This document shows, piece after piece, positions 1 to 35,048 of a stretch of DNA of 35,048 nucleotides. The translations under genes and the position numbers were made by a program. Every line of letters starts with the position of its first letter. Position 1 is the first letter of the stretch. Source of the stretch: Planctomyces sp. (GTDB lineage Bacteria > Planctomycetota > Planctomycetia > Planctomycetales > Planctomycetaceae); NCBI GenBank assembly GCA_027483405.1, contig JAIXUU010000369.1, forward strand, positions 1-35,048, written 5' to 3'. The notes under the pieces were generated by a model. The model was not told the DNA's origin and searched no databases. It saw only the letters and a program-made list of their open reading frames with translations.

Positions 1-1109
1 ACCTGCGCGATAGTGCTCTCCTGGGATTGCCCTGCCAGCACTCGACTCGCACTGATCACCACCTGATAGCCATAGCGAGCCGTCTCCTGAGGATGCTCCT
101 GTGCACTGGCTTCCTGGGGCTTGATGAACAGCCACTGGCATAAGCCACTCACAAAGGTCGCATGTGGCAGCGGAGTGATCGGTCGGTCATACCATAAGTG
201 AACACTTGAAATGGGTGCGGCTTCAAATTGCCTCGTGTGCGCGATGATCTCCGCCAGCGGGTTCTCATCAGGAAAGATTTCCCCCAATCGATACCACGGA
301 AGCGCCACAATCATTTCCCCCGTGGGAATCATGCGCGAATCACGCATTGTCAGGCCCGTGACTCGCCAGCCATTGGCCTGTGAATATGGATGATTCACGT
401 TACAAAGCTCGACTTTTGCGACACCTTGCCCCACTTCCACCAGCCCGTGGTTGGCTTCGAGATATTGCCGCACGGGCCCAGCCCAGAGTTCTTCCAGCGG
501 CTGCTGTGGAATCTCCACCACCCAGCCCTGCGGGTTCCGCAAGAAACCATCGACAAACACCTTCCGCGCCTGCTGCAGACCAATCCGATCCAGCGACTCC
601 GAAAGGGCACTGACCAGCACCACATTCCAGAAGTGATCAATCACCCGTGGTGGCTGATGTTGGCTCTTGAGCCCGTCGGCAAACGAGATCGCTGTTTCCG
701 TGGCGACTGCCAATCGCGACAACGCACGGCCCAGCGCCAGTTTTTCTGATATTGAAAGATAACTCAGCCGGAAGAATGCGCCCGCCAGATGCAGTGGAGC
801 CGGGAGGCGACTGGCGGCAAACTTCGTCATCTCCCCCTGGGGGCCAAAAAAGTAAAGTTCCCGCGCAGGTTCAAAGTGCTGCCGAATCCCCGTCATCTTG
901 CAGAAGCGAAAGAAGTTCGTGCAACAGCCCATGGCCACATGCTGGCAGTTATCGATCGCTTCACCCGTGACTTGATCGCGAAAGGAACTTGCCCGGCCAC
1001 CCAGCCTTGGACGCGATTCGAGGAGCCTGATGGGCACCTTGTGATGCACCAGCGCAGCGGCAGCCGCCATGCCTGCCAGCCCGCCACCCACAATTGTCAC
1101 TCGCTCCAC
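1..1109 (-). CDS. hpnE: HpnE-like squalene-associated FAD-dependent desaturase (3' end missing)
   Basis: The minus frame stays open from GTG 1109 to the left edge, about 369 residues, with the C-terminus outside the window. The N-terminus has the dinucleotide-binding Rossmann motif VGGGLAG (residues 7-13) and an acidic residue ending the second strand (E31, in LLESRPRLGGR). These are followed by IDNCQHVAMGCCTNFF (52-67), the DxxQHVxxGC signature I associate with HpnE, hydroxysqualene dehydroxylase, which with HpnC and HpnD makes squalene for hopanoids or related polyprenoids. This motif argues against protoporphyrinogen oxidase, a common misannotation of the family and tempting here because hemC lies 1.1 kb away. 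GGGAG about 10 bases upstream supports the GTG start; I see no in-frame ATG just upstream. It is divergent from comF. No HpnC or HpnD is in the window. Confident at family level. Confidence 0.82.
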   Translation of the reverse strand, partial: MERVTIVGGGLAGMAAAAALVHHKVPIRLLESRPRLGGRASSFRDQVTGEAIDNCQHVAMGCCTNFFRFCKMTGIRQHFEPARELYFFGPQGEMTKFAASRLPAPLHLAGAFFRLSYLSISEKLALGRALSRLAVATETAISFADGLKSQHQPPRVIDHFWNVVLVSALSESLDRIGLQQARKVFVDGFLRNPQGWVVEIPQQPLEELWAGPVRQYLEANHGLVEVGQGVAKVELCNVNHPYSQANGWRVTGLTMRDSRMIPTGEMIVALPWYRLGEIFPDENPLAEIIAHTRQFEAAPISSVHLWYDRPITPLPHATFVSGLCQWLFIKPQEASAQEHPQETARYGYQVVISASRVLAGQSQESTIAQ

Positions 1110-1259
1110 AGTGATTGCTCTCCCTGGCGAAGTCGCCTGGTGTTGAACCCCATTTGTTTCCGCAAGATTGTAGCGTATGCCGATCCATCGCGAGCGAAAC
1201 CGCCAGCCATGGGCAAATTTTGATTGCGAGAGCCACCGCTGCATTGTCGAATCCCGTGT

Positions 1260-2084
1260 ATGGATCAATCCTCCCAACACCAGAAACTCACCAACCCGCG
1301 ACTGCACCGCTGGAGCCGCACGTTGCGTGATTGGCTTTTTCCACCGGCGTGTGCTCTTTGCCATCAGGAAAGTGAGCCATCGACCAGTCATGCGGGCGGC
1401 TCATTTTGCCACGAATGTCGCGAGCAGTTGCATGCCGCCAGTGCCTGGTATTGCCCGCGATGTGGTGCTGTGGTCGGGCCTTATTCGGCCACCCATGAAG
1501 GCTGCATTCATTGCCGCAACGACCGGCTCGCCATGCAGCATGTCTGGTCGATCGGGAATTACGAACCACCTCTCTCACAGGCGATCTCTCGCGCCAAGCA
1601 GGGAGATCTCGCTTTGATTCAAGGCTTGACGGAACTCTTCTGGGAGATCCATGGCCTGGCGATAATCGCGTGGCAGCCCGATCTGGTGATTCCCGTTCCC
1701 GTACAGTGGATTGATCGACTGACGAGAAGTCGCATTCCCACTGATGAACTGGCTCTGCTGATCAGCCAGCGGTTGCAAGCAAAGCTCCTGCTGAGGGCTT
1801 TGCGAAAGCCACGACGCACCATCCCGCAGCATCAGCTTTCCGGGAAAGAGCGACGGAAAAACATTCGTCTGGCCCATCAGGCTGGCTGGCGAACACGCTT
1901 CACCAGCCAGAAAGTCTTGCTGGTTGATGATGTCCTCACGACAGGCAGTACAGCCAACGATTGCATTCGCGCGTTGCAAGCCAGCGGCTCCGGCCCGGTG
2001 GCGGTGGCTGTCTGGGGTCGCGGAATCGGTCAACAGCATACCCCACATCCTCAAGATGAGGCCTCATCGATCCCGCCCATCTGA
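1260..2084 (+). CDS. comF: ComF family protein (double zinc ribbon + phosphoribosyltransferase fold)
   Basis: A 274-residue protein. The N-terminus carries four CxxC pairs (C31/C34, C50/C53, C65/C68, C82/C85), enough for two zinc ribbons. The C-terminal half ends in the PRPP-binding loop VLLVDDVLTTGSTA (219-232), the hallmark of type I phosphoribosyltransferase folds, preceded by DLVIPVPVQW and the LSGKERRKNI segment usual in ComF. In competent bacteria ComF acts in the cytoplasm during uptake of transforming DNA; here only family membership is visible and no other competence gene is near. ATG 1260 is chosen because the homologous part starts right after it; a TTG at 1224 would add 12 residues. 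Neither start has a strong Shine-Dalgarno. Divergent from hpnE, 128 bases before hemC. Confidence 0.85.
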   Translation: MDQSSQHQKLTNPRLHRWSRTLRDWLFPPACALCHQESEPSTSHAGGSFCHECREQLHAASAWYCPRCGAVVGPYSATHEGCIHCRNDRLAMQHVWSIGNYEPPLSQAISRAKQGDLALIQGLTELFWEIHGLAIIAWQPDLVIPVPVQWIDRLTRSRIPTDELALLISQRLQAKLLLRALRKPRRTIPQHQLSGKERRKNIRLAHQAGWRTRFTSQKVLLVDDVLTTGSTANDCIRALQASGSGPVAVAVWGRGIGQQHTPHPQDEASSIPPI

Positions 2085-2212
2085 GTCGATTCGAACCCAC
2101 TTTTTCCCAGTGATCATTTCAGCGACAACGGACAATCCTGCCGAACTCGATTACACTGTGATCTACTGTTTCAACGGTCGCACGGTCTTAATTTGCTGAG
2201 AATGACCTTCCC

Positions 2213-3169
2213 ATGCCTGTACTTCGAATTGCCACGCGTGCGAGTCAGCTTGCACTCTGGCAGGCCAATTTTGTTGCGGATTCCTTACGATCGCTCGATC
2301 CTGAAGTCACTGTCGAGCTCGTGCATGTCACCACGACGGGTGATCGAGTTCAGAGTGAACCTTTGCGTCAATTTGGCGGGCAGGGCGTCTTTACTCGCGA
2401 AGTTCAGGCAGCGCTGCTCGATGGCCGAGCCGATATTGCAGTCCATAGCCTCAAAGATCTGCCGACTGTTCCCAAAGCCGGGCTGGAACTCGCCGCTGTT
2501 CCTGCGAGGGCACCGGTGGCCGATGCGCTGTTGTTACCCACAGGTCATTCCGGCCCCGCTTCGCTCGCCACGTTGCCTCGTGGCGCTCGGATAGGGACAG
2601 GCAGCCCCCGCCGGCAGGCACAGCTCTTGAGAATTCGCCCCGATCTGGTTTGCACCGAAGTTCGCGGCAACCTCGACACACGCATCAGAAAGCTCGATGC
2701 CGGTGAGTATGAAGGACTGGTTCTGGCGGTGGCTGGATTATCCCGCTTAGGCTGGAGTGATCGCATCTCGCTGATTCTTGAACCTCCCACGATGTTTCCG
2801 GCGGCTGGTCAGGGAGCCCTGGGATTAGAATGCCGCTCTGGGGATGAAGCGACGATCCGCTGGGTCAGCCAATTGGAAGATCGCCAGACACGACTGGCCG
2901 TGGATGCCGAGCGTGCCGTTCTGCGAACCTTGGAAGCGGGTTGCCATGCTCCCGTGGGGACGTGGGCCACTTGGAAAACGCCGGAAACTCTTCATCTGGA
3001 AGCGATTCTCATTGCACCCGATGGTTCAGAAACGTTAGCAGCTGCAAGTTCAATGCATCGGCCACTTGCTCAATACGGCGGTGCGAACGCTCTGGATGCC
3101 GCTCATGAACTCGGGGCGAACGTGGCCCACCTGCTGCTGAAACAAGGTGCCTCGCGGTATCTAGTGTGA
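2213..3169 (+). CDS. hemC: Porphobilinogen deaminase (hydroxymethylbilane synthase)
   Basis: A 318-residue cytoplasmic enzyme that condenses four porphobilinogen units into hydroxymethylbilane in tetrapyrrole synthesis. Visible family marks are the opening IATRASQLALWQA (6-18), HSLKD with the catalytic aspartate D82, GTGSPRRQAQL (128-138), EVRGNLDTRIRKLD (149-162), and LEAGCHAPVG (240-249), whose C244 should carry the dipyrromethane cofactor. Length and motif order are normal. The ATG 2213 start gives the usual N-terminus; the upstream bases are TGCTGAGAATGACCTTCCC, without a strong Shine-Dalgarno. Tetrapyrroles also feed cobalamin, which the NrdJ of this window needs, but no other hem or cob gene is present here. 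The call is firm. Confidence 0.96.
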   Translation: MPVLRIATRASQLALWQANFVADSLRSLDPEVTVELVHVTTTGDRVQSEPLRQFGGQGVFTREVQAALLDGRADIAVHSLKDLPTVPKAGLELAAVPARAPVADALLLPTGHSGPASLATLPRGARIGTGSPRRQAQLLRIRPDLVCTEVRGNLDTRIRKLDAGEYEGLVLAVAGLSRLGWSDRISLILEPPTMFPAAGQGALGLECRSGDEATIRWVSQLEDRQTRLAVDAERAVLRTLEAGCHAPVGTWATWKTPETLHLEAILIAPDGSETLAAASSMHRPLAQYGGANALDAAHELGANVAHLLLKQGASRYLV

Positions 3170-3356
3170 GATCGAGCCGTCAAACGCCGGGCCGTTGTAG
3201 CCATGTTCTCAGCTTCAGCGGCTGAAAGGGACGCTCTTAATGATCTCAAGGATTTTCGTTGACGGTGCTTACTAATACGGTTAGCGTCCAGGAGTTCATT
3301 GCTCACAGCGCTGGCGAGCATTTGATCCAAGACTCACCTGTCCCTGGGAGTACTTC

Positions 3357-4421
3357 ATGGATCTGCGCGCAGCGACTGCCTTCTGGCCCGAATTCAGCGT
3401 GATTCCCAAGCTGGCCTCCGTGCTGATCAGCAGCCTGCTGATCCTCTCAGCCGCTTTGAAATCGTATCAGTCACTGCACGATCTCCTCTATTTCGAGCCA
3501 GCCTGGAGTGCGAGCGCTTTCGAGCTCTTTTCGGTCTCAATCCTCGTCTTTGTCGCCACTCTGGTTCTGACCAACTTTCAATCCCGCGAGGTCTGGATCC
3601 TGGCGGCACTCCTGATGACGATCCTGGCGGCTTTTGCACTCTCGGCAGCACTCGCGGGGGAAACGACCTGCGGCTGCTTCGGAAAACTGAGCTTTCGCCC
3701 GTGGAGTATCGTGATTCTCGATGTCAGCATTATTGCGGTCTCCTATCTGTGTGCCATCGTTTCCAGGCCTCACTCGGGAAGTCTGTTGCGACCGGTGGCC
3801 CGAGCAGCGGGAGAATCGCTTCTCATGGTCACGCTGATGGTGCTGGCCATTGTCCTGGCGTTATCGATCAGTTGGCCGCATGCGATCTCAGCACAGGCGC
3901 TGACCAGCAGTCATCATCCCATCCCCGCCACGCCGATTGAACCCTCGGTGGAATGGGTCGAGGCCCGCATCCCTGTCCGCAATGTGCGCAGCACACCTGT
4001 GGCGATCGTCGGTAAAGAATCTGTTTGCGGCATCATTCTCGTGACACCGATTCCGCTCGTCATTCCCGCTCAGGAAACGATCTTCCTTGAGATGAAGTTA
4101 AAACTTTTTCCGCATGCCCAACGGGGCGATGGCTCGCTGGCGCTATTCATTGCCGATGAGTCTCACAATGGAGCAGAACTCGTCAACTCTTCTTCGTTCA
4201 GCGAGCTGAATGCGGTCAAGTCTCCCGGCCCGATTCAAAGTCCTTCGGCCGAAGCACAGCCTGTGACTGAAACAGTGAACTTGACCACGCTCCATCAGCA
4301 GCGGCTGCGCCAGGAGCGGCTCGTCTTTTCCGTGGTTCGAGCCTCGCCACCACAAGAGACCATGGCCGAGAAATCGAATGAGACCAGTGCAGAGAAGTTG
4401 ACAGGTGATTCTGTTCGCTAG
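3357..4421 (+). CDS. MauE/DoxX-like membrane protein with CGCFG motif and exported C-terminal domain
   Basis: A 354-residue protein with several membrane segments in the first half: about 15-36, 56-76, 79-100 and 118-137, and a further one near 155-175. TTCGCFGKL (C105, C107) lies between the third and fourth. This CGCFG loop is typical of MauE/DoxX-type redox-associated membrane proteins, which in the methylamine dehydrogenase system assist disulfide formation on a Cys-rich subunit. The second half (about 180-354) is hydrophilic, presumably outside the membrane, and ends in a charged tail after QERLVFSVVRASPP. ATG 3357 follows GGGAG by six bases. The next gene, 37 bases on, encodes a secreted eight-cysteine protein, which suggests a redox partner. 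A 35-codon relic of a second copy lies at 7061-7168. Family level is fairly sure; the substrate is inferred. Confidence 0.72.
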   Translation: MDLRAATAFWPEFSVIPKLASVLISSLLILSAALKSYQSLHDLLYFEPAWSASAFELFSVSILVFVATLVLTNFQSREVWILAALLMTILAAFALSAALAGETTCGCFGKLSFRPWSIVILDVSIIAVSYLCAIVSRPHSGSLLRPVARAAGESLLMVTLMVLAIVLALSISWPHAISAQALTSSHHPIPATPIEPSVEWVEARIPVRNVRSTPVAIVGKESVCGIILVTPIPLVIPAQETIFLEMKLKLFPHAQRGDGSLALFIADESHNGAELVNSSSFSELNAVKSPGPIQSPSAEAQPVTETVNLTTLHQQRLRQERLVFSVVRASPPQETMAEKSNETSAEKLTGDSVR

Positions 4422-4458
4422 GTGTATTCGGAATGTTTTGGAAATCAAAGGAAAACGC

Positions 4459-4758
4459 ATGAAAAGACTCTTCTCACTATCCGCCATTTGCCTCTGTGTC
4501 TGTGCGATCGCGCTGATCGCGAGCGTCTCTGCTGATGATCCTGTGAACGAAGAACCTGGCGATGATCCAACGACTTATGATAATCCTTCATGTAAAAACC
4601 CTTCGTATCATTGTCAACAGAGGGCGCGTCCCTGCAATCTTGGTAATCCGGAAATTTGCGGCGATCCGGTACCGCCAGCAACGGATTGCACCTGTGTTCC
4701 CACTCATGAACCAGAACCGACTCCCAATACGCCAGCCTGTTTCTGTCGAGCCACATGA
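4459..4758 (+). CDS. Secreted eight-cysteine small protein (copy 1)
   Basis: A 99-residue protein. Residues 1-25 form a signal peptide (basic MKRLF, hydrophobic core, cleavage probably after SVSA). An acidic stretch with DD, EE and GDD follows, then eight cysteines: C45, C52, C59, C67, C77, C79, C94, C96. The spacing C-x6-C-x6-C-x7-C-x9-C-x-C-x14-C-x-C and the local motif CNLG-x3-ICG recur in the protein at 7218-7529, so the two are homologous. An even number of cysteines in an exported protein suggests up to four disulfides. AAAGGAAAA lies just upstream of ATG 4459, and the downstream ATG gives a proper signal peptide whereas the longer frame from 4405 does not. It sits directly behind the MauE/DoxX-like gene. 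I do not recognise a named family; function unknown. Confidence 0.75.
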   Translation: MKRLFSLSAICLCVCAIALIASVSADDPVNEEPGDDPTTYDNPSCKNPSYHCQQRARPCNLGNPEICGDPVPPATDCTCVPTHEPEPTPNTPACFCRAT

Positions 4759-4885
4759 CGCGGCACACAGCAATAATGTATGCGAGTATGTCTATGTCAT
4801 TGCTGGTTGTATATTAACAACTCACCTCATAGATAATTGTTCGTTAAGTATCCGATCATTTTCACATTTAAATTGAGAGGTATCC

Positions 4886-5908
4886 ATGTGGCCACAATTG
4901 ATAGTGCTTCTGGCTTTAGTCTTAAGTCATATCGTGTGGCCATTTCATCAAGACATCCTGGCTGGCGACAATCGCGGAACAGCCAGCAGCTACAATTCAA
5001 GCTGGACACCAGAAAAACTCTATGAATGGTGGCAGATCCCTGCGATTCCAGATCGCTTTCAGGTGCGTATTTATGGCACATACCTACAAAACCCGGATAA
5101 GCAAGAAAGCACTAAAACAATCAACTCGGAGATGGGGGTTATGAAAAGCTATATGTGTGGAATCGATGAAATCGATGCCACATACCCTAAAACTGGAAAA
5201 ACCACTTTTTTAACAATGGCGAATCCCCATTATTCATGCAGTCTGGAGCGAATCAAATCTGAGCGTTGGGTCGCCAGGGCGCTCAAAATCAGAAAAGATA
5301 ATGACACGACCAATGTCGTCAATAACCTTTGTGATCGTATTCTCCGAAACCACTGGGGAATGAATATTGGAGTGCACAGACGACTGATTGAACCTGGAGT
5401 CTCTTTGAAACAACTTCCGAATGAAATCTGGAACAATGAGGAGGTGGAAGTGCTTGATGTCACATTCCCTCTGCTTCCTGAAAAAGAAAAAAATCCTTAT
5501 CAACCTGCAAACACGCCGGATCATGCCAGGGTTTACATTTCCCCAGAGCGTTCGTATTGGCCTGTACGCATCGATTATACGCTCGATTATAAATATGAAG
5601 GAGTCCCTTTTCATCGCGAGATCACGGTGGCCTTCGAAGACTGGCAGGAGATCGATGGACAAGTCGTACCACTCCGTAACAAAACCTGGGATCATGGAGC
5701 GCCGACTGTTAAATACCTTCCCAGTGGCGATTGCCTCATGGATGTTTCCAACTGGGACGCCCCCTTCCCCATGGAACAGGCGTATTTGACTTATTACGGC
5801 TTGCCAGAACCGGAGGGGATCTCCCGGGGAATGAGTTGGTGGTGGTGGGTGGTGATCGTTGCTCTGGGATTGGGCGTCATCTTCTTCTGGCGAAAACTTA
5901 GAGCATGA
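4886..5908 (+). CDS. Exported tail-anchored paralog A (YYGLPEPEG family)
   Basis: A 340-residue protein. An N-terminal signal peptide (about 1-27, ending near DILA) is followed by WWQIPAIPDRFQ and a long exported region. A pattern of beta strands, EVEVLDVTFP then HARVYISPERSYWPVRIDY then EDWQEIDGQVVPLR, recalls the LolA/LolB-like half-barrel, but this is only a resemblance. The end is AYLTYYGLPEPEGISRGMSWWWW, a 20-residue membrane span and the basic tail RKLRA. The end is therefore probably anchored with a short cytoplasmic tail. GAGAGG lies five bases before ATG 4886. The stop overlaps the next paralog as ATGAGC, so translation is probably coupled. The base composition looks AT-richer than that of the flanking housekeeping genes. 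No named family recognised. Confidence 0.8.
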   Translation: MWPQLIVLLALVLSHIVWPFHQDILAGDNRGTASSYNSSWTPEKLYEWWQIPAIPDRFQVRIYGTYLQNPDKQESTKTINSEMGVMKSYMCGIDEIDATYPKTGKTTFLTMANPHYSCSLERIKSERWVARALKIRKDNDTTNVVNNLCDRILRNHWGMNIGVHRRLIEPGVSLKQLPNEIWNNEEVEVLDVTFPLLPEKEKNPYQPANTPDHARVYISPERSYWPVRIDYTLDYKYEGVPFHREITVAFEDWQEIDGQVVPLRNKTWDHGAPTVKYLPSGDCLMDVSNWDAPFPMEQAYLTYYGLPEPEGISRGMSWWWWVVIVALGLGVIFFWRKLRA

Positions 5909-6058
5909 GCAGCATCCAGCGCTTCTCAATAAACTCATTAGCAATCGTCTGCATTTCTCTGTTGTCATCGCAGATTAGCGCGGCCCGTGATGACAATTCT
6001 CCAAAATCTTTAACTACTGAATCGCTTTTCGATCGCTGGAAGCTTCCAGCGCTTCCGG
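5750..6058 (+). repeat. 309-bp direct repeat, copy 1
   Basis: This segment covers the 3' end of paralog A and the 5' end of paralog B. It recurs with scattered substitutions at 6751-7059, an exact 1001-base offset with no visible indel. Identity is highest over the YYGLPEPEG and membrane-span codons. Confidence 0.9.
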
Positions 6059-6909
6059 ATCGTTTCCAGCTTGAGGTGAAGCGCACCATTCGTCTGAATC
6101 CGGAGAATCCGCAGGATCAGCGAGTCGCTACCACCATTGGACGTTACAAGTTCCAACCAGGGTATTATGTCTGTGAATCTCCCTCGCCTACTGGTGCAAC
6201 TAGTACAATAACCAGGCTCGTGATCTGTAATCCAGAGTATGCCGCTATGCTGCAAAAAATCGATAGTGGTCGCTGGGTCGTCAAAAGGCTGTCGCCAGGG
6301 CGAAATCATCCGCCGGAACTGACGGTCAACCCCAAAGCGATGCTCTCTCAGCATTCTGGTACAAATGTAGGTATTCGCAATCGTCTGAAAGAACCTGGTG
6401 TTTCCATCACCAAAACGTGGACGGAGAACTGGAATGGCGAAGAAGTCGATGTGCTGGATGTCGCCTTCCCCGAAGCTTCAGAAGAGCAAAAGATAGGCAA
6501 GGGGCCGATCGACTTTCCTCACTCGGCACGACTGTATTTCACAAAGTCAGAAACGTCTGGCCCTGCGCGAATGGAGTTTGAATTGAAATACACACTCGAC
6601 GGAAAAGACTATGTAAGGCCCCTTTCCTTTTCTTATAGTGAACCAAGTAAGGTTGGCGATTTTACACTTCCGTTGAAGTTTGAGGCGTGGCAATTATGGA
6701 GGATCTCCAGGAATGACATTCCCAGCGAGACAGCAGAATTAAACGTTGGCAACTGGGACACCCCCTTCCCCATGGAGCAGGCGTATTTAACTTATTACGG
6801 CTTGCCAGAACCGGAGGGGATCTCCCGGGGAATGAGTTGGTGGTGGTGGGTGGTGATCGTTGCTCTGGGATTGGGTGTCTTCTTCTTCTGGCGAAAACTT
6901 AGAGCATGA
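5905..6909 (+). CDS. Exported tail-anchored paralog B (YYGLPEPEG family)
   Basis: A 334-residue paralog of the preceding gene, starting inside its stop codon (four-base overlap). It has a signal peptide (about 1-27, ending SQISA), then DRWKLPALPDRFQ, NPEYAAMLQKIDSGRWVVKRL, RLKEPGVSITK, NGEEVDVLDVAFP, and the same terminal YYGLPEPEG, WWWW membrane span and RKLRA tail. The middle differs considerably from paralog A, yet the last 150 bases of the two genes are almost identical, and its first 150 bases are almost identical to the start of the broken copy at 6906. This pattern, constant ends with a variable middle, suggests recombination or gene conversion among copies. Probably exported and membrane-anchored; biochemical role unknown. 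Confidence 0.8.
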   Translation: MSSIQRFSINSLAIVCISLLSSQISAARDDNSPKSLTTESLFDRWKLPALPDRFQLEVKRTIRLNPENPQDQRVATTIGRYKFQPGYYVCESPSPTGATSTITRLVICNPEYAAMLQKIDSGRWVVKRLSPGRNHPPELTVNPKAMLSQHSGTNVGIRNRLKEPGVSITKTWTENWNGEEVDVLDVAFPEASEEQKIGKGPIDFPHSARLYFTKSETSGPARMEFELKYTLDGKDYVRPLSFSYSEPSKVGDFTLPLKFEAWQLWRISRNDIPSETAELNVGNWDTPFPMEQAYLTYYGLPEPEGISRGMSWWWWVVIVALGLGVFFFWRKLRA

Positions 6910-7059
6910 GCAACATCCAGCGTTTCTCAACAAATTCATTAGCAATCGTCTGCATTTTTCAATTGGTGTTGCAGATTAGTGCGGCCCGTGATGACAATTC
7001 TCCAAAACCTTTAATTATTGAATCGCTTTTGGATCGCTGGAAGCTTCCCGCACTTCCGG
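6751..7059 (+). repeat. 309-bp direct repeat, copy 2
   Basis: Second copy of the element at 5750-6058, here covering the 3' end of paralog B and the 5' end of the broken paralog. Similarity stops abruptly after CTTCCGG at 7059, the point where the paralog reading is replaced by a MauE-like 3' end. Confidence 0.9.
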
Positions 7060-7060
7060 C
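6906..7060 (+). pseudogene. 5' fragment of a third YYGLPEPEG-family paralog (C)
   Basis: The frame opens at ATG 6906, overlapping the stop of paralog B by four bases. Its first 50 or so codons match the start of B closely (MSNIQRFSTNSLAIVCIF, then SAARDDNSP, then DRWKLPALP). The match ends at 7059, after which the frame runs 17 foreign codons to a stop at 7110-7112. The rest of the gene, about 280 codons including the YGLPEPEG tail, is missing. If translated it would give a 68-residue exported peptide with no anchor. I read it as the left side of a deletion. Confidence 0.8.
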
Positions 7061-7168
7061 GATGCTACCAGTCGTCAAAGAGTCCGCCTGGAGCGGATTG
7101 AGTTTTCCGTGATTCGTGCTCCGGTCTCTCCCACCGCCACCTCTGTGTCGAGGTTGGCCATCCGCTGA
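7061..7168 (+). pseudogene. 3' fragment of a second MauE/DoxX-like gene
   Basis: In the frame beginning at 7061 the sequence reads DATSRQRVRLERIEFSVIRA and continues to TGA 7166-7168, 35 codons in all. It aligns with the end of the MauE/DoxX-like protein at 3357-4421, whose matching part is QQRLRQERLVFSVVRASPP. The shared core ER-(L/I)-x-FSV-(V/I)-RA sits at the same distance from the C-terminus, and an eight-Cys gene follows 49 bases later, as one follows the intact copy after 37 bases. Position and sequence together make a decayed second MauE-like gene the best explanation. The similarity is short, so a profile comparison should confirm it. Confidence 0.65.
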
Positions 7169-7217
7169 AGGGATTGTCTCTGAACGAAGAGTTTGTCACT
7201 CAACTAGGAAACTTGCC

Positions 7218-7529
7218 ATGCGAAGATTTTTCACCCTCGGTTTCGCCTGCTTTTGCCTCTCGACCGCCGCCTTCATCACGAGCGTTTGGGCCGATGACGG
7301 AGAATCGGAAGAAGGAGGTGGAGAAACTACCATTAACGATCTCTGCACCTTACCCTCATTGGACTGCAATAATCGAGGGTCAGCTAGTAATGGCGGTTTA
7401 ATGAATGCGTGTCACCTTGGTGCCGCGGGTATCTGTGGAAATGGCGTTAACCCTGGAACCAACTGCAATTGCGTCACAGCCCTGACATCCACAATTTCAA
7501 GAACAGACTGCTTCTGCGAGGTGAAATAG
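7218..7529 (+). CDS. Secreted eight-cysteine small protein (copy 2)
   Basis: A 103-residue protein with a signal peptide (MRRFF, hydrophobic core, probable cleavage after SVWA), an acidic and glycine-rich stretch, and eight cysteines: C43, C50, C65, C73, C83, C85, C98, C100. The spacing C-x6-C-x14-C-x7-C-x9-C-x-C-x12-C-x-C matches copy 1 except in two loops. CHLG-x3-ICG and NCNCV correspond to CNLG-x3-ICG and DCTCV in copy 1. Start ATG 7218 follows AACTAGGAAACTTGCC, where AGGA is a fair Shine-Dalgarno. Because only the cysteine framework and a few residues are conserved between the copies, a structural, disulfide-held role is likely. Function unknown. Confidence 0.75.
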   Translation: MRRFFTLGFACFCLSTAAFITSVWADDGESEEGGGETTINDLCTLPSLDCNNRGSASNGGLMNACHLGAAGICGNGVNPGTNCNCVTALTSTISRTDCFCEVK

Positions 7530-7623
7530 GCAAAGCCTAGTAGAGTGCACACCCGCTTGGAAAAGTCGAATTCGATTGCCATGCGATGTAATCATCTTCG
7601 CTTAAACATATCGACAGCGCATT

Positions 7624-7661
7624 GATCGCCCGGAATCGCTCAGCTTCGATTCCGGGCGATC
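7624..7661. repeat. Perfect 15-bp inverted repeat (hairpin)
   Basis: GATCGCCCGGAATCG at 7624-7638 pairs perfectly with 7647-7661 across an eight-base loop. It lies between the second eight-Cys gene and paralog D. No T-run follows (a C-run does, at about 7674-7682), so it is not a classical intrinsic terminator. It could attenuate or protect the transcript between the two genes. Confidence 0.6.
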
Positions 7662-7701
7662 CTCACATTCTCTCCCCCCCCCTACAACAAGGTTTCGCAC
7701 C

Positions 7702-8718
7702 ATGCTGCGAAGTTGCAAAACTGCTATGCAGGTCGCTTTAATGATCTGCTTCTCTATAACATATAATCCGGCCTATTGTGAGGCTACACCTTCGCCGACC
7801 GCCTCTCTTCCGTCTCCAGTAACCCCCGTCTCACTGCAGCGATGGTGGAAGATTCCGAGCTTGCCGGATAAGTTCCAGTATTCGTTGACAATATCAACCC
7901 GTGTAAATCCTGAGAATACAAGTGATGTGCAATTTGCTTCCACCATAAGCCATGTGAAGAAAGCGGCGAGCTATCACATTATGGAGGATCCTTTCCCCAC
8001 AGGACCAAAAACGACTCTAACAAACTTGTTGATCCGCAACTCCCATTACGGGGCCTTATTGAAGCGGGTGAACAATGATCGCTGGGTCTTGACAAAGCTG
8101 GGACTGGGGTCAAATCTTCCGCCCGGCCTGAGTCGGGAACATGATTTCGACGAGTTGCCGCACTTAGGCCAAGCCGCCATCCTCCGCGACCGACTCGGCG
8201 AACCCGGTGTCCTGTTGAAGGAACTCCCGCGAGAAACATGGCGGGGTGAAGAGGTTCGGGTGCTCGAAGCAACCTTTCCCGATGTGCCTGAAGAGCGCAA
8301 AAAGGCGTTACTACCAATCAACTATACTCCTAAAGCCAAATTCTATCTCTCCTCCAAGGTCGATGGAGCACCTGTCCGTATCGACTTCGATTTGAATTTC
8401 AGTTCTAATGGGAAGTCGTATCATCGTCCGATCGCCCATGCGTATAGCGAATGGAGTGAACTCGATGGTTTGAACATTCCCTTGAAGGGTGAGATCTGGC
8501 AGTTGTGGATTTCACCCCTCGACGGACCGCCGATGCAGACTCTCACGTTCGACCACTCGAAGTGGGACGCCCCCTTCCCCAAGGAGCAGGCGTATTTAAC
8601 CTATTACGGCCTGCCAGAACCGGAGGGGATCTCCCGGGGAATGAACTGGTGGTGGTGGGTGGTCGCAGGATGTTTCGTTGTCGCTATCTGGCTGGGCTGG
8701 AAAAGAGTCTCGGTATGA
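7702..8718 (+). CDS. Exported tail-anchored paralog D (YYGLPEPEG family)
   Basis: A 338-residue member of the same family as the genes at 4886 and 5905. It has a signal peptide (about 1-28), a proline-rich linker (SPTASLPSPVTPVS), RWWKIPSLPDKFQ, NSHYGALLKRVNNDRWVLTKL, RLGEPGVLLKELP, GEEVRVLEATFP, the strand pair KAKFYLSSKVDGAPVRIDF, and EWSELDGLNIPLKGE. The end is YYGLPEPEGISRGMNWWWW followed by a membrane span with a different sequence and the tail KRVSV. The tail motif and its flank are nearly identical in DNA to A and B (8563-8663), while the body is divergent. The stop overlaps the start of the pseudopilin gene as ATGA, so the two are probably co-translated. Function unknown. Confidence 0.8.
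   Translation: MLRSCKTAMQVALMICFSITYNPAYCEATPSPTASLPSPVTPVSLQRWWKIPSLPDKFQYSLTISTRVNPENTSDVQFASTISHVKKAASYHIMEDPFPTGPKTTLTNLLIRNSHYGALLKRVNNDRWVLTKLGLGSNLPPGLSREHDFDELPHLGQAAILRDRLGEPGVLLKELPRETWRGEEVRVLEATFPDVPEERKKALLPINYTPKAKFYLSSKVDGAPVRIDFDLNFSSNGKSYHRPIAHAYSEWSELDGLNIPLKGEIWQLWISPLDGPPMQTLTFDHSKWDAPFPKEQAYLTYYGLPEPEGISRGMNWWWWVVAGCFVVAIWLGWKRVSV
8563..8663 (+). repeat. Third copy of the YYGLPEPEG tail-coding cassette
   Basis: About 100 bases matching 5750-5850 and 6751-6851 with only a handful of substitutions, coding for WDAPFPKEQAYLTYYG and the LPEPEG and WWWW residues. DNA conservation here greatly exceeds that of the rest of the gene. It stops at the first membrane-span codons. Confidence 0.8.
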
Positions 8719-9614
8719 ATCGCTCCGGCTTCACATTGATCGAACTGCTCGTCGTGATCGGAGTCATTGTTCTGCTGGTCGCCATCACGCTCCCCGCCGT
8801 CCAGTGGTCACGCCATGCCGCCAAACGTCTGGAATGTCAGAACAAACTCAAGCAGATTGGTCTGGCACTCCACACGTTCGAAGCGTCACATCGCCAGTTG
8901 CCTGTGGGCAAGACCGGCTTAAAAACTAATCCCAAACAGCATTCCATGTCGTGGATGATTCCCATCCTGCCCCATATCGAACAGGCCACTCTCTGGCATG
9001 AGTCTCAAGCCGCTTATCAGATGACAGCCAGTCCCTACGCGAACCCGCCTCATTATCCGTTTGCCCAGGTTGTGCCGGCGTATGTCTGTCCACTTGATGA
9101 ACGAGCGTCGAAAATTCGCAGTGCCTCAACGCTTGATGGAGGTTTCGTCGCCCTCACGAGCTACCTGGGAGTCATGGGAAGAAACCATATGACCGCGGAC
9201 GGTGTGCTGATCTTTGATCAAGTGATCCGGTTTTCTGATATGACCCGCGGCACGAGCCAGACCTTGTGCGTGGGAGAGCGTCCGCCGAGTCCTGATCACA
9301 ATTTTGGCTGGTGGTATACGGGAGTTGGTCAGGAGGGGAGTGGTTCAGCCGACATGCTGCTGGGAATTGAAGAGCGAGTGGCCCAGACGCCGCACAACAA
9401 GTTTATTACCGATGGTCATTGCCCGGACAAACCATATCCCTTTGCACCGGGCAGCCTCGACGAGCTTTGCGATTCCCTCCACTTCTGGAGCCTGCATGCC
9501 GGGGGAGGGAATTTTTTATTCTGTGATGGCAGCGTGCGGTTCATGGCGTATGAATCCGCCGAAATCCTGCCGCTCCTGGCCACCAGGAATGCCGGGGAGG
9601 TTCACGGAGAATGA
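8715..9614 (+). CDS. DUF1559-type pseudopilin
   Basis: A 299-residue protein with a type IV prepilin-like leader: MNRSG then FTLIELLVVIGVIVLLVAIT, where prepilin peptidase should cut before F6. The helix continues into ECQNKLKQIGLALHTFEASH, the usual DUF1559 opening. Near the end is HAGGGNFLFCDG, the H-x9-DG motif of this family, which is greatly expanded in planctomycetes. Such proteins are thought to be assembled or displayed by type II/IV-pilus-like machinery. ATG 8715 overlaps the stop of paralog D by four bases, tying it to the tail-anchored proteins as their last gene. A longer in-frame opening from 8505 is discounted because it would bury the leader. No pilus ATPase or platform gene is in the window. 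Confidence 0.92.
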   Translation: MNRSGFTLIELLVVIGVIVLLVAITLPAVQWSRHAAKRLECQNKLKQIGLALHTFEASHRQLPVGKTGLKTNPKQHSMSWMIPILPHIEQATLWHESQAAYQMTASPYANPPHYPFAQVVPAYVCPLDERASKIRSASTLDGGFVALTSYLGVMGRNHMTADGVLIFDQVIRFSDMTRGTSQTLCVGERPPSPDHNFGWWYTGVGQEGSGSADMLLGIEERVAQTPHNKFITDGHCPDKPYPFAPGSLDELCDSLHFWSLHAGGGNFLFCDGSVRFMAYESAEILPLLATRNAGEVHGE

Positions 9615-9627
9615 TTTCGCGCGAAAT
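9614..9627. repeat. 14-bp perfect palindrome ATTTCGCGCGAAAT
   Basis: A perfect palindrome that begins on the last base of the pseudopilin stop codon. It has no loop, so it is more like a protein-binding dyad than a terminator. Low information; recorded because it is exact. Confidence 0.45.
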
Positions 9628-9672
9628 GCGTGCCGAATATAAACAAGCGTGCACTTAATTGCGATGGCAGGT

Positions 9673-9701
9673 TTGACGGTCTTCTGGCGGCAGACTACCA
9701 T
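9673..9701 (+). promoter_or_regulatory. Candidate sigma70-type promoter upstream of rpsB
   Basis: TTGACG (9673-9678), a 17-base spacer, then TACCAT (9696-9701). The -35 matches the consensus in five of six positions and the -10 in four. It would give a leader of roughly 150 bases before rpsB, long enough for S2 autoregulation, but no specific leader structure was recognised. Confidence 0.35.
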
Positions 9702-9857
9702 AAGCACATATCAATTCAGAACCGAAAGCTGTGCCTGCATGGCTTTTGGCGGTGACTGGGAGGCTCCCACGTCGGCCGGCGAGGAGAGTGGCAATGTTGC
9801 TGCACTCGTTTCTCAGTGATCGAGCCCTGCCTCAACCGGCAGTAGTTGGGTGATTTC

Positions 9858-10601
9858 ATGAGCGATATTGTCGTCAAGGATTTTCTTGAAGCCGGGATTC
9901 ATTACGGTCACCGTACCAGCCGCTGGAATCCCAAAATGCGGCCCTACATCTACGGTCGCCGTAATCTGATCCATATCATCGACATTAAGGAAACGGTTCG
10001 CGGTCTGTTGCGAGCCAAGCGATACCTGCAGAAGGTGGCTTCCCAGGGCAGCCTGATTCTGTTCTGCGGCACCAAAAAGCAGGCTTCGGATGCCATCCGT
10101 GAGTATGCCAATCAGGCCGGTATGCCATTCGTCGATTACCGCTGGCTGGGTGGTGTGTTTACGAACTTCCGCACGATTCGTGGTCGTATCAAGCGTCTGG
10201 AAGAGCTGGATCAGCTCTTTGAATCGGGCGAGATCGAGACTTATTCGAAGAAGCGGCGTTCGACGTTGCTCCGCGAACGCACCAAGATGACACGCAACCT
10301 CGATGGTCTGCGAAACATGAACCGTCTGCCAGAGGCGATGGTCATTGTCGATCCTCGGAAAGAGCACAACGCGCTGCACGAGGCCAAGCTCGTGGGCATC
10401 AAGACGATCGCTCTGCTCGATACGGATTGCGATCCTGATCAGGTCGATCTGCCCATTCCCGGCAACGACGACAGCATCCGTTCGATTCAACTCGTCCTGC
10501 AGCACCTGACAGAATCGATTCTGGAAGGCAAGAGCGTTCTGCCACAGGAAAAGGTGGAGCCTATGGTCGAAGAGCAACTCAAGCCACGTCCATCGCTGTA
10601 A
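9858..10601 (+). CDS. rpsB: 30S ribosomal protein S2
   Basis: A 247-residue protein of the small ribosomal subunit. It begins [20 protein letters not shown], and the GIHYGH(R/Q)T(S/R)RWNPKM motif near residues 13-26 is diagnostic. Later marks are [30 protein letters not shown], and [18 protein letters not shown], the S2 C-terminal signature. ATG 9858 is chosen over a TTG four codons upstream because it gives the usual N-terminus; GTTGGGTG precedes it. It is followed 350 bases later by tsf and then pyrH, the widespread rpsB-tsf-pyrH order, though with unusually long spacers. Confidence 0.97.
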
Positions 10602-10951
10602 GCCGATTCAGGTGGAAATCCTGCGAGTGACGGTTCAGGTTTCGAGTGCAACTGGCTGATCAAAGACCCGCCAGTTTCGACTGGGAGTGGGAATGTGATT
10701 TGTGGACTTCTGGCGAAGAATTGGTTTCTTTGCCAGAAGTTACTTTTGCAAATGAACCCAAAGGCTCATATTTGAGTCTGGAATCAAGAATCGACCAGTT
10801 TTTGATTCTGATTTCAGAGCATTGATACCCAAATCATTTGCGACCGGCTGGTGAGCTGGAGCGTGAGAAAATTCAAGATGTCAGCCTCACAATCGAGTGA
10901 CTGACTTCATTTAACGAGATTGATTCGGCTTGTCCCGACAGGAGAGAGAAG
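10602..10951. other. rpsB-tsf intergenic region (350 bases) with a hairpin
   Basis: No reading frame here is convincing. At 10706-10740 ACTTCTGGCGAAGA pairs with TCTTTGCCAGAAGT (14 positions, one G-U type mismatch, seven-base loop). The following bases TACTTTTG are only weakly T-rich, so this may be an imperfect terminator or an attenuator that lowers read-through from rpsB into tsf. GGAGAGAGAAG directly precedes tsf and is its Shine-Dalgarno region. Confidence 0.5.
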
Positions 10952-11788
10952 ATGGCGGAAATTACTGCTGCCGCTGTAAAACAGTTACGCGAGATGACCG
11001 ACCTGCCCATGATGGACTGCAAAAAGGCTTTGACTGAAGCCGGCGGCGATCAGGAAAAGGCGCTGGCTCTACTCAAGGAGTGGGGCAAGAAGGTAATGGT
11101 CAAGCGGTCGGAAAATTCAACGCAGGAAGGTTTGATTGTTATCGAAATCAAGCCTGATGGCAGCGAAGCCGCCATGATTGAACTGCAGTGCGAGTCGGCA
11201 CCGGTGGCTGTTTCGGAAGATTTCAACTTTTTGGCCAACCAGTGCATCAAGCAACTGCTCAATGGGCCTGGTGCAGCGACTCCGGAAGAACTGCTGGCAC
11301 AGGCAGCCCCTGATCGTCCTGGTCAATCGTTGAACGATCTGCTGGGCGAAGTCGTCAACAAGATTCGTGAGAAGATGGTGCTGGCCAAGATCGCACGAGT
11401 GACTGGCCCTGTGGGTGGTTACGTTCATCACGACAAGAAAAACGGCGTTTTGTTCCGGGCTGAAGGAGCCGGCAAGTCGTCTGAAGTTCTGCGTGATGTT
11501 GCCATGCACATTGCTGCACTCAAGCCCAAGGCGACACATCCGACTGAACTGCCACAGGAACTTGTGGCTGCTGAACGAGCCAAGCTGACAGAAGAAGCTC
11601 TCAAGAGTGGCAAGCCGGCAGCCGTGGTCGAGAAGATTGTCGAAGGCCGCCTCAAGAACTTCTATGTCGAGCAGGGTGTGCTCGTCGAGCAGCCCTTTGC
11701 CAAGGATGACAGCAAGTCTGTCAGCCAGGCATTGGCGGAGCAGGGATTTAAGGCAGCCGGGTTTACTCGCTGGGTCATTGGTAATTAA
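10952..11788 (+). CDS. tsf: Translation elongation factor Ts
   Basis: A 278-residue nucleotide exchange factor for EF-Tu. The N-terminal UBA-like domain includes AAAVKQLREMTDLPMMDCKK, and TDLPMMDCKKAL is the family signature. The core includes VIEIKPDGSEAAMIELQCES, FNFLANQ, GGYVHHDKKNGVLF and DVAMHIAALKP; the end carries FYVEQGVLVEQPFAKDD. Length is typical. The start at 10952 follows a strong purine-rich Shine-Dalgarno. It lies between rpsB and pyrH, as in many bacteria. Confidence 0.97.
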   Translation: MAEITAAAVKQLREMTDLPMMDCKKALTEAGGDQEKALALLKEWGKKVMVKRSENSTQEGLIVIEIKPDGSEAAMIELQCESAPVAVSEDFNFLANQCIKQLLNGPGAATPEELLAQAAPDRPGQSLNDLLGEVVNKIREKMVLAKIARVTGPVGGYVHHDKKNGVLFRAEGAGKSSEVLRDVAMHIAALKPKATHPTELPQELVAAERAKLTEEALKSGKPAAVVEKIVEGRLKNFYVEQGVLVEQPFAKDDSKSVSQALAEQGFKAAGFTRWVIGN

Positions 11789-11895
11789 TTGACCCCCGTG
11801 GTGAACTCCACACCTGAGAATTGTTGAATTTGCAGCGGGGGGCATCCGGAATGGGTACCCTCCGCTGTTCCTTTTTTCATAACATGGTTTTTGAA

Positions 11896-11926
11896 GTCGG
11901 GTGCATGAAGTCTTCGGCATGCACCC
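11896..11926 (+). repeat. REP-like repeat, short palindromic copy
   Basis: GGGTGCATG at 11899-11907, then AAGTCTTCGG, then CATGCACCC at 11918-11926: a perfect nine-base dyad around the same core found at 25008, 31196, 33479 and 34848. It lacks the leading GTA of the other copies. Confidence 0.7.
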
Positions 11927-12052
11927 CTATGATGTGATGAGACGCTTTCCATGAAATAATGGCGCTCTGTGTGCCATGCTTGCAGCTCTGGGCAAGCATG
12001 TTTTCGCAAACCAACAACGCGCTGTTGTTCCCTGGGAACCGTATAAGACATT

Positions 12053-12074
12053 GGCAGGCAGGAGCCTGCCCTAC
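12053..12074 (-). repeat. Second-family repeat (GTAGGGCAGGCTCCTGCC type)
   Basis: Read on the minus strand this is GTAGGGCAGGCTCCTGCC plus TGCC. It is palindromic in its centre (GGCAGG/CCTGCC) and matches 15259-15280 in 20 of 22 positions. It lies just upstream of pyrH. Confidence 0.65.
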
Positions 12075-12101
12075 ATTTTGCTAAGATCAATGGAAGCCGC
12101 C

Positions 12102-12881
12102 ATGCCCACATCGCTCAGCAGCACATACAAGCCACCCATCCAGCGCGTGCTCCTGAAGCTGAGTGGTGAGAGTTTTTGTCAATCGGGCCAGTCAGGACTA
12201 AGTGTTCCCGAGATTGTGCTGATTGCCGAGCAGATCAAGCGAGTTGTTGCTTCCGGCGTGCAACTGGCAGTCGTTTGTGGCGGTGGGAATATACTGCGTG
12301 GACGCGATCTCGATGGCTTCAAGCAGACAATTTTACCAGCCACAGCACATTACATGGGGATGCTGGCGACAGTGATTAACGGGCTGGCACTGCTGGATAC
12401 TCTGGAAAGTCTCGGTGTCCCTGCACGGTTGCAATCGGCCATTCGTATGGAAGGTGTGGCCGAGCCATTTATCCGGCGGCGCTGCATTCGCCATCTGGAA
12501 AAGGGCCGAGTCGTGATTCTCGCTGCCGGCACAGGGAGTCCCTTCGTGACGACGGATACGGCAGCCGCCCTGCGTTCCCGCGAGATTGATGCCACACTGC
12601 TCATCAAGGCCACCCGAGTTGATGGTGTTTATTCGTCGGATCCCCTCAAGAATCCGCATGCTGTCAAATACAGTGAAATTTCCTATCAGGATGTGCTGCG
12701 TCAGAATCTGGGGGTGATGGATGCTCAGGCGATTCATCACTGCATGGAGCAAAACATCCCGATTGTGGTTCTCAACTATCAAAAATCAGGCACAATCGAG
12801 CGGGCCATTGCTGGTGAACGTCTAGGAACCCGTGTTTCTACGGTTTCCGAATTGAATACTGGGAATCAGCCGGCGAGTTGA
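12102..12881 (+). CDS. pyrH: UMP kinase
   Basis: A 259-residue amino acid kinase family enzyme that phosphorylates UMP to UDP. The family features are [10 protein letters not shown] near the start, VAVVCGGGN-like [21 protein letters not shown]-like [51 protein letters not shown], and [23 protein letters not shown] 12102 is chosen because conserved sequence begins shortly after; an ATG at 12090 is also possible, and the longer opening from 11976 runs through a repeat. The Shine-Dalgarno is weak. Order rpsB-tsf-pyrH is standard; frr, often next, is replaced here by trpB. Confidence 0.95.
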
Positions 12882-12920
12882 TCAAACAGTGAGTTGATCA
12901 GACAGCGAGTTAATCAGCAG
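12875..12920 (+). repeat. Three tandem 16-bp repeats at the end of pyrH
   Basis: GAGTTGATCAAACAGT, GAGTTGATCAGACAGC and GAGTTAATCAGCAG lie head to tail with 16-base spacing. The first overlaps the pyrH stop codon. The origin is probably slippage or local duplication; no function is evident. Confidence 0.65.
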
Positions 12921-13078
12921 GACCAGGTGTCTGAAGTCGTCAATCGCTAGCCTGGGTGAGTTTTGACGAAAGAGAACCCTGTTCCGGGTGGAAATCGTGC
13001 GAACGCACGGAATACTTCCTAGTGCGATAAGTCATCAGCGGGTGAAGAAGTAGTTTAGAGGAAGAGAGCGACGTCAAT

Positions 13079-14296
13079 ATGTCGGCAGCCATCACTCATC
13101 CGATCTCTCAGGTTCCCGATGCCCAGGGGCGTTTTGGGGAATTCGGGAGACGATTTGTCCCTGAGACCTTGATGTACGCTCTCGAAGAACTGGCTCAAGC
13201 TTACCAAAGTGCCCGGAAGGATCCCGAGTTTTCCGCAGCCCTCGAAGGCTTGCTCAAGCACTTCGTGGGCAGGCCCAACCCGCTCTACTTCGCAGAACGA
13301 CTCACCCGCATGAGCGGTGGCGCCAGGATTTATTTCAAGCGGGAAGACCTCAATCACACGGGGGCTCACAAGATCAACAATGCTCTCGGGCAGGCCCTCT
13401 TGACGATGCGCATGGGCAAAACCCGGATCATTGCCGAAACAGGTGCCGGCCAGCACGGTGTCGCCACCGCCACCGCCTGTGCTCACTTCGGTATTCCCTG
13501 TACGGTCTTTATGGGCGAAGAAGATGTTCGCCGACAGAAGCTGAACGTCTTCATCATGCGAACGATGGGAGCCGAAGTTCGACCTGTGACCTCGGGTTCG
13601 CGAACTTTACGCGACGCCATTAACGAAGCGATGCGTGACTGGATGTCTTCGGTCAAGAATACGCATTACATCATTGGTTCGGTGGTTGGGCCGCACCCCT
13701 TTCCGATGATCGTTCGCGATTTCCAATCGGTGATTGGCCGGGAAGCCCGTGCTCAATGCTTTGAGATGATCGGTGGATTGCCGACAGAGATCGTGGCCTG
13801 TGTGGGTGGCGGCTCGAATGCTGCCGGCATGTTTTATCCCTTTGTTGACGATGAATCGGTGCGAATTACCGGCGTTGAAGCGGGCGGTCGCAGCCCCAAG
13901 CCCGGCGATCATGCCAGTGCCCTTTCGTTTGGAAACAAAGGGATTCTGCATGGCAGCTACAGCTACGTTTTGCAGGATGAAGATGGCCAGACATCGGATG
14001 TCCATTCCGTCTCGGCTGGGCTCGATTATCCCGGTGTCGGCCCCGAACATGCTTACTGGAAAGATTCAGGCCGTGTGCAGTACACCAGTTGCAGCGATGA
14101 CGAGGCTCTGGCGGCCATGCAACTGATGGCACGAACGGAGGGCATTCTTCCAGCACTCGAAACATCTCACGCCATCTCGTACACACTCAAACGGGCCAGT
14201 GAAATGTCGCCGGACGAATCCATCGTCGTCTGCCTTTCGGGCCGGGGCGATAAAGACCTCAATGAAGTCGCCCGGCTCACCGGCCAGCAGATTTGA
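13079..14296 (+). CDS. trpB: Tryptophan synthase beta chain
   Basis: A 405-residue PLP enzyme that joins indole (channelled from TrpA) to serine. It begins with the typical [19 protein letters not shown]. The PLP lysine is K98 in [14 protein letters not shown] (92-105). The phosphate-binding loop [13 protein letters not shown] and the C-terminal SGRGDKD are present. Length is normal for TrpB1. ATG 13079 is preceded by GAGGAAGAGAG at a somewhat long distance. trpA follows 102 bases later, so a two-gene unit is likely although the spacer is longer than in tight trp operons. No other trp gene is in the window and no trp-leader peptide was seen. Confidence 0.97.
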
Positions 14297-14398
14297 TGAT
14301 ATGTTCGCAAGACTGATGGCGACCTTCACTGGCCAGCAGTCGCTCCTCTTGCGGGTACATGTTTTTTAGCGACAGAACCTCCTTCGAGAAGCTGTTTC

Positions 14399-15214
14399 AT
14401 GTCCGAATCACCAATCACCAAAGCACTTTCCGCCCGGCGTCTTGCGGGAGAGATGTCCTTTATTCCGTTCATTGCTGCTGGCGATCCTGATTTGCCTTCA
14501 ACGATCCGGCTGATTCAGACACTCGCTGCTGCCGGAGCCGATCTCATTGAAATCGGGTTTCCGTATAGCGACCCGATTGCCGACGGCCCGGTGATTCAAT
14601 CGTCATATACGCGAGCATTAGGGAAGCATCTCAAGCTGACCGATCTGTTCGCGACCATCGAGCAGGCTTCGAAAACAATTTCGACACCCCTCGTGGGAAT
14701 GGTGTCGTTTGCCATCATCTTCCGCACAGGGACACGTTCCTTTCTCGAAGCCGCGAAGAAGGCTGGCTTTGCCGGTTTGATTGTTCCTGATCTCCCCGGG
14801 GATGAAGCCACAGAGTTTGCTGCACTCACGAAAGAGTTCGGCATCGATCTGATTCAACTGGTTGCCCCCACGACACCCGCCGCCCGGATGGACAAGATCC
14901 TTGCCACAGCCTCGGGGTTCATTTACTGCATAGCCGTCGCTGGCACGACTGGCGTGCGCGATGCCGCTGCCCACGAGATCGAGGCTGGACTCAAGCTGCT
15001 GCGTGAAAAGACGCAGCTTCCTTTGTGCGTGGGCTTTGGAGTCAGCCAGGCCGCCCAGATTGAAGCCCTCCGCGGGAAGGCCGACGGTGCGATAGTAGGT
15101 TCTGCCATTGTGAGGCATCTCGATGGTGCCGAGACTCCCGCAGGATTTGAGAAGTCACTGGCCTCGATCCAAAAGTTCGCCGAGCAACTCGCCGCCGCCG
15201 CTCATCACTCGTGA
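14399..15214 (+). CDS. trpA: Tryptophan synthase alpha chain
   Basis: A 271-residue TIM barrel that cleaves indole-3-glycerol phosphate to indole. The catalytic residues fall in LIEIGFPYSDPIADGPVIQ (49-67): E51 and D62, equivalent to E49 and D60 of the Salmonella enzyme. GLIVPDLPGDEATEF, LVAPTTPAARM, GFIYCIAVAGTTGVR and the phosphate-binding LCVGFGVSQ and ADGAIVGSAIV follow in normal order. The start ATG 14399 has GAGAAGCTGTTTC upstream. It is the partner of the TrpB just upstream. Confidence 0.97.
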   Translation: MSESPITKALSARRLAGEMSFIPFIAAGDPDLPSTIRLIQTLAAAGADLIEIGFPYSDPIADGPVIQSSYTRALGKHLKLTDLFATIEQASKTISTPLVGMVSFAIIFRTGTRSFLEAAKKAGFAGLIVPDLPGDEATEFAALTKEFGIDLIQLVAPTTPAARMDKILATASGFIYCIAVAGTTGVRDAAAHEIEAGLKLLREKTQLPLCVGFGVSQAAQIEALRGKADGAIVGSAIVRHLDGAETPAGFEKSLASIQKFAEQLAAAAHHS

Positions 15215-15258
15215 AGTATATTTATAAACTGCCTGTTGCTCTCACTACCGATTCTGAA

Positions 15259-15280
15259 GTAGGGCGGGCTCCCGCCTGCC
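15259..15280 (+). repeat. Second-family repeat (GTAGGGCGGGCTCCCGCC type)
   Basis: GTAGGGCGGGCTCCCGCC plus TGCC, in the opposite orientation to 12053-12074 and matching it in 20 of 22 positions. The two differences (A/G and T/C) are compensatory within the dyad, which keeps the palindrome GGCGGG/CCCGCC. Confidence 0.65.
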
Positions 15281-15315
15281 GCTGCACATCCTCCGGTGAA
15301 ATTTTCCTCTAATTT

Positions 15316-15341
15316 GCTTCGTGCTCTTCGTGTCTTTTGTG
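15316..15341 (-). repeat. CACCACGAAG-type repeat, copy 1
   Basis: GCTTCGTGCTCTTCGTGTCT and following bases, a degenerate TTCGTGNTCTTCGTGTCCTT unit, about 90 bases upstream of the GxxExxY gene. Confidence 0.55.
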
Positions 15342-15427
15342 ATTAATTCAATTTATCTCCTGTCTTGCATTCTTATCTCCTTTTGTTCTTATGATTAAAC
15401 TGGCACCATATCAGTAAATATCTGCAG

Positions 15428-15835
15428 ATGCGGTTCAGGCAGGCACCACGGAGGGGTACGAAGTTGGAATTCGACGAACTTTCTCATCGAGTGATCGGCT
15501 GTGCCATTGAAGTTCATCGACATCTCGGGCCTGGCCTGCTTGAGTCGGCCTACGAACAATGTCTAGCCTATGAACTCAGTCGCAGTAGAATTGCCTTTCA
15601 GCTTCAGGCACTACAACCGGTAAGATACAAAGAAATGATGCTCGACTGTGGATATCGCATCGATATGCTGATTGAGAATCAAATGATCGTCGAGTTGAAA
15701 AGCATCGACAAGGTGCTGGGGATTCACGAAGCCCAGTTGTTGACCTATATGAGATTGGCAGAAATCAAGATCGGGCTCCTGATAAACTTTAATGTCCCTG
15801 TGCTTAAAGAGGGTGTCAAACGGTTCGTGCTCTGA
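15428..15835 (+). CDS. GxxExxY protein (PD-(D/E)XK nuclease-like fold)
   Basis: A 135-residue protein from ATG 15428. GPGLLESAY (34-42) contains the name-giving G36-x2-E39-x2-Y42. RIDMLIENQMIVELKSID (77-94) contains D79, E89 and K91, the D...ExK arrangement of PD-(D/E)XK nucleases, to which this family is assigned (PDDEXK_3). The biological role of GxxExxY proteins is unknown. A TTG at 15464 is a serious alternative start: GGAGGGG sits eight bases upstream of it, while ATG 15428 has no Shine-Dalgarno, and the conserved region begins only after residue 15. That Shine-Dalgarno lies inside a degenerate repeat copy (15444-15463). Flanking repeats of the same type suggest the gene travels with them. 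No partner gene is adjacent. Confidence 0.85.
   Translation: MRFRQAPRRGTKLEFDELSHRVIGCAIEVHRHLGPGLLESAYEQCLAYELSRSRIAFQLQALQPVRYKEMMLDCGYRIDMLIENQMIVELKSIDKVLGIHEAQLLTYMRLAEIKIGLLINFNVPVLKEGVKRFVL
15444..15463 (+). repeat. CACCACGAAG-type repeat, copy 2 (overlaps a ribosome binding site)
   Basis: CACCACGGAGGGGTACGAAG, a variant of CACCACGAAGGACACGAAG. Its GGAGGGG could be the ribosome binding site of a TTG start at 15464 of the GxxExxY gene. Confidence 0.5.
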
Positions 15836-15836
15836 T

Positions 15837-15860
15837 TTCCTTGGTGCTCTTCTTGGTGGA
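15837..15860 (-). repeat. CACCACGAAG-type repeat, copy 3
   Basis: TTCCTTGGTGCTCTTCTTGG and following bases, a degenerate copy beginning two bases after the GxxExxY stop codon and in the same orientation as copy 1. Confidence 0.5.
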
Positions 15861-15958
15861 AACAATTAATACCATTCAACGACTATTAGCCGCATCTCTT
15901 TTTGTGAAGGTGTTGGATTCATCACATGAGTCGTCTTTACGGATGGGTTCTGGACGGT

Positions 15959-15986
15959 CACCACGAAGGACACGAAGAGCACGAAG
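15959..15986 (+). repeat. CACCACGAAG-type repeat, copy 4
   Basis: CACCACGAAGGACACGAAGA and following GCACGAAG, the best-preserved copy. It forms an inverted pair with 16172-16201. Confidence 0.7.
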
Positions 15987-16171
15987 ATAGGAATTGAAGA
16001 AATTCTCAAGAAATGAGTGATGCCTGATCTCGATCCGTTGATTAGCCATCGAGTTTCGTGGTTTGTTCGACTTGTCAATAAGCGTTGAGTATGTCCTTCG
16101 GCTGACCTGGGTTTTTTCGCGCTTCTGCGCGAAACCTCTACCACTATGTCATGCGGCAATTTCGTCAGATT

Positions 16172-16201
16172 TTCTTCGTGTTCTTCGTGTCCTTCGTGGT
16201 G
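16172..16201 (-). repeat. CACCACGAAG-type repeat, copy 5
   Basis: TTCTTCGTGTTCTTCGTGTC and following CTTCGTGGTG, the inverse of copy 4, enclosing a unique stretch of about 185 bases between the two. Confidence 0.7.
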
Positions 16202-16335
16202 AACTCGTATATTCCGTTTCCAGATCATCCATGCGACAATGAGCACGCGGAACATGGGCTTCGAAATGAATTTGGAGTTTGCACACGAGCAGTGGCGGGT
16301 CGCGGAGGGGGTGACGCGGCTGTTATGATGGGCGT

Positions 16336-18111
16336 ATGACACCACACGAAGCCATGAACCGCTGTCAGCAACTGATGTCCCACGCCTGGATGGTGCGCAC
16401 ATTTATCAAGCACTCGCCCGAGTGCGAAGACTTTCCAGAACTGATGGGGATTGTTCGCAGTGTGTTTGATCTGTCTCGCGCCCTCGAGACTCAGATTGAG
16501 AACCCGGAAAAATATCTGCTGATGCTGCGACGCAAGCTGTCGAAGTTCAAGGCGAGTGTCAGACAGTTTCGAGAGGATGCGACCCGGATCAGTGACCATA
16601 CGAACTTCAAGATGGCAGTGCAGTCGATTGAAGTCGTCACGAGTGACCTTGAGGCGATTCTGAAGGCATGTCCGGTGGGGCCTCAGGCACCGCCACCAGT
16701 GCGTTTACCTGGACGTATGGGTGAGACACCAATTCGACCTGAGACTGGGAAAGAGCCAGATCGCGTGGGAGCAGAGCCTGCCAGCCTGGCGCCCCAGCCT
16801 CGACAAGAGCGGCAGGTCATCGATGTCGACTGGCTCTTTGAACCTGATGTCAGCACGGGAAGTAAAGCTGCCGCAGGTCGCTTTCGAATTTGTGATTGGA
16901 AGGTAGTCGAGGGGTGCCGGGTGATTGTCGAAGATGGCGTAGTGGTGGAAGTGACCACCCAGCCGAAAGGGATTCCCAAAAACGGTCGAGCCATGTTGCC
17001 CCGGCTGGTGAATGCCCATACCCATCTGGAGTTTTCCTCTCTGGAAGAGCCATTTCCTGCTCAGGGAGAGTTTGCGGGCTGGATCCGCCAAGTGGTCGCC
17101 AGTCGGCAGCAGCAGAGCGTTCCACCTGCTGAATCGATTCGGCGAGGAATCGAAGAATCGCGACAAGCTGGCTTGGGAATCGTCGGAGAGATTGCGACCG
17201 ATGGCTGGCTGGAAGTTCTGGGAGAGACAAACAGTGCATCGCGGAATGCCTTCGGAAGCGCTGCGAATTCACCGCAGCTTGTCTCGAATGCCATGGATTT
17301 GCAGTTTGTGCTGTTTGCCGAAGTGCTGGGTTTTTCCCGAGAGAGGCAAGAGCAGACCTTGGATAGGGCACGAAGACTGGCTGCGGGATTGACGGCAGCC
17401 GACGAAAAGGCGGTCAGGTTCGCTTTAAGTCCTCATGCACCTTACACCGTCCCCCTGGATCTGCTGGAGCAGGTGGTGGATCTGAGCCGGTCGATGGGAA
17501 ATGTCCCGGTCGCGATGCATTTGGCAGAAAGTCTGGAGGAAATTGAACTTCTGGAACGGGGAACGGGCCCTTTAGCAACGATGCTGCAGGATTTCGGACT
17601 ATGGCAATCTGGACTGTTTGGCGGACGCTCGATCGATGATTATCTCGATCGACTGCAGTCAGCCGCATGCGGATTGATCATTCATGGAAACTATCTGACT
17701 TCGGCTCAGATGGATCGGATCCAGAATCAGCCGCAATTGTCGGTCGTCTGGTGCCCGCGAACCCATGCGGCTTTTGGACATGCCCCGTATCCACTGCAGG
17801 AATTGATGAGTCGTGGCATCAATGTGGCTCTCGGAACCGATAGCAGAGCGTCCAATCCGGATTTGAGCCTGTGGAAAGAGATCCAGTTCATCGGCAGTCG
17901 GTTCCCGGAGATGTCGAGTCTGCAATTGCTTGAACTTGCAACTGTGAATGGATTTACGGCTCTCGGATATGATCTGGAGACCTCTTCAGGAGGTCTTGTA
18001 CCTGCTTCAAAGGGACAGCGTCCCGCATGGACTTGTATTCAGGCGGAGCAACCCTCTCAACTGCATCCGCATGCACTGCACAAAACGCAGATCATCTCTT
18101 GGCAGGGATAG
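16336..18111 (+). CDS. Amidohydrolase (deaminase-like) fused to an N-terminal helical domain
   Basis: A 591-residue protein in two parts. Residues 1-110 are a charged helical domain (HAWMVRTFIKHSPECEDFPE, then a stretch rich in K and R) that I do not recognise as part of the enzyme family. A proline-rich linker (about 113-158) follows, then a metal-dependent amidohydrolase. Its ligands are HTH (H228, H230), HLAES with H395 and a probable catalytic glutamate, and GTDSRASNP with D502; SPHAPYT and HGNYL are also present. The HLAE and GTDS pattern fits aminohydrolases such as chlorohydrolase, S-adenosylhomocysteine or aminodeoxyfutalosine deaminases; the substrate cannot be fixed from sequence. 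It stands alone, with 177 bases before rrf2. The start ATG 16336 lacks a clear Shine-Dalgarno. Family is firm, substrate open. Confidence 0.85.
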   Translation: MTPHEAMNRCQQLMSHAWMVRTFIKHSPECEDFPELMGIVRSVFDLSRALETQIENPEKYLLMLRRKLSKFKASVRQFREDATRISDHTNFKMAVQSIEVVTSDLEAILKACPVGPQAPPPVRLPGRMGETPIRPETGKEPDRVGAEPASLAPQPRQERQVIDVDWLFEPDVSTGSKAAAGRFRICDWKVVEGCRVIVEDGVVVEVTTQPKGIPKNGRAMLPRLVNAHTHLEFSSLEEPFPAQGEFAGWIRQVVASRQQQSVPPAESIRRGIEESRQAGLGIVGEIATDGWLEVLGETNSASRNAFGSAANSPQLVSNAMDLQFVLFAEVLGFSRERQEQTLDRARRLAAGLTAADEKAVRFALSPHAPYTVPLDLLEQVVDLSRSMGNVPVAMHLAESLEEIELLERGTGPLATMLQDFGLWQSGLFGGRSIDDYLDRLQSAACGLIIHGNYLTSAQMDRIQNQPQLSVVWCPRTHAAFGHAPYPLQELMSRGINVALGTDSRASNPDLSLWKEIQFIGSRFPEMSSLQLLELATVNGFTALGYDLETSSGGLVPASKGQRPAWTCIQAEQPSQLHPHALHKTQIISWQG

Positions 18112-18288
18112 TTACTTGCGAATTGTCGGAGTCGCAATTTGAGAGACAGGGATCTCCCGTCGGGCCAAAACGTCACTGAACATTGACATTTTTGCCCTGG
18201 CAGCGATAAATTCCCACTGCATAGGTGATGATTCCTGTTGGTGGGCATGCCTTCGTTTCGAAGTGCGTGGTAGGAGAAGAGATACGCG

Positions 18289-18759
18289 ATGAAGCTTTCG
18301 CGGAAATCTGATTATGCCTTACGGGCACTGGTCACGCTGGCGATCCGTCAGCGGGAAGGCGGGCCACCCACTCCTGTGCGAGAGCTGGCCAAGATCAATG
18401 ATATTCCACGGCGGTTTCTTGAAATGATCATGCTCGAGCTGAAAGCGGCTGGCTGGGTGACGAGTGTGGCTGGCCGGATCGGCGGGTTCCATCTGGCAGT
18501 TCCGCCTGAGCAATTGTCGATGGGCCAGGTGGTGCGTTTATTTGATGGCACACTGGCACCTTTGCCGTGCGTTTCAGTCACACACCACGAGGTTTGTTCA
18601 CAGGAAACATCATGTCGATTTCGTCGTGTGCTCCTGGATATTCGCAATTACACCGCCCGGCGGATGGATCAGGCCACACTCCAGGCGGTCGTCGATTCAC
18701 AACCCGTGATGAGAGAAGAGATCTTTGCAGTCGGGTTTTCTGGTGGGGATGGAATCTGA
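18289..18759 (+). CDS. Rrf2 family transcriptional regulator
   Basis: A 156-residue winged-helix regulator. MKLSRKSDYALRAL is the standard Rrf2 opening. The recognition region is IPRRFLEMIMLELKAAGWV (39-57), followed by the wing GRIGGFHLA. Three cysteines, C94, C103 and C109 (C-x8-C-x5-C), lie where Fe-S-binding members such as IscR have their ligands, although the spacing differs from IscR. TAGGAGAAGAG lies eight bases before ATG 18289. The sulfate-binding protein gene starts 65 bases downstream on the same strand, so control of sulfur uptake is the natural inference, in the manner of sulfur-responsive Rrf2 proteins such as CymR. Whether it binds a cluster or a metabolite is unknown. Confidence 0.9.
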   Translation: MKLSRKSDYALRALVTLAIRQREGGPPTPVRELAKINDIPRRFLEMIMLELKAAGWVTSVAGRIGGFHLAVPPEQLSMGQVVRLFDGTLAPLPCVSVTHHEVCSQETSCRFRRVLLDIRNYTARRMDQATLQAVVDSQPVMREEIFAVGFSGGDGI

Positions 18760-18824
18760 GGTTTTCGTTCCATTTCCGGAATGAACGACATACGAACTGC
18801 GATCAACAAGAGGCCATAGAAGAG

Positions 18825-19883
18825 ATGACAATCCACTCGTTCAAGACAGGCTCTGCGATGACTTTCCGCGGGCTGGCAGCGCTGATGACGTTGACCGCCA
18901 TTGGCATGAGCCTGGCCACTTCCGGGTGCACGAAAAAATCCTCGAACAGCCAGGAACTCCTGCACGTTTCGTACGACGTCACTCGCGAAATCTGCACGGC
19001 GGTGAATGAAAAATTCATCAAGCGTTATGAAGCCGAATCGGGCAAAAAACTGACGATTAAACAATCGCATGGTGGATCTTCGAGCCAGGCACGATCCGTG
19101 ATTGATGGCTTGAAGGCAGATGTCGTTTCACTGGCATTGTGGATCGACATTAATGCCATCGCCAAATCGGGATTGATTGAACCCGGCTGGGAGAATCGAT
19201 TGCCCAATGAGTCGATTCCTTACTTTTCAACGGTCGTGTTCGTCGTTCGCAAAGGGAACCCGAAGAACATCAAGGATTGGCCCGACCTTGTTCGCGAAGG
19301 GGTGGAAGTGATTACTCCCAATCCCAAGTCCTCGGGAAATGGTAAACTGAGTTTCCTGGCGGCGTGGGGAAGTGTAACTACACGTGGCGGGAGCGACGAA
19401 GAGGCCATGAAGTACCTGACCGATTTGTATCGGCATGTCCCTGTGCTGGAATCGGGAGGTCGTGGTGCGACGACGACGTTCTTGAATAAACGCATTGGCG
19501 ATGTGCAACTCGCCTGGGAAAACGAAGGATATCTGGCGGTCAAAGAGAGCAAAGGCGAGGTTGAAATCGTCTATCCACCGGTAAGTATTCGTGCTGAGCC
19601 AATGGTTGCCGTGGTGACATCGAACACTAAAAAGAAAGGGACTTCAGAGACCGCCGAAGCCTATCTGAAGTTCTACTTTGAACCTGAGGTGCAGAAACTG
19701 ATTGCCGAGAACTACTTCCGGCCCAGTGACCCCCAGGTGGCCGAAGAGTTTAAAGATAACTTTCCATCATTGACCATGTTCCGCGTGACGGATATCTCCA
19801 AGGGTTGGGATGATGTTCAGACCAGGTTCTTTGTTGAAGGAGCATTATTTGATCAGATTTCGAAACTGGCAGCGCAGCGATAG
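18825..19883 (+). CDS. sbp: Sulfate ABC transporter substrate-binding protein
   Basis: A 352-residue exported solute-binding protein that would hand sulfate (or thiosulfate) to the CysTW permease. After a hydrophobic leader (about 14-31) comes LATSGC with C35, a possible lipobox though T at -3 is unusual. Family marks are LLHVSYDVTREICTAVNEKF, KQSHGGSSSQARSVIDGLKA, DVVSLALWIDINAI, TPNPKSSGNGKLSFLAAWGS, LLESGGRGATTTF-like VLESGGRGATTTF, and VQLAWENEGYLAVKE. These are the strongest marks of the Sbp/CysP family. ATG 18825 is chosen because it opens the leader; ATG 18858 is an alternative. The frame is open further upstream into rrf2 but that part is not protein of this family. First transport gene of a complete importer. 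Confidence 0.93.
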   Translation: MTIHSFKTGSAMTFRGLAALMTLTAIGMSLATSGCTKKSSNSQELLHVSYDVTREICTAVNEKFIKRYEAESGKKLTIKQSHGGSSSQARSVIDGLKADVVSLALWIDINAIAKSGLIEPGWENRLPNESIPYFSTVVFVVRKGNPKNIKDWPDLVREGVEVITPNPKSSGNGKLSFLAAWGSVTTRGGSDEEAMKYLTDLYRHVPVLESGGRGATTTFLNKRIGDVQLAWENEGYLAVKESKGEVEIVYPPVSIRAEPMVAVVTSNTKKKGTSETAEAYLKFYFEPEVQKLIAENYFRPSDPQVAEEFKDNFPSLTMFRVTDISKGWDDVQTRFFVEGALFDQISKLAAQR

Positions 19884-20016
19884 ATAACAGCCATTCGTAT
19901 GCGGTGTATGGCTCGAAGACGATGTGCAGGCTTGCGGGTTAGTGTTTGAAATCATCTGGGATTTGACAACAAAGGATCGGTTGATTGCAGCCGGTTGACT
20001 TGAGGCCAATAAGTTG

Positions 20017-20868
20017 ATGTCTTCTGCCATAACAGCTCCTCCGCCAGCGGGTCTTAAGAAACGCCGTGTCCTTCCCGGGCTGGGCCTGAGCCTGGGCTAT
20101 TCCATCACTGTTTTGACTCTGCTGCTGTTCATCCCGCTGGCGGCCTGTTTTGCGAAAGCCGCCACACTCACCCCATCGCAGTTCTGGGCCGCTGCCTGGA
20201 GTGAACGAGCCCAGTCAGCATACTTTGTGACATTTTTCTGCTCGCTGATTGCCGCAATCATCGATTCGATTATCGGTGTCATTCTCGCATGGGTGCTGGT
20301 GCGATATCAGTTTTTCGGGAAACGGTTTATCGATTCGCTCATCGACCTGCCGTTTGCCTTACCGACGGCTGTTGCCGGACTGGTCTATGCGAACATGTAT
20401 GCCGAGCACGGCTGGTTCGGTAAATGGCTGGTCCCGTGGGGTATCCATGTGGCTTTCACCAAGCTCGGGATCATTCTCGTGCTGGTATTCGTGGGTTTGC
20501 CTTTTGTCGTGAGAACAGTTCAGCCTTTGCTGGAAACTCTCGATGACGATCTTGAAGACGCTGCCGAGTTATTGGGCGCCACCCGCTGGCAGACACTTTC
20601 GATGGTGATCTTCCCTGCCATACAGCCGGCTTTGCTGACAGGTTTTGCGTTGACGTTTGCCCGGGCCATTGGCGAGTTCGGCTCGGTGATTTTTATCTCG
20701 GGAAACCTGCAGTACAAAACAGAAATCGCTCCGTATCTGATTGTTTCCCGGTTGGAAGAATATGCGTATGCCGAAGCGACGGCTGTTGCCGTCGTGCTGA
20801 TTGTGATCTCACTGATCCTGCTGGTGATCATTAACGGACTCGAACGCTGGAACCGCCGCTATGACTGA
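20017..20868 (+). CDS. cysT: Sulfate ABC transporter permease CysT
   Basis: A 283-residue inner membrane permease with about six membrane spans. The EAA loop that contacts the ATPase is EDAAELLGATRWQTLSMVIF, followed by PAIQPALLTG. DLPFALPTAVAGLVYANMY and ARAIGEFGSVIFISGN are typical of CysT/CysU. ATG 20017 follows GAGGCCAATAAGTTG. It pairs with CysW, whose gene overlaps the end of this one by eight bases, and lies 133 bases behind the binding protein gene. Confidence 0.95.
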   Translation: MSSAITAPPPAGLKKRRVLPGLGLSLGYSITVLTLLLFIPLAACFAKAATLTPSQFWAAAWSERAQSAYFVTFFCSLIAAIIDSIIGVILAWVLVRYQFFGKRFIDSLIDLPFALPTAVAGLVYANMYAEHGWFGKWLVPWGIHVAFTKLGIILVLVFVGLPFVVRTVQPLLETLDDDLEDAAELLGATRWQTLSMVIFPAIQPALLTGFALTFARAIGEFGSVIFISGNLQYKTEIAPYLIVSRLEEYAYAEATAVAVVLIVISLILLVIINGLERWNRRYD

Positions 20869-21730
20869 ACCCGCCCGCCGCGGCTTCAGCCGCTCACGAG
20901 AACCCGCCTGGTTGAAATGGCTGCTGATCGGGATTGTGTACCTGATTGTTGTGGTGCTGATTATTGTGCCGCTGCTGCAGGTCTTCTCGATTGCCCTTTC
21001 TGCCGGATGGAATGCCTTCGTACAGAAAGCACTGGTCGACCCCGATTCGCTGCATGCGATGTGGATGACGTTTGTGGTCAGCTCGATTTCGGTAACAATC
21101 AACATCTTCTTTGGTATGGCGTTGGCGTGGGCTGTGGCCAGGTTTCAATTCCCGGGCCGGACGCTATTGATTTCGATGGTCGATCTGCCATTTGCAATTT
21201 CGCCAGTGGCCGTGGGCCTGATGTTCATGCTGCTGTTTGGACGCCAGGGGTTTTTTGGCAGCACTCTGGAAGAGTGGGGGATCGAGATTGTTTTTTCGAC
21301 CCCGGGGCTGATTCTGGCGACAACGTTTGTGACATTACCATTTATCGCGCGTGAATTGATCCCGGTGATGGAGGCCATTGGCCCGGATGAAGAACTGGCG
21401 GCGATCACGTTGGGAGCATCCGGCTGGCAAATGTTCTGGCTGGTGACCATCCCGAACATTCGCTGGGCGCTGCTCTATGGAGTGATTCTTTGTACGGCCC
21501 GAGCGATGGGCGAATTCGGTGCCGTTTCGGTGCTTTCCGGGAAGATCGCCGGTTCGACGGAGACGATGCCACTGCGCGTTGACAAGCTCTTTCATGAACA
21601 TGATGAACCCGGTGCCTTTGCGGTCGCCTCGATTCTGACATTGTTTGCGTTGATGACTTTGATTGCCAAAGCTGCACTCGAGCACTGGGTGCTGGCCTCG
21701 ATCAAAAAACCTGATGCCAACGAGTTGTAA
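20861..21730 (+). CDS. cysW: Sulfate ABC transporter permease CysW
   Basis: A 289-residue membrane permease that forms the channel with CysT. The hydrophobic segments begin at WLLIGIVYLIVVVLIIVPLL. DLPFAISPVAVGLMFMLLFG, the EAA loop ELAAITLGASGWQMFWLVTI, and ARAMGEFGAVSVLSGKIAG are the CysW hallmarks. ATG 20861 lies inside the end of cysT (eight-base overlap), which implies coupled translation. cysA follows 74 bases later. Confidence 0.95.
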   Translation: MTEPARRGFSRSREPAWLKWLLIGIVYLIVVVLIIVPLLQVFSIALSAGWNAFVQKALVDPDSLHAMWMTFVVSSISVTINIFFGMALAWAVARFQFPGRTLLISMVDLPFAISPVAVGLMFMLLFGRQGFFGSTLEEWGIEIVFSTPGLILATTFVTLPFIARELIPVMEAIGPDEELAAITLGASGWQMFWLVTIPNIRWALLYGVILCTARAMGEFGAVSVLSGKIAGSTETMPLRVDKLFHEHDEPGAFAVASILTLFALMTLIAKAALEHWVLASIKKPDANEL

Positions 21731-21804
21731 CTGCAAAGAATTGGATCACTGGAATACGGACAAACTTTAACTGCTAACAGCAGCTTGAATATCTGGAATA
21801 GCGT

Positions 21805-22866
21805 ATGTCCATTCGTGTTGAACAGGTCACAAAACGATTCGGTGCTTTTACGGCACTCGACCGCTTGACCGTAGAAGCCAAAGGTGGCGAACTGCTGGCG
21901 CTCCTGGGCCCCAGTGGCTCCGGGAAAACCACGCTGCTCAGAATCATTGCCGGTCTCGAGCATGCTGATGAAGGGGTTGTGCGTTACGAAGAAGAAGACG
22001 TGACTGGTACTCATCCCCGTCAGCGCGGAGTGGGCTTTGTCTTTCAGCACTATGCATTGTTCCGTCACATGACCGTCTTCGACAATATTGGCTTTGGCAT
22101 GCGGATTCGAAAAGAATCCAAACAGGTCATTACACAGCGTGTCCGCGAACTGCTGCATCTGGTGAGGCTGGAAGGGCTCGAAAATCGCTTCCCAGCGCAG
22201 CTTTCGGGCGGGCAGCGACAACGTGTGGCTCTAGCTCGCGCTCTCGCTGTGCAGCCGAAAGTGCTCTTACTCGATGAACCCTTTGGCGCTCTCGATGCGA
22301 AGGTTCGTCAGGAATTGCGGCAATGGCTCCGCCAATTGCACGATGAAGTACCGATCACCACGATTTTCGTGACTCACGATCAGGAAGAGGCGTTTGAAGT
22401 GGCCGACCGGGTGGTGGTCATGAAATCAGGAAGGATCGAGCAGGTTGGCTCCCCGCAGGAAGTGTTCGATCACCCGGCTAACCCGTTTGTAATGGATTTT
22501 CTAGGGCATGTGAACGTGTTCCACGGACGTGTCCACGATGGCAAAATGGTGGCAGGTGGCATCGAGTTCAATGCCCCAGAAAACTCTGCCAACGCTCCCA
22601 ACGCAACGGCCTACGTACGACCGCACGATGTCGATCTCACGCGGATTCCTGAAAGTACCGAATCAATCCGCGTAAAAATTCTACAGATCAATCCTGCGGG
22701 AGCCGTCGCCCGCGTCCGCTGCTATTCGGAAGAGTTCGGGATCACCCTGCAGATCGACTTGAGCCGAGATCGCTATCTGGCACTTAAGCCTGTCGCTGGC
22801 GAAGAATTGTTCGCCTCACCCCGCCATGCTCGAATCTTCTCGCCTAAGGAAGATTATTCCATCTGA
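21805..22866 (+). CDS. cysA: Sulfate ABC transporter ATP-binding protein CysA
   Basis: A 353-residue cytoplasmic ATPase that powers the importer. Walker A is GPSGSGKTT (35-43), the Q-loop is FVFQHYALF, the signature is LSGGQ (133-137), Walker B is VLLLDE (153-158), and the switch histidine is H191 in VTHDQEE. The C-terminal part (from about 240) is the TOBE-type regulatory domain, including [14 protein letters not shown]. Last gene of the sbp-cysT-cysW-cysA run. Downstream, GGTCTCG at 22927 and CGAGACC at 22951 could pair, but no T-run follows. It converges with the small gene at 22990. Confidence 0.95.
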
Positions 22867-22989
22867 GATACCGCCTCACGAAATGAGGCATCAGTGGTCA
22901 AACATCGGGAGTGCGAAAAGCGTCAAGGTCTCGTCGTGGTGGAGTTACGTCGAGACCCGCGCCTTAAGAAGTCCATAGAATGAAGCCCG

Positions 22990-23265
22990 CTATTTGAGTT
23001 TGATTTGCTTGAACTGCTGGTCGCGTATCCCTTCGTTTGTCGGGGCATAATCTTCCCACACCTGGCCAGTGGCGGTGTCGAGCACATACGCATGGCCAGG
23101 AATTCCTGCGATCTGATACCGGCCAATCACAGAGGAATTTCCAGTTCCCACACGCGGCACAGCCATCGGTTGAGCCTTGGCGGCCACATACGAAGCCAGA
23201 ACCACCGCTCCGCCCAAAGTCAGCCCAAAACTGATCCCCAGAATCGCCGCACTTTTCGAATCCAC
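22990..23265 (-). CDS. Small single-span membrane protein, unknown function
   Basis: From GTG 23265 this gives a 91-residue protein: MDSKSAAILGISFGLTLGGA and a hydrophobic span up to about residue 27, then a soluble part with RYQIAGIPGHAYVLDTATGQ and VWEDYAP. This part looks like a small beta-hairpin display of the type ending in DT-x-TGxVW. GCGAGGAA lies about six bases upstream of this GTG, a good Shine-Dalgarno. The frame is open upstream to a TTG at 23334 (114 residues in all) with only AAGG before it. It is convergent with cysA and divergent from the SDR gene. No function assigned. Confidence 0.6.
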   Translation of the reverse strand: MDSKSAAILGISFGLTLGGAVVLASYVAAKAQPMAVPRVGTGNSSVIGRYQIAGIPGHAYVLDTATGQVWEDYAPTNEGIRDQQFKQIKLK

Positions 23266-23399
23266 GGTGTATTCCTCGCGAGAATAGAGTTCAGCCACTC
23301 GCCTGCTCTCAGTAGAATTGTTAAGTTCATCCAAAGCAGAGCCTTACAAAACAGCCTGCATATTAGACCGATCTTGTGTTGGCACTGAAAAGACACAAA

Positions 23400-24182
23400 A
23401 TGAAACTTCTTGGCAAGAATGCATTGGTCACTGGTTCGTCTCGCGGGATTGGCCGAGGCTGTGCGATTGAGTTGGCTCGGGCCGGGGCCAATGTGGCGAT
23501 CAATTATTTCAGCAATCGGGACGAAGCCGAATCGCTTGCTCGGGAGATTGAAGCACTGGGCCGGAAGGCGGTGATCTTCCAAGGCGATGTCTCACAGCAG
23601 GAGGTGATTGAACGCATGATCGACGAGACCGCCCAGGCGCTGGGCAGTCTGGATCTGTTTGTCTCGAATGCGGTCTATAGTGATCGTGAGCCAATGCTCA
23701 AAGCCAATCTCGATGGGTTCCGTCGCACGATTGATGTCTGCATGTGGGGCGCGTTTTACGGCGTACGTGCTGCGGCACTGAAAATGGTCGCTCAAGGGCA
23801 AGGCGGAGCGATGGCAGTGATCAGTTCACCCCACGCCGTCATCGCCATCCCGACAGCCATGGCCTATAACATGGCGAAGGCGGCGATCGACCACATGGCC
23901 CGCACTGCGGCTATCGAACTGGCACCCCATCGCATCCGCATCAATATCATTCACCCCGGCTGGATTGATACACCCGGCGAACGTAAGTTTTTTACCGAAG
24001 AGCAATTAGCCGAAGGAGCCAGAAAACTCCCCTTTGGTCGACTGGGACAACCCGAAGAGATTGGAAAAGCTGTGGCTTTTGCACTCAGTGATGATGCGGC
24101 CTATATGACGGGTAGCACACTCTTGATTGATGGTGGTGTCAGCCTTCCCTGGTGGTCAAATCGGGAATCTGGCCAGCAATAG
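23400..24182 (+). CDS. SDR family NAD(P)-dependent oxidoreductase
   Basis: A 260-residue classical short-chain dehydrogenase/reductase. The cofactor loop is TGSSRGIG (11-18), the stabilising motif NAV occupies the usual NAG site (90-92), the catalytic serine lies in VISSPHA (S142 or S143), and Y156 and K160 form AYNMAK. RINIIHPGWIDTPG and the terminal TGSTLLIDGG are standard. The closest general type is the 3-oxoacyl-ACP reductase/glucose dehydrogenase group, but the substrate cannot be read from sequence. ATG 23400 opens the first strand; a longer opening from 23376 adds eight residues without family support. No clear operon partner. Confidence 0.92.
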   Translation: MKLLGKNALVTGSSRGIGRGCAIELARAGANVAINYFSNRDEAESLAREIEALGRKAVIFQGDVSQQEVIERMIDETAQALGSLDLFVSNAVYSDREPMLKANLDGFRRTIDVCMWGAFYGVRAAALKMVAQGQGGAMAVISSPHAVIAIPTAMAYNMAKAAIDHMARTAAIELAPHRIRINIIHPGWIDTPGERKFFTEEQLAEGARKLPFGRLGQPEEIGKAVAFALSDDAAYMTGSTLLIDGGVSLPWWSNRESGQQ

Positions 24183-24295
24183 TTCTCTCAACGTGTCGAT
24201 AGAGTTTGTGACTACGACTGTCTATTGAGTGTGCATTGTCTGATTAATAATTCTTAGATCTTGACTTGTGAGTAAATTATTGGCGGGAGACGGCT

Positions 24296-24970
24296 GTGAC
24301 GCTGATGCTTTGCCGCCAATGTCTGAACTGGGAATCCCCGCAATATGGACGGTGCCCCTTCTGTACAAGCGTTTTGAATCTCGCTGAGCCTGACCTGACA
24401 GCCAGTGAGCTTGCTGACCGATTTGGTGCTGTACTGCTCGAACAACCGTCGATCGCCATTCAACGCCGGCAGTTGTTGATCCATGGGTCATTGATTCTGA
24501 CATCGATTGGTTTGGCCTGGCTGCCCGAAATTGAATGGCTTGAGACGCATAAAATCAGTTTCAAAACAGCGTCGCATCGAACCTGGTGGAGTCTTGGTTT
24601 CTGCTGGCGGCAACAGGGTTCTTTACCACAGCGAACATCACCAGAACAAGCGTTTCATCCTGCAGGTCAAACATCGTTTACGAATGATCTGCCGCCACAA
24701 ACGCTCGACTCTTCTCCTGCAAAGAGTGCATCGATAACTCTTCCAGGAACCATCACACCGATCGAGCTTGCCACCCGCTGGATGGAACGTCCGACAGCCT
24801 TGTGGTTACCTCGCACCAGGATCGTGAGTTTGAAGATCCAGGGACGCAGGATGTCGCTGGTGATCCAACCCAATAGCAAGGTCAGCTTTTATCAATTCGG
24901 TCGGCCAACGACGATGTGGCCAACACAGTTTGAGAACTGGTTCAAAGACAGCCTGAGTAGCTCGTATTGA
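24296..24970 (+). CDS. Zinc-ribbon protein of unknown function
   Basis: A 224-residue protein starting at GTG 24296, which has GGGAG six bases upstream. C6, C9, C20 and C23 (CRQC...CPFC) form a zinc-ribbon at the N-terminus. The rest contains GSLILTSIGLAWLPEIEWLE, which may be a membrane-associated helix, a Ser/Pro-rich middle, and a C-terminal domain with LATRWMERPTALWLPRTRI and SLVIQPNSKVSFYQFGRP. I do not recognise the family. A single gene between the SDR and a REP-like element. Confidence 0.65.
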   Translation: MTLMLCRQCLNWESPQYGRCPFCTSVLNLAEPDLTASELADRFGAVLLEQPSIAIQRRQLLIHGSLILTSIGLAWLPEIEWLETHKISFKTASHRTWWSLGFCWRQQGSLPQRTSPEQAFHPAGQTSFTNDLPPQTLDSSPAKSASITLPGTITPIELATRWMERPTALWLPRTRIVSLKIQGRRMSLVIQPNSKVSFYQFGRPTTMWPTQFENWFKDSLSSSY

Positions 24971-25007
24971 ACATCGCTGAGAGTTGACTATGTCAAGTGC
25001 ATCTAAT

Positions 25008-25083
25008 GTAGGGTGCATGAAGTTCCGACGGAATGTACCAGAGACTCACTAAATATCTAATTGGTACATTTGTATTCACCCTG
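25008..25083 (+). repeat. REP-like repeat, long inverted-pair copy
   Basis: The left part GTAGGGTGCATGAAG...GGAATGTACCAG is followed after about 19 bases by the inverted right part TTGGTACATTTGTATTCACC and CTGC. The outer arms are degenerate (GGGTGCAT versus ATTCACCC) and the inner arms ATGTACCA/TGGTACAT pair exactly. The organisation is the same as at 34848-34924. It lies downstream of two convergent genes. Confidence 0.7.
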
Positions 25084-25101
25084 CGAGACGAATGCCACTA
25101 A

Positions 25102-25839
25102 CTATTCATCGGCCGGTCGCTGGTCGCCGGTGAGTTGAACTGAACCTTCCTCGTTAACATCCCGGGCAATGGCCGAACCCATAGGCCGTGTTCCACGAAA
25201 AGCGACTTGTGAGGGGAGTTGTTGAGCGGTTGTGGCAGGTGGTGTGGCGGTTCGCTCCACTTCCTCTTTGACGGTGCCGTAATGATAAGGCCCGACACCG
25301 AACACGAAGATATTGTTATCATCCGATTGTGCTGATGAGACGCCACCCTGGCCCAGAAGCTGCTTACTTTTGGGATCGTAAGCCAGTAGTCCCAGTTTGG
25401 CTGTTGCTGTTTGGCGCGATCGGCTGACAAGTCGCACTTCGGGAAGTGTCAGCATCCCGGGGAGTGTAATCTCGGGTGAACCGATAAATGAGTCTGCCGA
25501 ATCAGTACCGATAGAACCCGACCGCAGTTCGAGGACAATATCAGCCTCTTCAGCTTTCGCGACGATATTCGCCCCAGCCAGCATGGCGCGATGACGTAGC
25601 GAACCCACGAGGTAGGCTTTATCGACCCCTTCCAGATATTTTTCCTCGATATAGAGGTTCGTTCCTTGAATTGTCGACAAATCGACCTTTTCGAGAGCAT
25701 GATCAATTGCGTTGGAAATCAATAGCTGCTCACGTGCCGTACGTGACGTATTCGTCGTCTTGGTCGATGTACAAGCCAATGGGGTTACAACCAGACCACA
25801 ACAGATTGCCCAGTTCAATATCGTCTGTGTTTTCATCAT
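25102..25839 (-). CDS. Probable exported lipoprotein, DUF6655-like
   Basis: A 245-residue protein. A hydrophobic leader ends at TPLAC (C23), a possible though not canonical lipobox. The body reads TNTSRTAREQLLISNAIDHA, then LVGSLRHRAMLAGANIVAKA, DIVLELRSGSIGTDSADSFI and GSPEITLPGMLTLPEVRLVS, a sequence pattern I associate with the planctomycete DUF6655 family. That assignment is from memory of the pattern and is moderate. The end is a low-complexity tail. GGAATAAC lies before ATG 25839; ATG 25836 is also possible. Same strand as the next gene upstream (27022-25940), about 100 bases apart, so the two may be co-transcribed. Function unknown. Confidence 0.7.
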   Translation of the reverse strand: MMKTQTILNWAICCGLVVTPLACTSTKTTNTSRTAREQLLISNAIDHALEKVDLSTIQGTNLYIEEKYLEGVDKAYLVGSLRHRAMLAGANIVAKAEEADIVLELRSGSIGTDSADSFIGSPEITLPGMLTLPEVRLVSRSRQTATAKLGLLAYDPKSKQLLGQGGVSSAQSDDNNIFVFGVGPYHYGTVKEEVERTATPPATTAQQLPSQVAFRGTRPMGSAIARDVNEEGSVQLTGDQRPADE

Positions 25840-25939
25840 GTTATTCCTGTTTCACCTTGAATCACAGGTGAACGCCAGATGCATGTCTGCAGAGTCTGTA
25901 TTAATAAGTAGAGGTGTTTGAGGATTTGAAATGAGAGGT

Positions 25940-27022
25940 TTACTCTTCTTCGCGGCGGCGCACAGCCCCTCCAGCAGTCGACTTGGTCTTCGTACGCAGC
26001 CGTTTGCGGGCATAATGAGGAGCCTGCAGATGCGACTCTCTCTGTGCGATTTCCAGTCGCAGGATCTTTTCACCCAACGTCTGAATGCGAGTTGCCACTT
26101 CGTCGGTGGTCTGTTCCATCCCGGAGGAAACTAATGTCACAACCCCCAGAAAGAGCAGCATCTGACCTGCTGTCGTCATGAGCCAGCCTGTCGGTGCATG
26201 CTCGACGGGGCCACCAAAATGGCTCCAAAGTACAAGCGACGTTCCACAGGTCAGTAAGGCCACACCCAGATAGGCACAGACCTGACCAGAGACAATACCC
26301 CAGTTAAATGGCTTTTCCGTTTTCGCTTGTTGCAGACTGGTCAATTCTTTCTGGAGATGAGCCTGAGTGGGCGATGCGTGCATCGCCTGGGAAGAGTACT
26401 GTCCCTGCTCAAGTTCCCTCAGAAGTCGCACATCAAAATGCGGACCACGTCCGGCCATTCGCGACTGCTGTTGATCAAAGCGACGCTGAACCGCCTTAGC
26501 GTCGGTTCGCCGCTTGGGGCGATGTTTCGGCTTGGGCGGTGCACCGTCACCATGCGAAAGATCGACCCGGCGAGCAGCCTGTGGATGAACGGGAAGCGTC
26601 TCTGCCGCATAAGGAGGAGTTGGAGCATCGTTTTTTGGGAAGTTCGATGCAGTGGTGGAAGTCTTCGTAGGCGGCTCTGTGACTGGCTCGCGAGTGCTGG
26701 TATGAGGTGCTGGCGTCTTGCTGGCTCGCAAAGGGCTGGCAGAGAGATCCGGGAGAAAGGGACGATCTAAAGATTCTAATGCCTGTGGCGTCGACCAGCG
26801 GGCCAGAACGTCGCGTACATTACGCGTTGATGTTTCGTCCCGAAGAAGATTAAAGCTCGCTGGTGCAGGCAAAGTTCCTGGCGGATTGGTTTCTTGATCC
26901 TGCGGTATCGTGGGTGTCGAGAGCCGGGCGGCCAATGTCATTCCGCAATGCGTGCATCGTGAATGCCGGTGATCCGGCATCAACACAGCAGCAACATCGG
27001 CTTGGCACTGAGGGCACCACAT
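25940..27022 (-). CDS. Zinc-ribbon membrane protein, unknown function
   Basis: A 360-residue protein. CPQC and CTHC (C3/C6 and C23/C26) make an N-terminal zinc ribbon. A long Pro/Thr/Ser-rich, presumably disordered region (about 36-165) is followed by a basic cluster KPKHRPKRRTDAK. A charged helical segment precedes two membrane spans, GIVSGQVCAYLGVALLTCGT with its continuation and TAGQMLLFLGVVTLVSSGM, and a C-terminal coiled-coil-like stretch ending KLRTKTKSTAGGAVRRREEE-like residues. I do not recognise a named domain beyond the zinc ribbon. ATG 27022 opens directly with the ribbon (MWCPQC). It may form a unit with the downstream lipoprotein gene. Confidence 0.7.
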   Translation of the reverse strand: MWCPQCQADVAAVLMPDHRHSRCTHCGMTLAARLSTPTIPQDQETNPPGTLPAPASFNLLRDETSTRNVRDVLARWSTPQALESLDRPFLPDLSASPLRASKTPAPHTSTREPVTEPPTKTSTTASNFPKNDAPTPPYAAETLPVHPQAARRVDLSHGDGAPPKPKHRPKRRTDAKAVQRRFDQQQSRMAGRGPHFDVRLLRELEQGQYSSQAMHASPTQAHLQKELTSLQQAKTEKPFNWGIVSGQVCAYLGVALLTCGTSLVLWSHFGGPVEHAPTGWLMTTAGQMLLFLGVVTLVSSGMEQTTDEVATRIQTLGEKILRLEIAQRESHLQAPHYARKRLRTKTKSTAGGAVRRREEE

Positions 27023-27322
27023 GGAAAGTTTTCCGCAGAGCGGGGCGAAAGCGTGGGAAAAGAGCGGCAGACGGGAAGAGCAGCAGACAGGGAGGGTGAA
27101 AGGCGGGATGGCATCGTCAGGAAGGGCCGATGACGATCGCTCACAAGCGGTCTCATCATGGGAAATCTCCTTCGCAGGTTATGAGACAATGCCTTGGGGC
27201 AGCAAGGTGAACTCACCCTAGAAGGAGCGGCAGTTTCTGCGGCCTGGCTCACGGTAAAGATTGCGGTTCAATAGTTTTGAAGAGCCGAATTGAGCCTTGG
27301 CAAAGTTCGCATGGCCGTCCAG

Positions 27323-27364
27323 AACTGTTGAAAACACCTGAAAAACAAGGTGTTTTCAACAGTT
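27323..27364. repeat. Perfect 17-bp inverted repeat (hairpin)
   Basis: AACTGTTGAAAACACCT at 27323-27339 pairs perfectly with 27348-27364 across the loop GAAAAACA. It is AT-rich, not followed by a T-run, and is not near the end of any called gene. It could be a binding site for a dimeric regulator, a remnant end of a mobile element, or a structured small RNA. Confidence 0.7.
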
Positions 27365-27943
27365 ATACCCTTCATCCTGCAGACTGTTTTTGGCCAAAGC
27401 AGCGTTTTTACGAGCTCGCTTGCAAGTCGTCTTTCGAGAAGCTGGGAAAACTGCGCAATCCTTCTCAGGGAGTGTTTGTGAAGCGATCTTCACGGCCAGA
27501 AATTCTCTCACGGCTGGTAAATCCAAAATCCACCATCACTTGTGGTTGATTGAACCACTTGACCCACAAGATTGAGTGCGAAGAGAGCTTGACAATCTTT
27601 TCTGGCGGGGTATCGTGGGATCAATGACAGCAGTCAACATCTTGTTGCCGCTATCATTGATTCACACAAGTAGTAGTGGTTTTCTGTCGAAAAGATCTCT
27701 ATGGGGCGATCTGCCCTGATGCCGGAGCAAGGACTGCGTTCTGTACCGGTATGGAACTTTCACCCAATTACGCTTCAGTGCCCCAGAACTATGAAAGTCG
27801 TGGTGCAACAGTAGAGCTGTGGCCGCTGAAAAGTTGTCACTTCGTGATTTTGCGGTCGAGCAGTGATGCGACGCCGGTTTTGTGAGTTTCCACTGTACTG
27901 AAAAGCAGGCACTGGCCGATAGATGTGTCTGTTTGTGCGCAGT

Positions 27944-27951
27944 GATATAAT
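27944..27951 (+). promoter_or_regulatory. Extended -10 promoter of nrdJ
   Basis: TGATATAAT (27943-27951) matches the extended -10 consensus TGnTATAAT exactly. A transcript starting near 27958 would have a leader of about 55 bases before ATG 28014. No good -35 is visible, which is acceptable for an extended -10 promoter. Confidence 0.5.
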
Positions 27952-28013
27952 GTATAGTCTGCTGGTATGGCGGACTGATTTTTAACCCCTAACCCATGGA
28001 TATGGAGTGCACG

Positions 28014-31000
28014 ATGCACGAACAAAAAGGACTTGCGACGTCTGAACTTTCCCCCGTCGGCCTCCGTCCGACAAATGCCCCCAGCACCCGGCCCAGTGGT
28101 TTTCCCGCCAATAGCTTTCCATTGGGAACATCGCGACCACTTCCGGAAGCTGCACCGATGCGGATCCGTCCGGAGTTCTGTCCCGAAGGTGTCGATCCTT
28201 TTTCGACCAGTGAATGGGAACTCCGTTCCGCCTTCATTAAGGACGAGAACGGCAAGGTGCTGTTCGAGCAGAAGGATTGCGAAATTCCTGCTCACTGGAG
28301 CCCACTGGCTACCAACGTCGTCGTCAGCAAGTACTTTTATGGCGAGCACGGCACTCCCGAGCGCGAAACCAGTGTCCGCCAGGTGATCAATCGCGTCGCC
28401 CGCACGATTGCCGACTGGGGCATTGCCGATGGCTACTTCGCCAGCCGGGAAGATGGCGAGAATTTCTACAACGAACTCGCCTGGCTCTGTCTCCATCAGT
28501 ACGGCAGCTTCAACTCGCCCGTGTGGTTTAACGTCGGGCTCTACCATCAGTACGGTGTGGCTGGTTCTAAGGGGAACTACCGCTTCGATCTCAAAACTCA
28601 AGAGGTCGTCCGTGCAGAAACTTCCTATGAATATCCTCAGGCCAGTGCCTGCTTCATTCAGTCAGTCGATGACAACATGGAAGACATCATGCGCCTCGCC
28701 ACCAGCGAAGCCATGCTCTTCAAGTTCGGCTCCGGCACCGGGACAGATCTCTCCTCCATCCGCAGTGCGAAAGAAAAGCTCTCTGGCGGTGGGACTCCTT
28801 CCGGCCCACTCTCGTTCATGAGAGTTTACGACCAGATTGCGGCTGTTGTGAAATCGGGCGGCAAGACACGCCGGGCAGCCAAAATGCAGTCGCTCAAGGA
28901 CTGGCATCCAGACATCCTCGAGTTCATCCAGTGCAAGCTCAAGGAAGAGAAAAAGGCTCGCGTCCTGATCGAATCGGGTGAGTACGATTCGAACTTCAAC
29001 GGCGAAGCCTACGGCTCGATCATGTATCAGAACGCCAATCTCTCGGTTCGCCTGAGCGATGAGTTCATGCGGGCTTACGAAGAGAACAAAAAATGGGTGA
29101 CTCACTGGGTGACCGACGCCACCAAGCCCGGCCCTGCCTACGAAGCTCGCTACGTCATGCGGCAAATGGCCGAAGGTGCCTGGCATTGCGGTGACCCTGG
29201 TGTTCAGTTCGACACTATCATCAATCGCTGGCATACCTGCCCGAACGATGGTCGCATCAATGCATCGAACCCCTGCTCGGAATACATGTTCCTCGATGAT
29301 ACCGCTTGTAACCTTGCCAGCTTGAACTTGCGCAAGTTCCAGCGGGAAGATGGTCGCTTCGATGTCGAACGCTATCGTTCCGCGATCAATATTTTCCTGA
29401 CAGCACAGGAAATTCTGGTCGATCACGCCAGCTATCCGACTCCACAGATCGCTGCCAACAGCCACAAGTACCGTCCGCTTGGTCTGGGCTATGCCAACCT
29501 GGGCAGCCTCCTCATGTCGATGGGCATTCCTTACGACAGTGCGGCTGGCCGCGGGATTTGCGGGGCATTGACCTCTCTGCTCACCGGTCAGGCTTACCTC
29601 ACTTCTTCGCGAATTGCAGCGTTCGCCGGCCCATTCGAGGGCTATCGCAACAATGCCGATCCAATGCTCCGCGTGATGCGTATGCATCGCGACGCCGTCG
29701 ATCGCATCGATTCGTCCTGCCCCGAAGAACTTCGCAAGGCAGCAGAAGAAGTGTGGGATGATGTGGTCGATAGTGGTCGCCGTTTCGGCTTCCGCAACAG
29801 CCAGGCCACAGTCCTTGCACCGACAGGAACCATTGCCTTCATGATGGATTGCGATACGACAGGCATTGAGCCCGATATCGCTCTCGTGAAGTACAAGCAA
29901 TTGGCTGGTGGCGGCCTGATGAAGATCGTCAATCGCACTGTGCCACTCGCTCTGAAGACCCTCGGCTACGATTCCCCCGAAGTCGAGCGGATCGTCAAGG
30001 CCATTGAAGAGCACGACACCATCGAAGCGGCGACCGATCTTTCACCAGATCATCTCGCAGTCTTCGACTGTGCCTTCAAGCCTGCCAGTGGAACACGCAG
30101 CATTCAGTGGCGTGCTCACATCAAGATGATGGCGGCTGCTCAGCCGTTCCTCTCGGGTGCGATTTCCAAGACTGTCAACATGCCTGCCGATTCGACAGTC
30201 GAAGACATCGAAAAGGCTTATGCCGAAGGCTGGCGACTGGGCCTGAAGGCACTGGCTGTCTATCGCGACGGTTCCAAGCAAAGCCAGCCACTCAACGTGA
30301 AAAAGGGAGGCGATGGCAATAAGGAAGTGGCTCCAGGCCAGCCTGTCCGCCGCCGGTTGCCCACGACCCGCCACTCGCTGACGCACAAGTTCTCAGTAGG
30401 CGGGCATGAAGGTTACATCACCGTCGGTCTGTTTGAAGATGCCACACCGGGCGAACTCTTCATCAGTATGGCTAAAGAAGGTTCAACGATTGGCGGCCTG
30501 ATGGATGTCATCGGAACCGAAACCTCGATGTGCCTCCAGTACGGCGTACCGCTCGAAGTTCTGGTCGAGAAATTCTCGCACAGCCGGTTCGAACCTTCGG
30601 GCTGGACACAGAACCCGGATATCCCCAACGCGAAGAGTGTGGTCGATTACATCTTCCGCTGGATGGCGATCCAGTTCATGCCTGGTTTCCGCGAGGCCAA
30701 CGTCCCGCGGCGAGCCGAAGCGGCCTCTGGTGAAGAAGGCGAGAGTGCCGAAAGTCATCGCGTGGCCGGAGCCGCACCTGCGACTCCGGCCGGCAAAGCA
30801 GCACACGGCTTGAACGGCAGCCTGAAGCCGGAGATCAAGGGAAGTGACAAGCTGCCAGCTTCACTGGAAAAGCGAATTCACGCACCCCTGCCAACCTCTG
30901 GGACAAATGGCAGCCACACCACCAACGGGCACACGTCCAATGGCCACGCCAGCCATGGCAAGACAAATGGAAGCACACATGCTGAACTCCATGTTCTGGA

Positions 31001-31133
31001 TCAATCCCGGAGCCAGCAGTTCAGCCGCTTCCAGACCGACGCCCCTGCGTGTAGCAATTGCGGCTCAATCACTGTAAGAAACGGAGCCTGCTACCTCTGC
31101 CACAACTGCGGCACCAGCCTCGGCTGCAGTTAA
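28014..31133 (+). CDS. nrdJ: Vitamin B12-dependent (class II) ribonucleoside-diphosphate reductase
   Basis: About 1039 residues, converting ribonucleotides to deoxyribonucleotides with adenosylcobalamin and no oxygen requirement. Seen in order: QASACFIQSVDDNME with the first redox cysteine, SGTGTDLSSIRS, NPCSEYMFLDDTACNLASLN (the NxCxE radical/redox site with its second cysteine), LAPTGTIAFMMDCDTTGIEP, and KTVNMPADSTVEDIEKAY. A long Gly/Asn/His/Thr/Ser-rich linker precedes a C-terminal zinc-ribbon tail with CSNC and CYLCHNC, expected in this family. ATG 28014 is preferred because GGAG lies six bases upstream; the frame also has ATGs at 27996 and 28002 without a Shine-Dalgarno. Monocistronic, with a promoter and terminator visible. 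Confidence 0.96.
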   Translation: MHEQKGLATSELSPVGLRPTNAPSTRPSGFPANSFPLGTSRPLPEAAPMRIRPEFCPEGVDPFSTSEWELRSAFIKDENGKVLFEQKDCEIPAHWSPLATNVVVSKYFYGEHGTPERETSVRQVINRVARTIADWGIADGYFASREDGENFYNELAWLCLHQYGSFNSPVWFNVGLYHQYGVAGSKGNYRFDLKTQEVVRAETSYEYPQASACFIQSVDDNMEDIMRLATSEAMLFKFGSGTGTDLSSIRSAKEKLSGGGTPSGPLSFMRVYDQIAAVVKSGGKTRRAAKMQSLKDWHPDILEFIQCKLKEEKKARVLIESGEYDSNFNGEAYGSIMYQNANLSVRLSDEFMRAYEENKKWVTHWVTDATKPGPAYEARYVMRQMAEGAWHCGDPGVQFDTIINRWHTCPNDGRINASNPCSEYMFLDDTACNLASLNLRKFQREDGRFDVERYRSAINIFLTAQEILVDHASYPTPQIAANSHKYRPLGLGYANLGSLLMSMGIPYDSAAGRGICGALTSLLTGQAYLTSSRIAAFAGPFEGYRNNADPMLRVMRMHRDAVDRIDSSCPEELRKAAEEVWDDVVDSGRRFGFRNSQATVLAPTGTIAFMMDCDTTGIEPDIALVKYKQLAGGGLMKIVNRTVPLALKTLGYDSPEVERIVKAIEEHDTIEAATDLSPDHLAVFDCAFKPASGTRSIQWRAHIKMMAAAQPFLSGAISKTVNMPADSTVEDIEKAYAEGWRLGLKALAVYRDGSKQSQPLNVKKGGDGNKEVAPGQPVRRRLPTTRHSLTHKFSVGGHEGYITVGLFEDATPGELFISMAKEGSTIGGLMDVIGTETSMCLQYGVPLEVLVEKFSHSRFEPSGWTQNPDIPNAKSVVDYIFRWMAIQFMPGFREANVPRRAEAASGEEGESAESHRVAGAAPATPAGKAAHGLNGSLKPEIKGSDKLPASLEKRIHAPLPTSGTNGSHTTNGHTSNGHASHGKTNGSTHAELHVLDQSRSQQFSRFQTDAPACSNCGSITVRNGACYLCHNCGTSLGCS

Positions 31134-31151
31134 TGCAACGCGAATAAGAAA

Positions 31152-31180
31152 GGCCCCGACCAAAAGTCGGGGCCTTTTTT
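31152..31180 (+). terminator. Intrinsic terminator of nrdJ
   Basis: GGCCCCGAC (31152-31160), loop CAAAA, GTCGGGGCC (31166-31174), then six T residues. A perfect nine-base GC-rich stem with a T-run, 19 bases after the nrdJ stop codon. Confidence 0.93.
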
Positions 31181-31195
31181 CGTATCCAGATTGAG

Positions 31196-31227
31196 GTAGG
31201 GTGCATGGAGTCTTCGGAATGCACCAG
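31196..31227 (+). repeat. REP-like repeat, half copy
   Basis: GTAGGGTGCATGGAGTCTTC followed by GGAATGCACCAG, with an imperfect GGGTGCAT/ATGCACC dyad. It lies just downstream of the nrdJ terminator. No inverted right half follows. Confidence 0.7.
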
Positions 31228-31420
31228 CTTTTGTAAGCCACGCCAAATCGATACTGAGCTTCCACAAGGATTTCTCTATATTTTCGACGAACGTTTCTAA
31301 CACCAATGGGGTTATATAGGTGATGGGCCTGCAGATTATGACTATTCAATTGAATGTCGCTGTTTGGTTCCTCTGTTCTAGACAGCCATAATTGAGCTGT
31401 CGCCTTATCGGGGATTTGGA

Positions 31421-31555
31421 ATGACTGATAAGAAGACTAGCGACAATGCTGCGTCAGCCGCCTCTCGGGTTCTGAAAGATGGTCGAACTGGAAAGGATTC
31501 AAAGTCGGCTGCAGGATCGGCACTTTCTCAAAAGGGTAGTGCAAAAAAGAAGTAA
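31421..31555 (+). CDS. 44-residue AAGSALSQ-type small basic protein
   Basis: MTDKKTSDNAASAASRVLKD then GRTGKDSKSAAGSALSQKGS and AKKK. It is too short for most gene callers. The ASxAxxxL...SKSAAGSALSQ pattern recurs in small proteins I recall from many bacteria, of unknown function. It has alternating Ala/Ser and Lys and no hydrophobic core, so it is probably a basic, partly helical, possibly nucleic-acid-binding peptide. GGGGATTTGGA lies directly before ATG 31421. It stands alone between the nrdJ terminator and the J-domain gene. Confidence 0.65.
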   Translation: MTDKKTSDNAASAASRVLKDGRTGKDSKSAAGSALSQKGSAKKK

Positions 31556-31727
31556 TGCTCTGTCTTAAGGGTTGAACTGGCCACACTTTAACTTTTAATG
31601 CGTGGCAAGCCGTGGTAGATAGACGTATCACCACGAATCACAATTTATTGTGGCAAGATAGATTGCGGCGGCAGGTTTCCAGCTTGGAATTTGTCGCCGC
31701 ATTTTCGCTATTCAACTGAAGTTCTTC

Positions 31728-31949
31728 ATGTCGCGAAGGCTTGAAAAGACTTCTCTGAAAGATATGGACGCGACGCAGCAGCGGATGGGCGTTGTGGGGA
31801 GGATTCGCTTTCTTCAGCAGCTTGAGAACGGCAGTGGCGACTTTGCGACAGAACGCCACAAATGGGTAGATCGCCAGACTTGTGAGACTATCGAGGAGCA
31901 GTTTATCGTTCTTCAAAACAATGCATCTGAGCCTATCAACGATCTATGA
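31728..31949 (+). CDS. Possible 73-residue hydrophilic protein
   Basis: MSRRLEKTSLKDMDATQQRM, a charged helical-looking protein with RIRFLQQLENGSGDFATE and IEEQFIVLQNN. It ends by overlapping the stop codon of the convergent J-domain gene by six bases. The only upstream help is CTGAAGTTCTTC. A minus-strand frame (31638-31916) competes over the same DNA. The composition is protein-like, but no family is recognised, so the call is weak. Otherwise 31556-31943 holds nothing recognised. Confidence 0.35.
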   Translation: MSRRLEKTSLKDMDATQQRMGVVGRIRFLQQLENGSGDFATERHKWVDRQTCETIEEQFIVLQNNASEPINDL

Positions 31950-33047
31950 CCCGCTGGCCATCTCGCTCTTCACTTCTTCGAGCTGCACAAGCGAAAGCCG
32001 ATCAATTCCGATGATTGCTGCACTGTAGATATGATCAAGATAGATGCTTCGTACTGATTTTTCTTCTCGAGAGGCATCACTGTTGTCGATCTCGTCTTTG
32101 AGAGTGCGATATTCATTTGCAGCAGCCAGCTTCAGTGATTCCCGAACTTCTTTACGCCGCTCAACAACACTTTTTCTGCTGTTTTCCGTCTCCAGCACCC
32201 TCGTTGCTGGCGATGCTTTCGCTAATTGCAAGATGAGTGACTTACGAATAGACAGTGAATAACGTTCTTGCCAATTCTGTTTTATGGTTATGGCGTTCCG
32301 CTCCAATTGGTTGGCATCGCCTAGATCTGCCTCTAGAAGCACTCTGCGAATATCATTTACAATAGAAGACAGTTCGATTTCATCTTGAATCATAAGTTCT
32401 CGCATGCGTGCAGTGGACAATTCCTCTTTTCGTAGTGCGGATTCAGATTCCTTCTCGATGGCCAATGCGGCTTGTAATCTTGATTCAGTGATGACTCCTG
32501 CTTTGATTTCTCGATCGATTTCAAGCTGAAGCAACTTTCGGTACTCATGCAGAGATAGCCACACAACTACGGTAAATGCCAGAATTGATGCACTGGCAAT
32601 TGCAAATCGACCGAACAGAGGAGCCAGCCAGCGACACCGAACTTTTGTGTATAACGCAGCTCTTCGCGACTCTTTGAGCCATTCCTTTTGCCGTTGCTTT
32701 TCTCTTTCCGCCCAAGCAGCTGCTTTCTGCTTCTCCGCTTCCACCTCAGCAGCTTTAACCTCCCGTTGAGCGTCTGCCCAAACAGCAGCTTTCTGAGCCT
32801 CACTGTGACCAGATTGGTTGGCTGAGGGTGACTCAGACTTCCACTCCTCTGGATGAGTACGTTCAATCAACTCGATTGCCGCGTTCACCTGCTTCAACTC
32901 TACTTCGGCTGCTTTTCGAGTCGACGAATTCTCCGAAAAACGATCCGGATGCCAAACCTGAACAAGTAACCGATGACGCTTTTTAACCGAGTCGAGCTTG
33001 CAACCCTTCGTTACTCCTAGAATTTGGCATGCTTCATCGAGATTCAT
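31944..33047 (-). CDS. Membrane-anchored J-domain (DnaJ-like) protein
   Basis: A 367-residue protein. The N-terminal J-domain (about 1-65) contains HPD at 33-35 in LLVQVWHPDRFS, the motif that stimulates Hsp70 ATPase activity. A charged Ala/Glu/Lys/Trp-rich stretch with repeating EKQKAAAWAEREKQRQKEW follows (about 80-130), then a single membrane span (about 143-166, FGRFAIASASILAFTVVVWL), and a long charged, coiled-coil-like C-terminal region (170-360). No DnaJ zinc domain or glycine/phenylalanine region is present, so it is a class III J-protein, with the J-domain and coil on opposite sides of a membrane if the span is real. No Hsp70 gene is nearby. ATG 33047 gives the normal J-domain start; the Shine-Dalgarno is weak. 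Partner unknown. Confidence 0.8.
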   Translation of the reverse strand: MNLDEACQILGVTKGCKLDSVKKRHRLLVQVWHPDRFSENSSTRKAAEVELKQVNAAIELIERTHPEEWKSESPSANQSGHSEAQKAAVWADAQREVKAAEVEAEKQKAAAWAEREKQRQKEWLKESRRAALYTKVRCRWLAPLFGRFAIASASILAFTVVVWLSLHEYRKLLQLEIDREIKAGVITESRLQAALAIEKESESALRKEELSTARMRELMIQDEIELSSIVNDIRRVLLEADLGDANQLERNAITIKQNWQERYSLSIRKSLILQLAKASPATRVLETENSRKSVVERRKEVRESLKLAAANEYRTLKDEIDNSDASREEKSVRSIYLDHIYSAAIIGIDRLSLVQLEEVKSEMASGS

Positions 33048-33133
33048 CAGAGCACTTCCAACTTTTGATGATCGGTTGTCTAAATGCTACTATACAGAAG
33101 AATCTGCGAGTCGATCAATCCTCTCAGTTGTCA

Positions 33134-33482
33134 TGGTCTTCGAAATGGCGTCTCTTGAGATCTGCTTTACTCCCAATTGGCTTAACTCAAAGACTTCGGC
33201 GGAAAGAAAATCAGTGAAGAGTCGCCAACGTCAAATCGTCGGCTGTAGCGGAGAAACAAAGGCGTCTGGCAACGACGATTTTGGGAGCATATAATCCGCG
33301 ACGAACAGGATCTAGAAACCCACTTCGACTACATCCACTACAATCCAGTGAAACACGGACTCGTCGGCAATCCTTGGGATCGGGAAGCCTCGACATTTCG
33401 CAAATATGTCCGTTCTGGTCATTACCCTCAAGACTGGGGGCGTACCGAGCCGGCAAATCTTCATGGGATGCATCTGGAGTAG
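33134..33482 (+). pseudogene. Decayed REP-associated tyrosine transposase (RAYT / IS200-like)
   Basis: From 33249 to the stop at 33480-33482 one frame reads KGVWQRRFWEHIIRDEQ, then FDYIHYNPVKHGLV, then FRKYVRSGHYPQDWG. These are the C-terminal signatures of RAYT transposases (WQRRFWEH, YIHYNPVKHG). A TAG at 33246-33248 interrupts this frame. Upstream, a different frame shows SWSSKWRLLRSAL (from 33134), resembling the RWRLIKxxF segment of the same family. The catalytic HUH and N-terminal tyrosine part is missing. So this is a frameshifted, truncated relic. Its stop codon overlaps a REP-like repeat (33479-33510), the arrangement expected of a RAYT and its REP. Confidence 0.75.
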
Positions 33483-33510
33483 GGTGCATGGACTCTTCGG
33501 AATACACCGG
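33479..33510 (+). repeat. REP-like repeat abutting the RAYT relic
   Basis: GTAGGGTGCATGGACTCTTC followed by GGAATACACCGG, closely matching the copies at 31196 and 34848. Its first bases GTAG share the TAG stop codon of the RAYT relic. Confidence 0.75.
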
Positions 33511-33561
33511 AATGACGACCACATTGACCTGTTACGCCGAACTTGTGCATTGGGATACACC

Positions 33562-34317
33562 TTAACGGGGCAACTCTGTCAGATCGTGATAGCCGACCAT
33601 ATCGATTTCGTCGGCATGATCGCGGGCCAGGCGGCAGAGGTGCTCAAGACTTGCCCGGCGAAAATGGTCATCATCGGCGCGTTGAGTGGCCATGGCATCC
33701 ACGGGGTGATTCTCGACTGTGAGTTCGACCTTAAGGTAGTAGGCATCGCCGACATGGAGCAGCCAGCGGTTTCCCTGGGAAATAGCAACGCCGCAATGGC
33801 CAGGGGTATGGCCGAAGAGTGGAATCAGCAGCACCTGAGCTTCAAAGCCCAAAGCGACTTCGCGGGCTTCGAGGCCGAACCATGTTTGCTGCGATGAACT
33901 GTAGGTCTCCCACTGAGGGCCATGGGCGAATTGAATGGGGAGATACCGCCAGTGGCCGGTTTCCAATGCGGCCCGCTCTTCAGCTGCCAGATGGACTTTC
34001 GCCGCGGGGAAATCGGCCAGGCCCCCTGCATGATCGGGATCGGCATGGGTGAGCACAATATGCCGGACATCCTGCGGCTTAAGCCCGAGCGCTTCGATCC
34101 GGCGGATGGCGGTATCGTGCTCATGGAACTGAAAGCCCGTCAGATCAATGAGCGGCTGCCCCACACGTTCCAGCGGGTTTTGAACATCCAGCAGGCCAAT
34201 CCCGCTATCGACCAGTGCCAGGCCTTGCGGGTCTTCCAGCAACAGGCAATGACAGACGACCGTGGGATACCCCGGGACGAGCAATGTGCCGCAGTTAATG
34301 TGATGGATACGGGTCAT
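33562..34317 (-). CDS. MBL-fold metallo-hydrolase
   Basis: A 251-residue metallo-beta-lactamase superfamily hydrolase. The metal motif is LTHADPDHAGG with H91, D93, D95 and H96; the canonical HxHxDH has histidine at the second position, so an aspartate replaces it here. Other marks are VDSGIG (36-41), LFGHTPGHCGV with its histidines, LLHVGDAYY with the bridging aspartate, and GYHD near the end. The fold and order are those of lactonase-like or glyoxalase II-like members. Substrate unknown. ATG 34317 is preferred over a TTG at 34341, though neither has a strong Shine-Dalgarno. It converges with the REP-like copy at 33479. Confidence 0.88.
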   Translation of the reverse strand: MTRIHHINCGTLLVPGYPTVVCHCLLLEDPQGLALVDSGIGLLDVQNPLERVGQPLIDLTGFQFHEHDTAIRRIEALGLKPQDVRHIVLTHADPDHAGGLADFPAAKVHLAAEERAALETGHWRYLPIQFAHGPQWETYSSSQQTWFGLEAREVALGFEAQVLLIPLFGHTPGHCGVAISQGNRWLLHVGDAYYLKVELTVENHPVDAMATQRADDDHFRRASLEHLCRLARDHADEIDMVGYHDLTELPR

Positions 34318-34422
34318 AGGTACTTTGACAATGATCGGCAAAAGTCAGCTAGACGTTTTCCAGGGTTTTGAGCATCCTGTTACAGTGTGTTTTATCAACA
34401 TCACTGTCAACGGAGTCAGCGA

Positions 34423-34851
34423 GTGTTTCCACCCACCATTGAACAGCCACCGATTCCACGCATTGAAATCGCTGTTTCGCAGGCAGAGGAAACCAGGACA
34501 GTGCTTCCTGTGAGAGAATCTTCTTCCGTGCGATCATTTGTTGAAGGAAGACGACAGATTCTGGAAAGCTCTCCTTTGGGTCAAGCTTACGAGGAGGCAA
34601 AGATGTCGGAAAGATATCGAGTAAGGATGGAGAAACGGTTACAGGTATTGGCAGAAAATCGCATGGAGGAGATGCCGAACTCCAATCAACTCGAAGGCGA
34701 GGAGGAGACCGGAACTACTTGGCTCTGCAATGTTACTAAACGCAATTTCGAAGGAGTTGATGATTCAACAATCGAATACCCAAAGAATTGGGAAGAGCTG
34801 ACAAATCGCCGCAAAAAAGGTAGTGCACCAAAAGAAAACAAGGCCAAGTAG
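34423..34851 (+). CDS. Hypothetical hydrophilic protein
   Basis: A 142-residue protein from GTG 34423, with GGAG seven bases upstream; an earlier GTG at 34387 has no Shine-Dalgarno. The protein is rich in Glu and Arg, with a probable helix around ILESSPLGQAYEEAKMSERY and RMEKRLQVLAENRMEEM. Its end is Lys-rich (NRRKKGSAPKENKAK). No signal peptide, membrane span or known motif. Codons such as AGG, GTA and TTA are more frequent than in the housekeeping genes, as in the other accessory genes here. A minus-strand frame (34349-34600) overlaps the first third and is the rival reading. A REP-like repeat starts at the stop codon. Confidence 0.45.
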   Translation: MFPPTIEQPPIPRIEIAVSQAEETRTVLPVRESSSVRSFVEGRRQILESSPLGQAYEEAKMSERYRVRMEKRLQVLAENRMEEMPNSNQLEGEEETGTTWLCNVTKRNFEGVDDSTIEYPKNWEELTNRRKKGSAPKENKAK

Positions 34852-34924
34852 GGTGCATGAAGTCTTCAAAATGCACCAGACTTTGGTGCCCCAAATCAAA
34901 TTGGTGCATTGGCATGCACCCTAC
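34848..34924 (+). repeat. REP-like repeat, long inverted-pair copy
   Basis: The left part GTAGGGTGCATGAAGTCTTC AAAATGCACCA and the right part TTGGTGCATT GGCATGCACCCTAC are inverted. The outer arms GTAGGGTGCATG/CATGCACCCTAC pair perfectly over 12 bases, the inner arms AATGCACCA/TGGTGCATT over nine, with a spacer of about 18. Best preserved of the long copies. Confidence 0.8.
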
Positions 34925-35048
34925 AAAATGCGGCGTATAGAAGAGCCACGCCCTGCGCAAGACCTCAGGGCGCGCCACTCGTTTCAATAACTGGAGCTGT
35001 TAGATAGGGATGATGAACTATTTAGCAGCTTTAAGCTCAGTGATCAGT

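What the first reader, a model, noticed from the sequence alone, without database searches (positions are those of the whole stretch)
4459..7529. Conserved eight-cysteine framework in two otherwise divergent secreted peptides
Genes 4459-4758 and 7218-7529 encode exported proteins sharing C-x6-C-x(6 or 14)-C-x7-C-x9-C-x-C-x(12 or 14)-C-x-C and the motif C-x-LG-x3-ICG, but little else. Keeping only the cysteine framework suggests four disulfides and diversifying loops, as in toxins, effectors or structural cell-wall peptides. I know no family with this exact spacing.
Basis: partly seen in the sequence, partly recalled or inferred. Interest (0 to 1): 0.72.

Follow-up and report, generated by a model that had tools for sequence, protein, structure and literature searches.

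The report
Exchangeable cysteine-rich peptide and partner cassette
The two small cysteine-rich exported proteins belong to a large, apparently undescribed class found across planctomycete bacteria, in which a probable disulfide-forming membrane protein is encoded next to a fast-changing peptide and its membrane-anchored partner, and the variable parts of both are swapped together as one DNA cassette.

Summary
In detail: both genes carry the stated 8-cysteine spacing and CxLGx3ICG. "Otherwise divergent" is wrong: they are 41-42% identical full-length paralogs. They are one instance of a widespread planctomycete locus: a MauE-DUF1573 membrane fusion, then an exported Cys-rich peptide, then a ~340-aa exported protein with a conserved GLPEPxG-TM-basic tail, often followed by a DUF1559 pseudopilin. 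A Cys-rich exported ORF follows 38/42 fusions versus 0/120 other long ORFs in the same loci. Mature Cys number is even in 36/41. A double CxC tail occurs in 29/47 versus 2.6 in shuffles. No library tested knows the peptides or the partner; the partner is predicted to have a LolA/LprG-like fold. Mature peptide and partner ectodomain form one exchangeable block: between window and a sister species, DNA is 96-97% identical up to codon 39 of the peptide and from the partner's tail onward, with no detectable similarity across the 1.17 kb between. Gemmataceae show the same, and the block has lower GC3 across 35 loci. Best reading: MauE oxidatively folds an effector or recognition peptide inherited with a cognate anchored partner, as in toxin-immunity or pherotype cassettes. 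Architecture and cassette are shown; redox role and function are inferred.

The parts
3357..4421 (+). MauE-DUF1573 membrane fusion (N-terminal MauE domain with CGCFG motif, C-terminal DUF1573-like Ig domain), proposed disulfide-forming maturase
   Evidence: PF07291 E 5e-6 above cut-off; homologs from other genomes hit both PF07291 and PF07610 in 6/6; CxC(F/L/A)G conserved
4459..4758 (+). P1: exported 8-Cys peptide; 4459-4574 conserved signal/propeptide, 4575-4758 variable mature part
4575..5740 (.). Variable cassette A (mature P1 + intergenic + ectodomain of GL-a), with no nucleotide similarity to the same place in G002, which holds another 1.17-kb block; 45.6% GC versus 57% in MauE
4886..5908 (+). 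GL-a: exported, C-terminally membrane-anchored partner with GLPEPxG tail
   Evidence: tail 98% identical to GL-b and to G002 GL-x, ectodomain 30-33%
5905..6909 (+). GL-b: second partner paralog directly behind GL-a (orphan-like); ectodomain conserved in G001 and G002 (88-95%)
6906..7059 (+). Truncated remnant of a further GL gene (start region only)
   Evidence: window 6750-7059 matches G002 at 94% across this stretch; no ORF continues
7218..7529 (+). P2: exported 8-Cys peptide; 7218-7337 conserved with G001, 7338-7529 variable
7702..8718 (+). GL-c: partner paralog; predicted LolA/LprG-like ectodomain plus TM tail
   Evidence: AlphaFold model pLDDT 76; Foldseek best E 6e-9 to LolA3; VIA-align Z about 10 to LolA/DUF1329
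8715..9614 (+). DUF1559 pseudopilin (H-X9-DG type); a DUF1559 gene follows in 15/32 loci
   Evidence: PF07596 E 7e-38 and TIGR04294

Best explanation
This is a planctomycete locus that makes an exported, disulfide-rich peptide together with a matched membrane-anchored partner. Shown by sequence: a MauE-DUF1573 fusion is followed by a peptide with a constant signal and a variable Cys-rich mature part, then by a partner with a variable ectodomain and a constant GLPEPxG-TM tail, and the mature peptide plus the ectodomain are exchanged as one block between constant flanks. Inferred: the MauE-DUF1573 protein, through its CGC motif, oxidises the peptide's thiols after export, perhaps beginning at the C-terminal CxC pairs. 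The LolA-fold partner then binds its own peptide at the membrane, protecting the producer (immunity) or capturing the peptide (self-recognition). Diversifying selection on this matched pair, as in toxin-immunity or pherotype loci, drives cassette exchange and leaves displaced partners such as GL-b behind as orphans. My weighting: a real linked system 0.95; cassette exchange 0.85; disulfide maturation by MauE 0.7; effector-immunity as the purpose 0.4.
For: Linkage: rule met by 38/42 fusions versus 0/120 other long ORFs, Fisher 7e-33; GL partner within 2.5 kb in 37/38; further loci from a separate collection have the same order, including two Pirellulales copies. Disulfides: even Cys number in 36/41, p 8e-7; CxC in the last 14 residues in 31/41 versus 6.7 shuffled; double CxC tail in 29/47 versus 2.6 shuffled. 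MauE has been proposed to form the disulfides of the methylamine dehydrogenase beta-subunit and occurs in candidate RiPP clusters (PMC7794033, read). Cassette: window-G002 match 1-4574 at 95.8%, none in 4575-5740, 5741-6854 at 96.9%; Gemmataceae L084 and L088 show the same breaks. GC3 medians over 35 loci: MauE 71, signal 75, mature 59, ectodomain 57, tail 67, other genes 71. Adjacent GL genes with no peptide between them occur, e.g. in the window, G002, L083, L096 and L124. Partner fold.
Against: No expression, secretion or activity data exist here. The peptide could not be modelled (pLDDT 48). The partner model rests on 19 sequences and its fold matches are moderate (TM 0.3-0.4; Z about 10). 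The correlation of peptide and ectodomain similarity across loci is weak (rho 0.36 versus 0.31 with MauE). In G001 a P1 with a related mature part is followed by GL-b, not GL-a, though that copy has a one-base deletion in its signal region. Cassette exchange alone does not show antagonism; surface antigens behave likewise.
Confidence: 0.5

Rival explanations
1. Self-recognition or signalling pair: the peptide is a ligand (pherotype) and the LolA-fold protein its receptor or scavenger, comparable in layout to agr or comQXP specificity blocks.
For: A contiguous variable block covering the mature peptide and the partner's outer domain with constant flanks is the layout I know from pherotype loci; RseB, a sensor, is among the fold matches.
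Against: After the TM helix the partner has only a short basic tail, so no signalling domain; no kinase or regulator is conserved next to it.
Confidence: 0.2
2. Variable surface or cell-envelope protein: the disulfide-rich peptide is a structural or adhesive surface component and the cassette exchange is antigenic variation under phage or predator pressure.
For: [quoted passage not shown] surface loci also show low-GC exchange blocks (own knowledge); a pseudopilin gene often follows.
Against: The peptides are small (about 75-180 aa) and match no Pfam family convincingly, YTV or other; a dedicated partner with an equally variable ectodomain is not needed for a structural peptide.
Confidence: 0.2
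3. Metal- or redox-binding Cys-rich protein (metallothionein-like or thiol carrier) served by the MauE-DUF1573 protein.
For: High Cys content with CxC motifs.
Against: Even Cys numbers, export, hypervariability and lack of conserved metal-site spacing.
Confidence: 0.05
4. Small subunit of an exported enzyme matured by MauE, as in methylamine dehydrogenase.
For: Shared use of MauE beside a protein with many cysteines (PMC7794033).
Against: No large enzyme subunit or MauD was seen as a conserved neighbour in the loci; no match to any solved chain, methylamine dehydrogenase included; hypervariability is unlike an enzyme subunit.
Confidence: 0.03

Closest known systems
MauE-dependent maturation of the methylamine dehydrogenase beta-subunit (Paracoccus; van der Palen 1997, cited in PMC7794033)
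   Same: A MauE-domain membrane protein next to a small exported protein with many disulfides
   Different: Here MauE is fused to DUF1573, the substrate is hypervariable, and no enzyme subunit or MauD is conserved
decRiPPter candidate RiPP clusters with mauE (Streptomyces, PMC7794033)
   Same: mauE beside a short variable peptide gene
   Different: No LolA-fold partner or cassette is described in the passages I read; the planctomycete peptides have Sec-like signals and a double CxC tail
Polymorphic toxin-immunity loci (CDI, Rhs; own knowledge)
   Same: Variable effector end plus adjacent partner exchanged together; orphan partners left behind
   Different: No toxin domain or delivery protein; the effector would be a disulfide-rich peptide
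agr and comQXP pherotype blocks (own knowledge)
   Same: Contiguous variable block spanning mature peptide and the outer domain of its partner, with constant flanks
   Different: The partner has no kinase or other cytoplasmic domain
LolA / LprG / RseB superfamily
   Same: Predicted fold of the partner ectodomain
   Different: C-terminal TM anchor with GLPEPxG motif; no Pfam match; ectodomain hypervariable
YTV cysteine-rich cell-wall proteins of planctomycetes (PMC8567305)
   Same: Cysteine-rich, planctomycete-restricted
   Different: No Pfam or other library match; small peptides in a MauE locus

Membership tests
MauE family (upstream gene) | PF07291 match above gathering score | tested here: met
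DUF1573 (C-terminal half of upstream gene) | PF07610 match above gathering score | tested here: inconclusive
   Met for the Gemmataceae-type homolog tabulated (31.0 versus 26.1 bits) and matched by all 6 members; the window protein itself did not reach it, although its tail aligns
MauE function as disulfide-forming factor | Loss of the gene abolishes substrate disulfides | not testable with these tools
   Role described as speculated in PMC7794033
LolA/LprG superfamily (GL proteins) | LolA-like fold | tested here: met
   Predicted model only: Foldseek E 6e-9, Z 8-10 with several LolA/LolB/LprG chains
LolA/LprG superfamily (GL proteins) | Pfam sequence match | tested here: not met
   0 of 19 members match a LolA-type family
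PEP-CTERM proteins | Match to NCBI PEP-CTERM models | tested here: not met
   Three window GL proteins had no such match at E up to 1
Described cysteine-rich peptide or bacteriocin families | Match in Pfam, NCBIfam or PADLOC, or to PDB sequences | tested here: not met
Polymorphic toxin-immunity systems | Variable effector end with adjacent partner behind a constant N-terminal part | tested here: met
   (architecture only)
Polymorphic toxin-immunity systems | Toxicity neutralised by the cognate partner | not testable with these tools
   no bench data

The most novel reading that the evidence does not exclude
A previously undescribed class of planctomycete specificity loci in which a disulfide-rich exported peptide and a membrane-anchored LolA-fold partner are exchanged as a single cassette between constant ends, with a dedicated MauE-DUF1573 oxidase folding whatever peptide is installed.
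Probability: 0.55. Interest if true: 0.85.

Novelty: categorically new. Interest (0 to 1): 0.74.

Why it matters
If right, planctomycetes carry a large, unread repertoire of disulfide-rich peptides, each with its own candidate partner and folding catalyst, in loci recognisable by their constant ends. That would offer a testable substrate for MauE-family proteins, whose biochemical role is still only proposed, a possible new kind of bacterial antagonism or self-recognition, and a source of stable natural peptide scaffolds.

Tried and rejected
P1 homology search beyond the genus gave only weak hits (E > 0.01), so family-wide work went through the MauE-DUF1573 neighbour. Distant MauE homologs in L125, L126 and L128 have no peptide behind them, so the link is a property of the fusion subfamily, not of all MauE proteins. 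DUF1559 was first thought universal but follows in only 15/32 loci. Literature searches for MauE were swamped by an author name; none of the searches surfaced a paper on such loci, but only open-access papers are held.

Full report
Observation. P1 (4459-4758) and P2 (7218-7529) carry exactly the cysteine spacing reported, share CxLGx3ICG, and are the only ORFs in the window that match even a relaxed form of the pattern. They are not "otherwise divergent": they are 41-42% identical end to end, and the mature halves remain similar when cysteines are held fixed in shuffles (0/2000). They match nothing significant in Pfam or NCBIfam. Among 59 related genomes only two others of the same genus, G001 and G002, have clear orthologs.

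What lies around them. Directly upstream of P1 is a MauE-domain membrane protein with a CGCFG motif and a DUF1573-like tail. Downstream are three ~340-aa exported proteins with a C-terminal motif YYGLPEPEG, a TM helix and basic residues (GL-a, GL-b, GL-c), a truncated further copy, and a DUF1559 pseudopilin. G001 and G002 also keep MauE beside a peptide gene.

A widespread locus. Distant MauE-DUF1573 homologs in other families were also followed by small exported Cys-rich proteins of unrelated sequence and then by a protein with GLPEPxG. A profile of the fusion hit 147 of 297 genomes of the class, many of them in one domain only; full-length fusions are most frequent in one family, which record titles identify as Gemmataceae, and several genomes have up to eight matches. 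Loci were chosen by the fusion, not by the peptide. Of 42 fusions with enough downstream sequence, 38 are followed by an exported ORF under 260 aa with at least six mature cysteines, against 0 of 120 other long ORFs in the same loci. A GL protein follows in 37 of 38 and DUF1559 in 15 of 32. Loci from a separate collection agree, including a Pirellulales contig with two peptide copies; distant MauE homologs (L125, L126, L128) lack the peptide.

Peptide features. Mature cysteine number ranges from 5 to 24 but is even in 36 of 41 (p 8e-7). A CxC lies in the last 14 residues in 31 of 41 against 6.7 in shuffles, and a double CxC tail is present in 29 of 47 against 2.6. In an alignment of 22 members only the first CxC of that tail is invariant. 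The 8-Cys framework is thus one genus-level form of a broader class whose common marks are the signal, even cysteines and the CxC tail. Mature regions diverge much faster than MauE (median identity 29% versus 42% over 124 pairs; shuffled baseline 25%). No member gave a convincing match in Pfam, NCBIfam or PADLOC, nor any PDB sequence match.

The cassette. Window and G002 DNA match at 95.8% up to position 4574, that is codon 39 of P1; nothing matches in 4575-5740; the match resumes at 5741 in the tail of GL-a at 96.9%. G002 carries a different block of the same length there. For P2 the match with G001 also ends at the end of the signal/propeptide, at 7337. In genome G161, paralogous units match at 92% before and 86% after an unmatched 1.3-kb block that runs from mid-peptide to the GL tail, and L084 against L088 shows the same. 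GL ectodomain and tail have separate histories: GL-b has the ectodomain of one G002 gene (95%) and the tail of another (100%). Over 35 loci, GC3 of the mature part (median 59) and GL ectodomain (57) is lower than that of MauE (71), signal (75), tail (67) and other genes (71); the four paired tests made have p < 0.001. The variable parts of two neighbouring genes thus behave as one exchanged block. Partners with no peptide of their own occur behind the presumed cognate one (window, G002, L083, L096, L124).

The partner. An AlphaFold model of GL-c (pLDDT 76, 19-sequence alignment) matches LolA, LprG, LppX and RseB structures (Foldseek best E 6e-9; best Z about 10). The match is moderate (TM 0.3-0.4). 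No Pfam family matches the ectodomain and no PEP-CTERM model matches the tail.

Mechanism. Shown: gene order, linkage, parity, tail motif, cassette. Inferred: MauE-DUF1573 makes the disulfides. MauE has been proposed to do so for methylamine dehydrogenase and is found in candidate RiPP clusters (PMC7794033). Also inferred: the LolA-fold partner binds its own peptide. Exchange as a matched block, retention of displaced partners and the lack of a cytoplasmic domain on the partner make effector-immunity the likeliest purpose, with self-recognition or antigenic variation as serious rivals. Planctomycetes also have YTV cysteine-rich wall proteins (PMC8567305), but nothing here ties the peptides to them.

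Limits. Signal peptides were judged by hydrophobicity, not by a trained predictor. Loci within a genome are not independent. Peptide-ectodomain covariation across loci is weak. The P1 copy of G001 has a one-base deletion in its signal region and is probably inactive. The literature held is open-access only. The label 'categorically new' rests on the failed membership tests and on that limited literature; the principle of an exchangeable specificity cassette is known from other systems.

Noticed in passing
L028:6120-9041 (G001): A separate locus in a sister genome has another exported 8-Cys peptide followed by two overlapping 407- and 433-aa exported proteins of the same general layout (TM plus basic tail), perhaps a second type of the same system.
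   Followed up: partly
L026:10198-10505 (G001 P1): The ortholog of P1 has a one-base deletion in the signal-peptide region that breaks the reading frame, and it lacks the GL-a partner found in the window.
   Followed up: partly
L084, L082, L088, L097 (G161): One genome has eight MauE-DUF1573 matches, several in tandem arrays with peptide and partner in each unit.
   Followed up: partly
L073:2968-3489, L072:4103-4627, L094:4789-5331: Stand-alone single-domain DUF1573-like ORFs lie downstream in several loci, between or after GL genes; role unknown.
   Followed up: no
window 6906-7217: Patchwork of a truncated GL start and a fragment shared with G001, evidence of repeated recombination at this locus.
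   Followed up: partly
L125, L126, L128: MauE-type proteins in a complete genome labelled Planctomycetes bacterium syqfu and in a MAG labelled Phycisphaeraceae have no Cys-rich peptide behind them; L125 and L126 look like the same locus, so the MAG label may be wrong.
   Followed up: no

Follow-up and report, generated by a model that had tools for sequence, protein, structure and literature searches.

How did the start of a paralogous gene come to be fused to the last codons of a MauE-like gene, and what did the locus hold before? The question is raised by a 263-base scar (6906-7168) in the window analysed here, the whole stretch of 35,048 nucleotides from Planctomyces sp. (GCA_027483405.1, contig JAIXUU010000369.1), in which the entire array occupies the hemC-rpsB interval (G000:C27). 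G000 denotes the genome under study, and G001, G002 and G003 its genus relatives. We consider the scar probably a product of recombination among tandem copies of a cassette with four parts, the order of which recurs across Planctomycetia: MauE, a Cys-rich secreted protein (CRP), a LolA-fold membrane protein and DUF1559. The features of the locus are the following.

3357..4421, + strand: MauE1, intact MauE-like membrane protein of cassette 1 (Pfam MauE; alignment with 13 other MauE proteins)
4459..4758, + strand: pep1, small Cys-rich secreted protein of cassette 1 (leader kept, mature part hypervariable)
4886..5908, + strand: paralog A, predicted LolA-fold family, with a C-terminal membrane helix (fold taken from family member D)
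5905..6909, + strand: paralog B, with a 3' end of A type (repeat and identity comparison)
6906..7059, + strand: C stub, a further copy of B cut off after codon 51 (DNA identity to B)
7060..7168, + strand: putative relic, 3' end of a lost MauE2, comprising the last strand and the stop codon (profile and DNA/protein match)
7122..7217, + strand: stretch common to G001 (94/96 identical), preceded there by a DUF1559 5' stub
7218..7529, + strand: pep2, small Cys-rich secreted protein of cassette 2
7702..8718, + strand: paralog D of cassette 2 (AlphaFold model, pLDDT 85.1; LolA fold)
8715..9614, + strand: DUF1559 prepilin-like gene, a hybrid of two copies that remain separate in G001 (Pfam E 3.5e-38; TIGR04294)

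The two ends of the array belong to recognizable families. MauE1 matches Pfam MauE (PF07291) with E 5.3e-6 and 27.2 bits, above the curated cut-off of 27, and its C-terminal domain is Ig-like, of the DUF1573 type. The gene at 8715-9614 scores 132.6 bits against PF07596 and 23.7 bits against N_methyl, which places it above the domain cut-off, and it carries the prepilin motif. Between them, the window holds four copies of the paralog (A, B, the C stub and D). The sequence-only reading had described the first half of the scar as the 5' end of a third tail-anchored paralog; the paralog 5' end is real, but the copies are four, and "tail-anchored" is not strictly correct because the model of D has an N-terminal signal helix besides the C-terminal one.

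The junction is real in this genome. The C stub (6906-7059) is identical to the start of B (5905-6058) at 135/153 bases and to B', the counterpart in G002, at 138/153, while the starts of B and B' agree at 149/153; judged by these identities, the stub would either predate the split of G000 and G002 or have changed faster as a pseudogene. Identity to B ends past base 7059, so that the joint lies between 7059 and 7060, within one base of the position 7059/7061 originally proposed, and the frame of the stub continues past it to a stop at 7110-7112. A direct repeat of 300 bases (5744-6043 and 6745-7044, 92%) indicates that a unit made of the end of A and the start of B was duplicated as the end of B and the start of C. 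Moreover, the 3' end of B is of A type, unlike that of B' in G002 (95.8% versus 82.5%), which suggests that an earlier unequal crossover gave rise to C.

Based on these observations, we propose the following history. The locus would once have held a second MauE upstream of pep2, as the relic suggests, and an unequal crossover within the near-identical paralog ends would have produced the extra B copy, C, to which the types of the 3' ends point. A later deletion, probably illegitimate, would have fused C at codon 51 to the 35 final codons of MauE2, taking with it the rest of C, probably a copy of DUF1559 and most of MauE2, and would have placed pep2, D and the last DUF1559 gene behind cassette 1.

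The relatives inform this history in part. A first search of 99 genomes returned close MauE1 orthologues in G001 and G002; G003 is uninformative at the locus, since 376 bases of a short contig precede its rpsB and no hemC was found. In G002, the nearest genome and complete at the site, the order is MauE1, pep1', A', B' and DUF1559, with no second cassette and neither pep2 nor the tail. In G001, the left part comprises MauE1, pep1 with a frameshift, a paralog of B type and the 5' stub of a DUF1559 gene, which is fused to the same tail and pep2; to the right follow a paralog with a frameshift, one of D type, a DUF1559 gene, another paralog and a third DUF1559 gene. The DUF1559 stub of G001 shares 89-90% identity with the 5' ends of the DUF1559 genes in G000 and G002, and its joint, with an overlap of GGTC, falls at about 7122 in window coordinates, some 61 bases to the right of the joint in G000. 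In this same stretch of G001 (L034, reverse strand; about 6953-7441 of the reverse complement), the DUF1559 prepilin leader is in frame with the pep2 precursor, forming a single ORF. The presence of the same tail and gene on a DUF1559 stub in G001 implies at least two different joints, and a DUF1559 copy was most likely lost in G000 too; the loss first proposed, of the rest of C and most of a second MauE-like gene, is borne out as far as the MauE relic goes and is incomplete in these two respects. The DUF1559 genes of G000 and G002 match copy 2 of G001 over most of their length and the copy 3 side past the gene end, so both genes are hybrids from which the paralog between the copies has been lost, and recombination of this kind is frequent here.

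An undeleted arrangement in a related genome was also sought, and none was found: G001 has the DUF1559 stub, G002 is without the second cassette, and an intact orthologous double locus was absent from both. Nor did any of the four genus genomes searched (G003 being broken at the site) contain an intact second MauE. Two complete ancestral cassettes, asserted outright in the sequence-only reading, are a reasonable deduction only.

A different origin of cassette 2 has to be weighed here, namely that pep2 and its neighbours are no ancestral tandem copy but came by transfer from a different lineage, carrying along a piece of the donor's MauE tail and inserting at separate sites in G000 and G001. 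The left joints do differ between these two genomes, the nearest genome G002 has neither pep2 nor the tail, and the shared tail and the pep2 leader have diverged less than neutral sites: only 2/96 bases differ between G000 and G001 over 7122-7217, against 12-20% at fourfold sites and 10-11% in intergenic DNA. It is this unusual conservation of the tail that makes a transfer of the second cassette between lineages possible. However, the genes that flank the segment are the same in G000 and G001, the order pep2, paralog, DUF1559 is kept, the hybrid DUF1559 gene of G002 points to a loss in G002, and tandem units are present elsewhere. We therefore regard transfer as unlikely, and local recombination in the array as the better account. 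The low divergence of 7122-7217 would not be expected of a relic in decay and may reflect gene flow or a regulatory role that has been kept; a promoter scan around the tail gave one consensus promoter-like site against 0.9 expected, nothing above chance.

The second half of the scar is where the identity of the lost gene has to be read. The frame from 7061 reads DATSRQRVRLERIEFSVIRAPVSPTATSVSRLAIR, with its stop at 7166-7168. Within it, RQRVRLERIEFSVIRA matches the MauE residues QQRLRQERLVFSVVRA at 10/16 positions, and at the DNA level 28/35 bases match MauE1 (7085-7119 versus 4308-4342). The match is short (16 residues, 35 bases), with the final 15 codons of the relic lacking a clear alignment to MauE1, and the 35 relic residues by themselves are weak against whole genomes (E 0.30-0.41), which could suggest that the MauE likeness of 7061-7119 arose by chance and that a broken paralog simply stands beside unrelated DNA. 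The non-self matches listed for these 35 residues, however, were only the MauE C-terminus of G000, G001 and G002 and the shared tail of G001. A profile of three genus MauE C-termini found the relic with E 7e-4 among 8969 segments (drawn from 341,686 bases), the next best being 0.14, and its score was reached by 0/20,000 random 36-residue windows, by 0/5474 segment ends and, for DNA, by 0/10,000 random 108-base stretches. When the relic was shuffled, 0, 1 and 1 of 2000 shuffles reached its score against the three MauE proteins (p ~1e-4). The position, strand and stop of the relic also agree with the cassette order, as it lies directly upstream of a Cys-rich secreted protein gene in the same arrangement as the intact MauE. 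We accordingly give a chance likeness very little weight, and the resemblance of this frame to a MauE C-terminus, proposed before any search had been made, withstood the profile test.

The ending itself is informative. The genus MauE has a peculiar C-terminus, with an insertion ahead of the last strand that is absent from 11/11 distant aligned MauE proteins, which supports the reading of the relic as a MauE-like C-terminus of the kind found in this lineage. In the MauE model, which is poor (pLDDT 61), the last strand (residues 317-328) spans the part that the relic resembles. No further MauE relics were found at E 0.05 in the gaps around the cassettes, the single weak match, in a G001 gap, being to D. 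Altogether, we hold with good confidence that the scar contains the remains of a second, lost MauE. That it might instead be an assembly error merging reads of two array copies, as a repetitive array in a genome of 487 contigs could invite, is highly improbable, for the tail also occurs in G001, the chromosome of which is a single contig, and C differs from B at 18/153 sites and so is no collapsed B copy.

The scar itself is ordinary decay of a gene array; the recombining cassette that it exposes is the interesting part. Across 397 genomes of the class, a paralog search gave matches in 26 and a MauE family search (E <= 1e-8) in 206, many of them partial. From these, 40 stretches were taken (20 each from the mixed searches and the MauE search), mostly the higher-scoring places and thus a non-random sample. 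They contain 32 full MauE ORFs, 27 of which have a paralog downstream, the other five lying at most 840 bases from the end of a contig or stretch. A CRP-like ORF occupies the gap behind MauE in 27/32 (25/27 where the paralog is visible), and a CRP ORF with a CxC end in 24/32 (23/27), compared with a background elsewhere in the same loci of 0.087 CRP-like and 0.011 CxC-ended ORFs per 600 bases per strand. In 18 of the 27 cassettes, a DUF1559 gene lies no more than 3.5 kb downstream. The set from the MauE-only search had 21 full MauE, and a paralog followed in every case where more than 840 bases were available (16/16), so the link between MauE and paralog is no artefact of searching with the paralog. 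We also observed that stretches L127, L128, L129, L133 and L141 stop within 840 bases 3' of MauE, as though the cassette were a place where assemblies break.

Tandem arrangements are found well beyond the genus. In a distant planctomycete (L126, G176:C176:52000-69000), four MauE-paralog units lie in tandem; the first and third MauE are intact, each with a CRP, and the second and fourth are partial or split between frames, with no CRP in the scan. Tandem CRP-paralog pairs were seen in L072, with no MauE in the stretch, and in L078, with a broken MauE ahead of them. A literature search on MauE in planctomycetes gave no title on such a cassette among the matches listed, and a search on planctomycete small secreted cysteine-rich proteins, on these together with MauE, or on MauE with DUF1573, found nothing; the four-part cassette is apparently unnamed.

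What distinguishes this cassette is the pattern of its divergence. Up to base 4574, G000 and G002 are 92-99% identical in each 100 bases, and their similarity is high again from about 5741; between these points (4575-5740, the core of pep1 and the body of A) there is no DNA match. The absence of any match between flanks that are nearly identical indicates that the pep1 core and the A body were replaced together, as a block. At the protein level, pep1 of the two genomes is identical over the first 39 residues (39/39) and at 23/58 of the rest, and paralog A at 82/247 positions in the body and 49/51 in the tail. Likewise, pep2 of G000 and G001 agrees at 26/27 of the first residues and 23/70 of the rest, and the two CRPs of L126 have 66/89 residues in common in the first part and 21/58 in the rest. 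The leaders of pep1 and pep2 are identical at 13/27 positions, a depth similar to that of the MauE tails (10/16). By these comparisons, the variable parts of the CRP and LolA-fold genes are exchanged between sister genomes, with leaders and tails near-identical.

These features allow a tentative model, which we consider possible though doubtful: the locus would be a cassette-exchange array that diversifies a secreted CRP, in which leaders and tails serve as crossover anchors, the CRP core and the LolA-fold body are swapped as a block, a shared MauE acts in folding, DUF1559 acts in presentation, and scars such as this one are by-products. For the cassette as such, and as part of our main reading, we propose that MauE would supply disulfide-forming power to the CRP, with MauE1 now serving both CRPs; the LolA-fold protein may handle or display the CRP at the membrane, and the DUF1559 protein may help to assemble or export it. 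Through the scar, a cassette that recurs in planctomycetes comes into view. Its variable parts turn over more rapidly than the surrounding genes, and it connects a membrane enzyme of the disulfide type with both a hypervariable secreted protein and DUF1559, a very large family. It offers a concrete set of partners, open to testing, for DUF1559 and for planctomycete MauE.

The components can be compared with several known systems. The CRP and LolA-fold proteins matched no family in Pfam or NCBIfam, and no Pfam match to the LolA sequence family was obtained for A, B, D and five distant members. The model of paralog D, in turn, is similar to LolA3 (9tp6; Foldseek E 1.4e-9; VIA Z 11.4, rmsd 5.5 over 206), and as modelled for D alone, the paralog family is predicted to fold as LolA/LolB. 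The likeness to LolA/LolB/RseB proteins thus lies in this predicted fold; unlike them, the paralogs have a C-terminal membrane helix with a YGLPEP motif and match no Pfam or NCBIfam family. We take this motif, the helix and the basic end to resemble the PEP-CTERM signal; membership was rejected, as no PEP-CTERM profile matched.

MauE is described in methylamine dehydrogenase maturation (PMC7794033). The systems share a MauE domain and a neighbour whose many cysteines would call for disulfide formation; here MauE, with a two-cysteine motif in its membrane domain, has an additional Ig-like DUF1573-type C-terminal domain (in distant MauE proteins below the Pfam cut-off of 26.1 bits, with 25.7 in L085 and 21.9 in L081), its partner is a small Cys-rich protein, and no other mau families were found among the proteins scanned. 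The same paper describes decRiPPter RiPP candidates of Streptomyces in which a MauE homologue lies beside a predicted precursor with at least eight cysteines (PMC7794033). Those are computed actinobacterial candidates, whereas the present order is recurrent in Planctomycetia and includes LolA-fold and DUF1559 partners. The conserved leader and variable core used to recognize RiPP precursors are found in both pep1 and pep2, and their leader resembles an ordinary signal peptide. Finally, P. limnophila has 68 DUF1559 paralogs, according to PMC10632474. The cassette protein has the N-terminal methylation motif and the H-X9-DG motif of the planctomycete DUF1559 (PF07596) paralogs; ordinary in itself, it differs from the others only by its place in the cassette.
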